NCBI RefSeq assembly: GCF_003385235.1
Contig: NZ_PQIA01000010.1
Span: 1-64,000, forward strand
Direction of reading: 5' to 3'
Source of the DNA: Amycolatopsis circi
Lineage (GTDB): Bacteria; Actinomycetota; Actinomycetes; Mycobacteriales; Pseudonocardiaceae
DNA: 64,000 nucleotides
Position numbers and translations under genes: made by a program. Positions within the stretch are counted from its first letter, which is position 1; every line of letters begins with the position of its first letter. Shown here piece after piece: positions 1-64,000 of the stretch. The notes beneath the pieces are model-generated. The model did no database searches. It was not told the origin of the DNA and saw only the letters and a list, made by a program, of their open reading frames with translations.

Positions 1-183
1 CGGCCGGACTGTCCACAAGGGACCCGCCATCGCCAGTTCGGGGCCGGGTTCCGATTCGGGCGGAAGGGGTTCGGGGTCGGGCAGCGGGCGGTCCGGTCCC
101 GGCGTCACCGGGTCGGGCTCCACCGGACCGGGCGGGACGGGCTCGGGCGGGGCGGGCTGCGCGGTCGAACGGGGGCGAAGCAT
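1..183 (-). CDS. Proline-rich protein, N-terminal part only (runs off the window)
   Basis: An open frame of 61 codons starts at ATG 183-181 and leaves the window at base 1. The start is backed by an AAAGGAG ribosome site about six bases upstream. The visible residues begin MLRPRSTAQPAPPEP and are dominated by Pro, Glu and Gly, with no Cys and no membrane segment, so this looks like a disordered N-terminal arm. The gene is divergent from the small gene at 306. I do not recognise the family; the functional part lies outside the window. Low-complexity codons in GC-rich DNA can stay open by chance, so the main support is the good ribosome site. Confidence 0.45.
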   Translation of the reverse strand, partial: MLRPRSTAQPAPPEPVPPGPVEPDPVTPGPDRPLPDPEPLPPESEPGPELAMAGPLWTVRP

Positions 184-305
184 CGCGGACTCCTTTCGCT
201 CCCTGATGGGCTACCGCAGAGCGGCGGCGGCGAAACATCCGCCCGTCCCCGGCGAGGTCGGCTAGGGTCGAAGGCGGAGCCGACGAACCGAGAAGAGGCG
301 AGACG

Positions 306-599
306 ATGAGCGCGGACAAGCCCGGCGAGCAGCAGCCGCTCGACGCGGAGATCGTGGAGAGCCCCGGCACGCCTCCCGCCGACCTCCCCGAACCCGACTA
401 CAGCGACAACGGCGCGCCGTCCTTCGACTTCGTGCGGGACCGGATCGAGAAGCGGTACACCACGTCGGTCGGCGCGCAGGAGCTGGCCGGGATCGGCGGG
501 CCGGAGGACGTGCAGTCGCTGGACAAGAAGATCGCCGACCGCAAGGAGGCGGCGAAGGACAAGCTGGCCGAGATCCGGCGGTCGATGGGCAAGGAGTAG
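306..599 (+). CDS. Small acidic hypothetical protein (97 aa)
   Basis: A 97-residue protein with no Cys, no signal peptide and no membrane segment. The first 35 residues are acidic and proline-rich (likely disordered); residues 40-97 read as charged helices (DFVRDRIEKRY, then a Lys/Asp/Glu-rich tail ending RRSMGKE). The ATG is preceded by a purine-rich GAGAAGAGGCGAG stretch. I know no function. Its strand bias, start context and balanced composition support a real gene. It stands alone: the gene before it is divergent and the next begins 365 bases downstream. Confidence 0.6.
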   Translation: MSADKPGEQQPLDAEIVESPGTPPADLPEPDYSDNGAPSFDFVRDRIEKRYTTSVGAQELAGIGGPEDVQSLDKKIADRKEAAKDKLAEIRRSMGKE

Positions 600-964
600 C
601 GCTGCCCAGGAACGGCGGCTTCGGCCGGAGTGCGGGTTCGGACGCCCGAATCCCGGCTGGCATTCGCATGCCGGAAGTGCTCCGATTACCAGTGCTTGCC
701 CTGGCACCAGCGGCGACGAGCGCGCGCTCAGTAGGAATACGGCCGAGCGCATGCTCCCCGGACGGCAGTGCCTGGTGCCGCTGAGTACCTTCCGCCGCGA
801 GCAGGATCGGCCCGTTCGGCAGCGGTGGATCCGACGTGCGCCCTTCCGCCGCCGAGAAGCCAGCGCGCCCGCGTCGGAACCACCGCGCCTCTCAAGTCCA
901 CAGTGGACTTGAGCGGGGCAATTTCCGTGGCCTCCCCCGCGCCCGCTCTGGTTGAATCGCCGGT
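600..964. other. Intergenic region of 365 bases
   Basis: No convincing gene. It holds the perfect palindrome at 891-913 described separately and presumably the promoter of the hydrolase at 965. Frames open on either strand here are shadows of the neighbouring gene. Confidence 0.5.
891..913. promoter_or_regulatory. 11-bp-arm perfect palindrome upstream of the hydrolase gene
   Basis: Arms CTCAAGTCCAC and GTGGACTTGAG flank one central A. It lies 52-74 bases before the ATG at 965, where an operator would sit. The core TCCACAGTGGA also occurs elsewhere in the window, including inside coding sequence, so it may be a general repeat rather than an operator. Confidence 0.4.
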
Positions 965-2194
965 ATGGCAACCACCGTGCGCATTCCCGGTCTCGTGCTT
1001 ACCGAGCACGAGTTCTCCGTTCCCCTCGACCATTCCCGTCCGGACGGCGCGAAGATCACCGTCTTCGCCCGGGAGGTCGCTGATCCGGACGGGCTCGACC
1101 GGCCGTTTGTCGTGTACCTCCAAGGCGGTCCCGGGCACGAAGCGCCGCGGCCGTCGCGCGGGACGCCGAGCTGGTTGCCGCGGGCGTTGCAGGAGTACCG
1201 GGTTCTGATGCTCGACCAGCGCGGCACCGGGCGGTCCACGCCGGTCGGCACGCTCACCGGAACACCGGCCGAGCAGGCCGAATACCTCACGCACTTCCGC
1301 GCCGACGCGATCATTCGCGACGCGGAGTTCGTGCGTCAGCAACTGGGTGTCGAGAAGTGGAGCGTGCTCGGGCAGTCGTTCGGCGGATTTTGCACGGTCG
1401 CCTACCTTTCCCAGTTTCCCGAGGGGCTGGCCGAGGCCTTCTTCACCGGCGGGCTGCCGCCGATCGCGCGGCATCCGGACGAGGTTTACACCGCGACGTT
1501 CGCCAACATGCTCGAGCGCAATCGCCAGTACTACCGCCGTTACCCCGGCGATCGCGCCCGCGTCGAGGCGCTGCTGCCGTTGCTCGACGACGGGGCCGTG
1601 CTCCTGCCCGACGGCAGTCCGCTCACCGCGCGGTTGTTCCAGCAGCTCGGTTACGTCCTCGGGGCGAGCGGCGGCGAGGAAACGCTGCACTACCTGATCG
1701 AACGCGACCCGACGTCCCCCGCTTTCGCGCACGACGTCGCCAGCTCGCTGCCGTTCAGCGGGCGCAATCCGCTGTACTCGGTCATCCACGAATCGTCCTA
1801 CTCCGACGGGTTCGCCACCCGCTGGTCGGCCGAGCGCGTGCTGCCGGACGAGTTCCGCACCGACCGGACGTTGTTCACCGGCGAGCACGTGTTCCCCTCG
1901 CTCTTCGACGATCTCCACAGCCTCCGGCCGATGAAGGAGACCGCGGAACTGCTTGCCGCGCACGAATGGCCGCGGCTGTACGACGCCGACGCGCTGCGCG
2001 AGTGCACCGTCCCGGCGGCAGCTGCGATCTATGCCAACGACATGTACGTCGAGCGGGCGTTTTCCGAGGAAACCGCGCGGCTGATCCCGACGCTCCGGCC
2101 GTGGATCACCAGCGAGTACGAGCACAACGGCCTCCGCGCGTCGAGCGATCACGTGCTCGGGCGGTTGATCGACCTCGTTCGCGGACGCGTCTGA
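965..2194 (+). CDS. Alpha/beta hydrolase, prolyl aminopeptidase-like (S33)
   Basis: A 409-residue cytoplasmic alpha/beta hydrolase. Family S33 enzymes remove N-terminal proline from peptides or hydrolyse related amides and esters. Visible landmarks are the oxyanion-side YLQGGPGHE near residue 55, LDQRGTGRST near 85, and the nucleophile elbow VLGQSFGGF near 137 with Ser in GQSFGG. A C-terminal His candidate is in SEYEHNG or RASSDHVLG near residues 380-395. The helical cap between the elbow and the C-terminus is typical of the proline iminopeptidase group. No signal peptide is seen. It is a single gene followed at once by a palindromic repeat that probably terminates it. Exact substrate is not deducible. 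Confidence 0.85.
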   Translation: MATTVRIPGLVLTEHEFSVPLDHSRPDGAKITVFAREVADPDGLDRPFVVYLQGGPGHEAPRPSRGTPSWLPRALQEYRVLMLDQRGTGRSTPVGTLTGTPAEQAEYLTHFRADAIIRDAEFVRQQLGVEKWSVLGQSFGGFCTVAYLSQFPEGLAEAFFTGGLPPIARHPDEVYTATFANMLERNRQYYRRYPGDRARVEALLPLLDDGAVLLPDGSPLTARLFQQLGYVLGASGGEETLHYLIERDPTSPAFAHDVASSLPFSGRNPLYSVIHESSYSDGFATRWSAERVLPDEFRTDRTLFTGEHVFPSLFDDLHSLRPMKETAELLAAHEWPRLYDADALRECTVPAAAAIYANDMYVERAFSEETARLIPTLRPWITSEYEHNGLRASSDHVLGRLIDLVRGRV

Positions 2195-2198
2195 CCTG

Positions 2199-2249
2199 CC
2201 GTGAGGGGAACCCTGAGGGACTCTGAGTCCCTCAGGGTTCCCCTCACGG
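2199..2249. repeat. Palindromic repeat (GTGAGGGGAACC family), likely bidirectional terminator
   Basis: A near-perfect 51-base palindrome: CCGTGAGGGGAACCCTGAG mirrored around GACTCTGAGTC. It lies four bases after the hydrolase stop and before the end of the convergent SDR gene. Related copies are at 33865-33895, 33950-34005, 34177-34207 and 54290-54344. Position suggests transcription termination; there is no T-tract. Confidence 0.7.
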
Positions 2250-2264
2250 ACGGCGCAACTGGAG

Positions 2265-3116
2265 TCAGGCGACGGTTACGCCGCCTTCGACGGAGTCGGT
2301 GGACAGGGTGAGGTCCTGCCAGGCGTCGAAGTCGTCCTGGACGCGTTGGCGTCCGGCGGTGACCAGGCGCAGCGCGTCCGACCCGAGCAGGAGGTGCACG
2401 GGCGGGTTTTCCTCGTCCAGGAGCTGGAGGATGGCGTCGCCCGCGCGGTCGGGGTCGCCGATGCCTTGCCCGGCCAGCGCCTGGCGGCGGGTCCGGATCG
2501 GGTCGAACAGGGCGTCGTAGTCGGCGATGCTGCGCGGGGCGCGGACCAGCGACCGGCCCGCCCAGTCGGTTTTGAACGCGCCGGGAGCCACGGCGGTGAC
2601 CCGAATGCCGAACTGCGTGACCTCCTGAGCGAGGGTGTCGGTGATGCCTTCCAGCGCGTGCTTGCTGCCCTCGTAGAACGCGAGCCCGGGGAACGTGGTG
2701 TGCCCGCCCATCGAGGTGATGACGAAGATCTGGCCGTCGCGCCGTTCGCGCATGGCGGGCAGGACCGCTTTGATGGACGCGACCGTGCCGAAGACGTTGA
2801 CCTCGAACTGGCGGCGCAGCTCGTCCATCGAGGACTCTTCGAAGGTCCCTTCGAGCCCGTAACCAGCGTTGGCGACGAGTACGTCAATCGGGCCCAGTTC
2901 CGCTTCGACGGCCCGCACGGTGGGCTCGATCCGGTCGGCGTCGGTCAAGTCGAGGACGAAGGCCCGGGCGCGTTCCGGGTCCAGCGCCTGGAAATCGGCC
3001 GCATGCTGTTCGGTGCGCACGGTGCCCGCGACGTGATGCCCGGCCGCCAAGGCACGCCGGGCGATGGCGCGTCCGAGGCCGGTGCTGACGCCGGTGATCA
3101 GGATTGTCTTGCTCAC
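2265..3116 (-). CDS. SDR-family NAD(P)-dependent oxidoreductase
   Basis: A 283-residue classical short-chain dehydrogenase. The cofactor motif TGVSTGLGRAI lies at about residues 9-19, the NAG motif (VLVANAGYG) near 80, the active-site Ser in ITSMGG near 133, and the catalytic Tyr-Lys in FYEGSK near 150. The GTG at 3116 is chosen because AAAGGA lies nine bases upstream and the Rossmann motif follows at the usual distance; an ATG thirty bases further out lacks a site. It is downstream of an MmyB-type regulator on the same strand (78-base gap), an arrangement often seen for regulator and target. Substrate unknown. Confidence 0.88.
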   Translation of the reverse strand: MSKTILITGVSTGLGRAIARRALAAGHHVAGTVRTEQHAADFQALDPERARAFVLDLTDADRIEPTVRAVEAELGPIDVLVANAGYGLEGTFEESSMDELRRQFEVNVFGTVASIKAVLPAMRERRDGQIFVITSMGGHTTFPGLAFYEGSKHALEGITDTLAQEVTQFGIRVTAVAPGAFKTDWAGRSLVRAPRSIADYDALFDPIRTRRQALAGQGIGDPDRAGDAILQLLDEENPPVHLLLGSDALRLVTAGRQRVQDDFDAWQDLTLSTDSVEGGVTVA

Positions 3117-3194
3117 TGCGAAGTGTCCTTTCACGGAGGATGGCATGACGGCATGGACCCCGCGGGTACAGCGGGGCCTAGTGGTGGACGGTGA

Positions 3195-4061
3195 TCAGGA
3201 CTCGGCGGAGTCCCGGGCAGGCGCGGGTTCGCGGCCCCAGCTGGCCAGCAGCCGCAACCGTTCCTGAGAGGGCGAACCGGCTGGTGCGCTGTAGACGACC
3301 ATCGACTGGCCCGGGTCGGCGACCGAGGTGAAGATCTCGTACTGCAGTTCCAGGTCGCCGACTACTGGGTGGCGCAGGCGTTTGAGGCCGGTGCTGCGTT
3401 CCTGGACGCGGTGTTCCGACCACCACGCAGGGAACTCGGGCGAACGCATCATCAGCTCGCCGATCAGGTTGGCGATGTGCTGATTCCGCGGCTGTGCGGC
3501 CGCGGCGAGCCGCAACCCGTGCACGTAATCGCGGGCGACGCGCTCCCAATCACGCCACACCAGGCGGGCCCGCGGATCCAGCAGCGTCCAGCGGGCCATG
3601 CTGCGTTCGCGTCGCGGCAGCTCGGCCACGTCGGGAAACAGCAAGGCCCACAACGCGTTCCCGCCGACGACCGTCAGATTCCGGTCGCTGACGAACGCCG
3701 ACGCCAGCTCCATCGAGTCCAGCACCTGCCGCAGCGCCGGCCGCAACCGGGACGAATGCTCGGCCCGGTCCGTCCGCTCGGCGGTGGCGCCGGCGAGAGC
3801 GAACAGATGCCGTCGCTCGATGTCGTCGAAGCGCAGCGCCTCGCACAGGGCGTGCAGCACCTGCTCGGACGGCTGCCGGGCACGGCCTTGTTCCAGCCGG
3901 GTGTAGTACTCGGTGCTCACCCCGGCCAACTGCGCGACCTCGCCGCGCCGCAGCCCGGAGACCCGCCGCCCGGCGCCGAATTCGGCCGGAAGACCGATCT
4001 CGTCCGGCGTCAGCCCGGCGCGGCGGGCCCGCAGGAAATCGCCCAGGTCGTTCTTGCCCAT
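3195..4061 (-). CDS. XRE-family regulator with MmyB-like ligand-binding domain
   Basis: A 288-residue transcription factor. Residues 1-75 contain a Cro/C1-type helix-turn-helix (FLRARRAGLTP, then RGEVAQLAGVSTEYYTRLEQG). The rest matches the MmyB-like ligand-binding layout, with the conserved pattern LDSMELASAFVSDRNLTVVGGNALW about residue 105 onwards and a YVHGLRLAA/LIGEL segment later. This family is known to bind fatty-acid-like ligands and often sits beside one SDR gene. ATG at 4061 (MGKNDLGDFL) is preferred over a longer form, because the extra residues are low-complexity. It is followed by the SDR at 2265-3116, its likely target. Confidence 0.85.
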   Translation of the reverse strand: MGKNDLGDFLRARRAGLTPDEIGLPAEFGAGRRVSGLRRGEVAQLAGVSTEYYTRLEQGRARQPSEQVLHALCEALRFDDIERRHLFALAGATAERTDRAEHSSRLRPALRQVLDSMELASAFVSDRNLTVVGGNALWALLFPDVAELPRRERSMARWTLLDPRARLVWRDWERVARDYVHGLRLAAAAQPRNQHIANLIGELMMRSPEFPAWWSEHRVQERSTGLKRLRHPVVGDLELQYEIFTSVADPGQSMVVYSAPAGSPSQERLRLLASWGREPAPARDSAES

Positions 4062-4204
4062 GCCTCGAGTCTGCCTTCCGGCCAGTCGATCACCAAGGGC
4101 GTAGCTGGTCCTGCCAGTACTACTCAGCGGGCCGGGCGAGGGCGGCGGCGCGAGCGTGCGGATCAAGTGGCCGGACGCTGGGAACAGCGGGGCGAGCAGG
4201 GGCC

Positions 4205-5701
4205 CTACTCACTAGGTCGGGCAAGAATCACCGCGCGGGCGGCCAGATGCAGAGCCAACCGCTCATCCGGACGTGACAGATCGACGTGCAGCAACTGCTC
4301 GATCCGGCCGATCCGCGCAGCCACCGTATTCCGGTGAATCCCCAGCACCGTCGCAGTTTCAGCCAGCGAAGACTCCGCGTCGAGATAAGCCGCGAGGGTC
4401 CGGATCAGGTCGCCGGGCACCGAGACCAGCGGAGCGAGCAACGCACGCGCAGCAGGCTCGAACGTGTCGGTCCGCGTCCATTCCAAGAGCAACTGGGCCA
4501 TGCCGAGCTGGTCTACGTGCAGGAAATGCCCGGTCTCCGGACGCGCTGCGGCGAGGCCGGCGGCGTCGGTGGCTTCGGCGACTGTCGCGGTGAGACCGTC
4601 TGCATGGGGACGGCCGACGCCTAGGTGTGCGTCGAGCGTGCGGCGAAGGCTTCGGTGCACGGCGCGCAGCCGCGCGGACAGCGCCCGCACCCGTTCCGCC
4701 GTCGGTTCTTGTTCGAAGGTGACCCAGCCGGTCCAGCCCTCGCCGTGTTCGACGGTGACCGCGTCGATCGACTCTGCCCGAAGCGCGCGCACGACTTCCT
4801 GCGTGCGGGAAACAGTGTCGACGTCCGCGGGCACGCCGATGCGCAGGCCGACGTGCCAGCCGCCGAGTCGCCAGCCCGCGTCGGCGGCGCGGCGACGCAG
4901 GTCGGCACCGGGTTCGGTGTCTTGACGCAGCAAATCGCCCAGCAGCGCGGACCGGGAGCGGGCATCGCGTTCCAGCTCCAGGCGGTGGGCCAGCAGCCAG
5001 CGCTGCACGGCACCTGCCGCCACAGCCAGCGTCGCGGCGACGACGTCCGCGCGCGGGGACTTGGCTCCGGTCAGCTCCGCGGCCAGCCAGACCGACGGCT
5101 GCGGCAGCACCGCAGGATGCGCGAGCAGGACGCCGTCCGGAAGCGTGATGCGTTGCGGGACCGGCTCATGGACTCGTACGCGCGCAGCCTCGGCGAGTTC
5201 ACCGGCGAGCACCTCGCCGCGGTCGTCGAGGACGGCGACGGGAGCGTCCAACAGTCGCCGCAGGACGGTCACGATTTCTTCCGGCGGGCGCAACCGCTCC
5301 CCCAACGCCCGGTGCGCGGCGAGTACGGCGTCGGCGCGGTCGATGTCCGGGGCAGCCAGCGCAAGGCGGGCGTCCACGAGCAGATCGAGCGGATCGGCGG
5401 ACGTGACCAGCAGCGGCACTGACAGCCGTTCGGCCAGAAGTCGTGACGCGGCAAGCGGTTCGGCTCCGGGAAGCAGGACTCCGGCGGCTCGGGCGTCCGC
5501 GCAACGGCGCAGGAGGGCGTCGATCTGCCAGTCGGAACCGAGCGAGCGGACCAGCACCACCAGTTCGCCGGAAGCGGGAGTGCCGGAGGCGTCCAGCGCG
5601 GCTTTTACTGTCCGCAGTGGACGGTCCAAACCGGACTCGCCGGAGCACACCCGAACCGGACCAGCCCACGAGGGCAGCGCGAGCAGCTGACGGAGGATCA
5701 C
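4205..5701 (-). CDS. PucR-family transcriptional regulator
   Basis: A 498-residue regulator. The N-terminal half (about 1-130) resembles the purine-catabolism sensing domain (VILRQLLALPSW at the start). The C-terminus has the PucR helix-turn-helix: LAAYLDAESSLAETATVLG then HRNTVAARIGRIEQLL, at about residues 430-475. PucR proteins control purine, ureide or hydantoin use. The start is GTG 5701, whose GTGA overlaps the stop of the upstream DUF917 gene, so this is the last gene of the seven-gene operon and is translationally coupled to it. This suggests feedback control of the operon by its own product. Confidence 0.9.
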   Translation of the reverse strand: MILRQLLALPSWAGPVRVCSGESGLDRPLRTVKAALDASGTPASGELVVLVRSLGSDWQIDALLRRCADARAAGVLLPGAEPLAASRLLAERLSVPLLVTSADPLDLLVDARLALAAPDIDRADAVLAAHRALGERLRPPEEIVTVLRRLLDAPVAVLDDRGEVLAGELAEAARVRVHEPVPQRITLPDGVLLAHPAVLPQPSVWLAAELTGAKSPRADVVAATLAVAAGAVQRWLLAHRLELERDARSRSALLGDLLRQDTEPGADLRRRAADAGWRLGGWHVGLRIGVPADVDTVSRTQEVVRALRAESIDAVTVEHGEGWTGWVTFEQEPTAERVRALSARLRAVHRSLRRTLDAHLGVGRPHADGLTATVAEATDAAGLAAARPETGHFLHVDQLGMAQLLLEWTRTDTFEPAARALLAPLVSVPGDLIRTLAAYLDAESSLAETATVLGIHRNTVAARIGRIEQLLHVDLSRPDERLALHLAARAVILARPSE

Positions 5702-6768
5702 TGTGCTACCACCGGATCGCAGTCGATTCCGTACGCGCGCGGCTCCAGCAGCGGGCGGCGTCGCGGGTCGGTCCAGAACGGTGATGCGGCCAGGCACACG
5801 ACGTCCACCTCGACCCCGGCGCGGATCGCGTCGCACTGCAGCGGGACGCCGGTGCGGCGGTCCAGCACCGACAGAACGTCCGGAGTGGACGCCACCGGAA
5901 GCCCGTCCCGCAGCGCCAGCAGGTACTCGTTTTCCATCTCCAGCCGCAGCAACGCGCCGTCGCGGTGATCGGTCAGCGTCGCCGAGCCACGCCCGAACCC
6001 GGGGTGCCCGTGCTGTCCGGGACCGAGGTGCCGAGACACCTCCAGCACCCGGCCGCGGGCGAGAACCCGGCCGTCGAGGGCGGTTTCCAGCGCGGCCAGG
6101 TCCGGGCTTTCCCCGGCGGCGAGGACGCGGGCACCGAGGGCGAGCGCCTCGCTCGTCGTGTCGAGGACGGCGTGGTCGGCCAGTTCACCGGCCGGGATCG
6201 GGGCGAGCGCGATCGCCGCCCAGCCGCCTGAGCTGGCCAGGAACGCGCGGATCCCGCTCTCGACCACCGGGGCGGCCGCGGCGGCGAGCACCACCACCCG
6301 GCCGCCGGGTTCGGCCAGCGCCGCCGGAGCCACGCCGCGTCCGGTCGCGGCGACCGAGAGCTGGTCGAGTCTCGGCAGCCCGCGTCCGGACAGGTCCGCG
6401 TCGGCATAGCCCAGCCCCAGTTCCTGGGCGACCACCAGCGGAAGCAGGCCGTTCAGGCCACCGATCTCGATGGACATCAACGCCTGCGCGCGCTGCCCGG
6501 TCCAGCGTTCGATCGCGGCGATCGCCGAGGCGAATTCGTCGCCGCTGGGCAGCTTTTCGGCGAACGCGGCGGTCGCGCCGACGATGCCGATCGGCACCAC
6601 GAGGGTGTCCGGCGGCAGGTCCGCGACCGGGTGCACGACGGGTTCGCGGCCGGATTCGGTCAGCCGCCGCAGCAGCACCGCCGCGGTGACGGTGTCCCCG
6701 CCCCCGCCGGACCCGAGCAGCGCGACGCCGCGTTCGAGTGCCGGCACGTCCGCGGCGGTGATGCGCAT
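5698..6768 (-). CDS. DUF917 / S-methyl-thiohydantoin desulfurase-like protein, diverged third copy
   Basis: A 356-residue member of the DUF917 family, reclassified in Pfam around S-methyl thiohydantoin desulfurase. The Gly-rich start is ALLGSGGGGDT (residues 15-25), followed by LVVPIGIVGA and an EIGGLNGLLPLVVAQELG block. It differs from the other two copies where they share VDADGMGRAFPELQM: here the segment reads ADADLSGRGLPRLDQL, so the Met-Gly-Arg-Ala-Phe-Pro-Glu signature is lost. It may therefore have another substrate or a structural role. It is penultimate in the operon; its stop overlaps the PucR start by four bases. Confidence 0.85.
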   Translation of the reverse strand: MRITAADVPALERGVALLGSGGGGDTVTAAVLLRRLTESGREPVVHPVADLPPDTLVVPIGIVGATAAFAEKLPSGDEFASAIAAIERWTGQRAQALMSIEIGGLNGLLPLVVAQELGLGYADADLSGRGLPRLDQLSVAATGRGVAPAALAEPGGRVVVLAAAAAPVVESGIRAFLASSGGWAAIALAPIPAGELADHAVLDTTSEALALGARVLAAGESPDLAALETALDGRVLARGRVLEVSRHLGPGQHGHPGFGRGSATLTDHRDGALLRLEMENEYLLALRDGLPVASTPDVLSVLDRRTGVPLQCDAIRAGVEVDVVCLAASPFWTDPRRRPLLEPRAYGIDCDPVVAQ

Positions 6769-6782
6769 GGCTGGTCAGCGTA

Positions 6783-7502
6783 TCAGCGGAAGCTGTACCC
6801 GCCGTCCGGATACAGCGTCGAGCCGGTGGTGTAAGTGCTGGTGAACAGGTACAGCACGGCATCGGCCACTTCGGACTCGCGGCCGACGCGGTGCAGCAGA
6901 GTGTCCGCGCGGTACTGCGCGAAACTCGATTCCCGCGAGGCGGCCGGACGCCCGGCCCACAGGTTCCCGTCGATCGTGCCCGGCGACACGACGTTCACCC
7001 GTACCGGGGCCAGCTCCACCGCGAGCCCGCGACCAAGACCCTCGATCGCCGCGTTGCACGCCACGTACGCCGGGGCCGCGGCAGGCGGGCGCACGCTCGC
7101 GACGCCGGACATCAGCACCACCGACGCGTCCGGCGACAGCTTCGGCGCGGCGTGTTTCACCGCGTGGTACTGGCCCCAGAACTTGGTGACGAACGGGCTT
7201 TCCGCCTCCTCGTCGCTGAGGTCGCGCATCGGGCCGACGGTGTAGGACGCGGCGGGCGTGAACAGGTGGTCGACCCGGTCCAGCGCGCCGAAGAACTCGG
7301 CCAGCGACTCCTGGTCGGTGGTGTCCACCGCCTGCCAGGTCGCGGTCGGGCCCAGTTCCGCCGCGGCGGCCCGCAGTTTGTCGCCGGACCGGCCGCCGAG
7401 GTGGACGAGCGCGCCCGCCGCCGTCGCGCGCCGGGCGACCTCCAGCCCGATCCCGGAACCGCCGCCGAGCACCACGACCGCCCGGCCGTCGAGCGAACTC
7501 AC
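6783..7502 (-). CDS. SDR-like protein with the catalytic lysine replaced
   Basis: A 239-residue SDR-fold protein. The cofactor loop is VLGGGSGIGLEVA (residues 11-23) and a Ser is present in VLMSGVAS. Where classical SDRs have Tyr-x-x-x-Lys, this protein reads PAYVACNAAIEG: the Tyr is present but the fourth following residue is Asn (codon AAC). The NAG motif is also replaced, by FTPAASY. It may be a non-catalytic or altered-chemistry SDR. It lies between DUF917 genes; its GTG start overlaps the preceding DUF917 stop (GTGA), so it is a true operon member. Confidence 0.85.
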   Translation of the reverse strand: MSSLDGRAVVVLGGGSGIGLEVARRATAAGALVHLGGRSGDKLRAAAAELGPTATWQAVDTTDQESLAEFFGALDRVDHLFTPAASYTVGPMRDLSDEEAESPFVTKFWGQYHAVKHAAPKLSPDASVVLMSGVASVRPPAAAPAYVACNAAIEGLGRGLAVELAPVRVNVVSPGTIDGNLWAGRPAASRESSFAQYRADTLLHRVGRESEVADAVLYLFTSTYTTGSTLYPDGGYSFR

Positions 7503-8593
7503 GAAGCCACCTCCACGGGTACGAAATCGTGCGGCAGCCCGAACGCCGCCGGGCCGAACGTGGCCAGCGCTTCCGGGGTGCGCATGAGCGGCGGCGTCGA
7601 GATCCCGACCACGGTGACGCGCTGGCCGTAGCGCAGCGTTTCGGTGGTGATCGGCTCGGCGGATTCCGCCTCCAGCACGCAGATCAGGTCAGGGACCAGG
7701 CAGCGCACGTCACCGTCGACGAGCGCTACCAGGTTTTCGTTCTGGAAAAGGATTTCCAGCTTGCGGTCGCCCTCGAAGGACACGATGGCGGCGCGTCCGC
7801 GAGCGAATCCTTCTTCGGTGCGACGTTCCACATCGGACACTTTGCCGCGGAACAACACTCGCAGATGCGAGTACAGCGTGTCGCTGAGCGCACTCGCCAA
7901 CGCGGCTATCGGGTCGGCATTCTGTTCGCGGGCAAGGCGAATCGCCCGGCCGACGCTCAACGCCAGCGACAACGTCCTCGGCACCGCCGTACGTTTTACG
8001 TCCGCGCCGCTCATCGAGTATTCGGCGATGTGCGCGACACCGCCGAGCCGGATGGTGATCCCGCGCGCGAGCCATTCCATCCGCCGGTTGTCGGCTCCGG
8101 TGTCGATCACCGTGGTCTCGCCGCGTTCCCCGGCGATCCCCATCGGCGAACCGGAGACGCCGTACACGCCGAACGTCTCCATCTGCAGCTCCGGGAACGC
8201 CCGGCCCATGCCGTCGGCGTCGACCACCGGCAGCCCGAGCCGCGCGCCGACGACCAGCGGGATCATCGAGTTGATCCCGCCGCATTCGATCGGCATCGTC
8301 GCGTCGGCCTTCGCGCCGAGGTGCTTTTCCAGCGCTCGCAAGGCAAGTTCGGGCTCGGCGCCGTTCGGGAGCTTCTCGTGCACGACGGTCGGCGCGCCCA
8401 TTTGCGCGGTCGGGATGACAAGGGCGTCGTCGTCCAGGTCTTCCGGATCGAGCACGGTGACGGGGCCGTGCTCGCGGATCGCTTCGCGCACCAGCAGCCG
8501 TCCGACGTACGGGTCGCCGCCACCACCGGTACCAAGGACGGCCGCGCCGCGGGCTAGGTCTTCGAGGTGGTCTTCGGTCAACCTCCAACTCAT
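7499..8593 (-). CDS. DUF917 / S-methyl-thiohydantoin desulfurase-like protein
   Basis: A 364-residue DUF917 protein. Motifs: GAAVLGTGGGGDPYVGRLL near the N-terminus, ALVIPTAQMGAPTV, then ECGGINSMIPLVVGARLG and VDADGMGRAFPELQM about residues 110-145. These Gly-rich blocks are the family hallmark; members occur with hydantoinase A-like proteins. The start is ATG 8593 (MSWRLTEDHLEDLARG), which aligns with the neighbouring paralogue, although its ribosome site is weak (GGCGG). The gene overlaps the next one by GTGA. Together with the copy at 8679-9749 it probably forms one functional unit with the HyuA-like protein. Substrate is inferred only from context. Confidence 0.88.
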   Translation of the reverse strand: MSWRLTEDHLEDLARGAAVLGTGGGGDPYVGRLLVREAIREHGPVTVLDPEDLDDDALVIPTAQMGAPTVVHEKLPNGAEPELALRALEKHLGAKADATMPIECGGINSMIPLVVGARLGLPVVDADGMGRAFPELQMETFGVYGVSGSPMGIAGERGETTVIDTGADNRRMEWLARGITIRLGGVAHIAEYSMSGADVKRTAVPRTLSLALSVGRAIRLAREQNADPIAALASALSDTLYSHLRVLFRGKVSDVERRTEEGFARGRAAIVSFEGDRKLEILFQNENLVALVDGDVRCLVPDLICVLEAESAEPITTETLRYGQRVTVVGISTPPLMRTPEALATFGPAAFGLPHDFVPVEVAS

Positions 8594-8678
8594 GTCCGCA
8601 CCGCCGAAAGACGAGCTGCGCCGATGACATCCGAGGCGGCGCGGACATCGGTGCCCATGATTCGCTCGCAAGCGTCGC

Positions 8679-9749
8679 TCATCCCGCAACTCCGATCGGG
8701 TCCAGGTCGTAGCCGAAGTACCGCGGACCGGCCAGCGCGATGCCTTCCGGAGTGTGCCAGCGGGGATCCGCCGGGGCCGCGATCACCGTCACCCGCTGGC
8801 CGTAGCGCAGGCCTTCGGTGGTGACCGCCTCGCCGGACTCGCGGTCGAGGGTGCAGATCAGGTCCGGCACCGAAGCGCGCACCTCGCCGTCCACTTCGGC
8901 CACCAGGTGCTCGTTCTGGAAGCGCAGCAACATTTCCGTCCCGATGTCACCGTCCATTCCGGACAGTCGAGCCTCACCGCGGGCGAACCCCGTGACGGTT
9001 CGGCGAGCCACGTCGACGACCTTGCCGCTGAACAGCGTCCTGCCGCGCAGCCGCGCCACGACGCGATCGACCGGGTTCTCGTGCGCCTCGCGCGCCTGCC
9101 GCACGAGCGCGCCGAGTTCCGCGCACAGGGTCAGTGTGCCGGGCACCATCGACTCCCGCGCCTGCGCGCCGGACATCGCGTAGTTGCTGATCATCGCCGA
9201 GCAACCCATGTCGATGGTCGCCGACCGGGCGAGCCGCTCCGCCCAGTGATTGTCCACAGTGTCCAGTACGCCGCGGTTGCCCTTCTCGTCCGCAATGGAC
9301 ATCGGGGTCGCGCGGATTCCGTACAGGGTCGGCAAAACCATCTGCAGTTCCGGGAACGCCCGGCCCATGCCGTCCGCGTCCACCAGCGGCAGGCCCAGCT
9401 GCGCCGCCGCGACGACCGGGATCAGCGAGTTCACGCCGCCCGCTTCGGCGCAGGCGATGTGCGTGAGTTCCTTGCCCAGGTAGGTGGCCAGCGTTCGCGC
9501 GGCGAGCCCGACTTGTTCGGCGGACGGCAGCTTTTCCACCATCACGGTCGGCGCGCCCATCATCGCGACCGGCAGCACCACAGCGTCGTCGTCCAATTCG
9601 GACAGTTTCACCAGCGGGACCGAACCGTGCTCGCGGACCGCGGAATGCGCCAGCAACCGTCCGATGTACGGGTCTCCCCCACCGCCGGTGCCGAGAATCG
9701 CCGCGCCACGCGCGATGTCGTCCAAGTCGTGCGCAGTAATCTCAGCCAT
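8679..9749 (-). CDS. DUF917 / S-methyl-thiohydantoin desulfurase-like protein
   Basis: A 356-residue protein, clearly paralogous to the one at 7499-8593: GAAILGTGGGGDPYIGRLL, VVLPVAMMGAPTVMVEKLP, EAGGVNSLIPVVAAAQLG and VDADGMGRAFPELQM occur in the same order and spacing. The C-terminal part (LRFQNEHLVAEVDGE, RYGQRVTV) also matches. The start ATG 9749 lies three bases after the stop of the hydantoinase A-like gene, so the two are co-translated. In other genomes DUF917 proteins are encoded beside HyuA-type proteins, supporting a joint role in opening or desulfurising hydantoin-like rings. Two such paralogues side by side could form a hetero-oligomer. Confidence 0.9.
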   Translation of the reverse strand: MAEITAHDLDDIARGAAILGTGGGGDPYIGRLLAHSAVREHGSVPLVKLSELDDDAVVLPVAMMGAPTVMVEKLPSAEQVGLAARTLATYLGKELTHIACAEAGGVNSLIPVVAAAQLGLPLVDADGMGRAFPELQMVLPTLYGIRATPMSIADEKGNRGVLDTVDNHWAERLARSATIDMGCSAMISNYAMSGAQARESMVPGTLTLCAELGALVRQAREAHENPVDRVVARLRGRTLFSGKVVDVARRTVTGFARGEARLSGMDGDIGTEMLLRFQNEHLVAEVDGEVRASVPDLICTLDRESGEAVTTEGLRYGQRVTVIAAPADPRWHTPEGIALAGPRYFGYDLDPIGVAG

Positions 9750-9752
9750 CGT

Positions 9753-11303
9753 TCACGCCCCCAGCTGCAGGTCGCCGACCGCCTTGACCCGGATCCGGGT
9801 GGCGTTGCCGGGCAGGTACGGGATCGGCACCTCGTCGAAGTCGACGATGCCCACGGACGCCGGGCTCGCCCCGGCGGCCACCGCGCGGTCGACCGCTTCC
9901 TGCTTCGCCTCGTCCACCACGGCCTCTCGACGGCCTGGCTCGATCACGTAGACCCGATCGACCTCGCCGCCGATCTGCGCGATCGCCGCGCCGATCGCGT
10001 TGGCCACCGCGTAGTGGTCCGGCCGGCGCACCTCGCCGGAACCGGCCAATTCGTCCGGCAGCAGCACCGAACCGCCGGCGACGGCGACCACCGGGAGCGG
10101 CTCGGACGACGTGCGCATCCGGTCGACGACATCGGAAACGTCCGCCGCGATCCGGTCCAGCGCGGCCTTCACGAAGTCCCGGTCGAGGTGCGCGACCAGC
10201 GACGGGTCGCCGATCTCGGCCCGCCCGGCAGCGACCGCGATGTCCGTGGCGGTCAAGGTGTCTCCGCCGAAGACGAGCGCCTTCGAGGTCAGCTCGTAAC
10301 CGACGGAATCCGGTCCGACGGTCACGCCGGACGCGTCGCCGCGGACCCGGCTGCCGCCGCCGATGCCGATCGAAAGGACGTCCGGCATCCGGAAGTTCGT
10401 GCGGATCCCGGCCACGCTCACGTCCGTGGTCGCCTCGCGCGGGAATCCCTGGCGCAGCACGCCGACGTCGCTCGTGGTGCCGCCGACGTCGACCACCGCG
10501 CAAGTGTCCAAACCGGACAGCACCGCCGCGCCGCGCATCGAGTTCGTCGGACCCGACGCGAAGGTCGCGACCGGGTAGCGGCGGGCGAAGTCGACGTCCA
10601 TCAGCGTGCCGTCGTTCTGGCTCAGGTACAGCGGCGCGGTGATGCCCGCGCCGGTGACCGACGCGGCCAGACCGTCCACGATGTGCGCCGCCAGCTCGCG
10701 CAGCGCGGCGTTGATGACAGTCGCGTTTTCCCGCTCCAGCAAGCCGATCCGGCCGATTTCGTGGGACAGCGAGATCGCGACGTCCGGCAGCTGCGAAGCG
10801 ATGATCTCCGCCGCACGCGCCTCGAACTCCGCGTTCACCGGCGAGAAGACCGACGTGATCGCGACGCTGCGGACTCCGGCGGAGCCCATGTCGTCGGCGG
10901 CCTTGCGCAGTTCGCTCTCGTCCAGTTCGGCGATGTGCCGTCCGTCGAACTCGTGGCCGCCGTGCACCAGGTAGCTGCGCCCGGACACCGCGTCGACCAG
11001 CCGCTGCGGCCAGTCCACCATCGGCGGCAGCGACGCGCCGGCGGGCAGGCTGAGCCGCACCGCCGCGGTCGGGGCGAGCCGGTGCGCCTCGACGAGCGCG
11101 TTGATGAAGTGCGTGGTGCCGATCATGACCGCCCGCACCGCGGCCGGGTCGAACGCGCGCTGCCGCTGCAGCCCGTCGATCGCGGCGACGATGCCCGAGG
11201 TGACGTCCTCGGTGGTGCTGGTCTTGATCGAGGCGAGCACCTCGCGGCCGTCCAGCAGGACCGCGTCGGTGTTGGTGCCGCCGACGTCGATGCCGATGCG
11301 CAC
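9753..11303 (-). CDS. Hydantoinase/oxoprolinase A-like protein (ATP-dependent ring opening)
   Basis: A 516-residue protein of the hydantoinase A / oxoprolinase family, which uses ATP to open hydantoin, oxoproline or similar rings. The N-terminal actin-like phosphate loop is RIGIDVGGTNTDAVLLDGR (residues 2-20), followed by MIGTTHFINALVE, then SLPAGASLPP. The second actin-like loop is AVVDVGGTTSDVGVL near residue 275. GTG 11303 is the start because GGAAGGAG precedes it and the phosphate loop follows at once, as in the family. It is shorter than the large A subunits that pair with HyuB, and no HyuB is nearby; DUF917 proteins take that place. Confidence 0.9.
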   Translation of the reverse strand: MRIGIDVGGTNTDAVLLDGREVLASIKTSTTEDVTSGIVAAIDGLQRQRAFDPAAVRAVMIGTTHFINALVEAHRLAPTAAVRLSLPAGASLPPMVDWPQRLVDAVSGRSYLVHGGHEFDGRHIAELDESELRKAADDMGSAGVRSVAITSVFSPVNAEFEARAAEIIASQLPDVAISLSHEIGRIGLLERENATVINAALRELAAHIVDGLAASVTGAGITAPLYLSQNDGTLMDVDFARRYPVATFASGPTNSMRGAAVLSGLDTCAVVDVGGTTSDVGVLRQGFPREATTDVSVAGIRTNFRMPDVLSIGIGGGSRVRGDASGVTVGPDSVGYELTSKALVFGGDTLTATDIAVAAGRAEIGDPSLVAHLDRDFVKAALDRIAADVSDVVDRMRTSSEPLPVVAVAGGSVLLPDELAGSGEVRRPDHYAVANAIGAAIAQIGGEVDRVYVIEPGRREAVVDEAKQEAVDRAVAAGASPASVGIVDFDEVPIPYLPGNATRIRVKAVGDLQLGA

Positions 11304-11320
11304 GAAAACTCCTTCCAGGT

Positions 11321-11367
11321 CGTCGTGCGTGGCAATGCCGGTTCTAACCGGCATCGCCACTCACGAG
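11321..11367. repeat. Palindromic repeat, GGTTCTAACC-core family (copy 1)
   Basis: An imperfect palindrome with centre ATGCCGGTTCTAACCGGCAT and outer arms related to CTCGTGAGTGGC. It fills the short gap between the permease gene and the hydantoinase A-like gene, just upstream of the latter's ribosome site. Other copies: 15112-15157, 15243-15286, 47367-47412. It may act as an attenuating or processing hairpin inside the operon. Confidence 0.8.
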
Positions 11368-11370
11368 GTC

Positions 11371-12696
11371 TTAGGCGGCCGGGGCGGGTTCGGCGTCCGC
11401 GGTGCGGCTTTTGCCGACCCCGCGGACCAGGCCGAGCTTCCCGGCGGCCACGTACAGAACGAAAGCGACGACGAGCGAGTTGATGCTGGGCAGGCCCCAG
11501 TCCACGAACTCGCCGAAGAGCGCGGCGGCGATCCAGACGACGATCGTCGCGGGCACCCACAGCGGGGCGTCGGTGGGCACCGCGCCGCGGGCCCGAGCCT
11601 CCTCCAGGACGCCGCGCCACTGCTTCACCACGAAGTACTCGGCCACCATGATCCCGGCGATGGGCGGGAACGCGACCCCGAGCACGGTCAGGAAATCGGT
11701 GAACTTCGAGAGGATCCCTGCCGCCGCGAGCACGCTGCCCACCAGGCCGAGGACCGCGGTGACCAGGCCGCGGTGCGCCCGCTTCCCGGACACGGTGCCG
11801 ATGAAGTTCACGACGCCGAGCCCGGACGAGTACAGGTTCCAGTCGTTGATCTTCATCGTGCCCGCGATGACGATCAGCAGCCCGACCCAGCCGACCGACG
11901 AGGTGACGATCGTGGTGATCTGCGCCGTGCCGACCGCGTGCGCGAGCAGCACTCCGGCCAGGCCGATCACGTACTCGCCGAGCGTGACGCCGACGAGCGT
12001 CTGCTTGACGACGTCGCCGGTGGTGCGGTTGAACCGGGTCATGTCCGGCGTGATCACCGCGCCGACGATGAACCCGCCCGCGACCAGCGTCGTGCCCTGC
12101 AGCAGGCTCAGGTGCGGGCCGGGCGGCGCGGACGCGACGAGCGCGCCGAGGTCGTGCCGGGTCAGTTCGGAGACCACCGACCAGCCGACCAGGATCAGGA
12201 ACGCGGGCACCATCAGGTAAGCAGTCCACGCCATCGAGTGGAAACCGCGCACCACGATCGCGGTCACCACCAGGCCGAACACGAGCGCCCAGCCCCATTC
12301 CGGCAGGCCGCCCACCAGCGCGGCGAGGCCTTGCGCGGACACCGCGGACTGGATGCCGAACCAGCCGATCAGGCTGATCCCGATGGCCAGCCCGATGAGC
12401 GCGGAACCGCCGCGGCCGAAGCCGGTCCAGCGCGCGATCATCGAGGTGGTCAGGCCCTCGCGGACGCCGATCACGCCGACGAGAATGGTGATCAGCTCGA
12501 GGATGACCGAGCCGAGCGTGAACGCCAGCACGGCGTTCCCGAAGCTCATCCCGAAACCGATCGTGGCGCCGAGCAGGAACTGCGACAGCGCGGAAACCTG
12601 GCCGAACCGCTGCACAGCGACCGACCACCAGGAGTAACGGGCGGAATCGGGCACCCTGGTCAGCGCGTAATCGTCGACACCGACAGCCGAGGCCAT
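11371..12696 (-). CDS. NCS1-family permease (cytosine/purine/hydantoin-type transporter)
   Basis: A 441-residue integral membrane protein with about twelve hydrophobic segments. The N-terminal region SWWSVAVQRFGQVSALSQFLLGATIGFG is typical of the cytosine permease (CodB-like) branch of NCS1, cation symporters for nucleobases and hydantoins. A charged loop (VAEYFVVKQWRG) follows TM8-9 as in CodB. It is the first gene of the seven-gene operon; the next gene is 67 bases downstream behind a palindromic repeat. A transporter ahead of ring-opening enzymes suggests that the substrate is imported. Start ATG 12696; GAGGAG is visible upstream. Confidence 0.88.
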   Translation of the reverse strand: MASAVGVDDYALTRVPDSARYSWWSVAVQRFGQVSALSQFLLGATIGFGMSFGNAVLAFTLGSVILELITILVGVIGVREGLTTSMIARWTGFGRGGSALIGLAIGISLIGWFGIQSAVSAQGLAALVGGLPEWGWALVFGLVVTAIVVRGFHSMAWTAYLMVPAFLILVGWSVVSELTRHDLGALVASAPPGPHLSLLQGTTLVAGGFIVGAVITPDMTRFNRTTGDVVKQTLVGVTLGEYVIGLAGVLLAHAVGTAQITTIVTSSVGWVGLLIVIAGTMKINDWNLYSSGLGVVNFIGTVSGKRAHRGLVTAVLGLVGSVLAAAGILSKFTDFLTVLGVAFPPIAGIMVAEYFVVKQWRGVLEEARARGAVPTDAPLWVPATIVVWIAAALFGEFVDWGLPSINSLVVAFVLYVAAGKLGLVRGVGKSRTADAEPAPAA

Positions 12697-12762
12697 GGCG
12701 GCTCCTCATCCGGGAGGGGAACGGTTCCCAGCACCGTAAGCAGCGGCTCCGGCGAGGTCACC

Positions 12763-12806
12763 GTGCGATCCGCACAGCCTAGATAGCTCGGCTGTGCAAG
12801 TCGCAC
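12763..12806. promoter_or_regulatory. Two-part symmetric inverted repeat between permease and crcB genes
   Basis: Arms GTGCGA and GCACAGCC are matched by GGCTGTGC and TCGCAC, with equal three-base spacers and a ten-base centre. It lies 66-109 bases upstream of the permease start and three bases after the crcB2 stop. It could be the PucR operator of the operon, the crcB terminator (no T-tract), or both. Confidence 0.5.
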
Positions 12807-12808
12807 GC

Positions 12809-13177
12809 TCAGCCGACCAAGGCGTGGACAGCCTCGTACGAGAACGCCGCCGCGCCGACCCCTGCCGCGATGCTGACGACCACGTTCGCGGCCGCGGCGA
12901 AGTACGACTGGCGCTCGACGAGGCGGACGGTTTCGTAGCTGAACGTGCTGTACGTCGTGAGCGCGCCGCAGAATCCGGTGCCGAGCAGTGAATAGACCGC
13001 CGCGGGCAGCGCGGTCCCGGCACCGGCGAGCCCGCCGAGCAGGACACAGCCGATCAGGTTGACGGTGAACGTGCCCCACGGGAACAGGCTCTGGTGCCGG
13101 GACTGGACGGCCCGGTCGGTCAGGTACCGCATCGGCGCTCCGACCGCGGCGCCGAGGAAAACGAGAAGGACGGTCAT
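12809..13177 (-). CDS. crcB: Fluoride ion channel subunit CrcB/Fluc (second of pair)
   Basis: A 122-residue membrane protein with four hydrophobic segments. Family motifs: GAAVGAPMRYLTDR near the N-terminus, FTVNLIGCVLLGG (conserved Asn in TM2) near residue 40, and GALTTYSTFSYET (TM3 break with the Phe/Thr/Ser box) near 75. Fluc proteins export toxic fluoride as antiparallel dimers; tandem non-identical genes usually make heterodimers. ATG 13177 overlaps the upstream crcB stop as TGATG, so the two are translationally coupled. Length fits the family. Confidence 0.93.
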   Translation of the reverse strand: MTVLLVFLGAAVGAPMRYLTDRAVQSRHQSLFPWGTFTVNLIGCVLLGGLAGAGTALPAAVYSLLGTGFCGALTTYSTFSYETVRLVERQSYFAAAANVVVSIAAGVGAAAFSYEAVHALVG

Positions 13178-13644
13178 CAGACAGCCACCTCCGCCGGGAC
13201 GAGCTTGCGGGTGATCGCGTGTCCCAGCAGGACGGCGAGCAGCGCGGCGGCGAGCGTTCCGCCGAGATAGCCGAAGGCGAGCGGCACGGTGTCCGGCTGG
13301 ACAAGATTGCGCGCTTCGACCGCGTACGTGGAGAACGTCGTGAAGCCGCCGAGCACGCCGACGCCGAGGAACGGCCGCACCAGCCGGTGTGCCGACCACG
13401 CCTCGGTGACCAGCACCATCAGCACGCCGATGAGGAAGCAGCCGGCGACATTCGTCCAGAAGGTCGCCCACGGGAAGCCGCTCGTCTCGGTCGGGAGAGC
13501 CTGCGCGAGGCCGTAGCGGGCCAGTGCGCCGAGCCCGCCGCCGAGCGCGATCACGCCGAGCACCGACACGTGGTGCCGGACGAGTTCGCGTTGCTGCACG
13601 GGATCCCGGAGATCAACGTCGGGGTCGAGTGGTTCTTCAGGCAC
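13177..13644 (-). CDS. crcB: Fluoride ion channel subunit CrcB/Fluc (first of pair)
   Basis: A 155-residue protein with four membrane segments. Motifs: GGGLGALARYGLAQ near residue 37, FWTNVAGCFLIG near 62 and GGFTTFSTYAVEA near 100. It has an extra, charged 25-residue N-terminal arm (PEEPLDPDVDLRDPVQQ), common in actinobacterial first subunits. The GTG start follows GGAGAAG at good spacing. Co-encoded with the second subunit; most likely a heterodimeric fluoride exporter. Upstream lies a structured leader described separately. Confidence 0.93.
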   Translation of the reverse strand: MPEEPLDPDVDLRDPVQQRELVRHHVSVLGVIALGGGLGALARYGLAQALPTETSGFPWATFWTNVAGCFLIGVLMVLVTEAWSAHRLVRPFLGVGVLGGFTTFSTYAVEARNLVQPDTVPLAFGYLGGTLAAALLAVLLGHAITRKLVPAEVAV

Positions 13645-13760
13645 AGTCTTCTCCTACTCCACGGGCATGGGTCACCGTTCGAGTAGGGACTGTTGGCGGC
13701 CTCGGCCGCGGTTGTCCGGGAGATTCCCGGAGCGGCGAGCCCCACCGCCGCGCGTACGCG
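13645..13760 (-). promoter_or_regulatory. Structured 5' leader of the crcB pair, type unknown
   Basis: Read on the minus strand, this leader has three successive stems: CCGGGA/TCCCGG, CGCGGCC/GGCCGC-like, and CTACTC/GAGTAG, the last enclosing CGGTGACCCATGCCCG and ending directly at the AGGAG ribosome site. Such a layout could mask the ribosome site. I looked for the fluoride riboswitch signature (GG-GATG-G with a GCTGATGACTTCT-like end) and did not find it. Confidence 0.4.
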
Positions 13761-13771
13761 AGCCTACCTGA

Positions 13772-14434
13772 TCAGTTCCCCGCCTCCCGCAACGCGGTCA
13801 GCGCCGGACCGAACATAGTGGACTTGATCGCTTCGAGCGTGCCGCGGTCCTTGCCCGCCAGCGGCGCGACCCGTTCGATCGCCGCGGCTTGCAGGTCTTC
13901 CAGCGCGGCGGTCCCGTCGACCAGGCCGAGCGCTTTGGCTTGCGGACCGCCGAAACGGCCCCCGGTGGTCATTGACGCGACGGCGGCGGCCGGGGTGAGC
14001 TTCGCCTGGACGAGCGCGGCCATGCCCGGGGTGAACGGGAGGTTGATGTCGGCTTCGGGGAAACAGAAGTAGCCGCGGTCCTCGCGCATGAGACGGAAAT
14101 CGTGGGCCATCGCGAGCATCGCGCCGCCGCCGAAGGCGTGCCCGTTGACCGCGGCGATCGTCGGGACCGGCAGCGCGAGCACGCGGGCGAGGAGTTCGTG
14201 GATGCTGGTGACGTACTTGCCCGCCTCTTCGGGATGGCTGGTGAACCAGTCGAGGTCGAGGCCGTTGGAGTAGTACTTGCCGCTGCCGATGGTGACGAGC
14301 GCGGCGGGTTCCTTGCCCGCGGTGACCGTGTCGAGGTGAGTGTGGACTTCTTCGAGCCACGTTGGGGCGAAACGGTTTTCGTCGGTACCGAAGTCGATTA
14401 CGTGGACGGCGCCGGTGGTGGTGAGCGTGGGCAT
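13772..14434 (-). CDS. Enoyl-CoA hydratase/isomerase family protein
   Basis: A 220-residue crotonase-fold protein, short for the family (about 255). The oxyanion motif is AAVNGHAFGGGAMLAM near residue 100, and FPEADINLPFTPGM near 130 carries a Glu at the second catalytic position. The first hydratase Glu (usually GGG-C/A-E-L) is Met here, so an enoyl-CoA isomerase of the ECI type is more likely than a hydratase. ATG 14434 lies one base after the stop of the TetR gene, so the two form an operon and the regulator probably senses the acyl-CoA substrate or product. Confidence 0.85.
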   Translation of the reverse strand: MPTLTTTGAVHVIDFGTDENRFAPTWLEEVHTHLDTVTAGKEPAALVTIGSGKYYSNGLDLDWFTSHPEEAGKYVTSIHELLARVLALPVPTIAAVNGHAFGGGAMLAMAHDFRLMREDRGYFCFPEADINLPFTPGMAALVQAKLTPAAAVASMTTGGRFGGPQAKALGLVDGTAALEDLQAAAIERVAPLAGKDRGTLEAIKSTMFGPALTALREAGN

Positions 14435-14435
14435 T

Positions 14436-15050
14436 TCAGTCCTTTCTGGACTTCTTCGGTGGTTCCAGGGCGAGGATGGCGCGGACCGCCGCGGCCAGCC
14501 GGGCGCGACTGTCCGCGCTGGCAGGTCCGGTCGCGAGTTCGCGGCGGAGCAGGGCGGTCGGGAGGTCGACTACGCAGGCGGTGATGACCTCGACGGCTTG
14601 GCCGTCGCCGCGGTCCCAGAGCTGACGGGCGAGGCGGACCATGAGGCGGACGAGGCGTTTGTCCAAGGCGTGCAAGGCTTCCGCGAGTTCGTCGGGAAGC
14701 TGCGGGCCCAGCACGCGCTTTGACGGGACGGCGATCACCATCCGCGCGGCGTCCGGGCGGGCGTCGGCGACTACAGCGGGAGTGTCGGCTGCCGCGACTA
14801 CCGCTTCGATCGGGTCGGCGGCTTCGTTGACCAGCCGCTCTTGTTCGTCGAGGAAGAAGGTGGCGGCTCGCAGCCAGGTCCGGCCGATCAGGGCGGGAAG
14901 GTTGGTGAAGGTGTGGTAGATCGTGCTGTTCGGGACGCCCGCTTCCTGGGCCAGCCGCCGGACGGTGAGCGCTTCGGGGCCGGTGTCGGCGATGAGGCGC
15001 TCGGCGACGTCGAGGATCAGCTCGGGGTCGTGGATCCGGGGGCGGGGCAT
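14436..15050 (-). CDS. TetR/AcrR-family transcriptional regulator
   Basis: A 204-residue regulator. The N-terminal helix-turn-helix reads ILDVAERLIADTGPEALTV then LAQEAGVPNSTIYHTFTN (about residues 12-50), the TetR signature. The C-terminal ligand-binding part is helical and unspecific. It is followed with a one-base gap by an enoyl-CoA hydratase/isomerase gene. A 16-base palindrome 15 bases upstream of the start suggests autoregulation. Confidence 0.92.
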   Translation of the reverse strand: MPRPRIHDPELILDVAERLIADTGPEALTVRRLAQEAGVPNSTIYHTFTNLPALIGRTWLRAATFFLDEQERLVNEAADPIEAVVAAADTPAVVADARPDAARMVIAVPSKRVLGPQLPDELAEALHALDKRLVRLMVRLARQLWDRGDGQAVEVITACVVDLPTALLRRELATGPASADSRARLAAAVRAILALEPPKKSRKD

Positions 15051-15064
15051 GGGTTCGAGGGTAA

Positions 15065-15080
15065 TGGAGCAGGTGCTCCA
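15065..15080. promoter_or_regulatory. TetR-type operator candidate
   Basis: TGGAGCAGGTGCTCCA is a palindrome with seven-base arms around GG, 15-30 bases upstream of the TetR gene start. Size, symmetry and place fit an autoregulatory TetR operator. Confidence 0.6.
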
Positions 15081-15111
15081 AAACTAGGGCGGGGTGATGT
15101 GCGACTCAGGG

Positions 15112-15157
15112 CTCGTGAGTGCTGGTGCCGGTTCTAACCGGCATAGACGCGCACGAG
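15112..15157. repeat. Palindromic repeat, GGTTCTAACC-core family (copy 2)
   Basis: Outer arms CTCGTGAGTG and CGCGCACGAG with the centre TGCCGGTTCTAACCGGCA. It lies upstream of the TetR gene in non-coding DNA, 86 bases from the next copy. Confidence 0.8.
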
Positions 15158-15242
15158 ACCCGGGCGAGGACCCGCCGCCGGAACGCCGCCCGGCTTCCGC
15201 TGCCGCCGACGCCGCGGGTCTCGCCGGGGGCCTGCTCAGGTG

Positions 15243-15286
15243 TCGTGAGTGTTGATCCCGGTTCTAACCGGGATCAACACTCACGA
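15243..15286. repeat. Palindromic repeat, GGTTCTAACC-core family (copy 3)
   Basis: The most symmetric copy: TCGTGAGTGTTGATCCCGG is mirrored exactly after the centre GTTCTAAC. The stem would hold 19 pairs. It lies in non-coding DNA. Confidence 0.85.
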
Positions 15287-15719
15287 AACGTCAGGGAGGG
15301 GTCCGGCAGCGCGAACCCCGGCGAATTGCCGCCCGGCTTCCGCTGCCGCGGGAACTGGAGGGCAAGCGTTGCCGGGCAAGGCGCCTCGCCCGCGAATGGC
15401 GGTGCAGGTGCCTGCTACGCCCGGCTGACGGCACCGGGTCCTCGCCGGGCAGAACGTTGCTCCGGGGCGGGCGCTCGCCGTCGGAACCTGCCCGGTGCCC
15501 GCGAACGGCCGCGCAATGGCCTGGCCCACGCCGCCTTTGTCGCCGCACAAGCCGCTCGCAGAGCAGGTCATTGCCTCGCAGCGAGCGCCAGCCGCCGGAA
15601 ACCCCGCCCTGCCGCGCGATCGCCCGGGCCACGCGGCCCAGGCACGCACCGGCCGTTCGCCGAGCAAGACTGAAACCCCGCCCGTTTGCGTGAATCCCGG
15701 CCGCCGTAGCCCTTGCCTG
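15287..15719. other. Non-coding stretch, about 430 bases
   Basis: No gene recognised. Overlapping frames are open on both strands because of GC bias, but they share no family motif and lack ribosome sites. It separates the palindromic repeats from the tandem array at 15720. Confidence 0.5.
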
Positions 15720-16090
15720 GCCGAGCGCTGATGCCGAGACGGTCCGGGTCAGTCCGCGACGTACAGGCAGTCGCACCGTCACGGGCAGTGGCATCCGGGC
15801 CGTCCAGCCAACGGACCCCGTCAGCCAGATAACGGAAGCAGAGCCGAGCGCTGATGCCAAGCAGGTCCCGGTCAGTCCGCGACGTACAGACAGTCGTACC
15901 CGTCACGAGCGGTGGCATCCGGGCCGTCCAGCCAACGGACCCCGTCAGCCAGGCAGCGGAAGCGGAGCCGGGCGTTGACGCCAAGCAGGTCCCGGTCAGT
16001 CCGCGACGTACAGGCAGTCGCACCCATCACGGGCGATGGCGTCCGGGTCGTCCAGCCACCGGCCGCCGTCAGCCAGATAACGGAAGCGGA
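15720..16090. repeat. Three tandem ~124-bp copies of the 3' end of the glycogen-binding gene
   Basis: Units begin at about 15720, 15843 and 15967 (periods 123 and 124) and join the intact gene at 16091. Each contains GTCAGTCCGCGACGTACAG and GTCAGCCAG at the same offsets. On the minus strand each encodes a version of the last ~31 codons of the gene ending at 15996, plus about 30 bases of 3' flank. The outermost unit has lost one base, breaking its frame. Confidence 0.9.
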
Positions 16091-16280
16091 GCCGGGCGCC
16101 CGGCGGGACCTCCACCGCGGCCGAGCGCGTGCCGTTCGAGCGTTTGCGGAGTTCGTGGCGGCCGGGCTGCCAGTCGTTGAAGTCGCCGACCACGCTCACC
16201 GGGCCGGGCGGGGTGTCGAGCGGCAGGACGAACGTCACCCGCCGGGACCCGGAGCCGTTGCTCCGGCTGGTCTTGATCAC
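15996..16280 (-). CDS. Isoamylase early-set (CBM48-like glycogen-binding) domain protein
   Basis: A 94-residue protein that is almost entirely one early-set domain. The signature VSVVGDFNDWQPGRHELRKR lies at residues 28-47, and RLRFRYLADGGRWLDDPDA at 63-81, as in the AMPK-beta/isoamylase N-terminal fold that binds alpha-glucan. There is no catalytic domain and no signal peptide, so a cytoplasmic glucan-binding or regulatory role is likely. The GTG start follows AAAGGG. Its last 31 codons are tandemly duplicated downstream. It may be linked functionally to the glucan island 18 kb away. Confidence 0.85.
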   Translation of the reverse strand: MIKTSRSNGSGSRRVTFVLPLDTPPGPVSVVGDFNDWQPGRHELRKRSNGTRSAAVEVPPGARLRFRYLADGGRWLDDPDAIARDGCDCLYVAD

Positions 16281-16385
16281 GGCGTTTCCCTTTCCCGTTC
16301 CGGCGAATCGGTCTTTCTGAATCGTTCCACGACCGGTGCCGGAAGCCCGGACGCGGCGAGTGCCGCGTCCGGGTGAAAACCGGGG

Positions 16386-17690
16386 TCAGGTGGTGGAAAC
16401 GTCGTCCAGCTGCTCGGCCGCCGGGCGCACCGGGAACAGGTCGCCGCCGGGCGGGGCCGGGATGCGGCCGACCGCGGCCCGGGCCTTCCAGTCGCCCGCG
16501 TCGGCCGCGGCGTGCACGCTGTCGAGGGCGGCGTACTGGATGAAATGGATGTCCGGCAACGGCCACGGTGCCGCACCGGTCGCCGCGGGCAGCAGGTGGT
16601 CGACCGCGGCGAAAATGCTGCCGCCCTGGGGGTTTCGGTACGACCAGAGGTCGACGCCCAGGTGCTTGCCCAGCTGCGCGAGCCGAGTCAGCGCGACCAG
16701 GTTGAACGTGTGGTAGTGGTAGGTCCGGGTGCGGGTCGACTCCTCGGGCTGGCCGCCGTCCGCGGCGATCTGGTGGTCGATCCGGGCTTTGCCGGAGTCG
16801 CGGACGATCTGACGGGCGAGGTCGCGCTGTCCGACGTAGCTCGCGGTCGCCGCGGTGAGCAGGTCGTAGAAGGTGCCGTGGTTGTTGGTCGCCTTCGCCT
16901 CGTCGGTGCCGTTCTTGCTGGTGCGCAACCAGGTCAGGAAATCCGTGGACCAGCCGCGGAACGCTTTCCCGTCGGCCTTCGTCCAGCCGGGCGCGCCCGC
17001 TTCCAGGATCCGGGCGGCGTCGAGGACCTGGGTGAACGTGTAGGAGAACTCGATGATGCCGATCCCCCGCCCGTCGGTCTTGCACGGGATGCCCTGCGCG
17101 AAGTTCAGGTTCGGGTTCATTTTCGTTGCCGCGTCGAGGAACCAGGTGCGCAGGTCGAGCGCGGCGCGCCGGGCGTACTCGGCCTTGCCGGTGTAGTACC
17201 AGGCGAGCGAGAGCTGGTAGATCGAGTTGAACGCGACGAGCCGTTCGGCCTTGTCCGGCACGTTCTTCATCTCGGGGTTGACCTCGCCGTCGCGGTCGAC
17301 GTACGGGCAGCCCTGCGGGTTTTCCGGCGTTTTCGGCTGGCTGGGCCAGTAGTACGGGGCGAGGCTCAGGTAGTCGTGCTTGTCGCCGCTCGGCGGGACG
17401 CGCTCCTTGTCGACAACCGTCCACGGGCCCTTGGCCAGCGCGTCGTCGGCCTGTTTCAGCAGATTCGACAGCGACGTGCGCAGCGTCGGATTCCCAGCCA
17501 TCAGGCCGATCTTGTTGCCTGCCAGGTGCAGGCCGTCGAGCACCACCGGGTCCGGTACGCAGACGAACGAACACGAATTCGGCGCGGGCGCGGCGGTCGC
17601 CGCCCCGGCGGTGGCCGCGAGCAGGCCCGCGACCGTCGCGAGGACCGCCGCGATACGACGCGGACGGGAAGACCGGGAAGGAGGCAGCAC
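16386..17690 (-). CDS. Secreted alginate-lyase-like polysaccharide lyase
   Basis: A 434-residue protein. Residues 1-35 form a signal peptide: Arg-rich start, hydrophobic VLATVAGLLAATAGAATA, cleavage near AAPAP. The remainder matches the alginate lyase (alpha/alpha toroid) family: PYYWPSQPKTPENPQGCPYVDRDGE-type N-terminal region, NNHGTFYD near residue 285 with the conserved Asn-Asn-His, and YHYHTFNL near 340. The enzyme would act outside the cell on uronic-acid polymers; substrate is not certain. GTG 17690 is chosen because TGGAG lies five bases upstream; a TTG fifteen bases earlier is the alternative. Confidence 0.85.
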   Translation of the reverse strand: MLPPSRSSRPRRIAAVLATVAGLLAATAGAATAAPAPNSCSFVCVPDPVVLDGLHLAGNKIGLMAGNPTLRTSLSNLLKQADDALAKGPWTVVDKERVPPSGDKHDYLSLAPYYWPSQPKTPENPQGCPYVDRDGEVNPEMKNVPDKAERLVAFNSIYQLSLAWYYTGKAEYARRAALDLRTWFLDAATKMNPNLNFAQGIPCKTDGRGIGIIEFSYTFTQVLDAARILEAGAPGWTKADGKAFRGWSTDFLTWLRTSKNGTDEAKATNNHGTFYDLLTAATASYVGQRDLARQIVRDSGKARIDHQIAADGGQPEESTRTRTYHYHTFNLVALTRLAQLGKHLGVDLWSYRNPQGGSIFAAVDHLLPAATGAAPWPLPDIHFIQYAALDSVHAAADAGDWKARAAVGRIPAPPGGDLFPVRPAAEQLDDVSTT

Positions 17691-17705
17691 CGCAACTCCA
17701 TTCAA

Positions 17706-17757
17706 GGATATGAATACATCACAGATATGTGAACTGAGATTGAATAGCCGAACGCGC
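17706..17757. promoter_or_regulatory. AT-rich promoter/operator region of the lyase gene
   Basis: A strikingly AT-rich island (GATATGAATACATC and TCACAGATATGTGA) in otherwise GC-rich DNA. TCACA-GATA-TGTGA is a perfect inverted repeat. It lies immediately upstream of the lyase gene, so it likely holds the promoter and a regulator site. No regulator gene is adjacent. Confidence 0.5.
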
Positions 17758-17777
17758 GTGGCCGCGTCAAGGGGAGG

Positions 17778-18611
17778 TCAGGCGGAGAGCCCGCGCCGGA
17801 CCGGGTTCCGGAGGGTGCCGATGCCCTCGATCATGATGGTGACCTCGTCGTCTGCCTCGAGCGTGACGTCCGGGCCGGGAACAGCGGATGTACCGGTGGC
17901 CAGGACGGCTCCGCGCGGGAAAACGTCGCCGCGATAGAGCCACGACACCAGATCCGCGAGCCTGCGATGGAGCCGCGCGGTGGAAGTCTCCCCTGCCCAG
18001 CGCAGTTCTCCGCCGCGATGGATCTCCACGGTGATGCCGAGCGCGTACGGATCCGGGATCTCTTGAGCGGACACGATCCACGGCCCGGCCGCGCACGAGC
18101 CGCGGTACATCTTGGCCTGCGGCAGGTACAGCGGGTTCTCGCCTTCGATGCTGCGCGAGCTTACGTCGTTGACGATCGTGTAGCCGACGATCTCCGCGTT
18201 TGCGTTGCACATCAACGCTAGTTCGGGTTCCGGAACGTCCCAAGTGGAATCTTCCCGCACGCCGATCGGCTCGCCTGGCCCGCGCACGCGATGCCCGACG
18301 CTTTTGAAGAACAGTTCCGGCCGCTCCGCCTCGTAGACCCGCGCGTAGACGTCGGCGTCGCCGCTCTCCTCCATCCGCGCCTCGCGCGACACCTCGTAAG
18401 TGACTCCGGCGGCCCATACCTCGGTGTCGTCGTCGACCGGCGCCCGCAGCTCGCCTGGCTCTCCTGGCTTCAGCTCGACCGCGAGCGCTTCAACGAATTC
18501 ATAGGCGGACAGGGTGAGCAAGGAGCCGAGTGTGGTGCCGGGCGGGAGCGCGCCGATGGATTCGCCGTCGGTGACCTGCCAGCCCGCGGCGGTCTTCACT
18601 AGGCGGCGCAT
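17778..18611 (-). CDS. Fumarylacetoacetate hydrolase (FAH) family protein
   Basis: A 277-residue FAH-fold protein. The metal-binding region appears as [19 protein letters not shown] then [19 protein letters not shown] (about residues 125-165), with EPE, ND and downstream GPWIV matching the family. Several sugar-acid pathways use an FAH-type 2-keto-3-deoxy-pentonate dehydratase after an IlvD-type dehydratase. Here the ATG at 18611 overlaps the stop of such an IlvD gene (TGATG), which supports that role over a tyrosine-degradation role. Substrate chirality cannot be read from sequence. Confidence 0.87.
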
Positions 18612-20311
18612 CAGTGCGAGTCCCTCGGCACGGCGGAACCGCGAGTGCCGTGCAGGAAATCGAAGTCCGCGCCGAGGTGGGCCTGGGTGACGTGCTCGCG
18701 GTAGAGCCAGATGTAGCCGCTGAGGTACGGGCTTTCCGGCGGCGTCCATTCCGCGCGGCGGGCGGCGAGTTCGTCGTCGGGCACGTGCAGGGTCAGCTGG
18801 CGCGCCGGAGTGTCGAGCGTGATCCGGTCGCCGGTGCGGACGAGCGCGAGCGGGCCGCCGACCGCTGATTCCGGGCTCACGTGCAGCACGACCGTGCCGT
18901 AGCCGGTGCCGGACATCCGGCCGTCGCAAATCCGGACCACGTCGGTGATCCCCCGGTCGAGCAGCTTCTTCGGAACCGGAACGTTGGCCACCTCCGGCAT
19001 GCCCGGGTAGCCCTTGGGGCCCGCGCCGCGGATCACGAGGATCGTGTCGGGCGTGACGGGCAGGTCCGGGTCGTCGGCGACACGGTGGTAATCCTCCGCG
19101 GCGTCGAAGACCAGCGCCGGGCCGGTGTGCGTGAGCAGCTCCGGCGACGCCGCCGACTGCTTGAGCACCGCACCGTCCGGGGCGAGATTTCCGGTGAGCA
19201 CAGCGGTTCCGGTGCCGGGCGGCTGGAACGGCGCGTCGACGGTCGTGATCACGTCGTTGTTCCAGCATTCCGCGGCTTCTCGGGGTTTGCCGGTGACCGT
19301 GCGGATGTCGGTGCGCAGGAGTCCGGCTTCGGCGAGCCTCGTCAGCACCACCGGAACTCCCCCGGCGTAACAGAAATCCTCCATGAGGAACCGGCCGGAC
19401 GGCATCAGGTTCACCAACGTGGGAACTGCGCGACCCAACTCGTCGAAGTCGGCCATGGTGAGCGGGACGCCGACGCGACCGGCCAGTGCGAGAAGGTGCA
19501 CGATCGCGTTCGTGGACCCGCCGATCGCCGCGTTGACGCGGATCGCGTTCTCGAACGCCGCACGGGTCAGGATTTCCGACGGCCGCAGGTCTTCCTCCAC
19601 CATGGCGACGATGCGCTGACCAGCGGACTGCGCGGTCTCGAAGCGGCGCGCGTCAACGGCGGGCCAGGTCGCCGAACCGGGCAGCTGCATGCCGAGCGCT
19701 TCGGCGAGACAGGCCATCGTCGAGGCGGTGCCCATGGTCATGCAGTGGCCGTTCGAGCGGGCCATGCAGCCTTCGGCGAAGAAGCACTCCTCCTCGGTCA
19801 TCCGGCCGGCTTTGAGTTCTTCCTCGAACTTCCAGACGTGCGTTCCCGATCCGACGTCGCTGCCGCGGAATTTGCCGTTGAGCATCGGGCCGCCGGTGAC
19901 CATCACGGCGGGCAGGTCGACGCTCGCCGCGCCCATCAGCATCGCCGGGGTCGTCTTGTCGCAGCCGGAGAGGAGGACGACGCCGTCGAGCGGGTTGGCG
20001 CGGATCAGCTCCTCGACCTCCATCGCCATCAGGTTGCGGTAGAGCATCGCGGTGGGGCGCATGAGCGTCTCGCCGGTCGCCATCGTGGGAAACGCGAGCG
20101 GGAAGCCGCCCGCCTGCCAGACGCCGCGCTTGACTGCCTCGGCGACGCCGTCGAGGTGGACGTTGCACGGGGCGAGTTCGGAGGCGCTCACCGCGATCCC
20201 GATCACCGGCCGGCCGTCGAACACTTCCGGGCCGAAGCCCTGGGACCGCATCCACGACCGGTGGATCATCCCCGCCCGGCCGGACGCACCGAACCACGCC
20301 GCACTGCGCAC
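18611..20311 (-). CDS. IlvD/Edd-family dehydratase, probably for a sugar acid
   Basis: A 566-residue [Fe-S] dehydratase. The cluster-binding cysteines are in [10 protein letters not shown] (near residue 50), [12 protein letters not shown] (near 120) and [19 protein letters not shown] (near 185). [17 protein letters not shown] and [11 protein letters not shown] are also conserved. The opening VRSAAWFG...[12 protein letters not shown] matches the pentonate dehydratase branch rather than biosynthetic IlvD. The GTG at 20311 has GGAGG six bases upstream. It is coupled to the FAH gene, giving a two-enzyme route from a sugar acid to a semialdehyde; the final aldehyde dehydrogenase is not adjacent. 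Confidence 0.9.
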
Positions 20312-20453
20312 TCCGCCTCCTCGTGGGTCCTCTCCTCGATACCCGATCGGGCGGATCCTGGCAATCGACTGAGAAATCCCGCGAACCGGACACTTCGCGG
20401 GCACGCCGGACGTTGGAGGGGGTGAGAAGATCGCCGGAGACGAGAGGTGTGCG

Positions 20454-20729
20454 ATGAGCCTGATCGGGACCCTGGTCGGGCACGTCCTGACCGTGTTCAT
20501 CGTGGTGCTGGTGGCGCGGATGGTGCTGGACTGGACGCGCGTGGTCGCAACGGGGCCCGCGTGGCTCGGGCAGGCGCGCCGGATCACCCACCGGGCGACC
20601 GAGCCGGTCATCGCCCCGGTGCGGCGGGTGCTGCCGCCGATCCGGACCGGCGGGGTGGCGTTCGATCTGGCGTTCACGGTGGTGTTCGTGGCGGCGCTGG
20701 TGGTGCGGTCTGTCGCGTTCGCCTTGTGA
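20454..20729 (+). CDS. YggT family membrane protein
   Basis: A 91-residue protein with two hydrophobic segments: residues 3-25 (IGTLVGHVLTVFIVVLVARM) and 68-90. Between them, RRITHRATEPVIAPVRRVLPPIR carries the family pattern T-x-P-x-x-x-P-x-R-x-x-P. YggT proteins are usually near division or cell-envelope genes and may affect osmotic or envelope functions; here the gene stands alone, divergent from the dehydratase. GAGAGG precedes the ATG. Confidence 0.85.
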   Translation: MSLIGTLVGHVLTVFIVVLVARMVLDWTRVVATGPAWLGQARRITHRATEPVIAPVRRVLPPIRTGGVAFDLAFTVVFVAALVVRSVAFAL

Positions 20730-21021
20730 GGAGTGCGCTCGCGCCGCCAAGTCGGGCGGGGATTCCCGGGTCGCCGGAGTGTCCACAGTGGAATGACGGT
20801 ATTGGCCCGCGCCCGGGCGAGCGGTTGCCGTCGATTCGGGGCGAACGAGCGCCGCACCCGCAGCACGACCGCCGGTCCGTCGCCTTGCTGGTCTCCGGCG
20901 CGATCGAGCACCTGGCTTTGTGCGGTCGGCTCATCCTCGTCAGGGGCGAGAAGGCCCGTTCGCTGGTCGCCGGGACTGATTGCCCGCCGGGCGCGGTGCC
21001 CGTCGCCCGGTTGCGGCCGGA
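20730..21021. other. Intergenic, 292 bases
   Basis: No gene seen. It contains a GTCCACAGTGGA palindrome at about 20780. Confidence 0.5.
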
Positions 21022-21525
21022 TCAGCGGGAGTCGAGCCGGATTTGCCCGGCGCAGGACCTGATCTCGATGCGATGTGCGCCGGTCGGCCGGTCCGGGAGC
21101 GTGCCGCTCCGTTCGCCGACCGAGGTCTTCGCCGACACCGCGTAGTCCGCGCCCGGAACCGTGAGCGCCCCGGCGCCCACGTCGGTCCTGACAGTGGCGC
21201 CCGCCGCCGCGCTCAGGGCGAGGTCCACTTCGCCGACGGTGGTCGCGGCCTTGACCGGCCCGGCGGAGTCCTGAACAGCGATCCTGCCCGCGGGCATCGT
21301 CAGGTCCAGCGAACCGATCTTGCCTGCCTCGAATTCGCCCGCTCCCCTCTTCCCGGTCACCGCTGTCCGGTCGGGCAAGGTGACGGGGTAGGAGACGACG
21401 CAGTGGTTTCCGCACGCGCCGTCGAGTTCGAGCGTCGACCCGGTCAAGCGAGGCCAGACGCCCTCCGGTTTCGCCCCTTGGTAGTGGATCTCGCGCTCGA
21501 CAGCGATGGAGTCGCGGAGATGATC
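21022..21525 (-). pseudogene. 5'-truncated DUF4097-type adhesin-like gene
   Basis: The conceptual minus-strand product shows the beta-helical repeat pattern of DUF4097: SIAVEREIHYQGAKP, then GSTLELDGACGNHC, VSYPVTLP, AGKIGSLDLTMPAG, VGEVDLAL and VGAGALTVPGADYAV. Sequence resembling the family extends upstream to about 21525, beyond the only in-frame start candidate (TTG 21447), and the N-terminal membrane anchor seen in relatives is missing. I therefore read it as a gene that has lost its 5' end or suffered a frameshift, rather than a 141-residue protein starting at TTG. Confidence 0.6.
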
Positions 21526-21639
21526 CGGACATAAACCAGGATTGCATGCTGCTGCCGCGCCGGAATGCCGAGTTTCCGGGTGCGCGTTGCGGTACCTGCA
21601 CCAGAGCGCCCCGGATCAGGACGCTCCGGGCGGTTCCCG

Positions 21640-22782
21640 TCAGGGCTTTCCGGCGGTGACCGGGGCCGGTTCGTCGTCGGGGCGTCGGCGGGCGGTCCAG
21701 GAGTCGTAGCCGCGCAGGAGGAAGCGGTGGGCGGGGCGTTCGACCAGGCGGGTGAGGGCCCAGCCGAGGACGATGCCGGTGGCGATCATCCCGGCGGCTT
21801 GCAGCAGCGGGTCGAGGCCGAGGCCGGACAGCCAGTGCAGCACCAGGTAGCCGATGGCCTGGTGGATCAGGAAGACGCCGTAGGAGACTCCGGCGAACCA
21901 GGTGATCGCGCGCTGGACGAACTGCGGGAGGAAGCGGTTCCAGTCCGGGCCCGCGGCGGCGAGCGAGATCACCGCGATCCCGACCGCGATGCCGATCGTC
22001 GAGCCCCATTCGATGTTGATCCCGGCGGGCGTGACGGTCGAGCCGTGCAGGGCGTGCGCGGTGACGCAGAGGACTTCCAGCAGTACGAATTCCGTCGTGG
22101 AGAAGCGTTTCGTCGTCCAGAGCCGGACCGCGATGCCCGCGACGAACAGGTGCCAGCGGTGGAAGCCGAAGCCGTCGACGACGACGCGGTACCACTCGGG
22201 CGGACCGGCGACGCGCAGCGGCCATTGCGCGAGCGGGACCAGCAGGATGGTCCACATCAGGATGCGGAACTTGCGGCCGTGGCCCCAGCTGCCGCGGTAG
22301 AGCAGCGCGGCGACGGTGAACGCCATGAGCTGGAGGGGAATCGTCCAGTGGGAACCGTCGAGGAAGGGGTAGACGGCCGGTTTCCAGTTCCAGAGCATCA
22401 GGAGATTGCCGACGAGGTCGCCGAACCGCGGACTGAACCAGCCGGGCGGCGAGAGGTACCGCAGCGCGAAGTAGATCACCACGACGGCCGCGAGGAACGG
22501 CGGCAGCAACCGCGCGATCCGCCCCCACCAGTACCGGCCGAGCGACCTGCGTCCGATGGTGACTGCGGCGAAGTACGCGGAAATCACGAGCAGCAGGCTC
22601 GCCCCGATCTGATGCGGAAACACGAACCGCCGCGGCCCCAGCTCAGGGTGCACGACGACGCTCATGAAGGTCGCGTGGTACAGCAGCACCAGCACGACGC
22701 ACCCACCGCGCACGAGGTCCCAGCTGATCCGCCGGTTCCCCGAAGACACGCTCACCGGACGGAACGAGGACACGCGCGCCAC
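21640..22782 (-). CDS. Acyltransferase family 3 membrane protein
   Basis: A ~380-residue integral membrane protein with about ten hydrophobic segments. The first carries SWDLVRGGCVVLVLLYHATF, matching the R-G-x8-H signature of acyltransferase 3 proteins, which acetylate or acylate cell-surface glycans, lipids or antibiotics. YGVFLIHQAIGYLVLH near residue 310 is the typical late motif. The C-terminus is a short charged tail (ARRRPDDEPAP). The start is uncertain: GTG 22782 gives a normal length but lacks a clear ribosome site. It stands alone; no substrate clue. Confidence 0.82.
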   Translation of the reverse strand: MARVSSFRPVSVSSGNRRISWDLVRGGCVVLVLLYHATFMSVVVHPELGPRRFVFPHQIGASLLLVISAYFAAVTIGRRSLGRYWWGRIARLLPPFLAAVVVIYFALRYLSPPGWFSPRFGDLVGNLLMLWNWKPAVYPFLDGSHWTIPLQLMAFTVAALLYRGSWGHGRKFRILMWTILLVPLAQWPLRVAGPPEWYRVVVDGFGFHRWHLFVAGIAVRLWTTKRFSTTEFVLLEVLCVTAHALHGSTVTPAGINIEWGSTIGIAVGIAVISLAAAGPDWNRFLPQFVQRAITWFAGVSYGVFLIHQAIGYLVLHWLSGLGLDPLLQAAGMIATGIVLGWALTRLVERPAHRFLLRGYDSWTARRRPDDEPAPVTAGKP

Positions 22783-23457
22783 CGTAACTGGTGGGCTTCG
22801 CCGGATGGGAAGGCACCCTGGGCGCGGGTTCGCGGGTCGATTCCGGTACCGGAGCGCGGGTTTGCGGTCTCGGCCGTGGGCGGTTTCGGGAAAAGCCGTG
22901 GTGGCAGAGGGGTTTCTGCGCGGGCGGCGCGTTGGTCGGGGTTTGGCGGGTGCGTGTGCGGGTTCCGGTGAGTGAGAGGTTTTAGGTTGGGGCACGCGGG
23001 ATTCGCTCACGGGATGTGACGGACAAATGCTTGCTCGGTTCTGATCGGCTGTGTGGCTGGGAGAAGGGCTGCGCGGGGTGGCTGAATCGGTCTTGTGGGA
23101 TGTTCGTGGTCCGGCCGCGCTGCGCGTTCCGCGGCGACGAGGTAGAGGCCGAGTCTCCCCCGGGCTCGCGTGTGGGGAGACCTCGCTGGGGAGGCTCGGG
23201 TTCTCCGCTGGAAGCCGGTGCGGGTGGGGTGTCGCCCGGCGAGCGCGTTGCGGACGCCGTCAGCCGAGCCGCCGTGACGCGAATCCCGGCGGCTGGGCTG
23301 AGGCGGCGTCGGGCCGGTCGATCGCCGACGCGCTGAGCGGCACCTCGGCGGATTCGAACAGGCGAACCCGGCTCCGGCGAGTCTGGGCCTGATTGGCCTG
23401 GCTGAGCCGATCCGGCTTTCGGCTGCCGACCGGATTTCGCTGCCGGAGAGCTGCGCT
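22783..23457. other. Non-coding region, about 675 bases
   Basis: No supported gene. Frames are open on both strands without family motifs. Slightly lower GC around 23000-23100 suggests the acyltransferase promoter or degraded sequence. Confidence 0.45.
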
Positions 23458-23460
23458 GGC

Positions 23461-23607
23461 TCCCGGCTCCCGGCTCCCGGCTCCCGGCTCCCGGCTCCCG
23501 GCTCCCGGCTCCCGGCTCCCGGCTCCCGGCTCCCGGCTCCCGGCTCCCGGCTCCCGGCTCCCGGCTCCCGGCTCCCGGCTCCCGGCTCCCGGCTCCCGGC
23601 TCCCGGC
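23461..23607. repeat. Perfect heptamer microsatellite, 21 x TCCCGGC
   Basis: 147 bases consist of exactly 21 uninterrupted TCCCGGC units. Read on the minus strand it could encode GAGSREP repeats, but that frame lacks a ribosome site and any recognisable flanks. It lies between the acyltransferase and isochorismatase-like genes. Confidence 0.97.
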
Positions 23608-23837
23608 GACGGTCTCACGCTCGGCTCCGCCCCGCGCGACGGATTCGGGGCTGACTCCAGCCCAGCAGACTCGCCCAGCTCAGCCCACCCCAGCTCAGCC
23701 AACCCCGCCTCGGCCCAGCCCGGCTGGAGTCGACCGGCCAGCACGGCTGTCGGCTGTCGGCCTAGCTTCGCTGATCGATTGCACTGGGCCGCGCGGCTCC
23801 AGCTCCAGGCGACGACCTCACGCCCCGAGCGAAACCA

Positions 23838-24398
23838 TCACGCCCCGGGTTTGAAGGCGACCTCCTCCGTCGAGACCGTTCCCGCGGTGCGGCCGGGGGC
23901 GGTCTGGTGGTTCCAGTACAGGTTCGTGTGCGCGATGACCTGCGCCGGCGGCGGTGCTCCCCACTTGGTGAGGTCGTCCGTCGTGTGGGCGTCGCTCACC
24001 AAGGTCGCGTCGTAGCCTCGGGCGAAGGCGCCGTGCAGGGTGGAGCGGACGCAGGCGTCCGTCTGGGCTCCGCTCACCACCAGGCTGCCTACCCGCAAAT
24101 CGGCGAGGACTGACTCCAGGGTGGTGTCTTCGAAGGAGTCCCCGTAGAGCTTCTCCACCAAGGGCTCGGCGGGCGAGCGCGTCAGCTCCGGGACCAGGTC
24201 CCATTCGGGGCTGCCCTTCCGCAGCTCCTCGTTGGCGTGCTGCACCCACACCACCGGGACCTCGGCTTGCCGTGCTTTCTCGACCAGCGCGGCCACGTTC
24301 GCCACGACCTTGTCCCGCTCGTGCGCCTCTTCGACGACGCCGTTCTGCACGTCGACGACCAGCAGTGCGGTGTTCGGGCGGTCGTTGAGAGTGGTCAT
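23838..24398 (-). CDS. Isochorismatase-like cysteine hydrolase
   Basis: A 186-residue hydrolase. The catalytic triad is visible: Asp16 in LLVVDVQNGV, Lys83 in VEKLYGDSF and Cys116 in SGAQTDACVRST. The family includes nicotinamidases, N-carbamoyl amidohydrolases and other small amidases; the loop before Cys does not tell which. ATG 24398 follows GGGGAG. Alone on its strand, 64 bases upstream of... and downstream of the MarR gene in the same direction, so the two could share a transcript. Confidence 0.87.
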   Translation of the reverse strand: MTTLNDRPNTALLVVDVQNGVVEEAHERDKVVANVAALVEKARQAEVPVVWVQHANEELRKGSPEWDLVPELTRSPAEPLVEKLYGDSFEDTTLESVLADLRVGSLVVSGAQTDACVRSTLHGAFARGYDATLVSDAHTTDDLTKWGAPPPAQVIAHTNLYWNHQTAPGRTAGTVSTEEVAFKPGA

Positions 24399-24462
24399 CG
24401 GATCTCCCCTCCAGTCAGGTACCGCTCACGCTAGCCCCGACCACCGACAAAAAACTGCGAAG

Positions 24463-24996
24463 TCACTCCGGCCGGAGAGCATCGTGCGGGGAGGACGGGC
24501 CGAACTCGGTCTCGAAGCGGGTCAGCAGGCGGGCCAAGAGGGCGTTCAGCTCGGACAGGCTGTCCGCGCCCAGGGCCGACGTGAACAGGGCTTGCTCGCG
24601 TTCAGTGCGTTTTTTTGTGGCGGCGGCCCAGCGGGCTCGGCCTTTGCGGGTCAGCCGGATCGGGCGGCTTCGGCCGTCGGCGGTCGCGGTGACGCGTTCT
24701 ACCAGGCCGGCTCGTTCCAGGCGGTCGATGCGGACGGTGACGGTGCCGGAGGTGACGCCCAGGCGGTCGCCCAGTTCTTTCGGCGTCAGCACCGCCGCAC
24801 GGCCGGACCGGTGCAAAACCGACAGCGCCTGCCAATCCCCCGTGCTGAAGCCGTATTCCTCCGCGACGCCGCGCAGCACCTGTTCGAACTGCCGCGACAG
24901 GCGGCCGATCCGCTGCCGGGCCGCTTCGACCTGCTCGTCCACGCCGTCCGGCATCACGGCCAGCCACGCGGACAGGCCCTCCCCCACTGAGTCCAA
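24463..24996 (-). CDS. MarR-family transcriptional regulator
   Basis: A 177-residue winged-helix regulator. The DNA-binding part reads LTPKELGDRLGVTSGTVTVRIDRLERAGLVERV then ADGRSRPIRLTRKGR (residues about 75-125), the MarR wing. TTG 24996 is preferred as start, since GAGGGAG lies seven bases upstream and the product (MDSVGEGLSAWL) has normal length. It is divergent from an SDR gene 70 bases away, with operator-like repeats between, so it probably controls both. Confidence 0.85.
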   Translation of the reverse strand: MDSVGEGLSAWLAVMPDGVDEQVEAARQRIGRLSRQFEQVLRGVAEEYGFSTGDWQALSVLHRSGRAAVLTPKELGDRLGVTSGTVTVRIDRLERAGLVERVTATADGRSRPIRLTRKGRARWAAATKKRTEREQALFTSALGADSLSELNALLARLLTRFETEFGPSSPHDALRPE

Positions 24997-25015
24997 CTGG
25001 ACACTCCCTCGAAGT

Positions 25016-25045
25016 TCAAGGTAGTTTGGTTTGAGTATCAAGGTA
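25016..25045. promoter_or_regulatory. MarR operator candidate in the divergent promoter
   Basis: Direct repeats TCAAGGTA at 25016 and 25038 (22 bases apart, two helical turns) and the inverted repeat TTGA-GTA-TCAA at 25031-25041 lie between the MarR start and the SDR start. AT-rich compared with its surroundings. Confidence 0.5.
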
Positions 25046-25066
25046 CCTGGTCCTGGGGAGGTCCGC

Positions 25067-25888
25067 ATGTCCGGACGCGTATGGTTCATCACGGGAGCGA
25101 GCAGCGGGTTCGGCCGCGTGCTCGCGGAAACCGTGCTGGCGCGCGGCGAAAAGGTCGTGGCCACGGCTCGCGACACGAGTGCGCTCAAAGAGTTGGATAC
25201 CTTCACGACGAGGTTGGACGTCACGGATCCGGCGTCGGTGGAAGCGGCGGTGAGCGCGGCGATCGGCGAGTACGGGCGGATCGACGTGCTGGTCAACAAC
25301 GCGGGGCGCGGGCTGGTCGGCGCCCTCGAAGAACTCACCGACGCGCAGACGCGGCAGGTGCTCGAGACCAACGTCTTCGGCGTCCTCAACGTCACCCGCG
25401 CGGTGTTGCCGCATCTGCGGGCGCAGCGCAGCGGGCACATCGTGCAGTTGTCGTCGGTCGGCGGAGTGGTCGGGAACCCGGGGCACGCGCTGTACGCGAC
25501 GTCGAAATTCGCGCTGGAGGGGATGTCCGAGGCGCTCGCCGGGGAAGTGGCGCCGCTCGGGATCCGGGTGAGCCTGGTGGAACCGGGACCGTTCCGGACG
25601 GATTTCGCCGGGCGGTCGATGACGTTTGCCGAACCCATCGACGACTACCGGGAAACCCCGGCGGGCCTGCTGCGCCAACGCTTTTCCGCTCAGGACGGCG
25701 CGCAGCCGAACGATCCGGCGAAGGCCGCCGAGGCCATCCTCAAGCTGGTCGACACTCCGGACGCGCCGCTGCGGCTGCCGCTCGGGCCCGAGGCGGTGAA
25801 CCGGATCCGGGCGAAGCTCGAGCAGCAGCTCGCCGATCTCGCGGCGTGGGAGGAAGTTTCGCTGGACACGCGTTATCCGGACGACTGA
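25067..25888 (+). CDS. SDR-family oxidoreductase, divergent from MarR
   Basis: A 273-residue classical SDR. Cofactor loop TGASSGFGRVLAE (residues 8-20), VLVNNAGRGLVG near 78, Ser in VQLSSVGG near 132, and catalytic ALYATSKFALEGM near 146-158. ATG 25067 has GGGGAGG six bases upstream; an upstream ATG would add 12 unlikely residues. The C-terminal region DAPLRLPLGPEAV resembles SDRs annotated as oxidoreductases of quinones or aldehydes. Divergence from MarR suggests induction by a phenolic or similar compound. Confidence 0.9.
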   Translation: MSGRVWFITGASSGFGRVLAETVLARGEKVVATARDTSALKELDTFTTRLDVTDPASVEAAVSAAIGEYGRIDVLVNNAGRGLVGALEELTDAQTRQVLETNVFGVLNVTRAVLPHLRAQRSGHIVQLSSVGGVVGNPGHALYATSKFALEGMSEALAGEVAPLGIRVSLVEPGPFRTDFAGRSMTFAEPIDDYRETPAGLLRQRFSAQDGAQPNDPAKAAEAILKLVDTPDAPLRLPLGPEAVNRIRAKLEQQLADLAAWEEVSLDTRYPDD

Positions 25889-25908
25889 TCAGCCAGCCGT
25901 CCGGATAA
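25873..25908. terminator. Inverted repeat between convergent genes
   Basis: TTATCCGGACG and CGTCCGGATAA pair around a 14-base centre. It begins inside the last codons of the SDR gene and ends ten bases before the convergent protease gene, so it could terminate both. Confidence 0.6.
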
Positions 25909-25917
25909 CCCGGCACG

Positions 25918-27411
25918 TCAGCCCACCGGGCCTTCGGCGGGCACGACGGTGACGTTCTGCTGCTGACCGGTCTGGTCGACGACGGTCACCGTCAGCTTGT
26001 CGCCCGGGTGGTGCTGGTCCATCAGGGTGGTCAGCGTGGTGGGCGAGTCGACTGCTTTGCCGTCCACCGCGGTGATCACGTCGCCCGCCGCCAGGCCCGC
26101 CTTCGCGGCCGCGCCGTCCGGGACGACCTGCTGGATCGCCGCGCCTGAGCCGGATCCGCCCTGTTGCTGCTGCTGCTGTTGTTGTTGCTGCTGTCCGGCA
26201 TCGCTGACGGTCACGCCCAGGAACGCGCTCTTTCCGATGTGGACAGTGTCGGAGCCGGTGCCGCCGACGATCTGGTGCGCGAGGGAGATCGCCTGGTTGA
26301 CCGGGATCGCGAAGCCCTGGTTCCCGCTGGAACCCTGCGAGCCGTTGCCCTGGGACCCGGTGCCCTGCGAGCCATCACCCTGCGAGTCGCCCTGGGAGTT
26401 GTCGCCGGGGAAGCCGTTGCCGAGCCCGCCGTGGCTGCGCCGTCCGCCGCCGCCGTTGAACTGGTATCCGGCCGAGGCCGCGGTGTCCATGCCGACGACC
26501 TGGCCCTGCGCGTTCACGAGCGGGCCGCCGGAATCGCCGGACTGGATGTTGGCGTCGACCTGGATCAGGTCCTTCAGCTGCTCGGACGAGCTGTTCGATT
26601 CGTCGGACGCGGTGATCGACTGGTTCAGCGCGGTCACCCGGCCGCCCGCTGGGATCGGCGCTCCCCCGGCGCCACCCGCGTTGCCGAGGCCGACGACCGC
26701 GTCGCCGACCTTGACCGACGACGAGTCGCCGAGCGCTTCGGTGGCCAGCCCGGACGCGTCGGCCAGCTTGAGCACCGCGACGTCGTGGCTGCGGTCGTAG
26801 CCGAGCACGGACGCGGTGTACGTCTGGCCGTTGCCGATGTCGGTCACCTTGATGCTGGTCGCGCCCTCGACGACGTGGTTGTTCGTGAGCACCTCGCCGT
26901 CGGCGGTGAGCACGATGCCGGTGCCCGCCGCAGCGGCGCCCTGGTAACCCAGCTCGGTGTTGATGTTGACGATGCCCGCGCTGACCTTCTTCGCGATCGC
27001 CTGCGGGTCGATCGCCGTGTTCGACGGGTTGGTCTGGTTGCCGATCGAGCCGAAGTTCTGGTTCCCGGCGACGCCGAGCGGCGCGGACGGCGTCCACACG
27101 AAGTGCCCGACCCCAAGCCCGACCGCGACCGCGACCGCCATCGCGCCGACCGTGACGGCCGCGGTCCGCAACGGGTGGCTGGCCCGCTGCGGCCGGTGAT
27201 ACGGCGTCGCGAACTGCTGCGTCGGATGCGGCTGACCGGCGTACTGGCCGCCGGGCTGCGGGCCGTACACGCCGGGCGGCGGGGCGCCCCAAGCCTGCTG
27301 CTGTCCCCAGCCCTGCTGGTACGGCTGCTCCGCTCCCGGCGAGTAGGGATACGCCTGTCCGCCGTAGCCGGGCTGTCCCTGGTCCTGCCCGCCGCGCTCC
27401 TGCTCGTTCAT
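25918..27411 (-). CDS. HtrA/DegP-like membrane-anchored serine protease with PDZ domain
   Basis: A 497-residue protein. Residues 1-80 are Gln/Gly/Pro/Tyr-rich and cytoplasmic; one membrane anchor lies at about 82-104 (TAAVTVGAMAVAVAVGLGVG). The trypsin-like domain follows with His179 (LTNNHVVEG), Asp210 (SHDVAVLKL) and Ser294 (SGDSGGPL). Between protease and PDZ are low-complexity GSQG repeats and a run of ten glutamines (near residues 405-415). The PDZ domain (AAAKAGLAAGDVITAVDGK) ends the protein. It acts in envelope protein quality control. ATG 27411 follows AGGAG. Confidence 0.93.
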   Translation of the reverse strand: MNEQERGGQDQGQPGYGGQAYPYSPGAEQPYQQGWGQQQAWGAPPPGVYGPQPGGQYAGQPHPTQQFATPYHRPQRASHPLRTAAVTVGAMAVAVAVGLGVGHFVWTPSAPLGVAGNQNFGSIGNQTNPSNTAIDPQAIAKKVSAGIVNINTELGYQGAAAAGTGIVLTADGEVLTNNHVVEGATSIKVTDIGNGQTYTASVLGYDRSHDVAVLKLADASGLATEALGDSSSVKVGDAVVGLGNAGGAGGAPIPAGGRVTALNQSITASDESNSSSEQLKDLIQVDANIQSGDSGGPLVNAQGQVVGMDTAASAGYQFNGGGGRRSHGGLGNGFPGDNSQGDSQGDGSQGTGSQGNGSQGSSGNQGFAIPVNQAISLAHQIVGGTGSDTVHIGKSAFLGVTVSDAGQQQQQQQQQQQGGSGSGAAIQQVVPDGAAAKAGLAAGDVITAVDGKAVDSPTTLTTLMDQHHPGDKLTVTVVDQTGQQQNVTVVPAEGPVG

Positions 27412-27534
27412 GGTCCGCTCCTGCGTCTCGTGACCCTCCGCCAGCTCAGCAAACACCCGGTACCTGAGATTTTCCTTGCCGTCGTCCGTGCGGAAGCTGT
27501 GTACCCGCCCGGCGGCGCCCGCCAACCCGGAAAA

Positions 27535-27572
27535 GCCCCGCCCGGCTCAGAAAGGGCTGAGCCGGGCGGGGC
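27535..27572. terminator. Strong hairpin terminator after the GH16 gene
   Basis: Sixteen-base perfect arms GCCCCGCCCGGCTCAG and CTGAGCCGGGCGGGGC around AAAGGG, 52 bases after the glucanase stop and upstream of the protease gene. Followed by no long T-tract, as is common in actinomycetes. Confidence 0.8.
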
Positions 27573-27623
27573 CCGCGGAGACCGCGCCGTCTCCGCCCGC
27601 CGGGGTTCCGGCGGCGAGGGCGG

Positions 27624-28451
27624 TCAGCTCACGTGCACGTAGTCGACCACCAGCTGTTGCGGGAACTGGGTGTCGCCGTCCGGGTCGCCCGGCCAGTCGC
27701 CGCCCACCGCGAGGTTGAGGATCAGGTAGAACGGGTGGTCGTAGACCCATTTCTTGCCGTTCAGGTCCGCCGGCGTGCGGGTCTGGTAGGCCTGTCCGTC
27801 GACCAGCCAGACGATCTTGTCCGGCGACCAGTCGACGGCGTAAGTGTGGAAATCGTCGGAGAAGTTCGGGCCGTTGAACGCCGCGCCGATGCCGCCCGCA
27901 CCCGAGTAGCCGGGGCCGTGGATGGTGCCGTGCACGGTGTTCGGCTCCTTGCCGATGTTCTCCATCACATCGATCTCGCCGTCGTCCGGCCACTGCCCGC
28001 CGCCGAGCATCCAGAACGCCGGCCACATGCCTTGCCCGCGCGGCAGTTTCATCCGGACTTCCATGTGCCCGTACGCCTGGCTGAACTTGCCCGCGGTGTT
28101 GAGCCGCGCCGAGGTGTACTGGCACGCGCCGTACCAGCAGTTATTGCCGGAGTTCTCTTTCCTCGCGGTGATCACGAGGTGGCCCTGGCCGTCGAGCGCG
28201 CCGTTCGCCGCGCCCGAGGTGTACCACTGCCGTTCGTGGTTGTTTCCGTTGTTGTCGCCGGTTTCGTAGGTCCACTTGCTCCCGTCGGCGGGCGAGCCGG
28301 CCGGGCCGTCGAAGTCGTCGGAGACCCCGGCGGCCGGAGCGGCGGCGGGGGCGGCGTTCCCCGCGGGCGTCAGCGCGACCGCACTGGCGACGGCGAGCGC
28401 CGCGGGGATCGCGAGCAGCCGCCAGCGGGAGGAGGTGTGCGTGGACGTCAT
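27624..28451 (-). CDS. Secreted glycoside hydrolase family 16 (beta-1,3-glucanase-like)
   Basis: A 275-residue extracellular enzyme. Residues 1-35 are a signal peptide ending near NAAPAAA. The catalytic motif is DGEIDVMENIG, with nucleophile Glu159, Asp161 and acid/base Glu164, the non-bulged GH16 form of laminarinases. Flanking WPAFWML and HTYAVDWSPDKI segments are also typical. It would hydrolyse beta-1,3 or mixed-linked glucans in the medium. ATG 28451 is preferred over the ATG two codons earlier, because GAGGG is then well placed. A short inverted repeat upstream may be its operator. Confidence 0.93.
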   Translation of the reverse strand: MTSTHTSSRWRLLAIPAALAVASAVALTPAGNAAPAAAPAAGVSDDFDGPAGSPADGSKWTYETGDNNGNNHERQWYTSGAANGALDGQGHLVITARKENSGNNCWYGACQYTSARLNTAGKFSQAYGHMEVRMKLPRGQGMWPAFWMLGGGQWPDDGEIDVMENIGKEPNTVHGTIHGPGYSGAGGIGAAFNGPNFSDDFHTYAVDWSPDKIVWLVDGQAYQTRTPADLNGKKWVYDHPFYLILNLAVGGDWPGDPDGDTQFPQQLVVDYVHVS

Positions 28452-28499
28452 CGGCATCCCTCAATCACTCGAGGGGCGGCCTGGCGGCGCCACCCCGGG

Positions 28500-28520
28500 T
28501 TTGTTGTGGATGGCAACAAA
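28500..28520. promoter_or_regulatory. Inverted repeat upstream of the GH16 gene
   Basis: TTTGTTG-TGGATGG-CAACAAA, perfect seven-base arms and seven-base spacer, 49-69 bases before the start codon and AT-rich. It fits an operator for a substrate-responsive repressor. Confidence 0.45.
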
Positions 28521-28656
28521 GTATGCCCACCGGTCCCTTCACCGGCAAGACGTTCCGTGGGTCATTTTCCGACCGGAGCCGGGAAAGGTGCTGCGGGAGG
28601 AGTTCCGGGCAACGCCGGATGACCGGACGGGCAAGCGGTCCGGTCATCCGGCCGGT

Positions 28657-31600
28657 TCAGTACCGGAACTGCTGCAGCTGCCGTCCGTCCGCCGACGGCG
28701 CCCAGCCGATACGGCTGGCCGGGTCGAGCTGGGCCGAACGCTCGGTCAGCGGGTCGTACTCGCCGCCGAACGGACCGGTCACGAAGTTCAGGCCCGGCAC
28801 CACCGCCACCGGTTTCCCGGCGGCGAGGTCCACAACGGCGAACTGGCTCGTCGCGTTGTTGTCGGTGACGACGCCGCCGACCTTGCCGAACTGCGACAGC
28901 ACCGGCGGGGTCCGGAACGCCTCCAACCCCAGGTGGTGCACGCCGTCGACGGCCAGGAACCCGCCCTTCTGCTCGCGCACGCCGATCGTGCCCGCCGACG
29001 CCAGCGTTGCCTCGTCGACCGACACCAGCGACGACGTGCCGACGATGTTGAGGCTGATCGCGCGGTACTCCGACTGGTAGATCCGCCCGGCTCCGGAGTC
29101 GACCGCGAGCCCGGTCGCGCAGCCGCTGCCGCCGTCCGCCCGCCGGACTTCTCCGGAGTTCAGGTCGACGCGAGCCACCGGACCGGTGCCGCCGATGAAG
29201 CAGATCAGGCTGCCGTTGGCCCGGCTCAGGTAGACGAATCCGTTCGCCGGGTCGAGGTCGAGCATCCGGTACGCGCCTGCTCCCACGCCCGGCGGATCGG
29301 CGGGCACTGGCTTGCCGAACGTGCCGGTGGCGAGGTCGAGCGGCAGCACCGCGTCGGCGTCGTCACCGTCGTGGTGCGCCAGGAGCGCGGCGCGGTGTCG
29401 CACGGGATCCACGCGGCCGCCGTCGAGCGAATACCCGGTTGCGGAGGCACTGGTGACGAGTTTGCCCGACGCCGTGTCGTAAGTCTCCACAGTGGACTGA
29501 TCGCCGCCGAAGTGCAGCAGTGCCAAGCGATGTGCGTCCGGATCAACGCCGAGCACCTGGTATCCGCGGTCTGGCGACGCGTCGCTGGCGAGGGCCCGGC
29601 CGTAGGTGCCCTTGGCGGCGTCGTACTCCCGCACCGACTCCCCCGCGCCGGGTTCGCGCAGCGCGACGTACGACGTTCCGGCGGCCGAAGCAGCGAAGCT
29701 CGTCACCACAGTGTCGCCGGGTGCGAGGCCGTCGTCGACGGTGAGGAACGACGTCGGCGAGGCCTGGCCGAGGATCCGCCCGTGCGCGTCGGTCGCGAAG
29801 ACCCGGACGTTGTAGGCCAGCGAGCCGCCTAGTCCGAGCTTGCCCGCGTCCAGAGCGGCGGTGCCGTTGCGTCCGGGAAGCTGTTGGTACGCAACCGATC
29901 CAGCACTCGGTCCGCCCGCGTCCCGGCTGTCGCCGTTCGCGTTCGTCACGGTGTTGAGCGACTTGAACAACGTCGGCGCGGGTGCGGAGAACTCGACTGC
30001 CGCGCCGGTCGCGCCGCGAATGCCGCGGACGTCGTAGCCGACCGAGAATCCTGGTGCGGCGCGGGTGATCTCGGCGTGGTGCCCGGTGCCGAGAATGGGC
30101 GCGTCCGGTCGTTGTCCGGCGTCGCCGCCTACGCGAACCGCGGTGAACTCGCCGTACACCGGATCGCCGACGCTGCCGGTGACCGAGCGTTGCACGATCC
30201 CGATGCCGTAGATCCCGCTGCCGGAGGCGAATGCCGTGGCTGGCACCAAAACGTCGCCGGACGTCGCGGTCATCGGCGCGGTGAACGTGGTGCCGAACAG
30301 CGGGGCGCTGACCGGGCTCCAGTGGCCGAGCGTCGACACGACCAGCTGCGGGTTCGACAGGTTGCGGACGCCGGTGAGGTCGTAGTGCACGCTGGTTGAC
30401 TGTCCGCTGTGGACAGCCGCGGGCGCGACCGGCGCTTGCGCTTCGGCGTAGGTGCCGTCGGTCGGGCCGAAGGTCAGTGTGCGGGTGGCTGACGCGATCG
30501 GCCAGCCGCCGATGCGGACTTCGAAGGTGACCGGCACGTTTCGGTCCGTCGTTGCTGCCACTGGCATTCCGGCGGCAGTCAGGAGTTCGGTCGGGCTCAG
30601 CCGGACCGCGGGTACCGCTGAACGGAACTCCTTGCCGCCGACCTTCAACGCGTACGACGCACCTGGCGGCGCACCCACCACGTCGGCTCCGATCGTGACC
30701 GGGCCGACCAGACCTTCGCCGGTGCCCTTCGTGGCGAGGTCGATCCGGCCGTCGGGCGCCTCTTCCAGGAACGAAGCGCCGAGACCGCCCGTGGTCACCC
30801 GGTGTGCGACCGAAACCCGCGCGATCGCCGGAGAAGCGTGGACGCCGAGCACCGACTGGAGAGCGGCGGTCACGTCGAGCTGCGGTCCGACGGTCACCGG
30901 CCGGTCCGCCTGCGGCGGGGTCGACACCGGTCGCGCTGAACGCGTCAGGACGTTCCGGACGTCGAGCGGGTTCATCGGACGGCCGCTCAGTTTCGCCGCT
31001 TGGAGCACGATGGCGGCTGCTGCGGCGGTCATCGGCGCGGACGCCGAGGTGCCGCCATTGAGCACCGGAGCCACGTCGTGGGCGGAGCCGTGCACGGGGT
31101 GCTGGTAGACGAGAATTCCGTCGCTGGGCGCGGAAATGTTCACCCGCGAACCGAAGCCGGACGAGTAAGCCGCACCGCCGTTGAAGCGGGTCGTGGCATA
31201 CGTCGGGTTGTGCGCGGCCGGAGTGCCTGATCGCTGCGGCACCGAGAGGGTGTCGTCCAAGGTCGTGCCGCCGACGGCGATCGCGCCGCTGTCGAGGACC
31301 TTGGTGGGCGTCGTGGAGTACGCGTCGTCGTCGATGTCGGTGGTGTCACCGGCATTGCGGGCGACGTCGGTGGGCGTGCTGCCGCCGTCCGGGCCGACCG
31401 CGGCGGGCGTGTAGAGCCGGGTCCCGTCGTTGGCCGAGATGGTGACGACGATGTGGTACTGGTGCACGATCGTGCTGACGACGGACTGCAGCACCGGATC
31501 GTCTTCCAGATACCGGCCAGGGAAGCCGACGGTGTCGGTGCCTTCGCCGAGGCTCGCCGTGATCACGTTCGGCCGCGGCGTCTGGCGGGCGGCGGCCAGC

Positions 31601-32778
31601 AGCGAGACCGCGATCTGGTCGACGGTCGGCTCCTGCGGCACGACGAGCCGGTACTGCGCGCCCGGCGCGATTCCCAGCAGGTCCGTGTAGCCGGAACCGG
31701 CCGCGCCGGGCCGTTGCGCGTCGTGCGGGAGCGGGGCCATCACGCCGAAGTCGAGCAGCACCTCGCCGAGCGCCGGGTCCTGGCCTTCCGCCGAACCGAG
31801 CGGGTCCAGACGGCCGGACGGGCTCGCCGTGTAGGTCGGGATCAGCGGCATGGACGGAAGATCGAGGTAGCGCTGGCCGTCGCGCACGATCGTCGTCGGG
31901 CCGTAGGTGCGGACGTACTCGTCGCCCGCGTCGGCCATGCCCTGGTCGGTCAGGTCGCCGATGGAGACGTTGGTGATGATCTGGCCGGAGCCGGGCAGCT
32001 GGCCGTACTTCGACTTCAGCAGGCTGTACGCGCCGAGTGCGTTGGTGCCGCCAGCGTTGAGGTAGCTCTCGGCCGACGAGCTGACGCCGTAATTGTCCGG
32101 CAGCGGCGCGGGCGGTTTGGCCTGCGCCTGCTTCTGCTGCGCGGCTTGGACGGACGGCTGTGGCACCGGGACTGGACCGGTCGACATCGCCGAGACGCGC
32201 CGGTTCACGCGGGCGCTCACTACGCCGGGCGTCTTCGACAGCATCCGCGCGGCTTCGTCTGCATCGGTGCCGCGAAGGTGGACCAGGACGGTCTTCGAAA
32301 GCGCGGGAACATCGGTGGCGTCGGGGAAAACGGGCTCGACCGAGGTCGCTCCGACATCGGCGAGCGTGGCGTTGACAACGTTGTCGGAAGTGCGAGCAGC
32401 CCGCTTGCCCGCCGCGATTGGCGGGCCCGTCACGGACGTCGCCGGTGCTAGCTGCAGGACGACGTCGTTGGGTTGCTGCCGCGTGAAGGCGGCTCGTACC
32501 GCGTCGTCAGTCGGGGCGAAATCGCCGAGCGCGGACGTGCCTTGAGCAAGGGGCAGCACGGTTTTCGCGACGGTCTTGCCGTGGGCGTCGGTGCGGGTCG
32601 CGGTGCCGTCGGCGGCGAGCGTGATCGCTCCCCCGTCCGGCATCGCGACATGTCTGGACGATGGCTGATCCGGTGGCGCCGCGGCGGAAGCCGGAGCCGC
32701 GGCGAGGCCGCACAGCGTCACCGCGGCGGTGGCCAAAGCAACGAGGATGCGCGGCGAGGACGTTCGGGCGCGAGACAC
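28657..32778 (-). CDS. Large secreted subtilase-fold protease with sedolisin-like active site
   Basis: A 1373-residue protein with a signal peptide (residues 1-33, LVALATAAVTLCGLAAAPASA) and a propeptide-like region to about 230. The protease domain spans about 230-620. Catalytic Ser578 is in LNGGTSASAPM. No subtilisin HGTHVAG motif is seen; instead Glu339 and Asp343 (GEVLLDFG) have the i, i+4 spacing of sedolisins (S53), and Asp451 in SANDGTR fits their oxyanion Asp. The last ~750 residues hold Ig-like and propeller-like repeats (VLGVDPDAHRLALLHFG). GTG 32778 has GGGGG upstream. Divergent from a TrmB-type regulator, its likely controller. Confidence 0.85.
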   Translation of the reverse strand: MSRARTSSPRILVALATAAVTLCGLAAAPASAAAPPDQPSSRHVAMPDGGAITLAADGTATRTDAHGKTVAKTVLPLAQGTSALGDFAPTDDAVRAAFTRQQPNDVVLQLAPATSVTGPPIAAGKRAARTSDNVVNATLADVGATSVEPVFPDATDVPALSKTVLVHLRGTDADEAARMLSKTPGVVSARVNRRVSAMSTGPVPVPQPSVQAAQQKQAQAKPPAPLPDNYGVSSSAESYLNAGGTNALGAYSLLKSKYGQLPGSGQIITNVSIGDLTDQGMADAGDEYVRTYGPTTIVRDGQRYLDLPSMPLIPTYTASPSGRLDPLGSAEGQDPALGEVLLDFGVMAPLPHDAQRPGAAGSGYTDLLGIAPGAQYRLVVPQEPTVDQIAVSLLAAARQTPRPNVITASLGEGTDTVGFPGRYLEDDPVLQSVVSTIVHQYHIVVTISANDGTRLYTPAAVGPDGGSTPTDVARNAGDTTDIDDDAYSTTPTKVLDSGAIAVGGTTLDDTLSVPQRSGTPAAHNPTYATTRFNGGAAYSSGFGSRVNISAPSDGILVYQHPVHGSAHDVAPVLNGGTSASAPMTAAAAAIVLQAAKLSGRPMNPLDVRNVLTRSARPVSTPPQADRPVTVGPQLDVTAALQSVLGVHASPAIARVSVAHRVTTGGLGASFLEEAPDGRIDLATKGTGEGLVGPVTIGADVVGAPPGASYALKVGGKEFRSAVPAVRLSPTELLTAAGMPVAATTDRNVPVTFEVRIGGWPIASATRTLTFGPTDGTYAEAQAPVAPAAVHSGQSTSVHYDLTGVRNLSNPQLVVSTLGHWSPVSAPLFGTTFTAPMTATSGDVLVPATAFASGSGIYGIGIVQRSVTGSVGDPVYGEFTAVRVGGDAGQRPDAPILGTGHHAEITRAAPGFSVGYDVRGIRGATGAAVEFSAPAPTLFKSLNTVTNANGDSRDAGGPSAGSVAYQQLPGRNGTAALDAGKLGLGGSLAYNVRVFATDAHGRILGQASPTSFLTVDDGLAPGDTVVTSFAASAAGTSYVALREPGAGESVREYDAAKGTYGRALASDASPDRGYQVLGVDPDAHRLALLHFGGDQSTVETYDTASGKLVTSASATGYSLDGGRVDPVRHRAALLAHHDGDDADAVLPLDLATGTFGKPVPADPPGVGAGAYRMLDLDPANGFVYLSRANGSLICFIGGTGPVARVDLNSGEVRRADGGSGCATGLAVDSGAGRIYQSEYRAISLNIVGTSSLVSVDEATLASAGTIGVREQKGGFLAVDGVHHLGLEAFRTPPVLSQFGKVGGVVTDNNATSQFAVVDLAAGKPVAVVPGLNFVTGPFGGEYDPLTERSAQLDPASRIGWAPSADGRQLQQFRY

Positions 32779-32864
32779 AGCGCCCCCTTTCGGGGTCGGG
32801 GGGACGGGGGTCAGTGGTCGGATCAATTTCCCAGCCCGCGACGGCGTGGCGCAAGATAGCCACC

Positions 32865-33863
32865 ATGACCAATAGTCGCCAGGTGGCCGATTCACGCCAG
32901 GCCGCGCCGGATTTGTCCGCGCTCGGCCTGCCGCCGGCGGACATCCGGGTCTATACCGCGCTTGTCGGACATCCGCGCACCCGAGCCGCGGACGTGGCCG
33001 AGCAATGCGGCCTGTCCGCGCAGCAGGTGTCGCGTGCGCTTTCCCGGTTGACCGCCGCGGGATTGGCCAGTCGCGTGCCCGGACGCCCGGCGCGTTATCT
33101 CGCCGCGCCGCCCGATCTCGCGCTCGGCGCACTGGCGGCGGAACGTGCCGCCGAACTCCGCGAGGCACGAGCGAAAATCGAAGAGCTGATGGAAGTGCAC
33201 CGCGAGGCGAGCCGGTTCACGCATCCGGCGGAACTGGTCGAGGTGGTCACCGGGACGGAGAACATCGACAGCCGCGTGCTGCGGTTGCAGGAGGAAGCCC
33301 GGACACAGATCCGAGGTTTCGACCGGCCGCCGTACGTCAAGCCGCCCGGCGCGAACCTCGGCGAGGAACAACGGCGGTTGAAAGCGGGCATCGCTTATCG
33401 GGTGATTTACGCGCAAGCCGCCATCGCCGTGCCGGGCCGGTTGCAGGGCGACATCCTGGCCAGCCACGGCGAACGGTCGCGGGTGCGGCCGACGCTGCCG
33501 ATCAAGATGGTGATGGCGGACGAGAAAGTCGCGGTGATCCCGATCAGCTCGTCGCCGCACGTCGTGGATGCCGCGTACATCATCCACGCGTCGGCGTTGC
33601 TGGACGCGCTGGTCACGCTCTTCGAGGCGGAGTGGGATCGCGCGGTGCCGATCACCCGGGCGCTGACCGGTGTCGATCGGGATCCGGACACTGCCACGCT
33701 GCTCACGCTGCTGGCGTCCGGGCAGACCGACGCCGGGATCGCCCGTGCGCTCGGGTGGAGTGCGCGGACGACGCAACGCCGGGTCCAGCGGTTGATGACC
33801 GAACTGAACGCGACGACCCGGTTTCAGGCCGGGATGAACGCGGTGGCCCGCGGGTTGTTGTGA
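32865..33863 (+). CDS. TrmB-type transcriptional regulator with extra C-terminal helix-turn-helix
   Basis: A 332-residue regulator. Residues 15-75 form a TrmB/winged-helix domain (TRAADVAEQCGLSAQQVSRALSRL). A coiled segment follows (LAAERAAELREARAKIEEL), then a PLD-like effector region (TGTENIDSRVLRLQEEA). The end has a LuxR/FixJ-type helix-turn-helix: LLASGQTDAGIARALGWSA then RTTQRRVQRLM. Actinomycetes use this two-HTH layout for regulators of secreted enzymes. It is divergent from the large protease gene, with an 86-base shared promoter. Confidence 0.85.
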   Translation: MTNSRQVADSRQAAPDLSALGLPPADIRVYTALVGHPRTRAADVAEQCGLSAQQVSRALSRLTAAGLASRVPGRPARYLAAPPDLALGALAAERAAELREARAKIEELMEVHREASRFTHPAELVEVVTGTENIDSRVLRLQEEARTQIRGFDRPPYVKPPGANLGEEQRRLKAGIAYRVIYAQAAIAVPGRLQGDILASHGERSRVRPTLPIKMVMADEKVAVIPISSSPHVVDAAYIIHASALLDALVTLFEAEWDRAVPITRALTGVDRDPDTATLLTLLASGQTDAGIARALGWSARTTQRRVQRLMTELNATTRFQAGMNAVARGLL

Positions 33864-33864
33864 C

Positions 33865-33895
33865 GAAGTCCGTGAGGGTTCCCCTCACGGACTTC
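33865..33895. repeat. Palindrome directly after the TrmB-type gene
   Basis: GAAGTCCGTGAGG-GTTCC-CCTCACGGACTTC: 13-base perfect arms starting two bases after the stop codon. Member of the GTGAGGGGAACC family; probable terminator. Confidence 0.75.
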
Positions 33896-33949
33896 AGCGG
33901 CGGCGGGAGTCCGTGAGGGCCACCTTCACGAACCTTCAACCGCGGCGAG

Positions 33950-34005
33950 AGTCCGTGAGGGGAACCTTCACGGACTCTGAGTCCCTCAGGGTTCCCCTCA
34001 CGGAC
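33950..34005. repeat. Palindromic repeat (GTGAGGGGAACC family)
   Basis: Full-length copy with arms GTCCGTGAGGGGAACC and GGTTCCCCTCACGGAC around GACTCTGAGTC; the left half has lost part of the symmetric core. Confidence 0.8.
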
Positions 34006-34044
34006 CTTGGTGCGGTGGGGCACCCCGAAGCCCATTGTGCTGAC

Positions 34045-34099
34045 GGTCTGGGGTTGCTTGTCAAGGCGGGAAAGATGCCTTGACAAGCAACCCCAGACC
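34045..34099. terminator. 23-bp perfect-arm hairpin between convergent genes
   Basis: Arms run 34045-34067 and 34077-34099 (start GGTCTGGGGTTGCTTG, end CAAGCAACCCCAGACC) with a nine-base loop. It lies between the TrmB-type gene and the convergent glgB and would stop transcription from both sides. Confidence 0.8.
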
Positions 34100-34176
34100 G
34101 CAGGGAGGCTTCGTATCGGGGTGCAGGGCAGGGGCTGGGTGCCTCGATAGTTGGGTGCGCGGGTGGAGGTTGGGGC

Positions 34177-34207
34177 GTGGTCCGTGAAGGGGCCCTTCAC
34201 GGACCAC
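34177..34207. repeat. Palindrome downstream of glgB
   Basis: GTGGTCCGTGAAGGG and CCCTTCACGGACCAC around one G, 56 bases beyond the glgB stop. A related but distinct member of the GTGAGG palindromes; likely the terminator of the glgE-treS-mak-glgB operon. Confidence 0.7.
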
Positions 34208-34262
34208 AGCGGCGGTGCGCGGGGCGGCGGTGGCGATGCGCGGAGTGGCGACGGGTCAAGCA

Positions 34263-36464
<2,202 letters not shown>

Positions 36465-36470
36465 GGTGGG

Positions 36471-37865
36471 TCACTCGCTTCCGTCGGTGCTGCGGGCGAT
36501 CGCCGCCAGGGGCACGCTCAGCCAGTCCGGCCGGTTCGCGTGCTCGTAGGCGACCTCGTACACCGCTTTGTCCAGTTCAAAGGCGCGGAGCAGGCCCGCG
36601 TGCGCCCGCGGGTCGCCGACCGGGCTGCCGGCGCGGGCGTACCCGGCGCAGAACGCGGCGCGGTTGCGCCGGGCCCATTCCATCGCGTGCCGGGTCACGT
36701 CCGCGTTCTCGGGCTGCCCGACGAGCCGCTGGTGCGCCGCGTAGTCGAACGACCGGAGCATGCCCGCGACGTCGCGCAGCGGCGAGCGCAGCGCGTGCCG
36801 CTCCGCGACCGGGGCGGCCGGTTCGCCTTCGAAGTCCAGCAACAGCCATCCGTTGACGGTACGCAGCACCTGGCCCAAGTGCAGATCGCCGTGGATGTAC
36901 TGCATGACGATCGGCGATTCGTGCGCGCGCACCGTTTCGAACGCTTCGCGCAGCGCGGGCGCGTGCACCGCCAGCTCCGGGACCATTTCGGACACCTGGT
37001 CGAGGCGCTCGGTCATCGCGCGCACCGTGCGGTCCAGCTCGTCGCTGTCCGCGGGCTCGGTGCCGAGCGCGGTCGCCAGGTCCGCGTGCACCTCGGCCAC
37101 CGCGGCGCCGAGCCGCTCGGCCTCGCCGGCGAAGTCGCCGCCCGCCTCGGCCGCGGCCTGGTCCGGATCGGCCAGCAGGTCCCGCACGCTCGTGGTCGCC
37201 ATCGCCCAGCCGTCGACCGCGTCCGGCAGGAACTCCTGCAGCATCCCCATCGTCGCGGGTTCGTCGTGCAGTTCGCCGGAGATCGAGCCGACCACGCGGG
37301 CGATGTGCTTGCAGCCCGCGTCCTGCAGCGCGCGGTGCAGCAGCAGGTCCTTGTTCATCCCCGTGCTGAGCTTGCGGAACAGCTTGAGGATGTACTGCCC
37401 GCCGTACACCAGCGACGTGTTGCTCTGCTCCGCGGTGATCGGCCGCGAGCGCAGCCCGGGTTCGAGCGTCGCGTCCGGCTCCGCGGCGAACCGCAGCGGC
37501 CCGACGGACTCGCCCGCCGCCATCCGGTCGAGCAGCCCGGCGGTGAGGTCCGCGTCGCCGCTCGCCTCGTAGAACCGCTCGCCGAGCAGCGCGGTCGACG
37601 CCACCTCGGGAATCCCGGACCGGCGGCCGACCAGCAGCTGGTACGGCTCGGTGCGGTCGCCCTGCACCACGTCGACGACCGCGTGCACCAGCAGCGGATC
37701 CGGGCCCGCCAGCGCGGTGAGCCCGACCGGGCGGACCTCGTCGATCGGCCGGTCCTTGCCCGCGAACCAGCGCTGCGCGGGCAGCCAGTCCGGCAGCAGG
37801 GCGGTCAGCGCGCGGGACAGCTCGGGCAGTTCGGGCGGGGGACCGTGGTGCGACAGCGGACTCAC
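36471..37865 (-). CDS. mak: Maltokinase (Mak/Pep2)
   Basis: A 464-residue kinase of the aminoglycoside phosphotransferase-like fold that makes maltose-1-phosphate from maltose and ATP. The catalytic loop MQYIHGDLHLGQVLRT lies near residue 325 and LLLDFEGEPAAP near 347 (metal-binding Asp). The N-terminus has LPAQRWFAGKDRPI, typical of maltokinases. It supplies the donor for GlgE. GTG start one base after the treS stop, so co-translated; in some relatives the two are fused. Confidence 0.95.
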   Translation of the reverse strand: MSPLSHHGPPPELPELSRALTALLPDWLPAQRWFAGKDRPIDEVRPVGLTALAGPDPLLVHAVVDVVQGDRTEPYQLLVGRRSGIPEVASTALLGERFYEASGDADLTAGLLDRMAAGESVGPLRFAAEPDATLEPGLRSRPITAEQSNTSLVYGGQYILKLFRKLSTGMNKDLLLHRALQDAGCKHIARVVGSISGELHDEPATMGMLQEFLPDAVDGWAMATTSVRDLLADPDQAAAEAGGDFAGEAERLGAAVAEVHADLATALGTEPADSDELDRTVRAMTERLDQVSEMVPELAVHAPALREAFETVRAHESPIVMQYIHGDLHLGQVLRTVNGWLLLDFEGEPAAPVAERHALRSPLRDVAGMLRSFDYAAHQRLVGQPENADVTRHAMEWARRNRAAFCAGYARAGSPVGDPRAHAGLLRAFELDKAVYEVAYEHANRPDWLSVPLAAIARSTDGSE

Positions 37866-37866
37866 C

Positions 37867-39660
<1,794 letters not shown>

Positions 39661-39694
39661 CCGTTCCACCTTGTCGTCAGTGCCTGTGCTGAAT

Positions 39695-39728
39695 AGCGGT
39701 TATCCCGAACGGACCCGGGATAACCGCT
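39695..39728. repeat. Hairpin between glgE and treS
   Basis: AGCGGTTATCCC and GGGATAACCGCT pair around ten bases (CGAACGGACCC region). It lies inside the operon, 32 bases after the glgE stop, so it may reduce read-through or stabilise the upstream mRNA rather than fully terminate. Confidence 0.65.
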
Positions 39729-39759
39729 CAGGGGGTTTCTTGTCCGGCGACCTGTCGGG

Positions 39760-41739
<1,980 letters not shown>

Positions 41740-42126
41740 GGCAATGCCCCTTTTTCACGGTGGGTGGGAGGGTGGTCGGAGTGTGCTTCCGCGAGCACGG
41801 TCAGTGTGCCTGATTCCTCCAAAGCCGTTGACAGCGGGGCCTTTTTCTGCAATTCCCGCCACCCGGTCGGGCGAAACGCGCCCATTCGGCGGAACTCCCG
41901 GACGCATTCCCGTCTCCCGCCCGCAACACGAGCGCCGAATTGCGTTAACAATCGGCGGCGCGTTCCGGTGATTACCCGCGAGTATCGGTGCGGGTCCGCC
42001 GTCGAGGTTTTCTTCGCGGTGGTGGTGTTCGGCTGAGGCCAGGATGCCGCATGGCGCCCCGGACAATCACGTTGAGCGTCCGGACTTCTCGGACTCGGTC
42101 TTCGTTGACTCGGTACGGCCGCCGAC
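41740..42126. other. Intergenic region upstream of glgE, 387 bases
   Basis: No gene. It should contain the glgE operon promoter and the end of the glgX transcript. The sequence near 41940-41970 (TTGCGTTAACAATC) is relatively AT-rich. No clear palindrome. Confidence 0.5.
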
Positions 42127-44271
42127 TTACAGCTGCGGGATCTCTACCGTGTCCCGCGGCGCGCGCAGCAACAGCAGCGACCGCGCCTCGACCGTGATCC
42201 GCGCCTTCGGCTCCAGCACGCCGGGGTGCGCCGGAGTGCCGTCCGCGGTGCTCGTGTCCAAAGTGGGCTTGAAAGTCTCGCCGTACTCCGGGCCGGGCAG
42301 CACGATCTCGGCCGGCTCGGCACCCGCGTGCAGCACCAGCAGCCACGAATGGTCGGTGACGAGGGCACCCTCGCGGTTGCGCGCCTGGCTGTTCGACCCG
42401 TCGACCCACATGCAGAGCGTGCGGCGGTCCTCGTCGAACCAGTCGATCTCGTCGAACTCCTCGCCGTCCGGGCGGAACCACACGAGGTCGGGCTTGCCGG
42501 TGACCGTCGTGCGGCCCTCGAAGAACTCCGGCTGCCGCAGCGCCGGGCTGTGCGCGCGCAGCCGGATCACGCGGCGGGCGAAGTCGAGCATCGGCTCCGA
42601 CGCCTCGGTCGGGGTCCAGTCGACCCACGACGTTTCGTCGTCGAGGCAGTAGGCGTTGTTGTTGCCGTGCTGGGTCCGCCACATCTCGTCGCCCGCGGTG
42701 AACATCGGCGTTCCGGTGGACAGCAGCAGCGTCGCGAACAGGTTGCGGGCCTGGCGGGTGCGCAGCGCGACGATCGCCGCGTCGTCGGTCTCGCCCTCCG
42801 CGCCGTGGTTCCACGAGCGGTTGTCGTTCGTGCCGTCGCGGTTGTCCTCGCCGTTGGCCTCGTTGTGCTTTTCGTTGTAGGACACCAGGTCCCGCAGCGT
42901 GAAGCCGTCGTGCGCGGTGACGAAGTTGACCGACTGCCACGGGCGGCGCAGGTTGTGGTCGTACAGATCGGACGAGCCGGACAGCCGGTACGCGAGGTCT
43001 CGCACGCCGGTCGCTCCGCGCCAGAAATCGCGGACGGTGTCGCGGTACCGGCCGTTCCACTCGGCCCACTGCGCGCCGAAATCGCCGACGCGGTAGCCCT
43101 CGCCGGTCGCGTCCCACGGTTCGGCGATCAGCTTGCAGCGCGACAGGACCGGGTCGGTCGTGATCGCGGTGAGCATCATGGACTCGCGGTCGAACATCTC
43201 GCCGCGCGGGCGGCCGAGCGTGCTCGCCAGGTCGAAGCGGAAGCCGTCGACGCCCATCTCCTGCGTCCAGTACCGCAGCGAATCGGTGACGAGCCGGACG
43301 ACCGTCGGCGAACCGGCGTCGAGGGTGTTGCCGCAGCCGGTCAGGTCGGCCATGTGGCCGCGGCGGGTGTGCAGGTAGTACGCCGGGGCGTCGAGGCCGC
43401 GCAGCGAGAGCGTCGGGCCGTCCGGGCCGCCTTCGCAAGTGTGGTTGAAGACGACGTCGAGCAGCACCTCGATGCCGGCCGCGTGCAGGGCCGCCACCAT
43501 CGTGCGGAATTCCTCGACCTCGCGGCCCGGCTCGCTCGCGTACCCGGCGTGCGGCGCGAAGTAGCCCAGCGGCGAGTAGCCCCAGTAGTTGTGCCGTCCC
43601 GAGCGGATCAGCGCGGGCTCGTCGGCGAACGCGTGCACCGGCAGCAGTTCGACGGTCGTCACGCCGAGCCGGGTCAGGTGCTCGATCGCGACCGGGTGCG
43701 CGAGGCCGAGGTACGTGCCGCGCAGCGCCTCCGGGATGAACGGATGCTGCTGGGTGAACCCCTTCACGTGCAGTTCGCAGATCACCGACTCCTCGAACGG
43801 CACCTCGGGTTTGCCCCCGGTGTCCTGCCCGCCCGGCGAGGCGACGACCGACAGCGGCACGGCGCCCAGCGAGTCCACAGTGGACATCGGACCGCGCTCG
43901 GGGTCGCCGGTGAAGCCCTGCGCGGCGTGCAGGCTGGCGAGCCTCCCGTCGATCCGGCGCGCGTACGGGTCGACGAGGAGCTTGGCCGGATTGCAGCGGT
44001 AGCCGTGGGCCGGGTCGTACGGGCCGTGCACGCGGTAGCCGTAGCGCTGCCCGACCGTGACGCCCGGGACGAGGCCGTGCCAGACGCCGAACGTGCGTTC
44101 GGTCAGCTCGATCCGCCGCTCGGAGCCGTCGTCGCCGATGAGGCACACCTCGACCGCGTCGGCGACGGCGGACGTCACCGCGAACCGGACGCCGCCTGCC
44201 TCCGGGTGGGCGCCGAGCGGGAACGGACGTCCGGCGAGGACCTGGTTGTCGGATGCGGGTCGCTGTGCCAT
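42127..44271 (-). CDS. glgX: Glycogen debranching protein GlgX (first of two)
   Basis: A 714-residue GH13_11 isoamylase-type enzyme that hydrolyses alpha-1,6 branches. N-terminal early-set domain (GVRFAVTSAVADAVEVCLIG). Catalytic residues in GVDGFRFDLASTLGR, LIAEPWDATGEG and TAHDGFTLRDLVSYNEKHN. Alone on its transcript, preceded by a LacI-type palindrome. Compared with the copy at 49673 it has a longer sugar-binding insert (SLHAAQGFTGDPERG) in the N-domain, so the two may differ in chain-length preference. ATG 44271, weak ribosome site. Confidence 0.95.
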   Translation of the reverse strand: MAQRPASDNQVLAGRPFPLGAHPEAGGVRFAVTSAVADAVEVCLIGDDGSERRIELTERTFGVWHGLVPGVTVGQRYGYRVHGPYDPAHGYRCNPAKLLVDPYARRIDGRLASLHAAQGFTGDPERGPMSTVDSLGAVPLSVVASPGGQDTGGKPEVPFEESVICELHVKGFTQQHPFIPEALRGTYLGLAHPVAIEHLTRLGVTTVELLPVHAFADEPALIRSGRHNYWGYSPLGYFAPHAGYASEPGREVEEFRTMVAALHAAGIEVLLDVVFNHTCEGGPDGPTLSLRGLDAPAYYLHTRRGHMADLTGCGNTLDAGSPTVVRLVTDSLRYWTQEMGVDGFRFDLASTLGRPRGEMFDRESMMLTAITTDPVLSRCKLIAEPWDATGEGYRVGDFGAQWAEWNGRYRDTVRDFWRGATGVRDLAYRLSGSSDLYDHNLRRPWQSVNFVTAHDGFTLRDLVSYNEKHNEANGEDNRDGTNDNRSWNHGAEGETDDAAIVALRTRQARNLFATLLLSTGTPMFTAGDEMWRTQHGNNNAYCLDDETSWVDWTPTEASEPMLDFARRVIRLRAHSPALRQPEFFEGRTTVTGKPDLVWFRPDGEEFDEIDWFDEDRRTLCMWVDGSNSQARNREGALVTDHSWLLVLHAGAEPAEIVLPGPEYGETFKPTLDTSTADGTPAHPGVLEPKARITVEARSLLLLRAPRDTVEIPQL

Positions 44272-44393
44272 GCGCCGATCTTTTCAAACCCGGGGCGGCG
44301 GCGGGCTCCGGCGCTTGGCTGAACTTGCCCGGAGCAGGGGTAATGACCAGGGGTGATGGCGGCTCCGGGCCGAGGTCAGGCCGGGCGCGCCCC

Positions 44394-44407
44394 CGAAAGC
44401 GCTTTCG
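44394..44407. promoter_or_regulatory. LacI-family operator candidate for glgX
   Basis: CGAAAGCGCTTTCG is a perfect 14-base palindrome with the central CG of LacI/MalR-type operators (G-x-AA-x-CG-x-TT-x-C). It lies 123 bases upstream of glgX. No LacI-family gene is in the window. Confidence 0.6.
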
Positions 44408-44563
44408 ACGGCGAGACTGTCCTCGTACACGTGGCGCTGCGAGATCAGCCCGTCCCTGCCGGTCAGCCTCAGCGCGAAGGCCGTCGCGAAGCCTTGCCGG
44501 TAGCTCTGACCTGCTGAAAGCTGACTCCGAAGAGGTCCGCACCCGCACCCACGCACCCCCAAC

Positions 44564-44656
44564 GCGGGATCGCGTCGGCGTCTGACGGAGCTGCGTGCAC
44601 GGCCCCCCGGGCCGGGTACGCAGCTCCGTCAGACGCCGACCTAAAGGCGATCCCGC
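44564..44656. repeat. Long nested palindrome upstream of the WYL regulator
   Basis: Inner perfect 23-base arms at 44574-44596 and 44618-44640 (GTCGGCGTCTGACGGAGC... mirrored) are enclosed by outer ten-base arms GCGGGATCGC (44564-44573) and GCGATCCCGC (44647-44656). The whole structure could fold as a 93-base hairpin ending 38 bases before the regulator start. Confidence 0.85.
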
Positions 44657-44693
44657 CCGCGCCGACGAAGTCGGCGCCAAAGACACTATCCCT

Positions 44694-45671
44694 ATGCGTG
44701 CGAGCCGGCTCGTCTCCATCCTGTTGCTGCTGCAGGCCCGCCAGCCTAGGACCGCGGACGACCTGGCCGCCCGGCTGGAGGTGACCCCGCGCACCATCTA
44801 CCGCGACATCGAAGCTCTCAGCGCGGCCGGGATCCCGGTGTACGGCGAGCCCGGCCACGACGGCGGATACCGGCTGGTCGACGGGTACCGCACCCAGCTG
44901 ACCGGCCTGACCAGGCAGGAGGCCGAAGCGCTCTTCCTCACCGGCCTGCCCGCCGCGGCTTCCGGGCTCGGTCTCGGGCCGGTCGTCGCGAACACGGAGC
45001 GCAAGCTGCTGGCCGCGCTGCCCGCCGAACTGCGGTCCCACGCCGACCGGGTCCGCGAGCGGTTCCATTTGGACGCGGCGTCCTGGTACCACGGCGCCGA
45101 CGCCACGCCGCAGTTGCCGACGGTATCGGACGCGGTGTGGCAGCAACGTCGCGTCCGGATCCGGTATCAGCGCTGGACCGCGCCGCACGAAGCGACGCGG
45201 CCCGTCGAGCCGCACGGCGTGGTGCTCAAGGCCGGTCAGTGGTACCTGGTCGCGCGGCGTTCCGGGGAGTTCCGGACTTACCGGGTGGCGCGGATCGTCG
45301 AGGCGGCGCTGCTGGAGGAGACCTTCGAGCGGGCCGAAGACTTCGATCTGGGCCGCTACTGGGCGGACTACCTGGAGGACTTCGACGCTCGACGGCACCA
45401 GGGCGCGGCGGTGCTGCGGCTGTCGCCGGAGGGAATGCGGCTGCTGTCCCAGCTCGCCGAACCGGCCATCGCCCGCGCAGCAGAGGGCGGCATGGTCGAA
45501 GCGGACGGCTGGACCCGCGTGGTCGTTCCGATCGAGCAGCCCGGCCAAGCCGTCCATGATCTTCTGCGGCTTGGCCCGTTGGCGGAAGTCGTTGAGCCGC
45601 AACAGCTTCGCGACCGGCTGGCCGAGGCGCTGACGGCGATGCTCCGCCGCTACCCCGAGGTCAGCGGGTAG
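44694..45671 (+). CDS. WYL-domain transcriptional regulator (DeoR-type HTH)
   Basis: A 325-residue regulator. Residues 1-60: SRLVSILLLLQARQPRTADD then LEVTPRTIYRDIEALSAAG, a winged helix. The WYL domain follows at about 130-230 (VRIRYQRW, AGQWYLVARRSGEFRTYRVARI), and a C-terminal extension (WADYLEDFDARR) at 220 onward. No ribosome site is visible before ATG 44694, so translation may be leaderless. It is divergent from glgX and its 3' end overlaps convergent treZ by 11 bases. Whether it controls the glucan genes is unknown. Confidence 0.88.
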   Translation: MRASRLVSILLLLQARQPRTADDLAARLEVTPRTIYRDIEALSAAGIPVYGEPGHDGGYRLVDGYRTQLTGLTRQEAEALFLTGLPAAASGLGLGPVVANTERKLLAALPAELRSHADRVRERFHLDAASWYHGADATPQLPTVSDAVWQQRRVRIRYQRWTAPHEATRPVEPHGVVLKAGQWYLVARRSGEFRTYRVARIVEAALLEETFERAEDFDLGRYWADYLEDFDARRHQGAAVLRLSPEGMRLLSQLAEPAIARAAEGGMVEADGWTRVVVPIEQPGQAVHDLLRLGPLAEVVEPQQLRDRLAEALTAMLRRYPEVSG

Positions 45672-47409
45672 CGACCAGCACGAACGACTCCGCGGGCAAC
45701 ACCGTCGCGTCGCCGCCGACCTCGGGATTCCCCCACGAAGCCAGCACCTCCCCCGCCACCGGAAGCTCGGCCGGCTTCGCCCCGAAGTTGCACGCCAGCC
45801 GCAGGCCGCCGCGGTGCAGGATCAGCCACGCATCGTCCGGCGCGGTCTCCACGACCACCCGGTCCAGCCTCGGGTCGGCCAGCTCCGGGTGTTCCCGGCG
45901 AAGGCGGATCAGCGTCCGGTACAGGCCGAGGATCTCCCGGTGGCCCGGTTTGCCCGGTTCCGACCAGTCGAGCCGCGAGCGGGCGACGGTGGCCGGGTCC
46001 ATCGGGTCCGGGACGTCCGTTTCGCCCCAGCCGTGGCGACCGAACTCGCGACGCCTGCCGGTGCGGACGGCCTCGGCCAGTTCCGGGTCCGGGAACGACG
46101 CGAAGAACTGCCACGGCGTCTCCGCGGCCCACTCCTCGCCCATGAACAGCATCGGCGTGAACGGCGAGCAGAACACCACCGCGGCACCGCAGGCCAGCAG
46201 GCCGGGCGACACGGTCGCGGACAGCCGGTCGCCCGTCGCGCGGTTGCCGATCTGGTCGTGGTCCTGCAGGTAGGCCAGGAACCGGTGCCCGGGGGTGACG
46301 CGCCGGTCGAGCGGGCGGCCGTGCGTGCGGGAGCGGAACGACGACCAGGTCCCGGCGTGGAAGAACGCCTCCCGCAGGGTCTTGGCCAGCGCGCCGGGCT
46401 CAGCGAAGTCGGTGTAGTAGCCGGTGGTTTCGCCGGTGAGCCGGACGTGCAGCGCGTGATGCAGGTCGTCGGACCACTGCGCGTGCAGGCCGTAGCCGCC
46501 AGCGTCACGGGTGGTGACGAGCTTCGGGTCGTTCTGATCGGATTCGGCGATCAAGGTCAGCGGTCGGTTCAGGGCCGCCGAGAGCGCCTCGACCTCGGTG
46601 GCCAGTTCCTCCAGCAGATGCACGGCGCGTTTGTCGACCAGGGCATGCACAGCGTCCAGGCGCAGGCCGTCGAGGTGGAAATCGCGCAGCCAGCCCAGAG
46701 CGTTGTCGAGGACGTAGCGGCGGACTTCGTCGGAACCGGGGCCGTCGAGGTTCAGCCCGGCGCCCCAGTCGGTGCTGCCGGCGAAGTACGGGCCGAACCG
46801 GTCGAGGTAGGCGCCGGACGGGCCGAGGTGGTTGTAGACGACGTCGAGCACCACGGCGAGCCCGCGTGCGTGACAGGCGTCGACCAGGCGTTTCAGCCCG
46901 TCGGGACCGCCGTACGGTTCGTGCGCCGCGCCCCACAGCACTCCGTCGTAACCCCAGCCCGCGGTGCCGTCGAAGGAGTTCACCGGCAGCAGTTCGACGT
47001 GCGTGACGCCGAGGTCGACCAAGTGCCCGAGCCGGTCGATGACCGCGTCGAACGTGCCTGCCTCGGTGAAGGTGCCGACATGCAGCTCGTAGACCACCCC
47101 GCCGGGCAGCTGCCGTCCGGTCCACGACTGGTCGGTCCACTCGAACGCCGAATGGTCGTAGACGCGCGACGCTTCGTGCACGCCGTTCGGCTGGCGCAGC
47201 GAGCGCGGGTCCGGCAGCGGACGGTCGTCGTCGCCGAGCAGGAAGGCGTAGTCGGTGCCGGTGACGTCGGCCTGCCACCAGCCGTCGGCGGCAGGGGCCA
47301 TCTCGTGGGTGACGCCGTCTACATGGATGCGGACGCGTTCGGCAGAGGGGGCCCATACGGTGAAACCTCGTGAGTGTTTATCCCGGTTAGAACCGGCATT
47401 GCCACTCAC
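45661..47409 (-). CDS. treZ: Malto-oligosyltrehalose trehalohydrolase TreZ
   Basis: A 582-residue GH13 enzyme releasing trehalose from maltooligosyl-trehalose. Core motifs: FTVWAPSAERVRIHVDG near residue 16, GGVVYELHVGTFT, GWGYDGVLWGAAHEPYGG, DGLRLDAVHALVD (nucleophile), LIAESDQND (acid/base) and LQDHDQIGNRA. The only in-frame start upstream of the domain is GTG 47409, whose GTGA overlaps the treY stop. This start lies inside a palindromic repeat, so the first ~14 codons (VSGNAGSNRDKHSR) come from the repeat element. Last gene of treX-treY-treZ. Confidence 0.95.
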   Translation of the reverse strand: MSGNAGSNRDKHSRGFTVWAPSAERVRIHVDGVTHEMAPAADGWWQADVTGTDYAFLLGDDDRPLPDPRSLRQPNGVHEASRVYDHSAFEWTDQSWTGRQLPGGVVYELHVGTFTEAGTFDAVIDRLGHLVDLGVTHVELLPVNSFDGTAGWGYDGVLWGAAHEPYGGPDGLKRLVDACHARGLAVVLDVVYNHLGPSGAYLDRFGPYFAGSTDWGAGLNLDGPGSDEVRRYVLDNALGWLRDFHLDGLRLDAVHALVDKRAVHLLEELATEVEALSAALNRPLTLIAESDQNDPKLVTTRDAGGYGLHAQWSDDLHHALHVRLTGETTGYYTDFAEPGALAKTLREAFFHAGTWSSFRSRTHGRPLDRRVTPGHRFLAYLQDHDQIGNRATGDRLSATVSPGLLACGAAVVFCSPFTPMLFMGEEWAAETPWQFFASFPDPELAEAVRTGRRREFGRHGWGETDVPDPMDPATVARSRLDWSEPGKPGHREILGLYRTLIRLRREHPELADPRLDRVVVETAPDDAWLILHRGGLRLACNFGAKPAELPVAGEVLASWGNPEVGGDATVLPAESFVLVATR

Positions 47410-47412
47410 GAG
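47367..47412. repeat. Palindromic repeat, GGTTCTAACC-core family (copy 4), at the treY/treZ junction
   Basis: Outer arms CTCGTGAGTG and CACTCACGAG with centre CCCGGTTAGAACCGGC. It covers the treY stop, the treZ start and the first codons of treZ, in frame, with no loss of coupling. Confidence 0.85.
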
Positions 47413-49676
47413 CGCACCAGCAAAGCCACGGGGTACCTCCGGAAAAGTTCGGCGGCCAGCGGTTTGTCGCCTACTCCGCGACCAGTCAGCACGTCGGTCC
47501 ACTCTCCAGCGCGCAGCGGCAAAACGGTGTCGCGCCAGCCGCCCGCGCGGTCCAGCCCCAGCGACAGCCGCGTGACCGCCACGGTCAGGTCAGCACCGCG
47601 TTCGAAGGCCAGAAGGTGTTCTGCCGCAACGCCTTCCGCGTGCAACGGCCGGTACCCGGTGAAGAGTTCCGGCCGGTCTCGGCGCAGGGTCAGCGCGCGG
47701 TGCACCACCAGCAGTTTCGCCGCGCCGGTCTCGTCGATCTCCGGAGCCTCGCCAGCCTGGATGCGTTCGAGCAGGGAGCGCCGGACGTCGTAGTCGACCT
47801 CGCGGCGGTTGTCCGGGTCGACCAGCGAGCAGTCCCACAGCTCGGTGCCCTGGTAGACGTCCGGCACGCCGGGCCCGGCCAGCTGCACCAGCTTCTGCCC
47901 CAGCGAATTCGCCCAGCCCGCGCCGCGCACGCGCTTGACGAAACACTCGACGTCCGCCGCCAAGTCAGCGTCGCCGAGCACTGCGGACGGCCACTCGGCG
48001 ACGGAGCGCTCGAACTCCTCGTCGTGGTCCGTCCAGGAGGTGCGGAGTTTCGCTTCCTTCGCGGCCTTGTCGAGGTAGTCGCGCAACCGTTCCGGCGAGA
48101 TCGGCCACGCACCCACCAGCGTCTGCCACGCCAGGAGATTCAGCGCGGGCTCGTCGATCCCGCGCGCGGCGGTCCAGCGGCGCACCGCGACGGCGAACTC
48201 GTCCGCGACCTCCGACAGCGCGGCCATCCGGGCGCGGGTGTCCTCGGACCGCTTCGTGTCGTGAGTGGTCAGCGTGGTCATCGTGGCCGGGGCCGCGGCC
48301 GCCCGCCCCGCGGCCAGCGTGTGGAATTCCCCGGTGCTCAAGCCGAATCGGTCCGGGTTGCCGCCGACCTCGTTCAGCGCGGCGAACCGGGTGAACCGGT
48401 AGAACGTCGTGTCCTCGGTGCCCTTCGCGACGACCATGCCGGACGTCTGCTGGATCCGGGTCGCCAGCTCGCCGTCCGGCGCGCCGCGCACCTGGCTGTC
48501 CAGCGCGTCGAGCGCCGGGGCCAGTTCGGGCCGCCGCTTGCGCGCCCGTGCGACGGCGGTCGCCCAATGCCCGGAGCCTTCGGGGAGATAGGAACGGTAG
48601 ACCGGGAACGCGATCATCACCTCGGCCACGGCAGCGCGGGCCGCGTCGGCATCGACGCCTTGAAGCAGCGCGGCGATCCGGTGCACCTCGGCGACCAGGA
48701 TCCCGTCGGTCACCAAGCGCCGCGCGCGCTCCTCGACCGCGTGGTAGTCGGTGCGCACGCCTTGCTCGGCGGCAAGCCGGGTGAACACCGAGCCGGCGGC
48801 CGGGTCCACGAAGACGCCGGTGATCTCGCGCAGCGCGTCGTACCCGGTGGTCCCGTCGACCGGCCAGCTCTGCGGCAGCGCCTCGCCCGGGTGCAGGATC
48901 TTCTCCGCCACCAGCCACGCCCCGGGCGCGCCCTCGCGGAGCCGCCGGAAGTAGCCGCCGGGGTCGGCGAGCCCGTCCGGATGGTCCACGCGCAGGCCGG
49001 TGACGTCGCCGTCGGACACCCAGCGCAGCACCTCGCCGTGCGTCTCGGCGAACACCTCCGGCCGCTCCACGGTGACCGCGGCCAGGTTCGTGATGTCGAA
49101 GAACCGCCGGTAGTTCAGCTCCCGGTTGCCGCGCCGCCAGCCGACCAGCTCGTAATGCTGGCGCGCGTGCACGTCGGCGGGCGTGCCGTCGCCGGTTCCG
49201 GGAGCGATCGGGAACCGATGGTCGTAGTAGACCAGCTCGTCACCCTCGACGGTCAGCTCGTCGCCGTCCTCGCCGAGGACTGGCAACAGCAACCGTCCAC
49301 GGCTCCAGTCGATGTCGAAGAACGGTGCGTACGGCGATTCCCGGCCGTTCCGCAGCACGTCCCACCACCACTGGTTCGCCTTCGGCACCTCGACGGACAT
49401 GTGGTTCGGCACGATGTCCACGACGAACCCGAGCCCGGCGTCCTTCAGCCGCGCGGACAACGCCTTTCGCGCTTCTTCGCCGCCCAATTCGCCCCGGGCA
49501 CGCGTCGGATCGGTGACGTCATAGCCATGCGTGGACCCGGGCGTCGCGTCGAGCATCGGCGATCCGTACAGCGCGCCGATGCCCAATTCGTGCAAGTAGT
49601 CCACGATCCCGGCGGCCTCCGCGAAGCCGAACTCCGGCCGCAGCTGCACCCGGTACGTCGAGGACGGCACGCTCAT
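47406..49676 (-). CDS. treY: Malto-oligosyltrehalose synthase TreY
   Basis: A 756-residue GH13 enzyme converting the reducing end of maltodextrin to a trehalose linkage. STYRVQLRPEFGFAEAAGIV at the start, LGIGALYGSPMLDATPGSTHGYDV, VVDIVPNHMSV, VTGLRVDHPDGLADP (nucleophile Asp near 225), WLVAEKILHPGE, and TLTTHDTKRSEDTRAR are all diagnostic. ATG 49676 overlaps the treX stop (ATGA). Length fits the family. Confidence 0.97.
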   Translation of the reverse strand: MSVPSSTYRVQLRPEFGFAEAAGIVDYLHELGIGALYGSPMLDATPGSTHGYDVTDPTRARGELGGEEARKALSARLKDAGLGFVVDIVPNHMSVEVPKANQWWWDVLRNGRESPYAPFFDIDWSRGRLLLPVLGEDGDELTVEGDELVYYDHRFPIAPGTGDGTPADVHARQHYELVGWRRGNRELNYRRFFDITNLAAVTVERPEVFAETHGEVLRWVSDGDVTGLRVDHPDGLADPGGYFRRLREGAPGAWLVAEKILHPGEALPQSWPVDGTTGYDALREITGVFVDPAAGSVFTRLAAEQGVRTDYHAVEERARRLVTDGILVAEVHRIAALLQGVDADAARAAVAEVMIAFPVYRSYLPEGSGHWATAVARARKRRPELAPALDALDSQVRGAPDGELATRIQQTSGMVVAKGTEDTTFYRFTRFAALNEVGGNPDRFGLSTGEFHTLAAGRAAAAPATMTTLTTHDTKRSEDTRARMAALSEVADEFAVAVRRWTAARGIDEPALNLLAWQTLVGAWPISPERLRDYLDKAAKEAKLRTSWTDHDEEFERSVAEWPSAVLGDADLAADVECFVKRVRGAGWANSLGQKLVQLAGPGVPDVYQGTELWDCSLVDPDNRREVDYDVRRSLLERIQAGEAPEIDETGAAKLLVVHRALTLRRDRPELFTGYRPLHAEGVAAEHLLAFERGADLTVAVTRLSLGLDRAGGWRDTVLPLRAGEWTDVLTGRGVGDKPLAAELFRRYPVALLVRS

Positions 49677-51799
49677 TCGCCCTCCTTGGCGGTGCGCTGC
49701 AGCACGACCAGCGAACGCGCGGCCAGCGTGAACTTGCCGCCGCCTTCGACCGGCTCGATCCCGGACTTCCCGACGGCGCCGGTCTCGGTGTCGACCACGA
49801 CTGTCCATTCGCGACCGTAGCCGTTGCCCGGCAGGGTCATCGCGATGTCCTCCCAGTGCGCGTTGAACGCGAGCAGGAACGAATTGTCGGACACCGGCAT
49901 CCCGCGCGGGTCGAGGTCCGGAATCCCTTCCCCGTTCAGGAAAATCACCACCGACTTGCCGAACGCGTCGTCCCAGTTCTGCTCGGTCATCTCCTCGCCG
50001 GCCGGGGTGAACCAGGCGATGTCGCCCAGCTCCTCCCCCTTGCGCACCGGCTTGCCCTGGAAGAACCGGCGGCGGCGGAACACCGGATGCGCCTTGCGGA
50101 ACGCGGTCAGCGCGGCGGTGAACTCGATCAGGCCGGAGTTCTCCGTCGCGAGTTCCCAGTCCATCCACGACAGCTCGGTGTCCTGGCAGTAGGCGTTGTT
50201 GTTGCCCTGCTGGGTGCGGCCGAGTTCGTCGCCGTGCAGCAGCATCGGCACTCCCTGCGACAGCAGCAGTGTCGCGAGCAGGTTCCGCTGCTGCCGGGCG
50301 CGCAGCGCGAGCACCTCGTCGTCGTCGGTCGGACCCTCGACGCCGCAGTTCCACGAGCGGTTGTCGTCCGCGCCGTCGCGGTTGTCCTCGCCGTTGGCCT
50401 CGTTGTGCTTTTCGTTGTAGGACACCAGATCGGCGAGCGTGAAGCCGTCGTGCGCGGTGACGAAGTTGATCGACGCGAACGGGCGGCGGCCGTCGTCCTG
50501 GTACAGATCCGACGAACCCGTGATGCGCGACGCGAATTCGCCCAGGGTGGACGGTTCGCCGCGCCAGAAATCGCGCACGGTGTCGCGGAACTGTCCGTTC
50601 CACTCCGTCCACAACGGCGGGAAGTTCCCGACCTGGTACCCGCCCGGCCCGACGTCCCACGGTTCGGCGATCAGCTTCACCTGGCTCACGATCGGGTCCT
50701 GCTGCACGAGGTCGAAGAACGTCGACAGCCGGTCGACGTCGTAGAACTCGCGGGCCAGCGCGGAGGCGAGGTCGAACCGGAAGCCGTCCACGTGCATCTC
50801 GGTCACCCAGTACCGCAGCGAATCCATGATCAGCTGCAGCGTGTGCGGGCTGCGCACGTTGAGCGAGTTCCCGGTGCCGGTGTAGTCCATGTAGTACTGC
50901 GGATCGTCCTCGACCAGGCGGTAGTACGCCTCGTTGTCGATGCCGCGCATGGACAGCGTCGGGCCGAGGTGGTTGCCCTCGGCGGTGTGGTTGTAAACCA
51001 CGTCGAGGATCACCTCGATGCCGGCCTCGTGCAGGGCGCGGACCATGCCCTTGAACTCCTGCACCTGCCCGCCCTGGCCCTGCATCGCGGCGTATCCGTC
51101 ATGCGGGGCGAAGTACCCGATCGTGTTGTAGCCCCAGTAGTTGCGCAGGCCCTTTTCGTCGAGGCCGTGGTCGGTGACGAACTGGTGCACCGGCATCAGC
51201 TCCACTGTGGTCACGCCGAGTTTCTGCAGGTGCTCGACGATCGCCGGATGCGCCAGCCCGGCGTACGTGCCGCGCAGCCGCTCGGGCACGAACGGATGCG
51301 TCATCGTCATGCCGCGCACGTGCGTCTCGTAGATCACGGTTTCGTGGTACGGCACCCGCGGCGCGCGATCGTTGGCCCAGTCGAAGAACGGGCTGACCAC
51401 CAGCGAATACGGCACGTGGCCGGCGGAATCGTCCTCGTTGAGCTGTTCCGGGTCGTCGAAGCGGTAGCTGAAGAGCGCTTCGGACCAGTCGACGCCGCGC
51501 GACAACGCCTTGGCGTACGGGTCGATCAGCAGCTTGCTCGGGTTGCAGCGCTCGCCGCGGCTCGGATCGTACGGTCCGTGCACGCGGAATCCGTACCGCT
51601 GCCCGGGGCCGACGCCGAGCAGGTAGCCGTGGTGGACGAAGCCGTCGACCTCTTCCAGCCGCGAGCGGGTTTCGTTGCCCTCGTCGTCGAACAGGCAGAG
51701 ATCGACGTGCTCGGCGACCTCGGAGAACAGCGCGAAGTTCGTCCCCACGCCGTCGTAGGTCGCGCCGAGCGGGTAGGGCTTTCCGGGCCAGGGCCGCAC
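49673..51799 (-). CDS. treX: Glycogen debranching enzyme TreX/GlgX (second copy)
   Basis: A 708-residue isoamylase-type GH13_11 enzyme. N-terminal set domain (GTNFALFSEVAEHVDLCLFD), then VDGFRFDLASALAREF, LIAEPWDVGPGG and TAHDGFTLADLVSYNEKHN. It is the first gene of the treX-treY-treZ operon, overlapping treY by four bases, so it most likely supplies linear maltodextrins to TreY, the role called TreX in other bacteria and archaea. GTG start with AAGGAG seven bases upstream. Confidence 0.95.
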   Translation of the reverse strand: MRPWPGKPYPLGATYDGVGTNFALFSEVAEHVDLCLFDDEGNETRSRLEEVDGFVHHGYLLGVGPGQRYGFRVHGPYDPSRGERCNPSKLLIDPYAKALSRGVDWSEALFSYRFDDPEQLNEDDSAGHVPYSLVVSPFFDWANDRAPRVPYHETVIYETHVRGMTMTHPFVPERLRGTYAGLAHPAIVEHLQKLGVTTVELMPVHQFVTDHGLDEKGLRNYWGYNTIGYFAPHDGYAAMQGQGGQVQEFKGMVRALHEAGIEVILDVVYNHTAEGNHLGPTLSMRGIDNEAYYRLVEDDPQYYMDYTGTGNSLNVRSPHTLQLIMDSLRYWVTEMHVDGFRFDLASALAREFYDVDRLSTFFDLVQQDPIVSQVKLIAEPWDVGPGGYQVGNFPPLWTEWNGQFRDTVRDFWRGEPSTLGEFASRITGSSDLYQDDGRRPFASINFVTAHDGFTLADLVSYNEKHNEANGEDNRDGADDNRSWNCGVEGPTDDDEVLALRARQQRNLLATLLLSQGVPMLLHGDELGRTQQGNNNAYCQDTELSWMDWELATENSGLIEFTAALTAFRKAHPVFRRRRFFQGKPVRKGEELGDIAWFTPAGEEMTEQNWDDAFGKSVVIFLNGEGIPDLDPRGMPVSDNSFLLAFNAHWEDIAMTLPGNGYGREWTVVVDTETGAVGKSGIEPVEGGGKFTLAARSLVVLQRTAKEGE

Positions 51800-51853
51800 A
51801 GGGCTTCTCCTTGGGCATCGGTTTTCGTTGTCCGGACGGGCTTTTCGGGTGTT

Positions 51854-53794
51854 TCAGCGCAACGGGCGGGCCGCGGCGAGCGGGGCGACCGCCGCCCGCA
51901 CCCGCGGGTCGGCGAAGAACCCGTCGACAGTGACGGGAAGCGGGATGCGCCAGTTAGGGTACTCATCCACTGTGCCCGGCAGATTCGGCTGGCGCCGTTC
52001 GCCGACGACGTCCGCCGGTGCGGTAAGCACGAGCCGCGACGCCGCCGAGGCGAGCAGCGTGTGCAAGGCGACCACCAAGTCGTCGTCCGGAATTCCTTCG
52101 CCGGCAACCAGTTCGAGCAATGCCGCCCGCTCGGCCGCCGCTTCGGCGTACTCCTGCTCCACCGGCCGGTCGAGCTGGCCGAGTTCGGCTCGCACGCGGA
52201 CGTGCTCGGCGGCGAGCCAGCCGGACACCGTCGGCAGGTCGTGCGTGGAAATACTCGCCATCGCGTCCGGATCCCAGCGGTCCGGGCGGACGAACGGCTT
52301 GCCCGGCGCGTCCCAATCGCGCTGGAACCACAGCACGGCGGAGCTGAGCAGGCCGCGTTCGTGCATGGTTTCGGTGACGGTGTCCTCGACGGTGCCGAGG
52401 TCCTCCCCCACCACGACCGCGCCCGCGCGGTGCGCTTCCAGCGCGAGCACGCCGAGCATCGCTTCGGCGTCGTAGTGCACGTACGTGCCGCGACCAGCCG
52501 GTTCGCCCGGCGGAATCCACCACAGCCGCCACATTCCGGCGACGTGGTCCACGCGGATGCCGTCGGCGTGCCGCAACACGCCGCGCACGACGTCGCGGAA
52601 GGGCGCGTACCCGGCTTCGGCGAGCCGATCCGGCCGACACGGCGGCAGATTCCAGTCCTGGCCCTGCTGGTTGAACGCGTCCGGCGGCGCGCCGACCCGC
52701 ACCCGCGCGGCGAACACGTTCCGCAGCGCCCAGGTGTCCGCGCCGCCGGGATGCACCCCGACCGGCAGATCGTGCACGACGCCGACCGGCATGCCCGCTT
52801 CCCGCGCGGCGCGGCGGACGTTGTCGAGCTGCTCGTGGCAGAGCTGCTGAAGCCAGCCGTGGAACTCGATCCGCTCGGCCAGCTCCTCGCGCGCGGCGGC
52901 CACCTCGGCGCTGCCGGGATCGCGCAACGGCTCGGGCCACTCGCGCCAGTCGCTGCCGTGCACCTCGGCGAGCGCGCCGAACGCGGCGAAATCGCGAAGG
53001 TCGTCGTCCAATTCGATCGGATGCGGATGGTACGGGCGCAGCAGTTCCAGCGCGGCGCGTTTGGCGGTCCACACGGCGTCGTAATCAATCAGCTCGCCGA
53101 TCGGATCCGGAGCTAGCGCTCGTACCTGCTGCCGGGTGTCTTCGTCGGCGCGGGCGAACGCCTCGGTGTCGGTGACCCGCAGGTACAGCGGGTTCGCGAA
53201 CCGGCGGCTGGACGGCGAGTAGGGCGACCGTTCGACCGGGTGGGCCGGACTGATCGCCTGCACCGGGTTGACGAGCAGCACGCCCGCGCCCAGTTCGGCG
53301 GCCGACCGGGACGCCATCTCGGCGAGATCGCCGAAGTCGCCCATCCCCCACGACTGTTCGGAATGCAGCGCGTAGAGCTGCAGCATCCAGCCCCACGCGG
53401 GCGGCACCGCGGGCAGCCGGTCCGGGACGACCGCCAGCGAAACCCGTTGCTCAGCGGTGACGATCTCGTGCCAGCCCAGCGGAAGGTCAGCCGGAAGTGT
53501 GGCGCCGACGTCACGCGCAGTGCCGTCTTCGAGTTCGACGGTCGCGGCCCGGCCGAGTTCGCGTTCTTGCCCGGCGCGCACCACGACAGTCGGCGGCAAC
53601 GGCTGCGCGGCACGGGCTTCCCGCACCGCGGCCAATTCTCGCTGAATTGCTTGTGGAGTACCGGCATCCACGTCGAGCTGCGCCAACACGGCGATCACGA
53701 CGTCAGGATCGACCTGCACTTCGACTTGGTCGGCGTTTTCGTAGCGGGTGGAGACTCCGTGGGCGGCGGCCAGTTCGGCCAGTTCGGGGGTCAC
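51854..53794 (-). CDS. malQ: 4-alpha-glucanotransferase MalQ
   Basis: A 646-residue GH77 enzyme that disproportionates maltodextrins. N-terminal 150 residues form the extra beta domains of actinobacterial MalQ. Catalytic set: GIRVDHVAGMWRLWWIP (nucleophile Asp), VVVGEDLGTVEDTV (Glu), and SISTHDLPTVSGW (Asp). It ends 55 bases before the treX start, same strand, so may be co-transcribed. GTG start lacks a clear ribosome site. It keeps chain lengths suitable for TreY and GlgE products. Confidence 0.95.
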   Translation of the reverse strand: MTPELAELAAAHGVSTRYENADQVEVQVDPDVVIAVLAQLDVDAGTPQAIQRELAAVREARAAQPLPPTVVVRAGQERELGRAATVELEDGTARDVGATLPADLPLGWHEIVTAEQRVSLAVVPDRLPAVPPAWGWMLQLYALHSEQSWGMGDFGDLAEMASRSAAELGAGVLLVNPVQAISPAHPVERSPYSPSSRRFANPLYLRVTDTEAFARADEDTRQQVRALAPDPIGELIDYDAVWTAKRAALELLRPYHPHPIELDDDLRDFAAFGALAEVHGSDWREWPEPLRDPGSAEVAAAREELAERIEFHGWLQQLCHEQLDNVRRAAREAGMPVGVVHDLPVGVHPGGADTWALRNVFAARVRVGAPPDAFNQQGQDWNLPPCRPDRLAEAGYAPFRDVVRGVLRHADGIRVDHVAGMWRLWWIPPGEPAGRGTYVHYDAEAMLGVLALEAHRAGAVVVGEDLGTVEDTVTETMHERGLLSSAVLWFQRDWDAPGKPFVRPDRWDPDAMASISTHDLPTVSGWLAAEHVRVRAELGQLDRPVEQEYAEAAAERAALLELVAGEGIPDDDLVVALHTLLASAASRLVLTAPADVVGERRQPNLPGTVDEYPNWRIPLPVTVDGFFADPRVRAAVAPLAAARPLR

Positions 53795-54154
53795 GTTTCG
53801 GTCCGGGGGACGGGAATGCGCACCGGACCAGTGTCCCGGGCGGCGCCGCGCGGCGCCATTCGCCTCGCCGCCGCAGACGGGCGAAGCGGTGACCGGCCGG
53901 TCGGGGGGCGTGCCGGCCGGTCACCGCCACACGAAACAAGAGGGAAGGCCGCTCCAGGAATGACGCGCGGCGGCTCAGTTCACCCGTTCAGGCGCTTTCC
54001 GCTATTTCAGCGCGCAGGTCCATACCAACGGAGGTAGCGCGGTCCGAAGCGGCAATGCCGGGAACTCAAGGCGGTGCCACGGGTGCGGTTTGGGGCATGC
54101 CTGCCTTGGTCGCAGGGATTGCGGGACCAAGGCGGCTCGGCGCGGGGCTTGCTG

Positions 54155-54420
54155 TCCGCGAGGGGCCCCTGAGGGAATCAGAGTCGATGCCAGGGACTTA
54201 GGCCGTGCGACCGCGGCATTGCCAACCGTCCACAAGGACGCCAACCTCGCCGAAACGCCCGCCCCATGCCCTCGCGGCCGCTTGCTCGTGTCCGTGAGGG
54301 GAACCCTGAGGGACTCTGAGTCCCTCAGGGTTCCCCTCACGGACAGCGCACCCCGCCGCGCACCCGCCGCGCCGCATTAAGTCCCTGGCATCAGAGTCCC
54401 TCGAGGGGTGCGCTCACAGG
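54155..54420. repeat. Composite block: inverted TGCCAGGGACTTA copies around a central palindrome
   Basis: TGCCAGGGACTTA at 54188-54200 recurs inverted at 54378-54390, each with adjoining GAGGG and ATCAGAGTC-like sequence. Between them lies a full palindrome of the GTGAGGGGAACC family (54290-54344). Confidence 0.7.
54290..54344. repeat. Palindromic repeat (GTGAGGGGAACC family)
   Basis: A perfect copy: GTCCGTGAGGGGAACCCTGA mirrored around GGGACTCTGAGTCCC. Same core as 2199-2249. Confidence 0.85.
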
Positions 54421-54545
54421 ACCATGGGAACGGTGATATGGGCATCAACCGGGCATTTCGGCGACACTGGCGTCCTTTGTGGACGGTCAGCGGGCTGAGG
54501 CCGCGCGACTCAAGTTCCTGGGGATGCGGTCCGAAGTGGACGCCG

Positions 54546-55400
54546 TCATGCTCCGGCCAGCTGCCCGAGCTTCCCGGCGAGCCGGTCCAGCCACGCTTCG
54601 ACCTCGCCCGCCGAGCGGTCCGGCAGGCCGAACACGACCTCGGTCACGCCCGCCTCCTCGATCTTGGCCAGCTCTTCCGGAACCGGGCGCGGGCCGAGCG
54701 CGATCACCTCCGGCTCGCCTTCGCGGCCTTCCTCGCGCCAGATTTCCCGCAACTGCGCGACTTTCCCGGTGATGTCGCCTTCCGCTGGCGTGGTGAGCCA
54801 GCCGTCGCTGTGGCGCGCGATCCAGCGGAACGTGCGCTCCGTCCCGCCCGCGCCGACGACCACCGGCACCTTGGGCTGCACCGGTTTCGGCCACGCCCAG
54901 CTCGGCCCGAACTCCACGAACTCGCCCGCGTAGCTCGCCTCTTCCTCGGTCCACAGCGCGCGCATCGCCTCGAGGTACTCGCGCAGCGCGGTGCGCCGCC
55001 GCTTCCCGGGCACGCCGTGGTCGGCGAGTTCGTCGGTGTTCCAGCCGAACCCGACGCCGAGCGTGACCCGGCCGCCGGACAGGTGGTCCAGCGTCGCGAC
55101 GGTCTTGGCGAGCGTGATCGGATCGCTCTCCACCGGCAGCGCCACCGCGGTCGCCAGCCGGATCGTCGAGGTCACCGGCACCGCGCTGGCCAGCGCGACC
55201 CACGGGTCGAGCGTGCGCAGGTAGCGGTCGTCGGGAAGCGAGGAGTCGCCGGTCCGGGGGTGCGGGGCGTCCCGCCGGATCGGGATGTGGGTGTGCTCGG
55301 GCACGTAGAACGTCGCGAATCCGGCCTCTTCCGCGGCCTGGGCGGCCGCCGCCGGGGAGATGCCCCGGTCGCTGGTGAACAACACGATCCCGTATCTCAC
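54546..55400 (-). CDS. LLM-class, probably F420-dependent oxidoreductase
   Basis: A 284-residue TIM-barrel flavin/F420-type protein. Features: VRYGIVLFTSDRGISP at the start, FATFYVPEHTHIP, SDPITLAKTVATLDHLSGGRVTLGVGFGWNTDE (the LSGGR-LGVG signature, near 100-130) and HSDGWLTTPA. F420 use is usual for actinobacterial members but not proven here. GTG 55400 is chosen by alignment to the barrel start; ATG 55436 is an alternative. A KstR-like box lies just upstream, hinting at lipid or steroid metabolism. Confidence 0.88.
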   Translation of the reverse strand: MRYGIVLFTSDRGISPAAAAQAAEEAGFATFYVPEHTHIPIRRDAPHPRTGDSSLPDDRYLRTLDPWVALASAVPVTSTIRLATAVALPVESDPITLAKTVATLDHLSGGRVTLGVGFGWNTDELADHGVPGKRRRTALREYLEAMRALWTEEEASYAGEFVEFGPSWAWPKPVQPKVPVVVGAGGTERTFRWIARHSDGWLTTPAEGDITGKVAQLREIWREEGREGEPEVIALGPRPVPEELAKIEEAGVTEVVFGLPDRSAGEVEAWLDRLAGKLGQLAGA

Positions 55401-55406
55401 CCCGGG

Positions 55407-55428
55407 CACGTTATTAGAACGTGTTTCA
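55407..55428. promoter_or_regulatory. KstR-like operator upstream of the LLM gene
   Basis: TAGAACGTGTTTCA (55415-55428) fits T-NN-AAC-NN-GTT-NN-A, the consensus of KstR, the cholesterol-catabolism repressor. An overlapping inverted repeat CACGTT-ATTAG-AACGTG spans 55407-55423. Both sit at the promoter of the LLM gene. Confidence 0.5.
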
Positions 55429-55551
55429 GTTTGCAACGGCCTCCGGGCCAGCGGATCATTCCCGCGAAAACCCGGGCTTGACGGCGCCCCGGGGCGGGTA
55501 CTCCACTGGTACCTGAGCGATCACCGGCCCGTCCTGCCCGAGGAGGGGATC

Positions 55552-55845
55552 ATGCTGCCCCATCGCGACCGCAGCGCCCTGCGGAAGATCGAAGAGGAAC
55601 TCGCCGCGAGCGACCCCGTGTTCGCCGCGACGCTGAGCCAAGGCGTGCTGCCCGCGCAGTCCCGGCGGTGGCAGCAGATCCTCGTGCTCGCCGAGGCGAC
55701 AGTCCTGCTGATGCTCGTGTTCGGCCTGATGGCCGGGGACACCGGGTGGTTCCTGTGGGGCCTGCTCGCCGCGCCGCTGCTGGTCTGGGCGCACCGGGCC
55801 ATGCTGCAGCGCCGACGCGAGCGTGCGGCCGACGACCAGCCGTGA
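55552..55845 (+). CDS. DUF3040 family membrane protein
   Basis: A 97-residue protein. Residues 4-30 (RDRSALRKIEEELAASDPVFAATL) are the DUF3040 opening pattern of Arg/Glu helix followed by DP-x-F. Two membrane segments lie at about 44-60 and 64-80. GAGGAGGGG precedes the ATG. Function unknown; widespread in actinobacteria. It ends three bases from the convergent Lrp gene. Confidence 0.85.
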   Translation: MLPHRDRSALRKIEEELAASDPVFAATLSQGVLPAQSRRWQQILVLAEATVLLMLVFGLMAGDTGWFLWGLLAAPLLVWAHRAMLQRRRERAADDQP

Positions 55846-55848
55846 GTT

Positions 55849-56328
55849 TCAGCGCTGGGCGGCGCGATCGAGCAGCGGGGTGAGGCGGTAGGGCACCATC
55901 TCGCGCATGACGAGCGCGTTGTTGGTGCGCTCGACGCCGGGGATCTCCAGGATTTCCCCGGCGATCCGGTACAGGTCGTCCGCGTCCGTCGCGACCACGT
56001 GCACCAGGAGGTCCTGCGCGCCGGTCAATCCGCGGACCTGCAGCACTTCCGGAACCGCGGCGAGCGCGCGGCCGACCTCGTCCAGCAGCCGTTGCCGCGC
56101 CTGCACGGTCACGAACGCGGTGAGCGGGTAGCCGAGCGCGGCCGGGTCGATCCGGTGTTCGGCCGAGCGCAGCGCGTCGCCCTGTTCGAGACGGGCGAGG
56201 CGGCTCTGCACGGTGTTGCGGGACAGGCCCAGTTCGTCGGCCAGCGCGACCGCGGTCGCCCGCGGGGTGCGGCCGAGCGCGAGCAGGATCCGGGCGTCGG
56301 TGGCGTCGAGCCGTTGAGTGCTGGGCAT
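55849..56328 (-). CDS. Lrp/AsnC-family regulator
   Basis: A 159-residue regulator. HTH: LDATDARILLALGRTPRATAVALADELG then SRNTVQSRLARLE (residues 7-50). The C-terminal RAM domain follows (VTVQARQRLLDEV, GLTGAQDLLVHVVATDADDLY). Divergent from an AceE-like enzyme gene with a dyad between them; the likely target. It may respond to an amino or keto acid. Confidence 0.9.
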   Translation of the reverse strand: MPSTQRLDATDARILLALGRTPRATAVALADELGLSRNTVQSRLARLEQGDALRSAEHRIDPAALGYPLTAFVTVQARQRLLDEVGRALAAVPEVLQVRGLTGAQDLLVHVVATDADDLYRIAGEILEIPGVERTNNALVMREMVPYRLTPLLDRAAQR

Positions 56329-56373
56329 GCTGCGCAGTCCTCTCCGCACCGTGCGGTGCTGTCTTGGGCGTTC

Positions 56374-56402
56374 TGCGCAATGTTGAGCGCGCTTGTTGTG
56401 CA
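56374..56402. promoter_or_regulatory. Lrp-type dyad in the divergent promoter
   Basis: TGCGCAA (56374) and TTGTGCA (56396) form an inverted pair with one mismatch, separated by 15 bases, between the Lrp gene and the AceE-like gene. Fits a loose Lrp-type site. Confidence 0.4.
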
Positions 56403-56461
56403 CCCTACCCAGCTCTGCTGGACTGGCCTGAACTTTCCGCCCAAGAAAGGTCCGATTCGTC

Positions 56462-58777
56462 GTGAGCAGCGCCGCCCCCGAACGCCTTCCGGACAACGAC
56501 ACGGTGACCGTCCTGCGCGAGGTGCAGGACCGGGTGCTGTGGCTGTCGACCGCGATCATCGACCACGCGAACCGCGTGCGGCCCAATCCGACCGGGCTCA
56601 AGGTCGGCGGGCACCAGGCGTCCAGCGCCTCGATGGTGTCGATCATGACCGCGCTGTGGTTCGCCCGGCTGCGCGCCGAGGACCGCGTTTCGGTGAAGCC
56701 GCACGCCTCCCCCGTGCTGCACGCGATCAACTACTTGCTCGGCGATCTCGACGAGAAGTACCTGACGACGCTGCGCGAGTTCGGCGGCCTGCAGAGCTAC
56801 CCGTCGCGGTCGAAGGACCCGGACCGCGTCGACTACTCGACCGGTTCCGTCGGCATCGGCGCGACCGCCCCGATCTGGGGCGCGCTGGCGCGGCGCTACG
56901 TCGAATCGCACGGCGGCGGCGCGGGCACCGGACGGCAGTACTCGCTGGTCGGCGACGCGGAACTGGACGAGGGCGCGTGCTGGGAAGCGATCCTCGACCC
57001 GAACGTGGCCGAACTGGGCGAGGTTGTCTGGATCGTCGACCTGAACCGGCAATCGCTGGACCGCGTGGTGCCGAACATCGGCGCGACCCGGCTGCAGGGC
57101 ATGTTCGAGGCGGCCGGCTGGCAGGTGCTGACCGTGAAGTACGGGCGGCTGCTGCAGGATCTGTTCGAGCGTCCCGGCGGCTCGGCGTTGCGTACGCGGA
57201 TCGACGAAATGTCGAACCCGGAGTACCAGCGGCTTCTCCGCTGCACCCCGGCGCAGCTGCGCGAACGCCTGACGACGCCGGAGCTTGCCCCGCTGCTGGA
57301 CACCCTCGACGACGACACGCTGCACGCCGCGATCCGCAACCTCGGCGGCCACGACCTGCCCGCGCTGCTGGACACGTTCGACGCCATCGACGACCACCGG
57401 CCGACTGTCGTTTTCGCTTACACCGTCAAGGGATTCGGTCTCGCCAGCGAAGGGCATCCGCAGAACCACTCGTCGCTGCTGACCGCCGAGCAGCTGGGTT
57501 CGCTGGCCGAACGCGTCGGAATCTCGCCGGACAGCCCGTGGCAGAAGTTCGCCGACGGCTCCGCGGCCGCTGAGCTGTGCGCTTCGACAGCCACGCGACT
57601 GGAGCGGGAAACCGTTGAGCTGCAACCGGTCCCGGCCCTGCCGTCCGACATCGGCCGCACGCCGTCCGGCCGCACGACGACGCAGGCCGCGCTCGGCCGC
57701 GCGCTGCTCGACCTGACCCGCGAGGCGCCCGAAGCGGCGGAACGCGTGGTGACGCTGTGCCCGGACGTCTCGTCCAGCACCAACCTCGGCGGCTGGGTCA
57801 ACAAGGTCGGCGTGTGGTCGCCGCAGGAACGCGTCGACTGGTTCGCCGACGACCCGGAGACGATCCTGCACTGGCGCGAGCGGCCCAGCGGGCAGCACCT
57901 GGAACTGGGCATCGCCGAAGTGAACCTGGTGAGCGCGCTCGGCGAACTGGGCACTACGTGGTCGCGCTGGGGCCGTCCGCTGCTGCCGATCGGGGTGCTT
58001 TACGACCCCTTCGTGGAGCGCGCGCTGGAGCCGTGGTCGTTCGGCATCTACGGCGGCGGACAGTCCATTTTGGTCGGTACGCCGTCCGGTGTCACGCTCG
58101 CGCCCGAGGGCGGTGCGCACCAGTCGGTGACCACGCCGTCGGTCGGGCTGGAACAGCCGGGTTGCGTGACGTACGAACCCGCGTTCGCCTTGGACGTCGA
58201 GTGGACCCTGCTGGCTTCCCTGTCGCGACTCGGCCGCCCCGACGGAACTTCCGCCTACCTCCGCCTGTCGACCCGCCCGGTAGACCAAAGCCTGGCTGCG
58301 GTGCCGACCGATCCGGCCGCGCGGGAACGCCGCCGTCGTCAGGTCGTGGCGGGCGCGTACCCGATCCGCACCGCCGCGGTGGCGCGGCCGGACGTCACGC
58401 TGGTGACGATGGGCGCGATGGTCACCGAGGCGCTGGAAGCCGCCGACCGGCTGGACGCGCTGGGCAAGCACGCCGACGTGGTGTGCGTGACGAGCCCCGG
58501 CCTGCTGTTCCGCGCAGTGCAGGCGCGGGCGGGGCAGGACACGGCCGATACGTGGATCCTGGAGTCGGCGCTGCCGTCCGAACGGTCCGCGCCGATGGTG
58601 ACGGTCCTTGACGGGCACCCGCACACGCTGGCGTTCCTGGCGAACGTCCACCGCGTGCGGGCGGCGCATCTCGGTGTGACGCGGTTCGGGCAGTCCGGGG
58701 ACCTGGAGAGCGTGTACCGGCATCACGGCATTGACACGGACAGCATTATCCAGGCCGCGCTGGACGTGGCCGACTGA
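56462..58777 (+). CDS. AceE/transketolase-like thiamine-diphosphate enzyme
   Basis: A 771-residue ThDP enzyme resembling homodimeric pyruvate dehydrogenase E1 (AceE) but about 110-150 residues shorter. The cofactor motif is SLVGDAELDEGACWEAI (residues 161-177) with Asn195 in VDLNRQSLD. HQASSASMVSIMTALWFARL near 51 and KPHASPVLHAINYLLG near 79 match AceE. The transketolase-like middle has EL-GIAEVNLVSALGELG near 485 and the C-terminal domain ends with WILESALPS. No E2 or E3 gene is nearby, so it may act as a decarboxylase/ligase or in another keto-acid reaction. GTG start; divergent from an Lrp regulator. Confidence 0.85.
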   Translation: MSSAAPERLPDNDTVTVLREVQDRVLWLSTAIIDHANRVRPNPTGLKVGGHQASSASMVSIMTALWFARLRAEDRVSVKPHASPVLHAINYLLGDLDEKYLTTLREFGGLQSYPSRSKDPDRVDYSTGSVGIGATAPIWGALARRYVESHGGGAGTGRQYSLVGDAELDEGACWEAILDPNVAELGEVVWIVDLNRQSLDRVVPNIGATRLQGMFEAAGWQVLTVKYGRLLQDLFERPGGSALRTRIDEMSNPEYQRLLRCTPAQLRERLTTPELAPLLDTLDDDTLHAAIRNLGGHDLPALLDTFDAIDDHRPTVVFAYTVKGFGLASEGHPQNHSSLLTAEQLGSLAERVGISPDSPWQKFADGSAAAELCASTATRLERETVELQPVPALPSDIGRTPSGRTTTQAALGRALLDLTREAPEAAERVVTLCPDVSSSTNLGGWVNKVGVWSPQERVDWFADDPETILHWRERPSGQHLELGIAEVNLVSALGELGTTWSRWGRPLLPIGVLYDPFVERALEPWSFGIYGGGQSILVGTPSGVTLAPEGGAHQSVTTPSVGLEQPGCVTYEPAFALDVEWTLLASLSRLGRPDGTSAYLRLSTRPVDQSLAAVPTDPAARERRRRQVVAGAYPIRTAAVARPDVTLVTMGAMVTEALEAADRLDALGKHADVVCVTSPGLLFRAVQARAGQDTADTWILESALPSERSAPMVTVLDGHPHTLAFLANVHRVRAAHLGVTRFGQSGDLESVYRHHGIDTDSIIQAALDVAD

Positions 58778-58785
58778 TCGAAGAC

Positions 58786-58819
58786 GGCCGGGACGCACGA
58801 TGTTGACGCGTTCCCGGCC
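58786..58819. terminator. Bidirectional hairpin between convergent genes
   Basis: GGCCGGGA and TCCCGGCC pair (with CGC/GCG inside) between the ends of the AceE-like and alcohol dehydrogenase genes. Confidence 0.7.
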
Positions 58820-58825
58820 GGTCCT

Positions 58826-59908
58826 TCAGTCCCCGATCCGGATCAGCGAGCGAGCGCCCTGCCCTTGCCGCATCCGGTCGAACGCCTCACCCACCTCGTC
58901 GAGCGAAATCCGGTGCGTCACCAAGGTTTCCAGATTGAGCGCACCTGAACGGACCTCGTCGGCCAGCACCGGGATGTCGACGTCCGGGTCGGAAGCGCCG
59001 TAGACGGTGCTGGTGAGCGTGCGGGCGAAGTGGAAGATCTCCAGCGGGTTCAGCACGACCTGCTGGTCCTTCCGCCCGACGCCGACCACCGTGCAATGCC
59101 CGCCGCGGCGCACCGAACTCCACGCGGCACGGATCGTCGTCGCCGCGCCGACGCATTCGAACGCATAGTCCGCACCACGACCCTCGGTCAGCGCGCGCAC
59201 CTGCTTGGCGAGTTTGTCGTCGCTCACCAGGAAATCCGTCGCTCCGGCCGCGCGGGCGAGCGCCTCCTTCTCCGGCGAAAGATCGGCGGCGATGATCTGT
59301 CCGGCACCCGCGAGCTTCGCCCCGAGCACCACGCACAACCCGATCCCGCCGAGCCCGAGCACGAGCACGCTCTGTCCTTTTCGGACCTTCGCGGTGTTGC
59401 GCACCGCGCCGACGCCGGTGAGCACCGCGCAGCCCATCAACGCGGCCAGATCGAGCGGCACCCCGTCCGGCAGCGGCACGACGGACCGCCCGGGCAGCAC
59501 GGTTTCCTCGGCGAATCCGCCGACGCCGAGCACGACGTTGAGCTGCCCGCCGTCCAGTTCTCCGCGCGGCAACGTGGTGACGCCCTCGATCGCCGAGCAC
59601 AACCAGGGCTCTCCGGCCAGGCAGAACCAGCATTCCCGGCAGGCGGCGGCCCAGTTGAGCACCACCCGGTCCCCCGGCTTCACGTGCGCGACTTCGCCGC
59701 CGACCTCCGCGACCACGCCGGACGCCTCGTGTCCCGGCACGAACGGGTACTGCGGGCGCAGCGTTCCGTCCACCATGGACAGATCGGAATGGCACACCCC
59801 GGCGGCGGCGATCCGCACCCGGACGTCCTCCGGCCCGACCGGCGGCAGCACGATGTCGCAGACCTCCGGACGACCGCCCTGCTCGCGCACGACCACGGCT
59901 TTGACCAC
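58826..59908 (-). CDS. Zinc-dependent alcohol dehydrogenase (MDR superfamily)
   Basis: A 360-residue enzyme. Catalytic zinc ligands: Cys in AAAGVCHSDLSM near residue 37 and His in VPGHEASG near 60. Structural zinc: CRECWFCLAGEPWLC near 90-104. NAD-binding LGLGGIGLCVVLGAKLAG near 185. The layout matches class III-like or NDMA-type bacterial alcohol dehydrogenases. GTG 59908 has AAGGAG upstream. It follows the aldehyde dehydrogenase gene by 23 bases, so the pair would oxidise an alcohol to an acid in two steps. Confidence 0.92.
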   Translation of the reverse strand: MVKAVVVREQGGRPEVCDIVLPPVGPEDVRVRIAAAGVCHSDLSMVDGTLRPQYPFVPGHEASGVVAEVGGEVAHVKPGDRVVLNWAAACRECWFCLAGEPWLCSAIEGVTTLPRGELDGGQLNVVLGVGGFAEETVLPGRSVVPLPDGVPLDLAALMGCAVLTGVGAVRNTAKVRKGQSVLVLGLGGIGLCVVLGAKLAGAGQIIAADLSPEKEALARAAGATDFLVSDDKLAKQVRALTEGRGADYAFECVGAATTIRAAWSSVRRGGHCTVVGVGRKDQQVVLNPLEIFHFARTLTSTVYGASDPDVDIPVLADEVRSGALNLETLVTHRISLDEVGEAFDRMRQGQGARSLIRIGD

Positions 59909-59931
59909 GGTGTCTTCTCCTTCGGGTCGCG

Positions 59932-61344
59932 CTAGAGCTGGATGGATTTGAGTTCGGTGAACTCGTCGAGCGCGGCGCGGCCCATTTCGCGGCCGAGACC
60001 GGACTGCTTGTAGCCGCCGAACGGGGCCAGCGGGTTGAAAGCCCCGCCGTTGACGTCGATCTGCCCGGTCCGGACCTTGCGCGCGAAGGCCAGCGCGCGG
60101 TCCTGGTCGGCGGACCACACCGCGCCGTGCAGGCCGTAGCGGGAGTTGTTCGCGATCCGGAGCGCGTCTTCCTCGTCGTCGAACGGGATGATCGACAGCA
60201 CCGGGCCGAAGATCTCCTCCTGCGCGATCGTCGAATCCGGATCCACGTTCGCGAAAACTGTCGGTGCGACGAAGTACCCTGTGTCGGCAGGAGCTTCGAT
60301 GCCACCCGTCACGAGAGTCGCGCCCTCCGCGATGCCCTTCTCGATGTAGCCGCGCACCCGGTCGCGCTGCGCCGCGGAGACAAGCGGGCCGAGTTTCGTC
60401 TTGGGGTCCAACGGATCGCCCGTTGTGAACCCTTCGGCGAACGTCTTCGCGAGCGCCACCGCCTCGTCGTGCTTCTCGCGCGGGACGAGCATGCGCGTCC
60501 AGGCCGTGCAGGTCTGGCCGCCGTTGAGGAACGCGTTGGAGACGCCGACTTTGACCGCCGTCGCCAGGTCCGCGTCGTCGAGGATCACGTTGGCGGACTT
60601 GCCGCCCAGCTCCAGCGTGACGCGCTTGACCGTGCGTGCCGCCAGCTCCGCCACCCGGGTGCCAGCGCGCACCGAACCGGTGAACGACACGACGTCGACC
60701 TCCGGATGCGTCGCCAGCGCCTCGCCGACCGCCGGCCCGTATCCGGTGACCAGATTGACCACCCCAGGCGGAAAACCAGCCTCGTGGACGGCGTCGAACA
60801 GCTGGTACGCGCTCAACGGCGCGACCTCGCTCGGCTTCACCACGACCGTGCAGCCCGCCGCCAGCGCCGGGGCGATCTTGCAGGTGATCTGGTGCAGCGG
60901 GTAATTCCACGGCGTGATCGCCGCGACCACGCCCGCCGGTTCGCGCACGATCAGCGAGTTGCCGACCTTCTCCTCCGGCTCGTCCTGGCCGAGCAGATCG
61001 ACGTACGTCCGCACGTCGGTCTGCGGCAGCGCGGCCTGGATCCGGGTCGCGATCCGCAACGGGGTGCCGACGTCCTTCGCGATCGTCTCGCCGATCTCGT
61101 CGGCTCGTTTCGCCAGCCCGTCGAGGAGTTTGCGCAACAGCTCCGCGCGTTCCGCCCTCGCGGTCGCGGCCCACGCGGGAAACGCCTCGCGCGCCGCCCG
61201 GACCGCGCGGTCGACGTCGGCGGCCGTGCCCTCCGGGATGTGCGCCTGGACCTGCTCGGTGGCCGGATTTTCCACCGGGATCGCGGCTTCGGAGTCCGAG
61301 CGGACCCATTCGCCGCCGATGTACAGCACGTCGCGCTCAGCCAC
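59932..61344 (-). CDS. Aldehyde dehydrogenase (NAD(P)+ family)
   Basis: A 470-residue aldehyde dehydrogenase. Asn147 in ITPWNYPL, Lys170 in [10 protein letters not shown], Glu245 in [11 protein letters not shown] and catalytic Cys279 in [11 protein letters not shown] are present; [13 protein letters not shown] closes the fold. GTG start with GGAGGAG. Upstream lie a ten-base palindrome and a GntR gene reading the same way. Substrate unknown; the neighbouring alcohol dehydrogenase suggests an alcohol-derived aldehyde. Confidence 0.93.
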
Positions 61345-61383
61345 CGAGTCTCCTCCGACCTAGGTTCTCGCCTTCTCGCCGGA

Positions 61384-61393
61384 TTCTATAGAA
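61384..61393. promoter_or_regulatory. GntR operator candidate upstream of the aldehyde dehydrogenase
   Basis: TTCTATAGAA, a perfect ten-base AT-rich palindrome 40-49 bases before the dehydrogenase start, between it and the GntR gene. Confidence 0.5.
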
Positions 61394-61407
61394 AACGCTC
61401 CCGCTGT

Positions 61408-62112
61408 CTAGTGCGCTGCCAGGACGCCCTGGGCCGCAAGGAAGTCGACCAGCAGGTCCCCCGCCTCGCGGATGTGCGCCGCCATCGCCTCCCGCGCCGC
61501 GTCCGGCTTGCGCTCGTTCAACGCGGCGAGCACCCGATCGTGGTCGTCGCGGGCGAGGAGCGGCCAACCGGGAATGTCCGCATACGCCGAGAAGGGCACG
61601 TACCTGAGCGTCAACGACAGCATCCAAGTGAACTTGGGCGCGGCGGCAGCGTGATTGACCATGCGATGCAACGCGAAGTCGGCCCGCTCGGTCGCGTCGA
61701 GGTCGCCGTCGCGGACCGTCTTCTCGATCTCGCGTTGAAGATCGTCCAACCGCGCCAGCCCCGCCGGATCGAAGGCCTCCGCCGCCCGCGCGGCCAGCTC
61801 GCCGGAGACGTAGGCCTGCATCGCGTAGACGTCCACGACGTCCCGGCGCGTCACCGGGATCACCCGGAATCCGCGCCCTGGACGGAAATCCACCATGCCC
61901 TCGCCCGCGAGCGCCATCAACGCCTCGCGGACCGGGGTGGCGCTGACGCCGAGCCGCTCCGCCAGATGCTCCGTGCGCAGCCGCTCGCCGCCGCGGACCG
62001 CACCGGTCATGATCAGATCGCGCACCTGCTTCGCGACCCGCGGACTCAGCCGTTCGCGCGCTTCTCCCGCCACCGTCACGAAAACTCCCCGCGAGCGTCG
62101 ATTTCCCGCCAT
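61408..62112 (-). CDS. GntR-family regulator, FCD (FadR) type
   Basis: A 234-residue regulator (223 if GTG 62079 is used; both starts have acceptable ribosome sites, AAAGG and GGGGAG). HTH: LSPRVAKQVRDLIMTGAV then LRTEHLAERLGVSATPVREAL (residues 23-65). The FCD domain has metal-ligand candidates in ERADFALHRMVNHAA and HDRVLAAL and AAMAAHIREAG (Asp/His-His-His pattern). It precedes ALDH and ADH genes and probably represses them until its organic-acid ligand appears. Confidence 0.9.
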   Translation of the reverse strand: MAGNRRSRGVFVTVAGEARERLSPRVAKQVRDLIMTGAVRGGERLRTEHLAERLGVSATPVREALMALAGEGMVDFRPGRGFRVIPVTRRDVVDVYAMQAYVSGELAARAAEAFDPAGLARLDDLQREIEKTVRDGDLDATERADFALHRMVNHAAAAPKFTWMLSLTLRYVPFSAYADIPGWPLLARDDHDRVLAALNERKPDAAREAMAAHIREAGDLLVDFLAAQGVLAAH

Positions 62113-62261
62113 CGTAGCCTTTCTTCGCCAATGTGACCCCCGTCACTTTTTGCTGATTCGAGAACCTGCGGCAGGGGTCGCTTCGACTATCCGGACGAAC
62201 CCCATGCACCGGGGTGAACCGCACGGTGTCCTCAATGGACACGTCGAGGGAGGGAAACGGA

Positions 62262-62738
62262 ATGTCAGTGAAGTCTTCGGTTCTGCGCCACAGCCGCCTG
62301 GTCGTCGGAGCGGCAGCCGCCGCGGCCGTCATCGCAGGCGGAACGATCGGAGTCGCCGCCGCGGCTACCGGCGAGCACCCGGCGGCCCCCGTCGCCGCAA
62401 CCGCTTTGGCCGCTGCCCAGCCGCCTGCCGCCGAGCAGCCGCCCGAGGGCGCCCGGGCGATCGTGAAGGTCGACCCCAACCCGGCCGCACCCGGCGGAGA
62501 GATCACGATCACCGGCAACTGCGGCGGAGGCAAGGGCCTGAAGAAGGTGATCGGCGGCTTCCCGGGGCACCAGATCCTCAAGGACGTCAAGATCGTCGAC
62601 GCGAACCCGGAAGCCTTCAAGGCAACGGCAAAACTCACCACGAAGGTCGGCAACGGCGTCGGCCCCGTGATGGTCGACTGCGACGGGGAAGCAGGCGTCA
62701 CCCTGCTGGTGACCCACACTCCCCCGGCGGGTGAGTAA
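62262..62738 (+). CDS. Secreted small protein with Ig-like fold
   Basis: A 158-residue exported protein. Residues 1-40 form a signal peptide (SRLVVGAAAAAAVIAGGTIGVAAAATG). After an Ala/Pro linker, residues 75-158 read as one beta-sandwich: VDPNPAAPGGEITITGNCGG, FKATAKLTTKVGN, VMVDCDGEAGVTLLVTH, with two Cys able to form a disulfide. ATG 62262 follows GGGAGGG. Function unknown. Confidence 0.85.
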   Translation: MSVKSSVLRHSRLVVGAAAAAAVIAGGTIGVAAAATGEHPAAPVAATALAAAQPPAAEQPPEGARAIVKVDPNPAAPGGEITITGNCGGGKGLKKVIGGFPGHQILKDVKIVDANPEAFKATAKLTTKVGNGVGPVMVDCDGEAGVTLLVTHTPPAGE

Positions 62739-62789
62739 CGATGACAGGGAAATTCCGCGGCACAAGGGTGACTCGGCTCGGCACTGACT

Positions 62790-62826
62790 GATTCGGCCAG
62801 AGCCCAACGCTGGCTCTAGCCGAATC
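62790..62826. terminator. Hairpin after the secreted-protein gene
   Basis: GATTCGGC-CAGAGCC and GGCTCTAGCCGAATC pair with one mismatch around CAACGCT, 52 bases past the stop. Confidence 0.7.
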
Positions 62827-64000
62827 GGCCCGACTCATGGCCGAGCAGATCACGCACCCCGTGTTGCGAGGGATGACCATCCGGCCGGGCACCCAGCCCG
62901 GCCGGATGGCGCCGCCTGAGCAGAGTCCCCGCGAACCGCCCCCAGCACGGCCCGACTGCCGCCGGACGAGCCGATCGCCCCGTCACACGGGTGCTTCCAA
63001 CTCGGCTGGGAGACAGCCTCGCCGGGAGGGTCACTGCCTGACGCTGGCCGTGCCCGATCGCCCTGCCACGCGGGTGATCGGGCACGGCTAGGGCACAGCG
63101 CCGCCGTGTGGATCGCTGCCTGGCGCTGGCCTGCCCGGCCACATCAACGACCGAGCAATCAGGTGCTCGGCGCATCCGTCCGAAAGGAGACCCAGTCGGC
63201 CGAACAGACCGCCCCGCCAATGCGGATGATCACCAACTCGGTTCAGCGGAATCCCACGGGCAGCCGCGCCTTCAGGTGACCGGCCAGTCCTCGATGCTGG
63301 CCAGTCCCGTCCCACTGCCCGATGCGCTTGTGCCGCGAGATGGACGCCACCCACCTCGCCACACAGCAGGCAAGTGACCAGCCAGTCCTCCGAGCTGGCC
63401 AGTCACGCCTCGCTGCCCGATGCGAATCCACGGAGAGATCGACGCCTCCACCTCGCCACGCAACAGCCAGACCGGCCCCCGGGCTGACCGTCATACCCCG
63501 CCGCCTAAGGCGAATGCACCGCGAGATCGACGCGACCCACTTCGCCACCCAGCAAACAAGTGACCGGCCCCCAGACCGGACAGTCACACCACGCCACCCG
63601 TCACGAGCGCGCCGCGAGATCGACGCGACCCACCCCGCCACACAGCAGGCAGGCGACCGGCCCATCCTCCAGACCGGCCATCCCCCAAGCTGGCCAGCCA
63701 CGCCCCGCCGCCGATGCGAATCCACCGAGGGACGGACGCCACCCACCTCGCGGCACAGCAGGCAGGCCAATCTCCCAAGCTGGCCAGTCACGCCCGCTGC
63801 CGATGCGAATCCACGGAGAGACGGACACCACCCACCTCGCTCGCGGCACAGCAGGCAGGCGACTGGCCAGTCCAACCCCTGCCCGATGTAAGCGCGCCGC
63901 GAGGCCGCACCCCACCACCTCGTCGCGCGCCAGCTCACCCACCCCCGCCAGGGTGGAAAATCTCGGGCGCGCCAGATCGAATTCCCTGCTGTGAGGCGAT
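62827..64000. other. Gene-free end of the window
   Basis: Nearly 1.2 kb without a supported gene. Long frames on both strands arise from the degenerate repeats at 63320-63925 and from GC bias; no ribosome site or family motif is seen. Confidence 0.5.
63320..63925. repeat. Degenerate tandem array, about seven units of 85-110 bp
   Basis: Units start near 63320, 63418, 63511, 63604, 63713, 63802 and 63885. Each has GATGCGAATCCAC- or GAGCGCGCCGCGAG-like opening, then GACGCCACCCACCTCGCCAC, then ACAGCAGGCAGG and CTGGCCAGTCACGCC. Divergence is high, so this is an old or rapidly changing array. Confidence 0.75.

Follow-up and report, generated by a model that had tools for sequence, protein, structure and literature searches.

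The seven minus-strand genes at positions 4205-12696 of Amycolatopsis circi contig NZ_PQIA01000010.1 probably constitute a self-contained catabolic unit for the PucR-controlled uptake and ATP-dependent opening of a nucleobase- or hydantoin-like ring. This supports the uptake-plus-degradation logic proposed in a first-pass annotation of the 64,000-nt stretch of DNA analysed here (the window); we infer the chemistry and the class of substrate.

The operon and its conservation

All genes lie on the minus strand. The first encodes a 441 aa NCS1 permease (11371-12696; PF02133, 86.4 bits against a cut-off of 23.5) and is followed after 67 bases by the gene for a 516 aa HyuA-like ATPase (9753-11303; PF05378 and PF01968). 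The first of three DUF917 genes, D1 (8679-9749), begins 3 bases further on, and the second, D2 (7499-8593), lies directly after D1 across a gap of 85 bases. D2 overlaps by 4 bases the gene for a short-chain dehydrogenase/reductase (SDR, 6783-7502; PF13561/PF00106), which is separated by 14 bases from D3 (5698-6768), and D3 in turn overlaps by 4 bases the gene for a PucR-family regulator of about 498 aa (4205-5701). The regulator gene starts with GTG; position 5836, given in the list of open reading frames, is merely the first possible start. Each of the seven genes scores above the curated Pfam cut-off for its own family, and the operon stands, in position and family assignments, as first annotated. 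In PucR, the HTH_30 (70.3 bits) and GGDEF-like (GGDEF_2, 43.2 bits) domains are both above cut-off, and the N-terminal PF07905 is below it (21.3 against 33.5 bits).

The first-pass annotation had proposed a search for the same gene set in other genomes, and had taken a lack of conserved linkage in relatives as one half of what would speak against it. Linkage was found, and that half of the objection therefore falls away. The layout exceeds chance, as 35 of 42 related loci share the order NCS1-HyuA-D1-D2-(SDR)-D3-PucR; the loci were retrieved with D3 as query, and their content is therefore biased to D3 operons. The presence of three DUF917 genes, previously considered unusual, turns out to be the usual state of the operon (37/42 loci). 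D2 is absent from five loci, and the SDR gene is optional, being present in 16. Parallels to the presence of three DUF917 genes in an operon exist in Haloferax mediterranei and in G436. Throughout the A. circi genome there are three matches to PF06032 at E <= 0.001, all inside the operon. Scans of neighbouring genes, covering 10 proteins of six loci and six proteins of five loci, showed additions in single relatives: L060 has a molybdenum hydroxylase, L059 an allophanate hydrolase, and L036 and L052 have peptidases.

The NCS1-HyuA gap also contains a palindromic interspersed repeat (11329-11360, minus strand) with 85 matches in the genome, counted on both strands, 40 of 308 candidates having been scored. 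It probably lies outside the pathway. A Y1 transposase was considered as its mover and rejected, there being no PF01797 match in the genome.

HyuA is paired with DUF917

The HyuA of this operon is an unusual one. Across a class-level sample of 394 genomes, in which up to three HyuA and up to five DUF917 candidates were scored per genome, a same-strand DUF917 gene was found within 300 bases of 41 of the 42 strong HyuA matches. No HyuB (PF02538) partner is present beside the 516 aa HyuA; the four PF02538 matches of the genome are all elsewhere, each adjoining one of four longer HyuAs. Among 96 HyuA matches of at least 60 bits in the collected loci, 89 have only DUF917 within 2.5 kb, six have only HyuB and one has neither. 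Most of these loci had been picked for DUF917 and four for HyuB, and the informative part is therefore the exclusivity of the two partners, which also holds within locus L085. In a tree of 55 of the 96 HyuAs (one per group at 82% identity), those linked to HyuB form a single group with support of 100/100.

HyuA and the adjacent DUF917 protein co-evolve. Their distances are correlated across 46 pairs (Mantel r 0.84; 0/2000 permutations as high), which remained after loci L004-L028 and pairs more than 80% alike in HyuA had been left out. The true pairing ranks first of 64 within-locus swaps, with the runner-up near (0.842 against 0.836). Because of the near-constant adjacency, the position of HyuB beside the four longer HyuAs of this genome, the grouping of HyuB-linked HyuAs and this co-evolution, DUF917 probably takes the place of HyuB beside HyuA, as first suggested.

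Open frames of 863-889 aa in five matches of the class sample raised the suspicion of a HyuA-DUF917 gene fusion. This was ruled out for three of the five (L062, L063 and L064), where the two genes are separate, and no open reading frame among the collected loci matches both families.

The HyuA-like protein shares with CapAB, 5-oxoprolinase and N-methylhydantoinase, enzymes of the HyuAB kind, the ATPase core, both phosphate motifs (DxGGTxTD and DxGGT) and an adjacent partner gene. D6, G8, G9, T10, T12, D13, D272, G274 and G275 are invariant among 50 HyuAs, and T276 nearly so. By analogy, ATP activation of a ring amide is probable. Passages of PMC8453981 ascribe the activating step to CapA and the opening of the lactam to CapB, and they describe a GxxPGP adenosine motif in CapA. 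Unlike CapA, which has 696 aa, the 516 aa HyuA lacks this motif, the aligned stretch being GYELTS, and its partner is DUF917 rather than HyuB.

The predicted HyuA model, of middling quality (pLDDT 74), has its nearest matches in caprolactamase CapA, with Z 19.1 (rmsd 5.6 over 422 residues), and acetone carboxylase, with Z 18.5, a difference so small that the two tie. It could accordingly be asked whether HyuA and DUF917 form a carboxylase-type ATP enzyme resembling acetone carboxylase rather than a hydrolase. We regard this as quite unlikely: the structural fit is equally good, but the operon has no further carboxylase subunit, and its NCS1 and PucR context suggests N-heterocycles.

Three old DUF917 lineages

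PF06032 and PF20906 are above cut-off in D1, D2 and D3 alike. A tree of 89 of 193 DUF917 rows (a single representative of each 78% identity group), in which the D3-side rows L054, L055 and L056 are long branches of unsure placement, puts the three proteins on old, separate lineages, that of D1 being linked to HyuA, and rules out a recent triplication in the window. The earlier description of three non-identical DUF917 genes can thus be extended to three old lineages, of which D3 belongs with PucR rather than HyuA.

In the DUF917 alignment, no column of His or Cys is invariant or nearly so, and DUF917 therefore, unlike CapB, offers no Asp-His-Asp-His metal site. The D1 model (pLDDT 93) has a single clear structural match, 2o3i, whose function is unknown. 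A likeness in fold between DUF917 and HyuB was set aside, CapB being missing from the D1 match list, although absence from a list is not proof.

Among curated models, those for S-methyl thiohydantoin desulfurase and thiohydantoin desulfurase (NF058532 and NF058529) come nearest to the three proteins; they are the two desulfurase models that NCBIfam now names in the DUF917 superfamily. This raises the question of whether the DUF917 proteins strip sulfur from a (methyl)thiohydantoin before HyuA opens the resulting hydantoin. Alignments are nearly full-length, but D1 scores 112/78 bits, D2 91/80 and D3 84/65 against equivalog cut-offs of 450/440, and membership was rejected on these scores. The best E-values among 62 relatives are 2.6e-41 and 3.4e-35, where a match at cut-off level would be far stronger, and none of 246 genomes of the phylum exceeds the NF058529 cut-off. 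Genes related to sulfur were seen in only a few relatives. In L080 the operon itself includes an OsmC gene and one resembling L-cysteine desulfhydrase (572 bits, cut-off 600). A 'cysteine desulfurase-like' gene that exceeds its cut-off (485 against 352 bits) directly precedes the permease in L012, and L017 has a similar gene before its permease. The window operon contains no sulfur gene, and a stand-alone desulfurase would leave the pairing with HyuA unexplained. We consider a thiohydantoin pathway unlikely, and the earlier hint in that direction is correspondingly weakened.

D3 tracks PucR

D3 tracks PucR rather than HyuA. All 27 rows of the D3 clade (support 98/97) adjoin PucR. The partial correlation of D3 with PucR, given HyuA and D1, is 0.78 (0/1000 permutations as high), and that of D3 with HyuA is -0.08. 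Of 52 columns conserved in other DUF917 proteins, 11 are kept by under half of the D3 rows; for example, Gln278 and Arg319 of D1 are mostly Glu in D3. These features suggest that HyuA, D1 and D2 may make up the enzyme and that D3 may be a sensor or co-regulator for PucR, which is compatible with the catabolic unit favoured here and which we hold to be a real possibility, although not a probable one. D3 may still be an active enzyme, since it retains most conserved polar residues of DUF917. Moreover, joint inheritance of a two-gene block would yield an equal D3-PucR correlation, the raw correlation of D3 with HyuA is likewise high (0.88), and PucR has a place beside four of the 62 DUF917 rows that fall outside the D3 clade (L033, L059, L060 and L064). 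The idea that D3 is the leftover of a second HyuA-DUF917 pair was discarded, as the paired DUF917 proteins of L059, L065, L072, L086 and L087 fall outside the D3 clade.

A candidate operator and promoter before the permease gene

A candidate operator, the inverted repeat TGCACAG-N14-CTGTGCG (12771-12798, minus strand), has its first base 102 bases upstream of the permease start codon. This operator-like site lies upstream of a conserved promoter-like block, GTGACC-N17-TACGGT (12733-12761, minus strand), an arrangement that is new here.

The consensus TGCACAG-N14-CTGTGCA, at fixed spacing, is present with up to two mismatches in 28 of 38 upstream regions and with up to three in 36, counts made on the same sequences from which the motif was derived, many of them from close relatives. 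With free spacing, the operator fails to beat shuffles at the 5% level in nine of the 38 regions. Among 16 further loci, a site with up to two mismatches was found in only two, one of which (L080) has it before the permease. The promoter pattern TGAC-N16..20-TAnnnT occurs in all 38 regions, with a gap of 18 in 36 and of 19 in two; a generic sigma-70 scan found nothing at this block.

The site before the permease is the sole one in the genome with at most one mismatch. Six sites with up to three mismatches lie in the window, against 2.1 expected. Across the genome, sites with up to two mismatches are no more numerous than in the control (18 against 20), and no wider PucR regulon is therefore claimed.

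The permease differs from CodB

The permease shares with CodB the NCS1 family and the Trp108/Phe204 aromatic sandwich. In contrast, CodB Gln105, the cytosine-reading residue according to parts of PMC9379551, from which the residue roles are taken, is replaced by Leu109, and the sodium ligands Thr278/Thr279 by Lys282/Ile283. Among related permeases, counting only matches above 300 bits (50 rows), the Gln105 position is Leu in 49 and Ala in one. The CodB equivalog PRK11017 is not reached (154 against 326 bits). Given the replacement of Gln105 and of the sodium ligands, both substrate and coupling ion probably differ from those of CodB.

Discussion

In the mechanism that we propose, the permease would import a small, flat, nucleobase- or hydantoin-like ring compound, and HyuA would spend ATP to activate a ring amide carbonyl. 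D1, with D2 and perhaps in a complex with HyuA, would occupy the post of HyuB and perform the second step, in which either the ring is opened or the activated bond is broken. Where an SDR is encoded, it might oxidise or reduce a side group or the product. PucR would bind the TGCACAG-N14-CTGTGCA site, which lies a short way upstream of the -35 box, and turn on the permease promoter; within the unit, D3 is provisionally grouped with PucR. The division of labour between D1 and D2 is among the points that count against this explanation, and five of the 42 loci manage without D2.

More speculatively, and with some doubt on our part, the operon may comprise two co-evolving modules, a novel two-part ATP enzyme of HyuA and D1/D2 in which an unrelated fold stands in for HyuB, and a sensor module for which D3 was recruited to read or make the PucR signal for one dedicated promoter.

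Portions of PMC11055893 report an enrichment of DUF917 genes in clusters that also carry cyclodipeptide-oxidase-like genes, AroM and hydantoin racemases, and in L061 both AroM and an OPT transporter adjoin the operon. We nevertheless think it very unlikely that the operon serves biosynthesis, as a tailoring cluster for a natural product of the cyclic-dipeptide or hydantoin kind: the window operon has no recognised oxidase or synthase gene, an importer together with a regulator of the PucR type suits breakdown, and in lactobacilli the HyuA-DUF917 pair also occurs on small plasmids, accompanied by just a permease.

HyuA-DUF917 pairs were found in actinobacteria, Bacilli, alphaproteobacteria and haloarchaea. 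Annotated examples, from lactobacilli, Listeria, Parageobacillus, rhizobia and Haloferax, have a cytosine-permease-type or ABC importer alongside. Among pairs at plasmid loci, only L080, which is of streptomycete type, has a D3-clade protein in the tree, and most have other regulators and importers. The same portions of PMC11055893, a 2024 paper, describe DUF917 proteins as not yet characterised experimentally, and we found no biochemical assay of any HyuA-DUF917 pair in the open-licence literature. If DUF917 is indeed the second half of an enzyme that opens rings at the expense of ATP, many genes now called 'hydantoinase/oxoprolinase' would need renaming, and an operon with its own permease, its own regulator and one operator would offer a compact system for substrate discovery.

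Gene content and order of the operon are conserved

As the first-pass annotation had it, the operon comprises seven minus-strand genes, and these encode an NCS1 permease (12696-11371), a 516-residue HyuA-like ATPase (HyuA; 11303-9753), the DUF917 proteins D1 (9749-8679) and D2 (8593-7499), a short-chain dehydrogenase/reductase (SDR; 7502-6783), the DUF917 protein D3 (6768-5698) and PucR (5701-4205); neighbouring genes are 3-85 b apart or, in two cases, overlap by 4 b. A genome-wide search of the host (9.8 Mb, 305 contigs) showed that its three DUF917 genes are D1, D2 and D3, all inside the operon. DUF917 is found in 32 of 80 genomes of the genus, D1 relatives (E ≤ 1e-25) in 41 genomes of a class sample of 394, and the best D3 matches, up to 95%, are from Amycolatopsis species.

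The seven proteins were mapped by tblastn onto 42 loci fetched with D3 as query. HyuA, D1, D3 and PucR were each present in 42/42, D2 and the permease each in 37 and the SDR in 16; the order NCS1-HyuA-D1-D2-(SDR)-D3-PucR, intervening genes permitted, was complete in 35. The linkage is conserved in other genomes, and the 42 loci include those of Amycolatopsis, Prauserella, Saccharopolyspora, Nonomuraea, Planotetraspora, Microbispora, Sphaerisporangium and Quadrisphaera. Across these loci, conservation is highest for HyuA (73-99% identity) and lowest for D3 (46-95%) and PucR (41-96%). Three Saccharopolyspora loci (L023, L025, L026) carry a glycosidase-like gene, named by eye, between D2 and D3, indicating that D3-PucR is separable from the remaining operon. 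L023 also has a transporter-like frame, again named by eye, inserted within the operon.

Two intergenic stretches vary among the loci. The 85 b between D1 and D2 (8594-8680) is of similar length in loci L006 and L015, D1 and D2 abut in L004, L005 and L032, and no second copy of the whole stretch was found in the genome, which gave two short partial matches. A near-perfect 32 b palindromic repeat (11329-11360) lies between the permease gene and hyuA; this gap is just ~30 b in the close relatives L004, L005 and L032. The repeat has at least 85 genome matches, both strands counted (40 of 308 candidates scored), with five in a row ~60 b apart on host contig C146, and a search of the host genome for a Y1 transposase gave no match.

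DUF917 is the probable partner of the short HyuA

The proposal that DUF917 stands in HyuB's place is supported by adjacency and by co-variation. Of the 42 HyuA matches (E ≤ 1e-60) from the class sample, 41 have a same-strand DUF917 gene within 300 b, and the lone exception starts at base 8 of its contig. Within 2.5 kb of HyuA across the comparison loci, DUF917 only was found 89 times, HyuB only six times and neither once. The host encodes four longer HyuAs (open frames of 689-720 residues), each adjoined by HyuB, and HyuB adjoins these only, not the 516-residue protein; in the HyuA tree the HyuB-linked proteins form a single group on a long branch (support 100/100). Distances of HyuA and its adjacent DUF917 are correlated (r 0.84, 46 pairs), a value equalled in 0/2000 permutations. 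Six loci carry two pairs each; across them, the correct pairing ranked first among 64 arrangements (0.842; next best 0.836), and since partners were swapped within loci, species history is controlled for. The evidence for a HyuA-DUF917 partnership is thus strong, and DUF917 probably takes the place of HyuB beside the 516-residue HyuA.

The pair is found also in Bacilli, alphaproteobacteria and Haloferax. A second pair with a shorter HyuA (~440-460 residues) lies alongside the first in L059, L065, L072, L086 and L087, from actinobacteria and Parageobacillus. The three-DUF917 arrangement has an archaeal counterpart on Haloferax mediterranei plasmid pHME132 (L073), where one HyuA lies amid three DUF917 genes behind an ABC importer. 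Paenarthrobacter sp. YJN-5 plasmid pYJN5-3 (L085) carries both kinds of pair, HyuA-DUF917 and HyuA-HyuB, as separate units within ~12 kb.

HyuA-DUF917 differs from characterised HyuAB-type enzymes

In the scheme proposed for caprolactamase, CapA activates the lactam with ATP and CapB opens it at a zinc site (PMC8453981). Both phosphate motifs are retained in HyuA, whose model (pLDDT 74) aligns to CapA (Z 19.1, rmsd 5.6, 422 residues) and equally well to acetone carboxylase (Z 18.5). However, HyuA lacks the GxxPGP of CapA, and DUF917 shows no counterpart of CapB's zinc site: the invariant polar residues of DUF917 comprise Glu, Asp, Asn and Arg but neither His nor Cys. The only clear structural match of the D1 model (pLDDT 93) was 2o3i, which has no assigned function. 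A true HyuAB enzyme was rejected on partner, metal site and GxxPGP; from the partnership and the ATPase motifs, HyuA-DUF917 would nevertheless work like HyuAB.

Open-licence literature on DUF917, thiohydantoin desulfurase and hydantoinase/oxoprolinase/NCS1/PucR combinations yielded no assayed HyuA-DUF917 enzyme. Where a 2024 paper treats DUF917, it calls the family uncharacterised and suggests hydantoinase activity (PMC11055893), and the relevant passage of a Lactobacillus comparison merely lists by name a HyuA-DUF917 pair with a cytosine permease (PMC7513527).

Permease residues point away from cytosine

Residue roles in the cytosine permease CodB were taken from PMC9379551. In 50 related permeases scoring over 300 bits, the aromatic sandwich is retained (Trp 50/50, Phe 45/50), but Leu replaces the cytosine-reading Gln in 49, and Lys (50/50) and Ile (48/50) occupy the positions of the sodium ligands Thr278 and Thr279. 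Because the sandwich is kept and these other positions are changed, the permease would carry a flat ring that is not cytosine, perhaps with proton coupling. Among neighbouring genes (two sets, of ten and six proteins) none recurred enough to name the substrate; as hints to it, individual loci have a molybdenum hydroxylase (L060), an opposite-strand allophanate hydrolase (L059), AroM and OPT (L061), M20 and M19 peptidases (L036, L052), an L-cysteine-desulfhydrase-like gene (L080) and a cysteine-desulfurase-like gene (L012).

A candidate operator precedes the permease gene, and D3 is tied to PucR

An operator-like inverted repeat, TGCACAG-N14-CTGTGCG (12798-12771, minus strand), begins 102 b before the permease start codon and is the only site in the host genome with ≤1 mismatch. 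With exact 14 b spacing it occurs in 28 of 38 upstream regions (the window and 37 loci) at ≤2 mismatches and in 36 at ≤3, in every case ~94-144 b upstream of the permease. All 775,253 positions of these loci also gave 28 sites at ≤2 mismatches, and hence none lies elsewhere in them. With spacing free between 8 and 18, the best site beat shuffles at 5% in 29/38 regions (60 shuffles each). Sixteen more distant or permease-less loci gave two sites at ≤2 mismatches, before the permease in L080 and after a PucR in L036. The candidate operator is followed by a promoter-like GTGACC-N17-TACGGT; TGAC-N16..20-TAnnnT is present in 38/38 regions (gap 18 in 36; background 0.004 per stretch). The candidate operator lies directly upstream of the -35 box, a position usual for an activator, and PucR is its putative binder.

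D1, D2 and D3 are separate lineages in the DUF917 tree. PucR adjoins D3 in all 27 rows of the D3 clade (support 98/97; three rows are long branches of unsure placement), at distances of 1-218 b in which overlaps are included, and adjoins 4 of 62 DUF917 rows outside it. Over 27 loci, distance correlations were 0.95 for D3-PucR, 0.88 for D3-HyuA and 0.93 for HyuA-D1. The partial correlation for D3-PucR, given HyuA and D1, was 0.78, reached by 0/1000 permutations; those for D3-HyuA and HyuA-D1 were -0.08 and 0.84. The D3-PucR pair may simply travel together. At 11 of 52 columns conserved in other DUF917s, under half of D3 rows keep the residue (D1 positions Pro67, Met128, Phe132, Gln278, Glu312 and Arg319 among them), and D3 may instead be a sensor partner of PucR.
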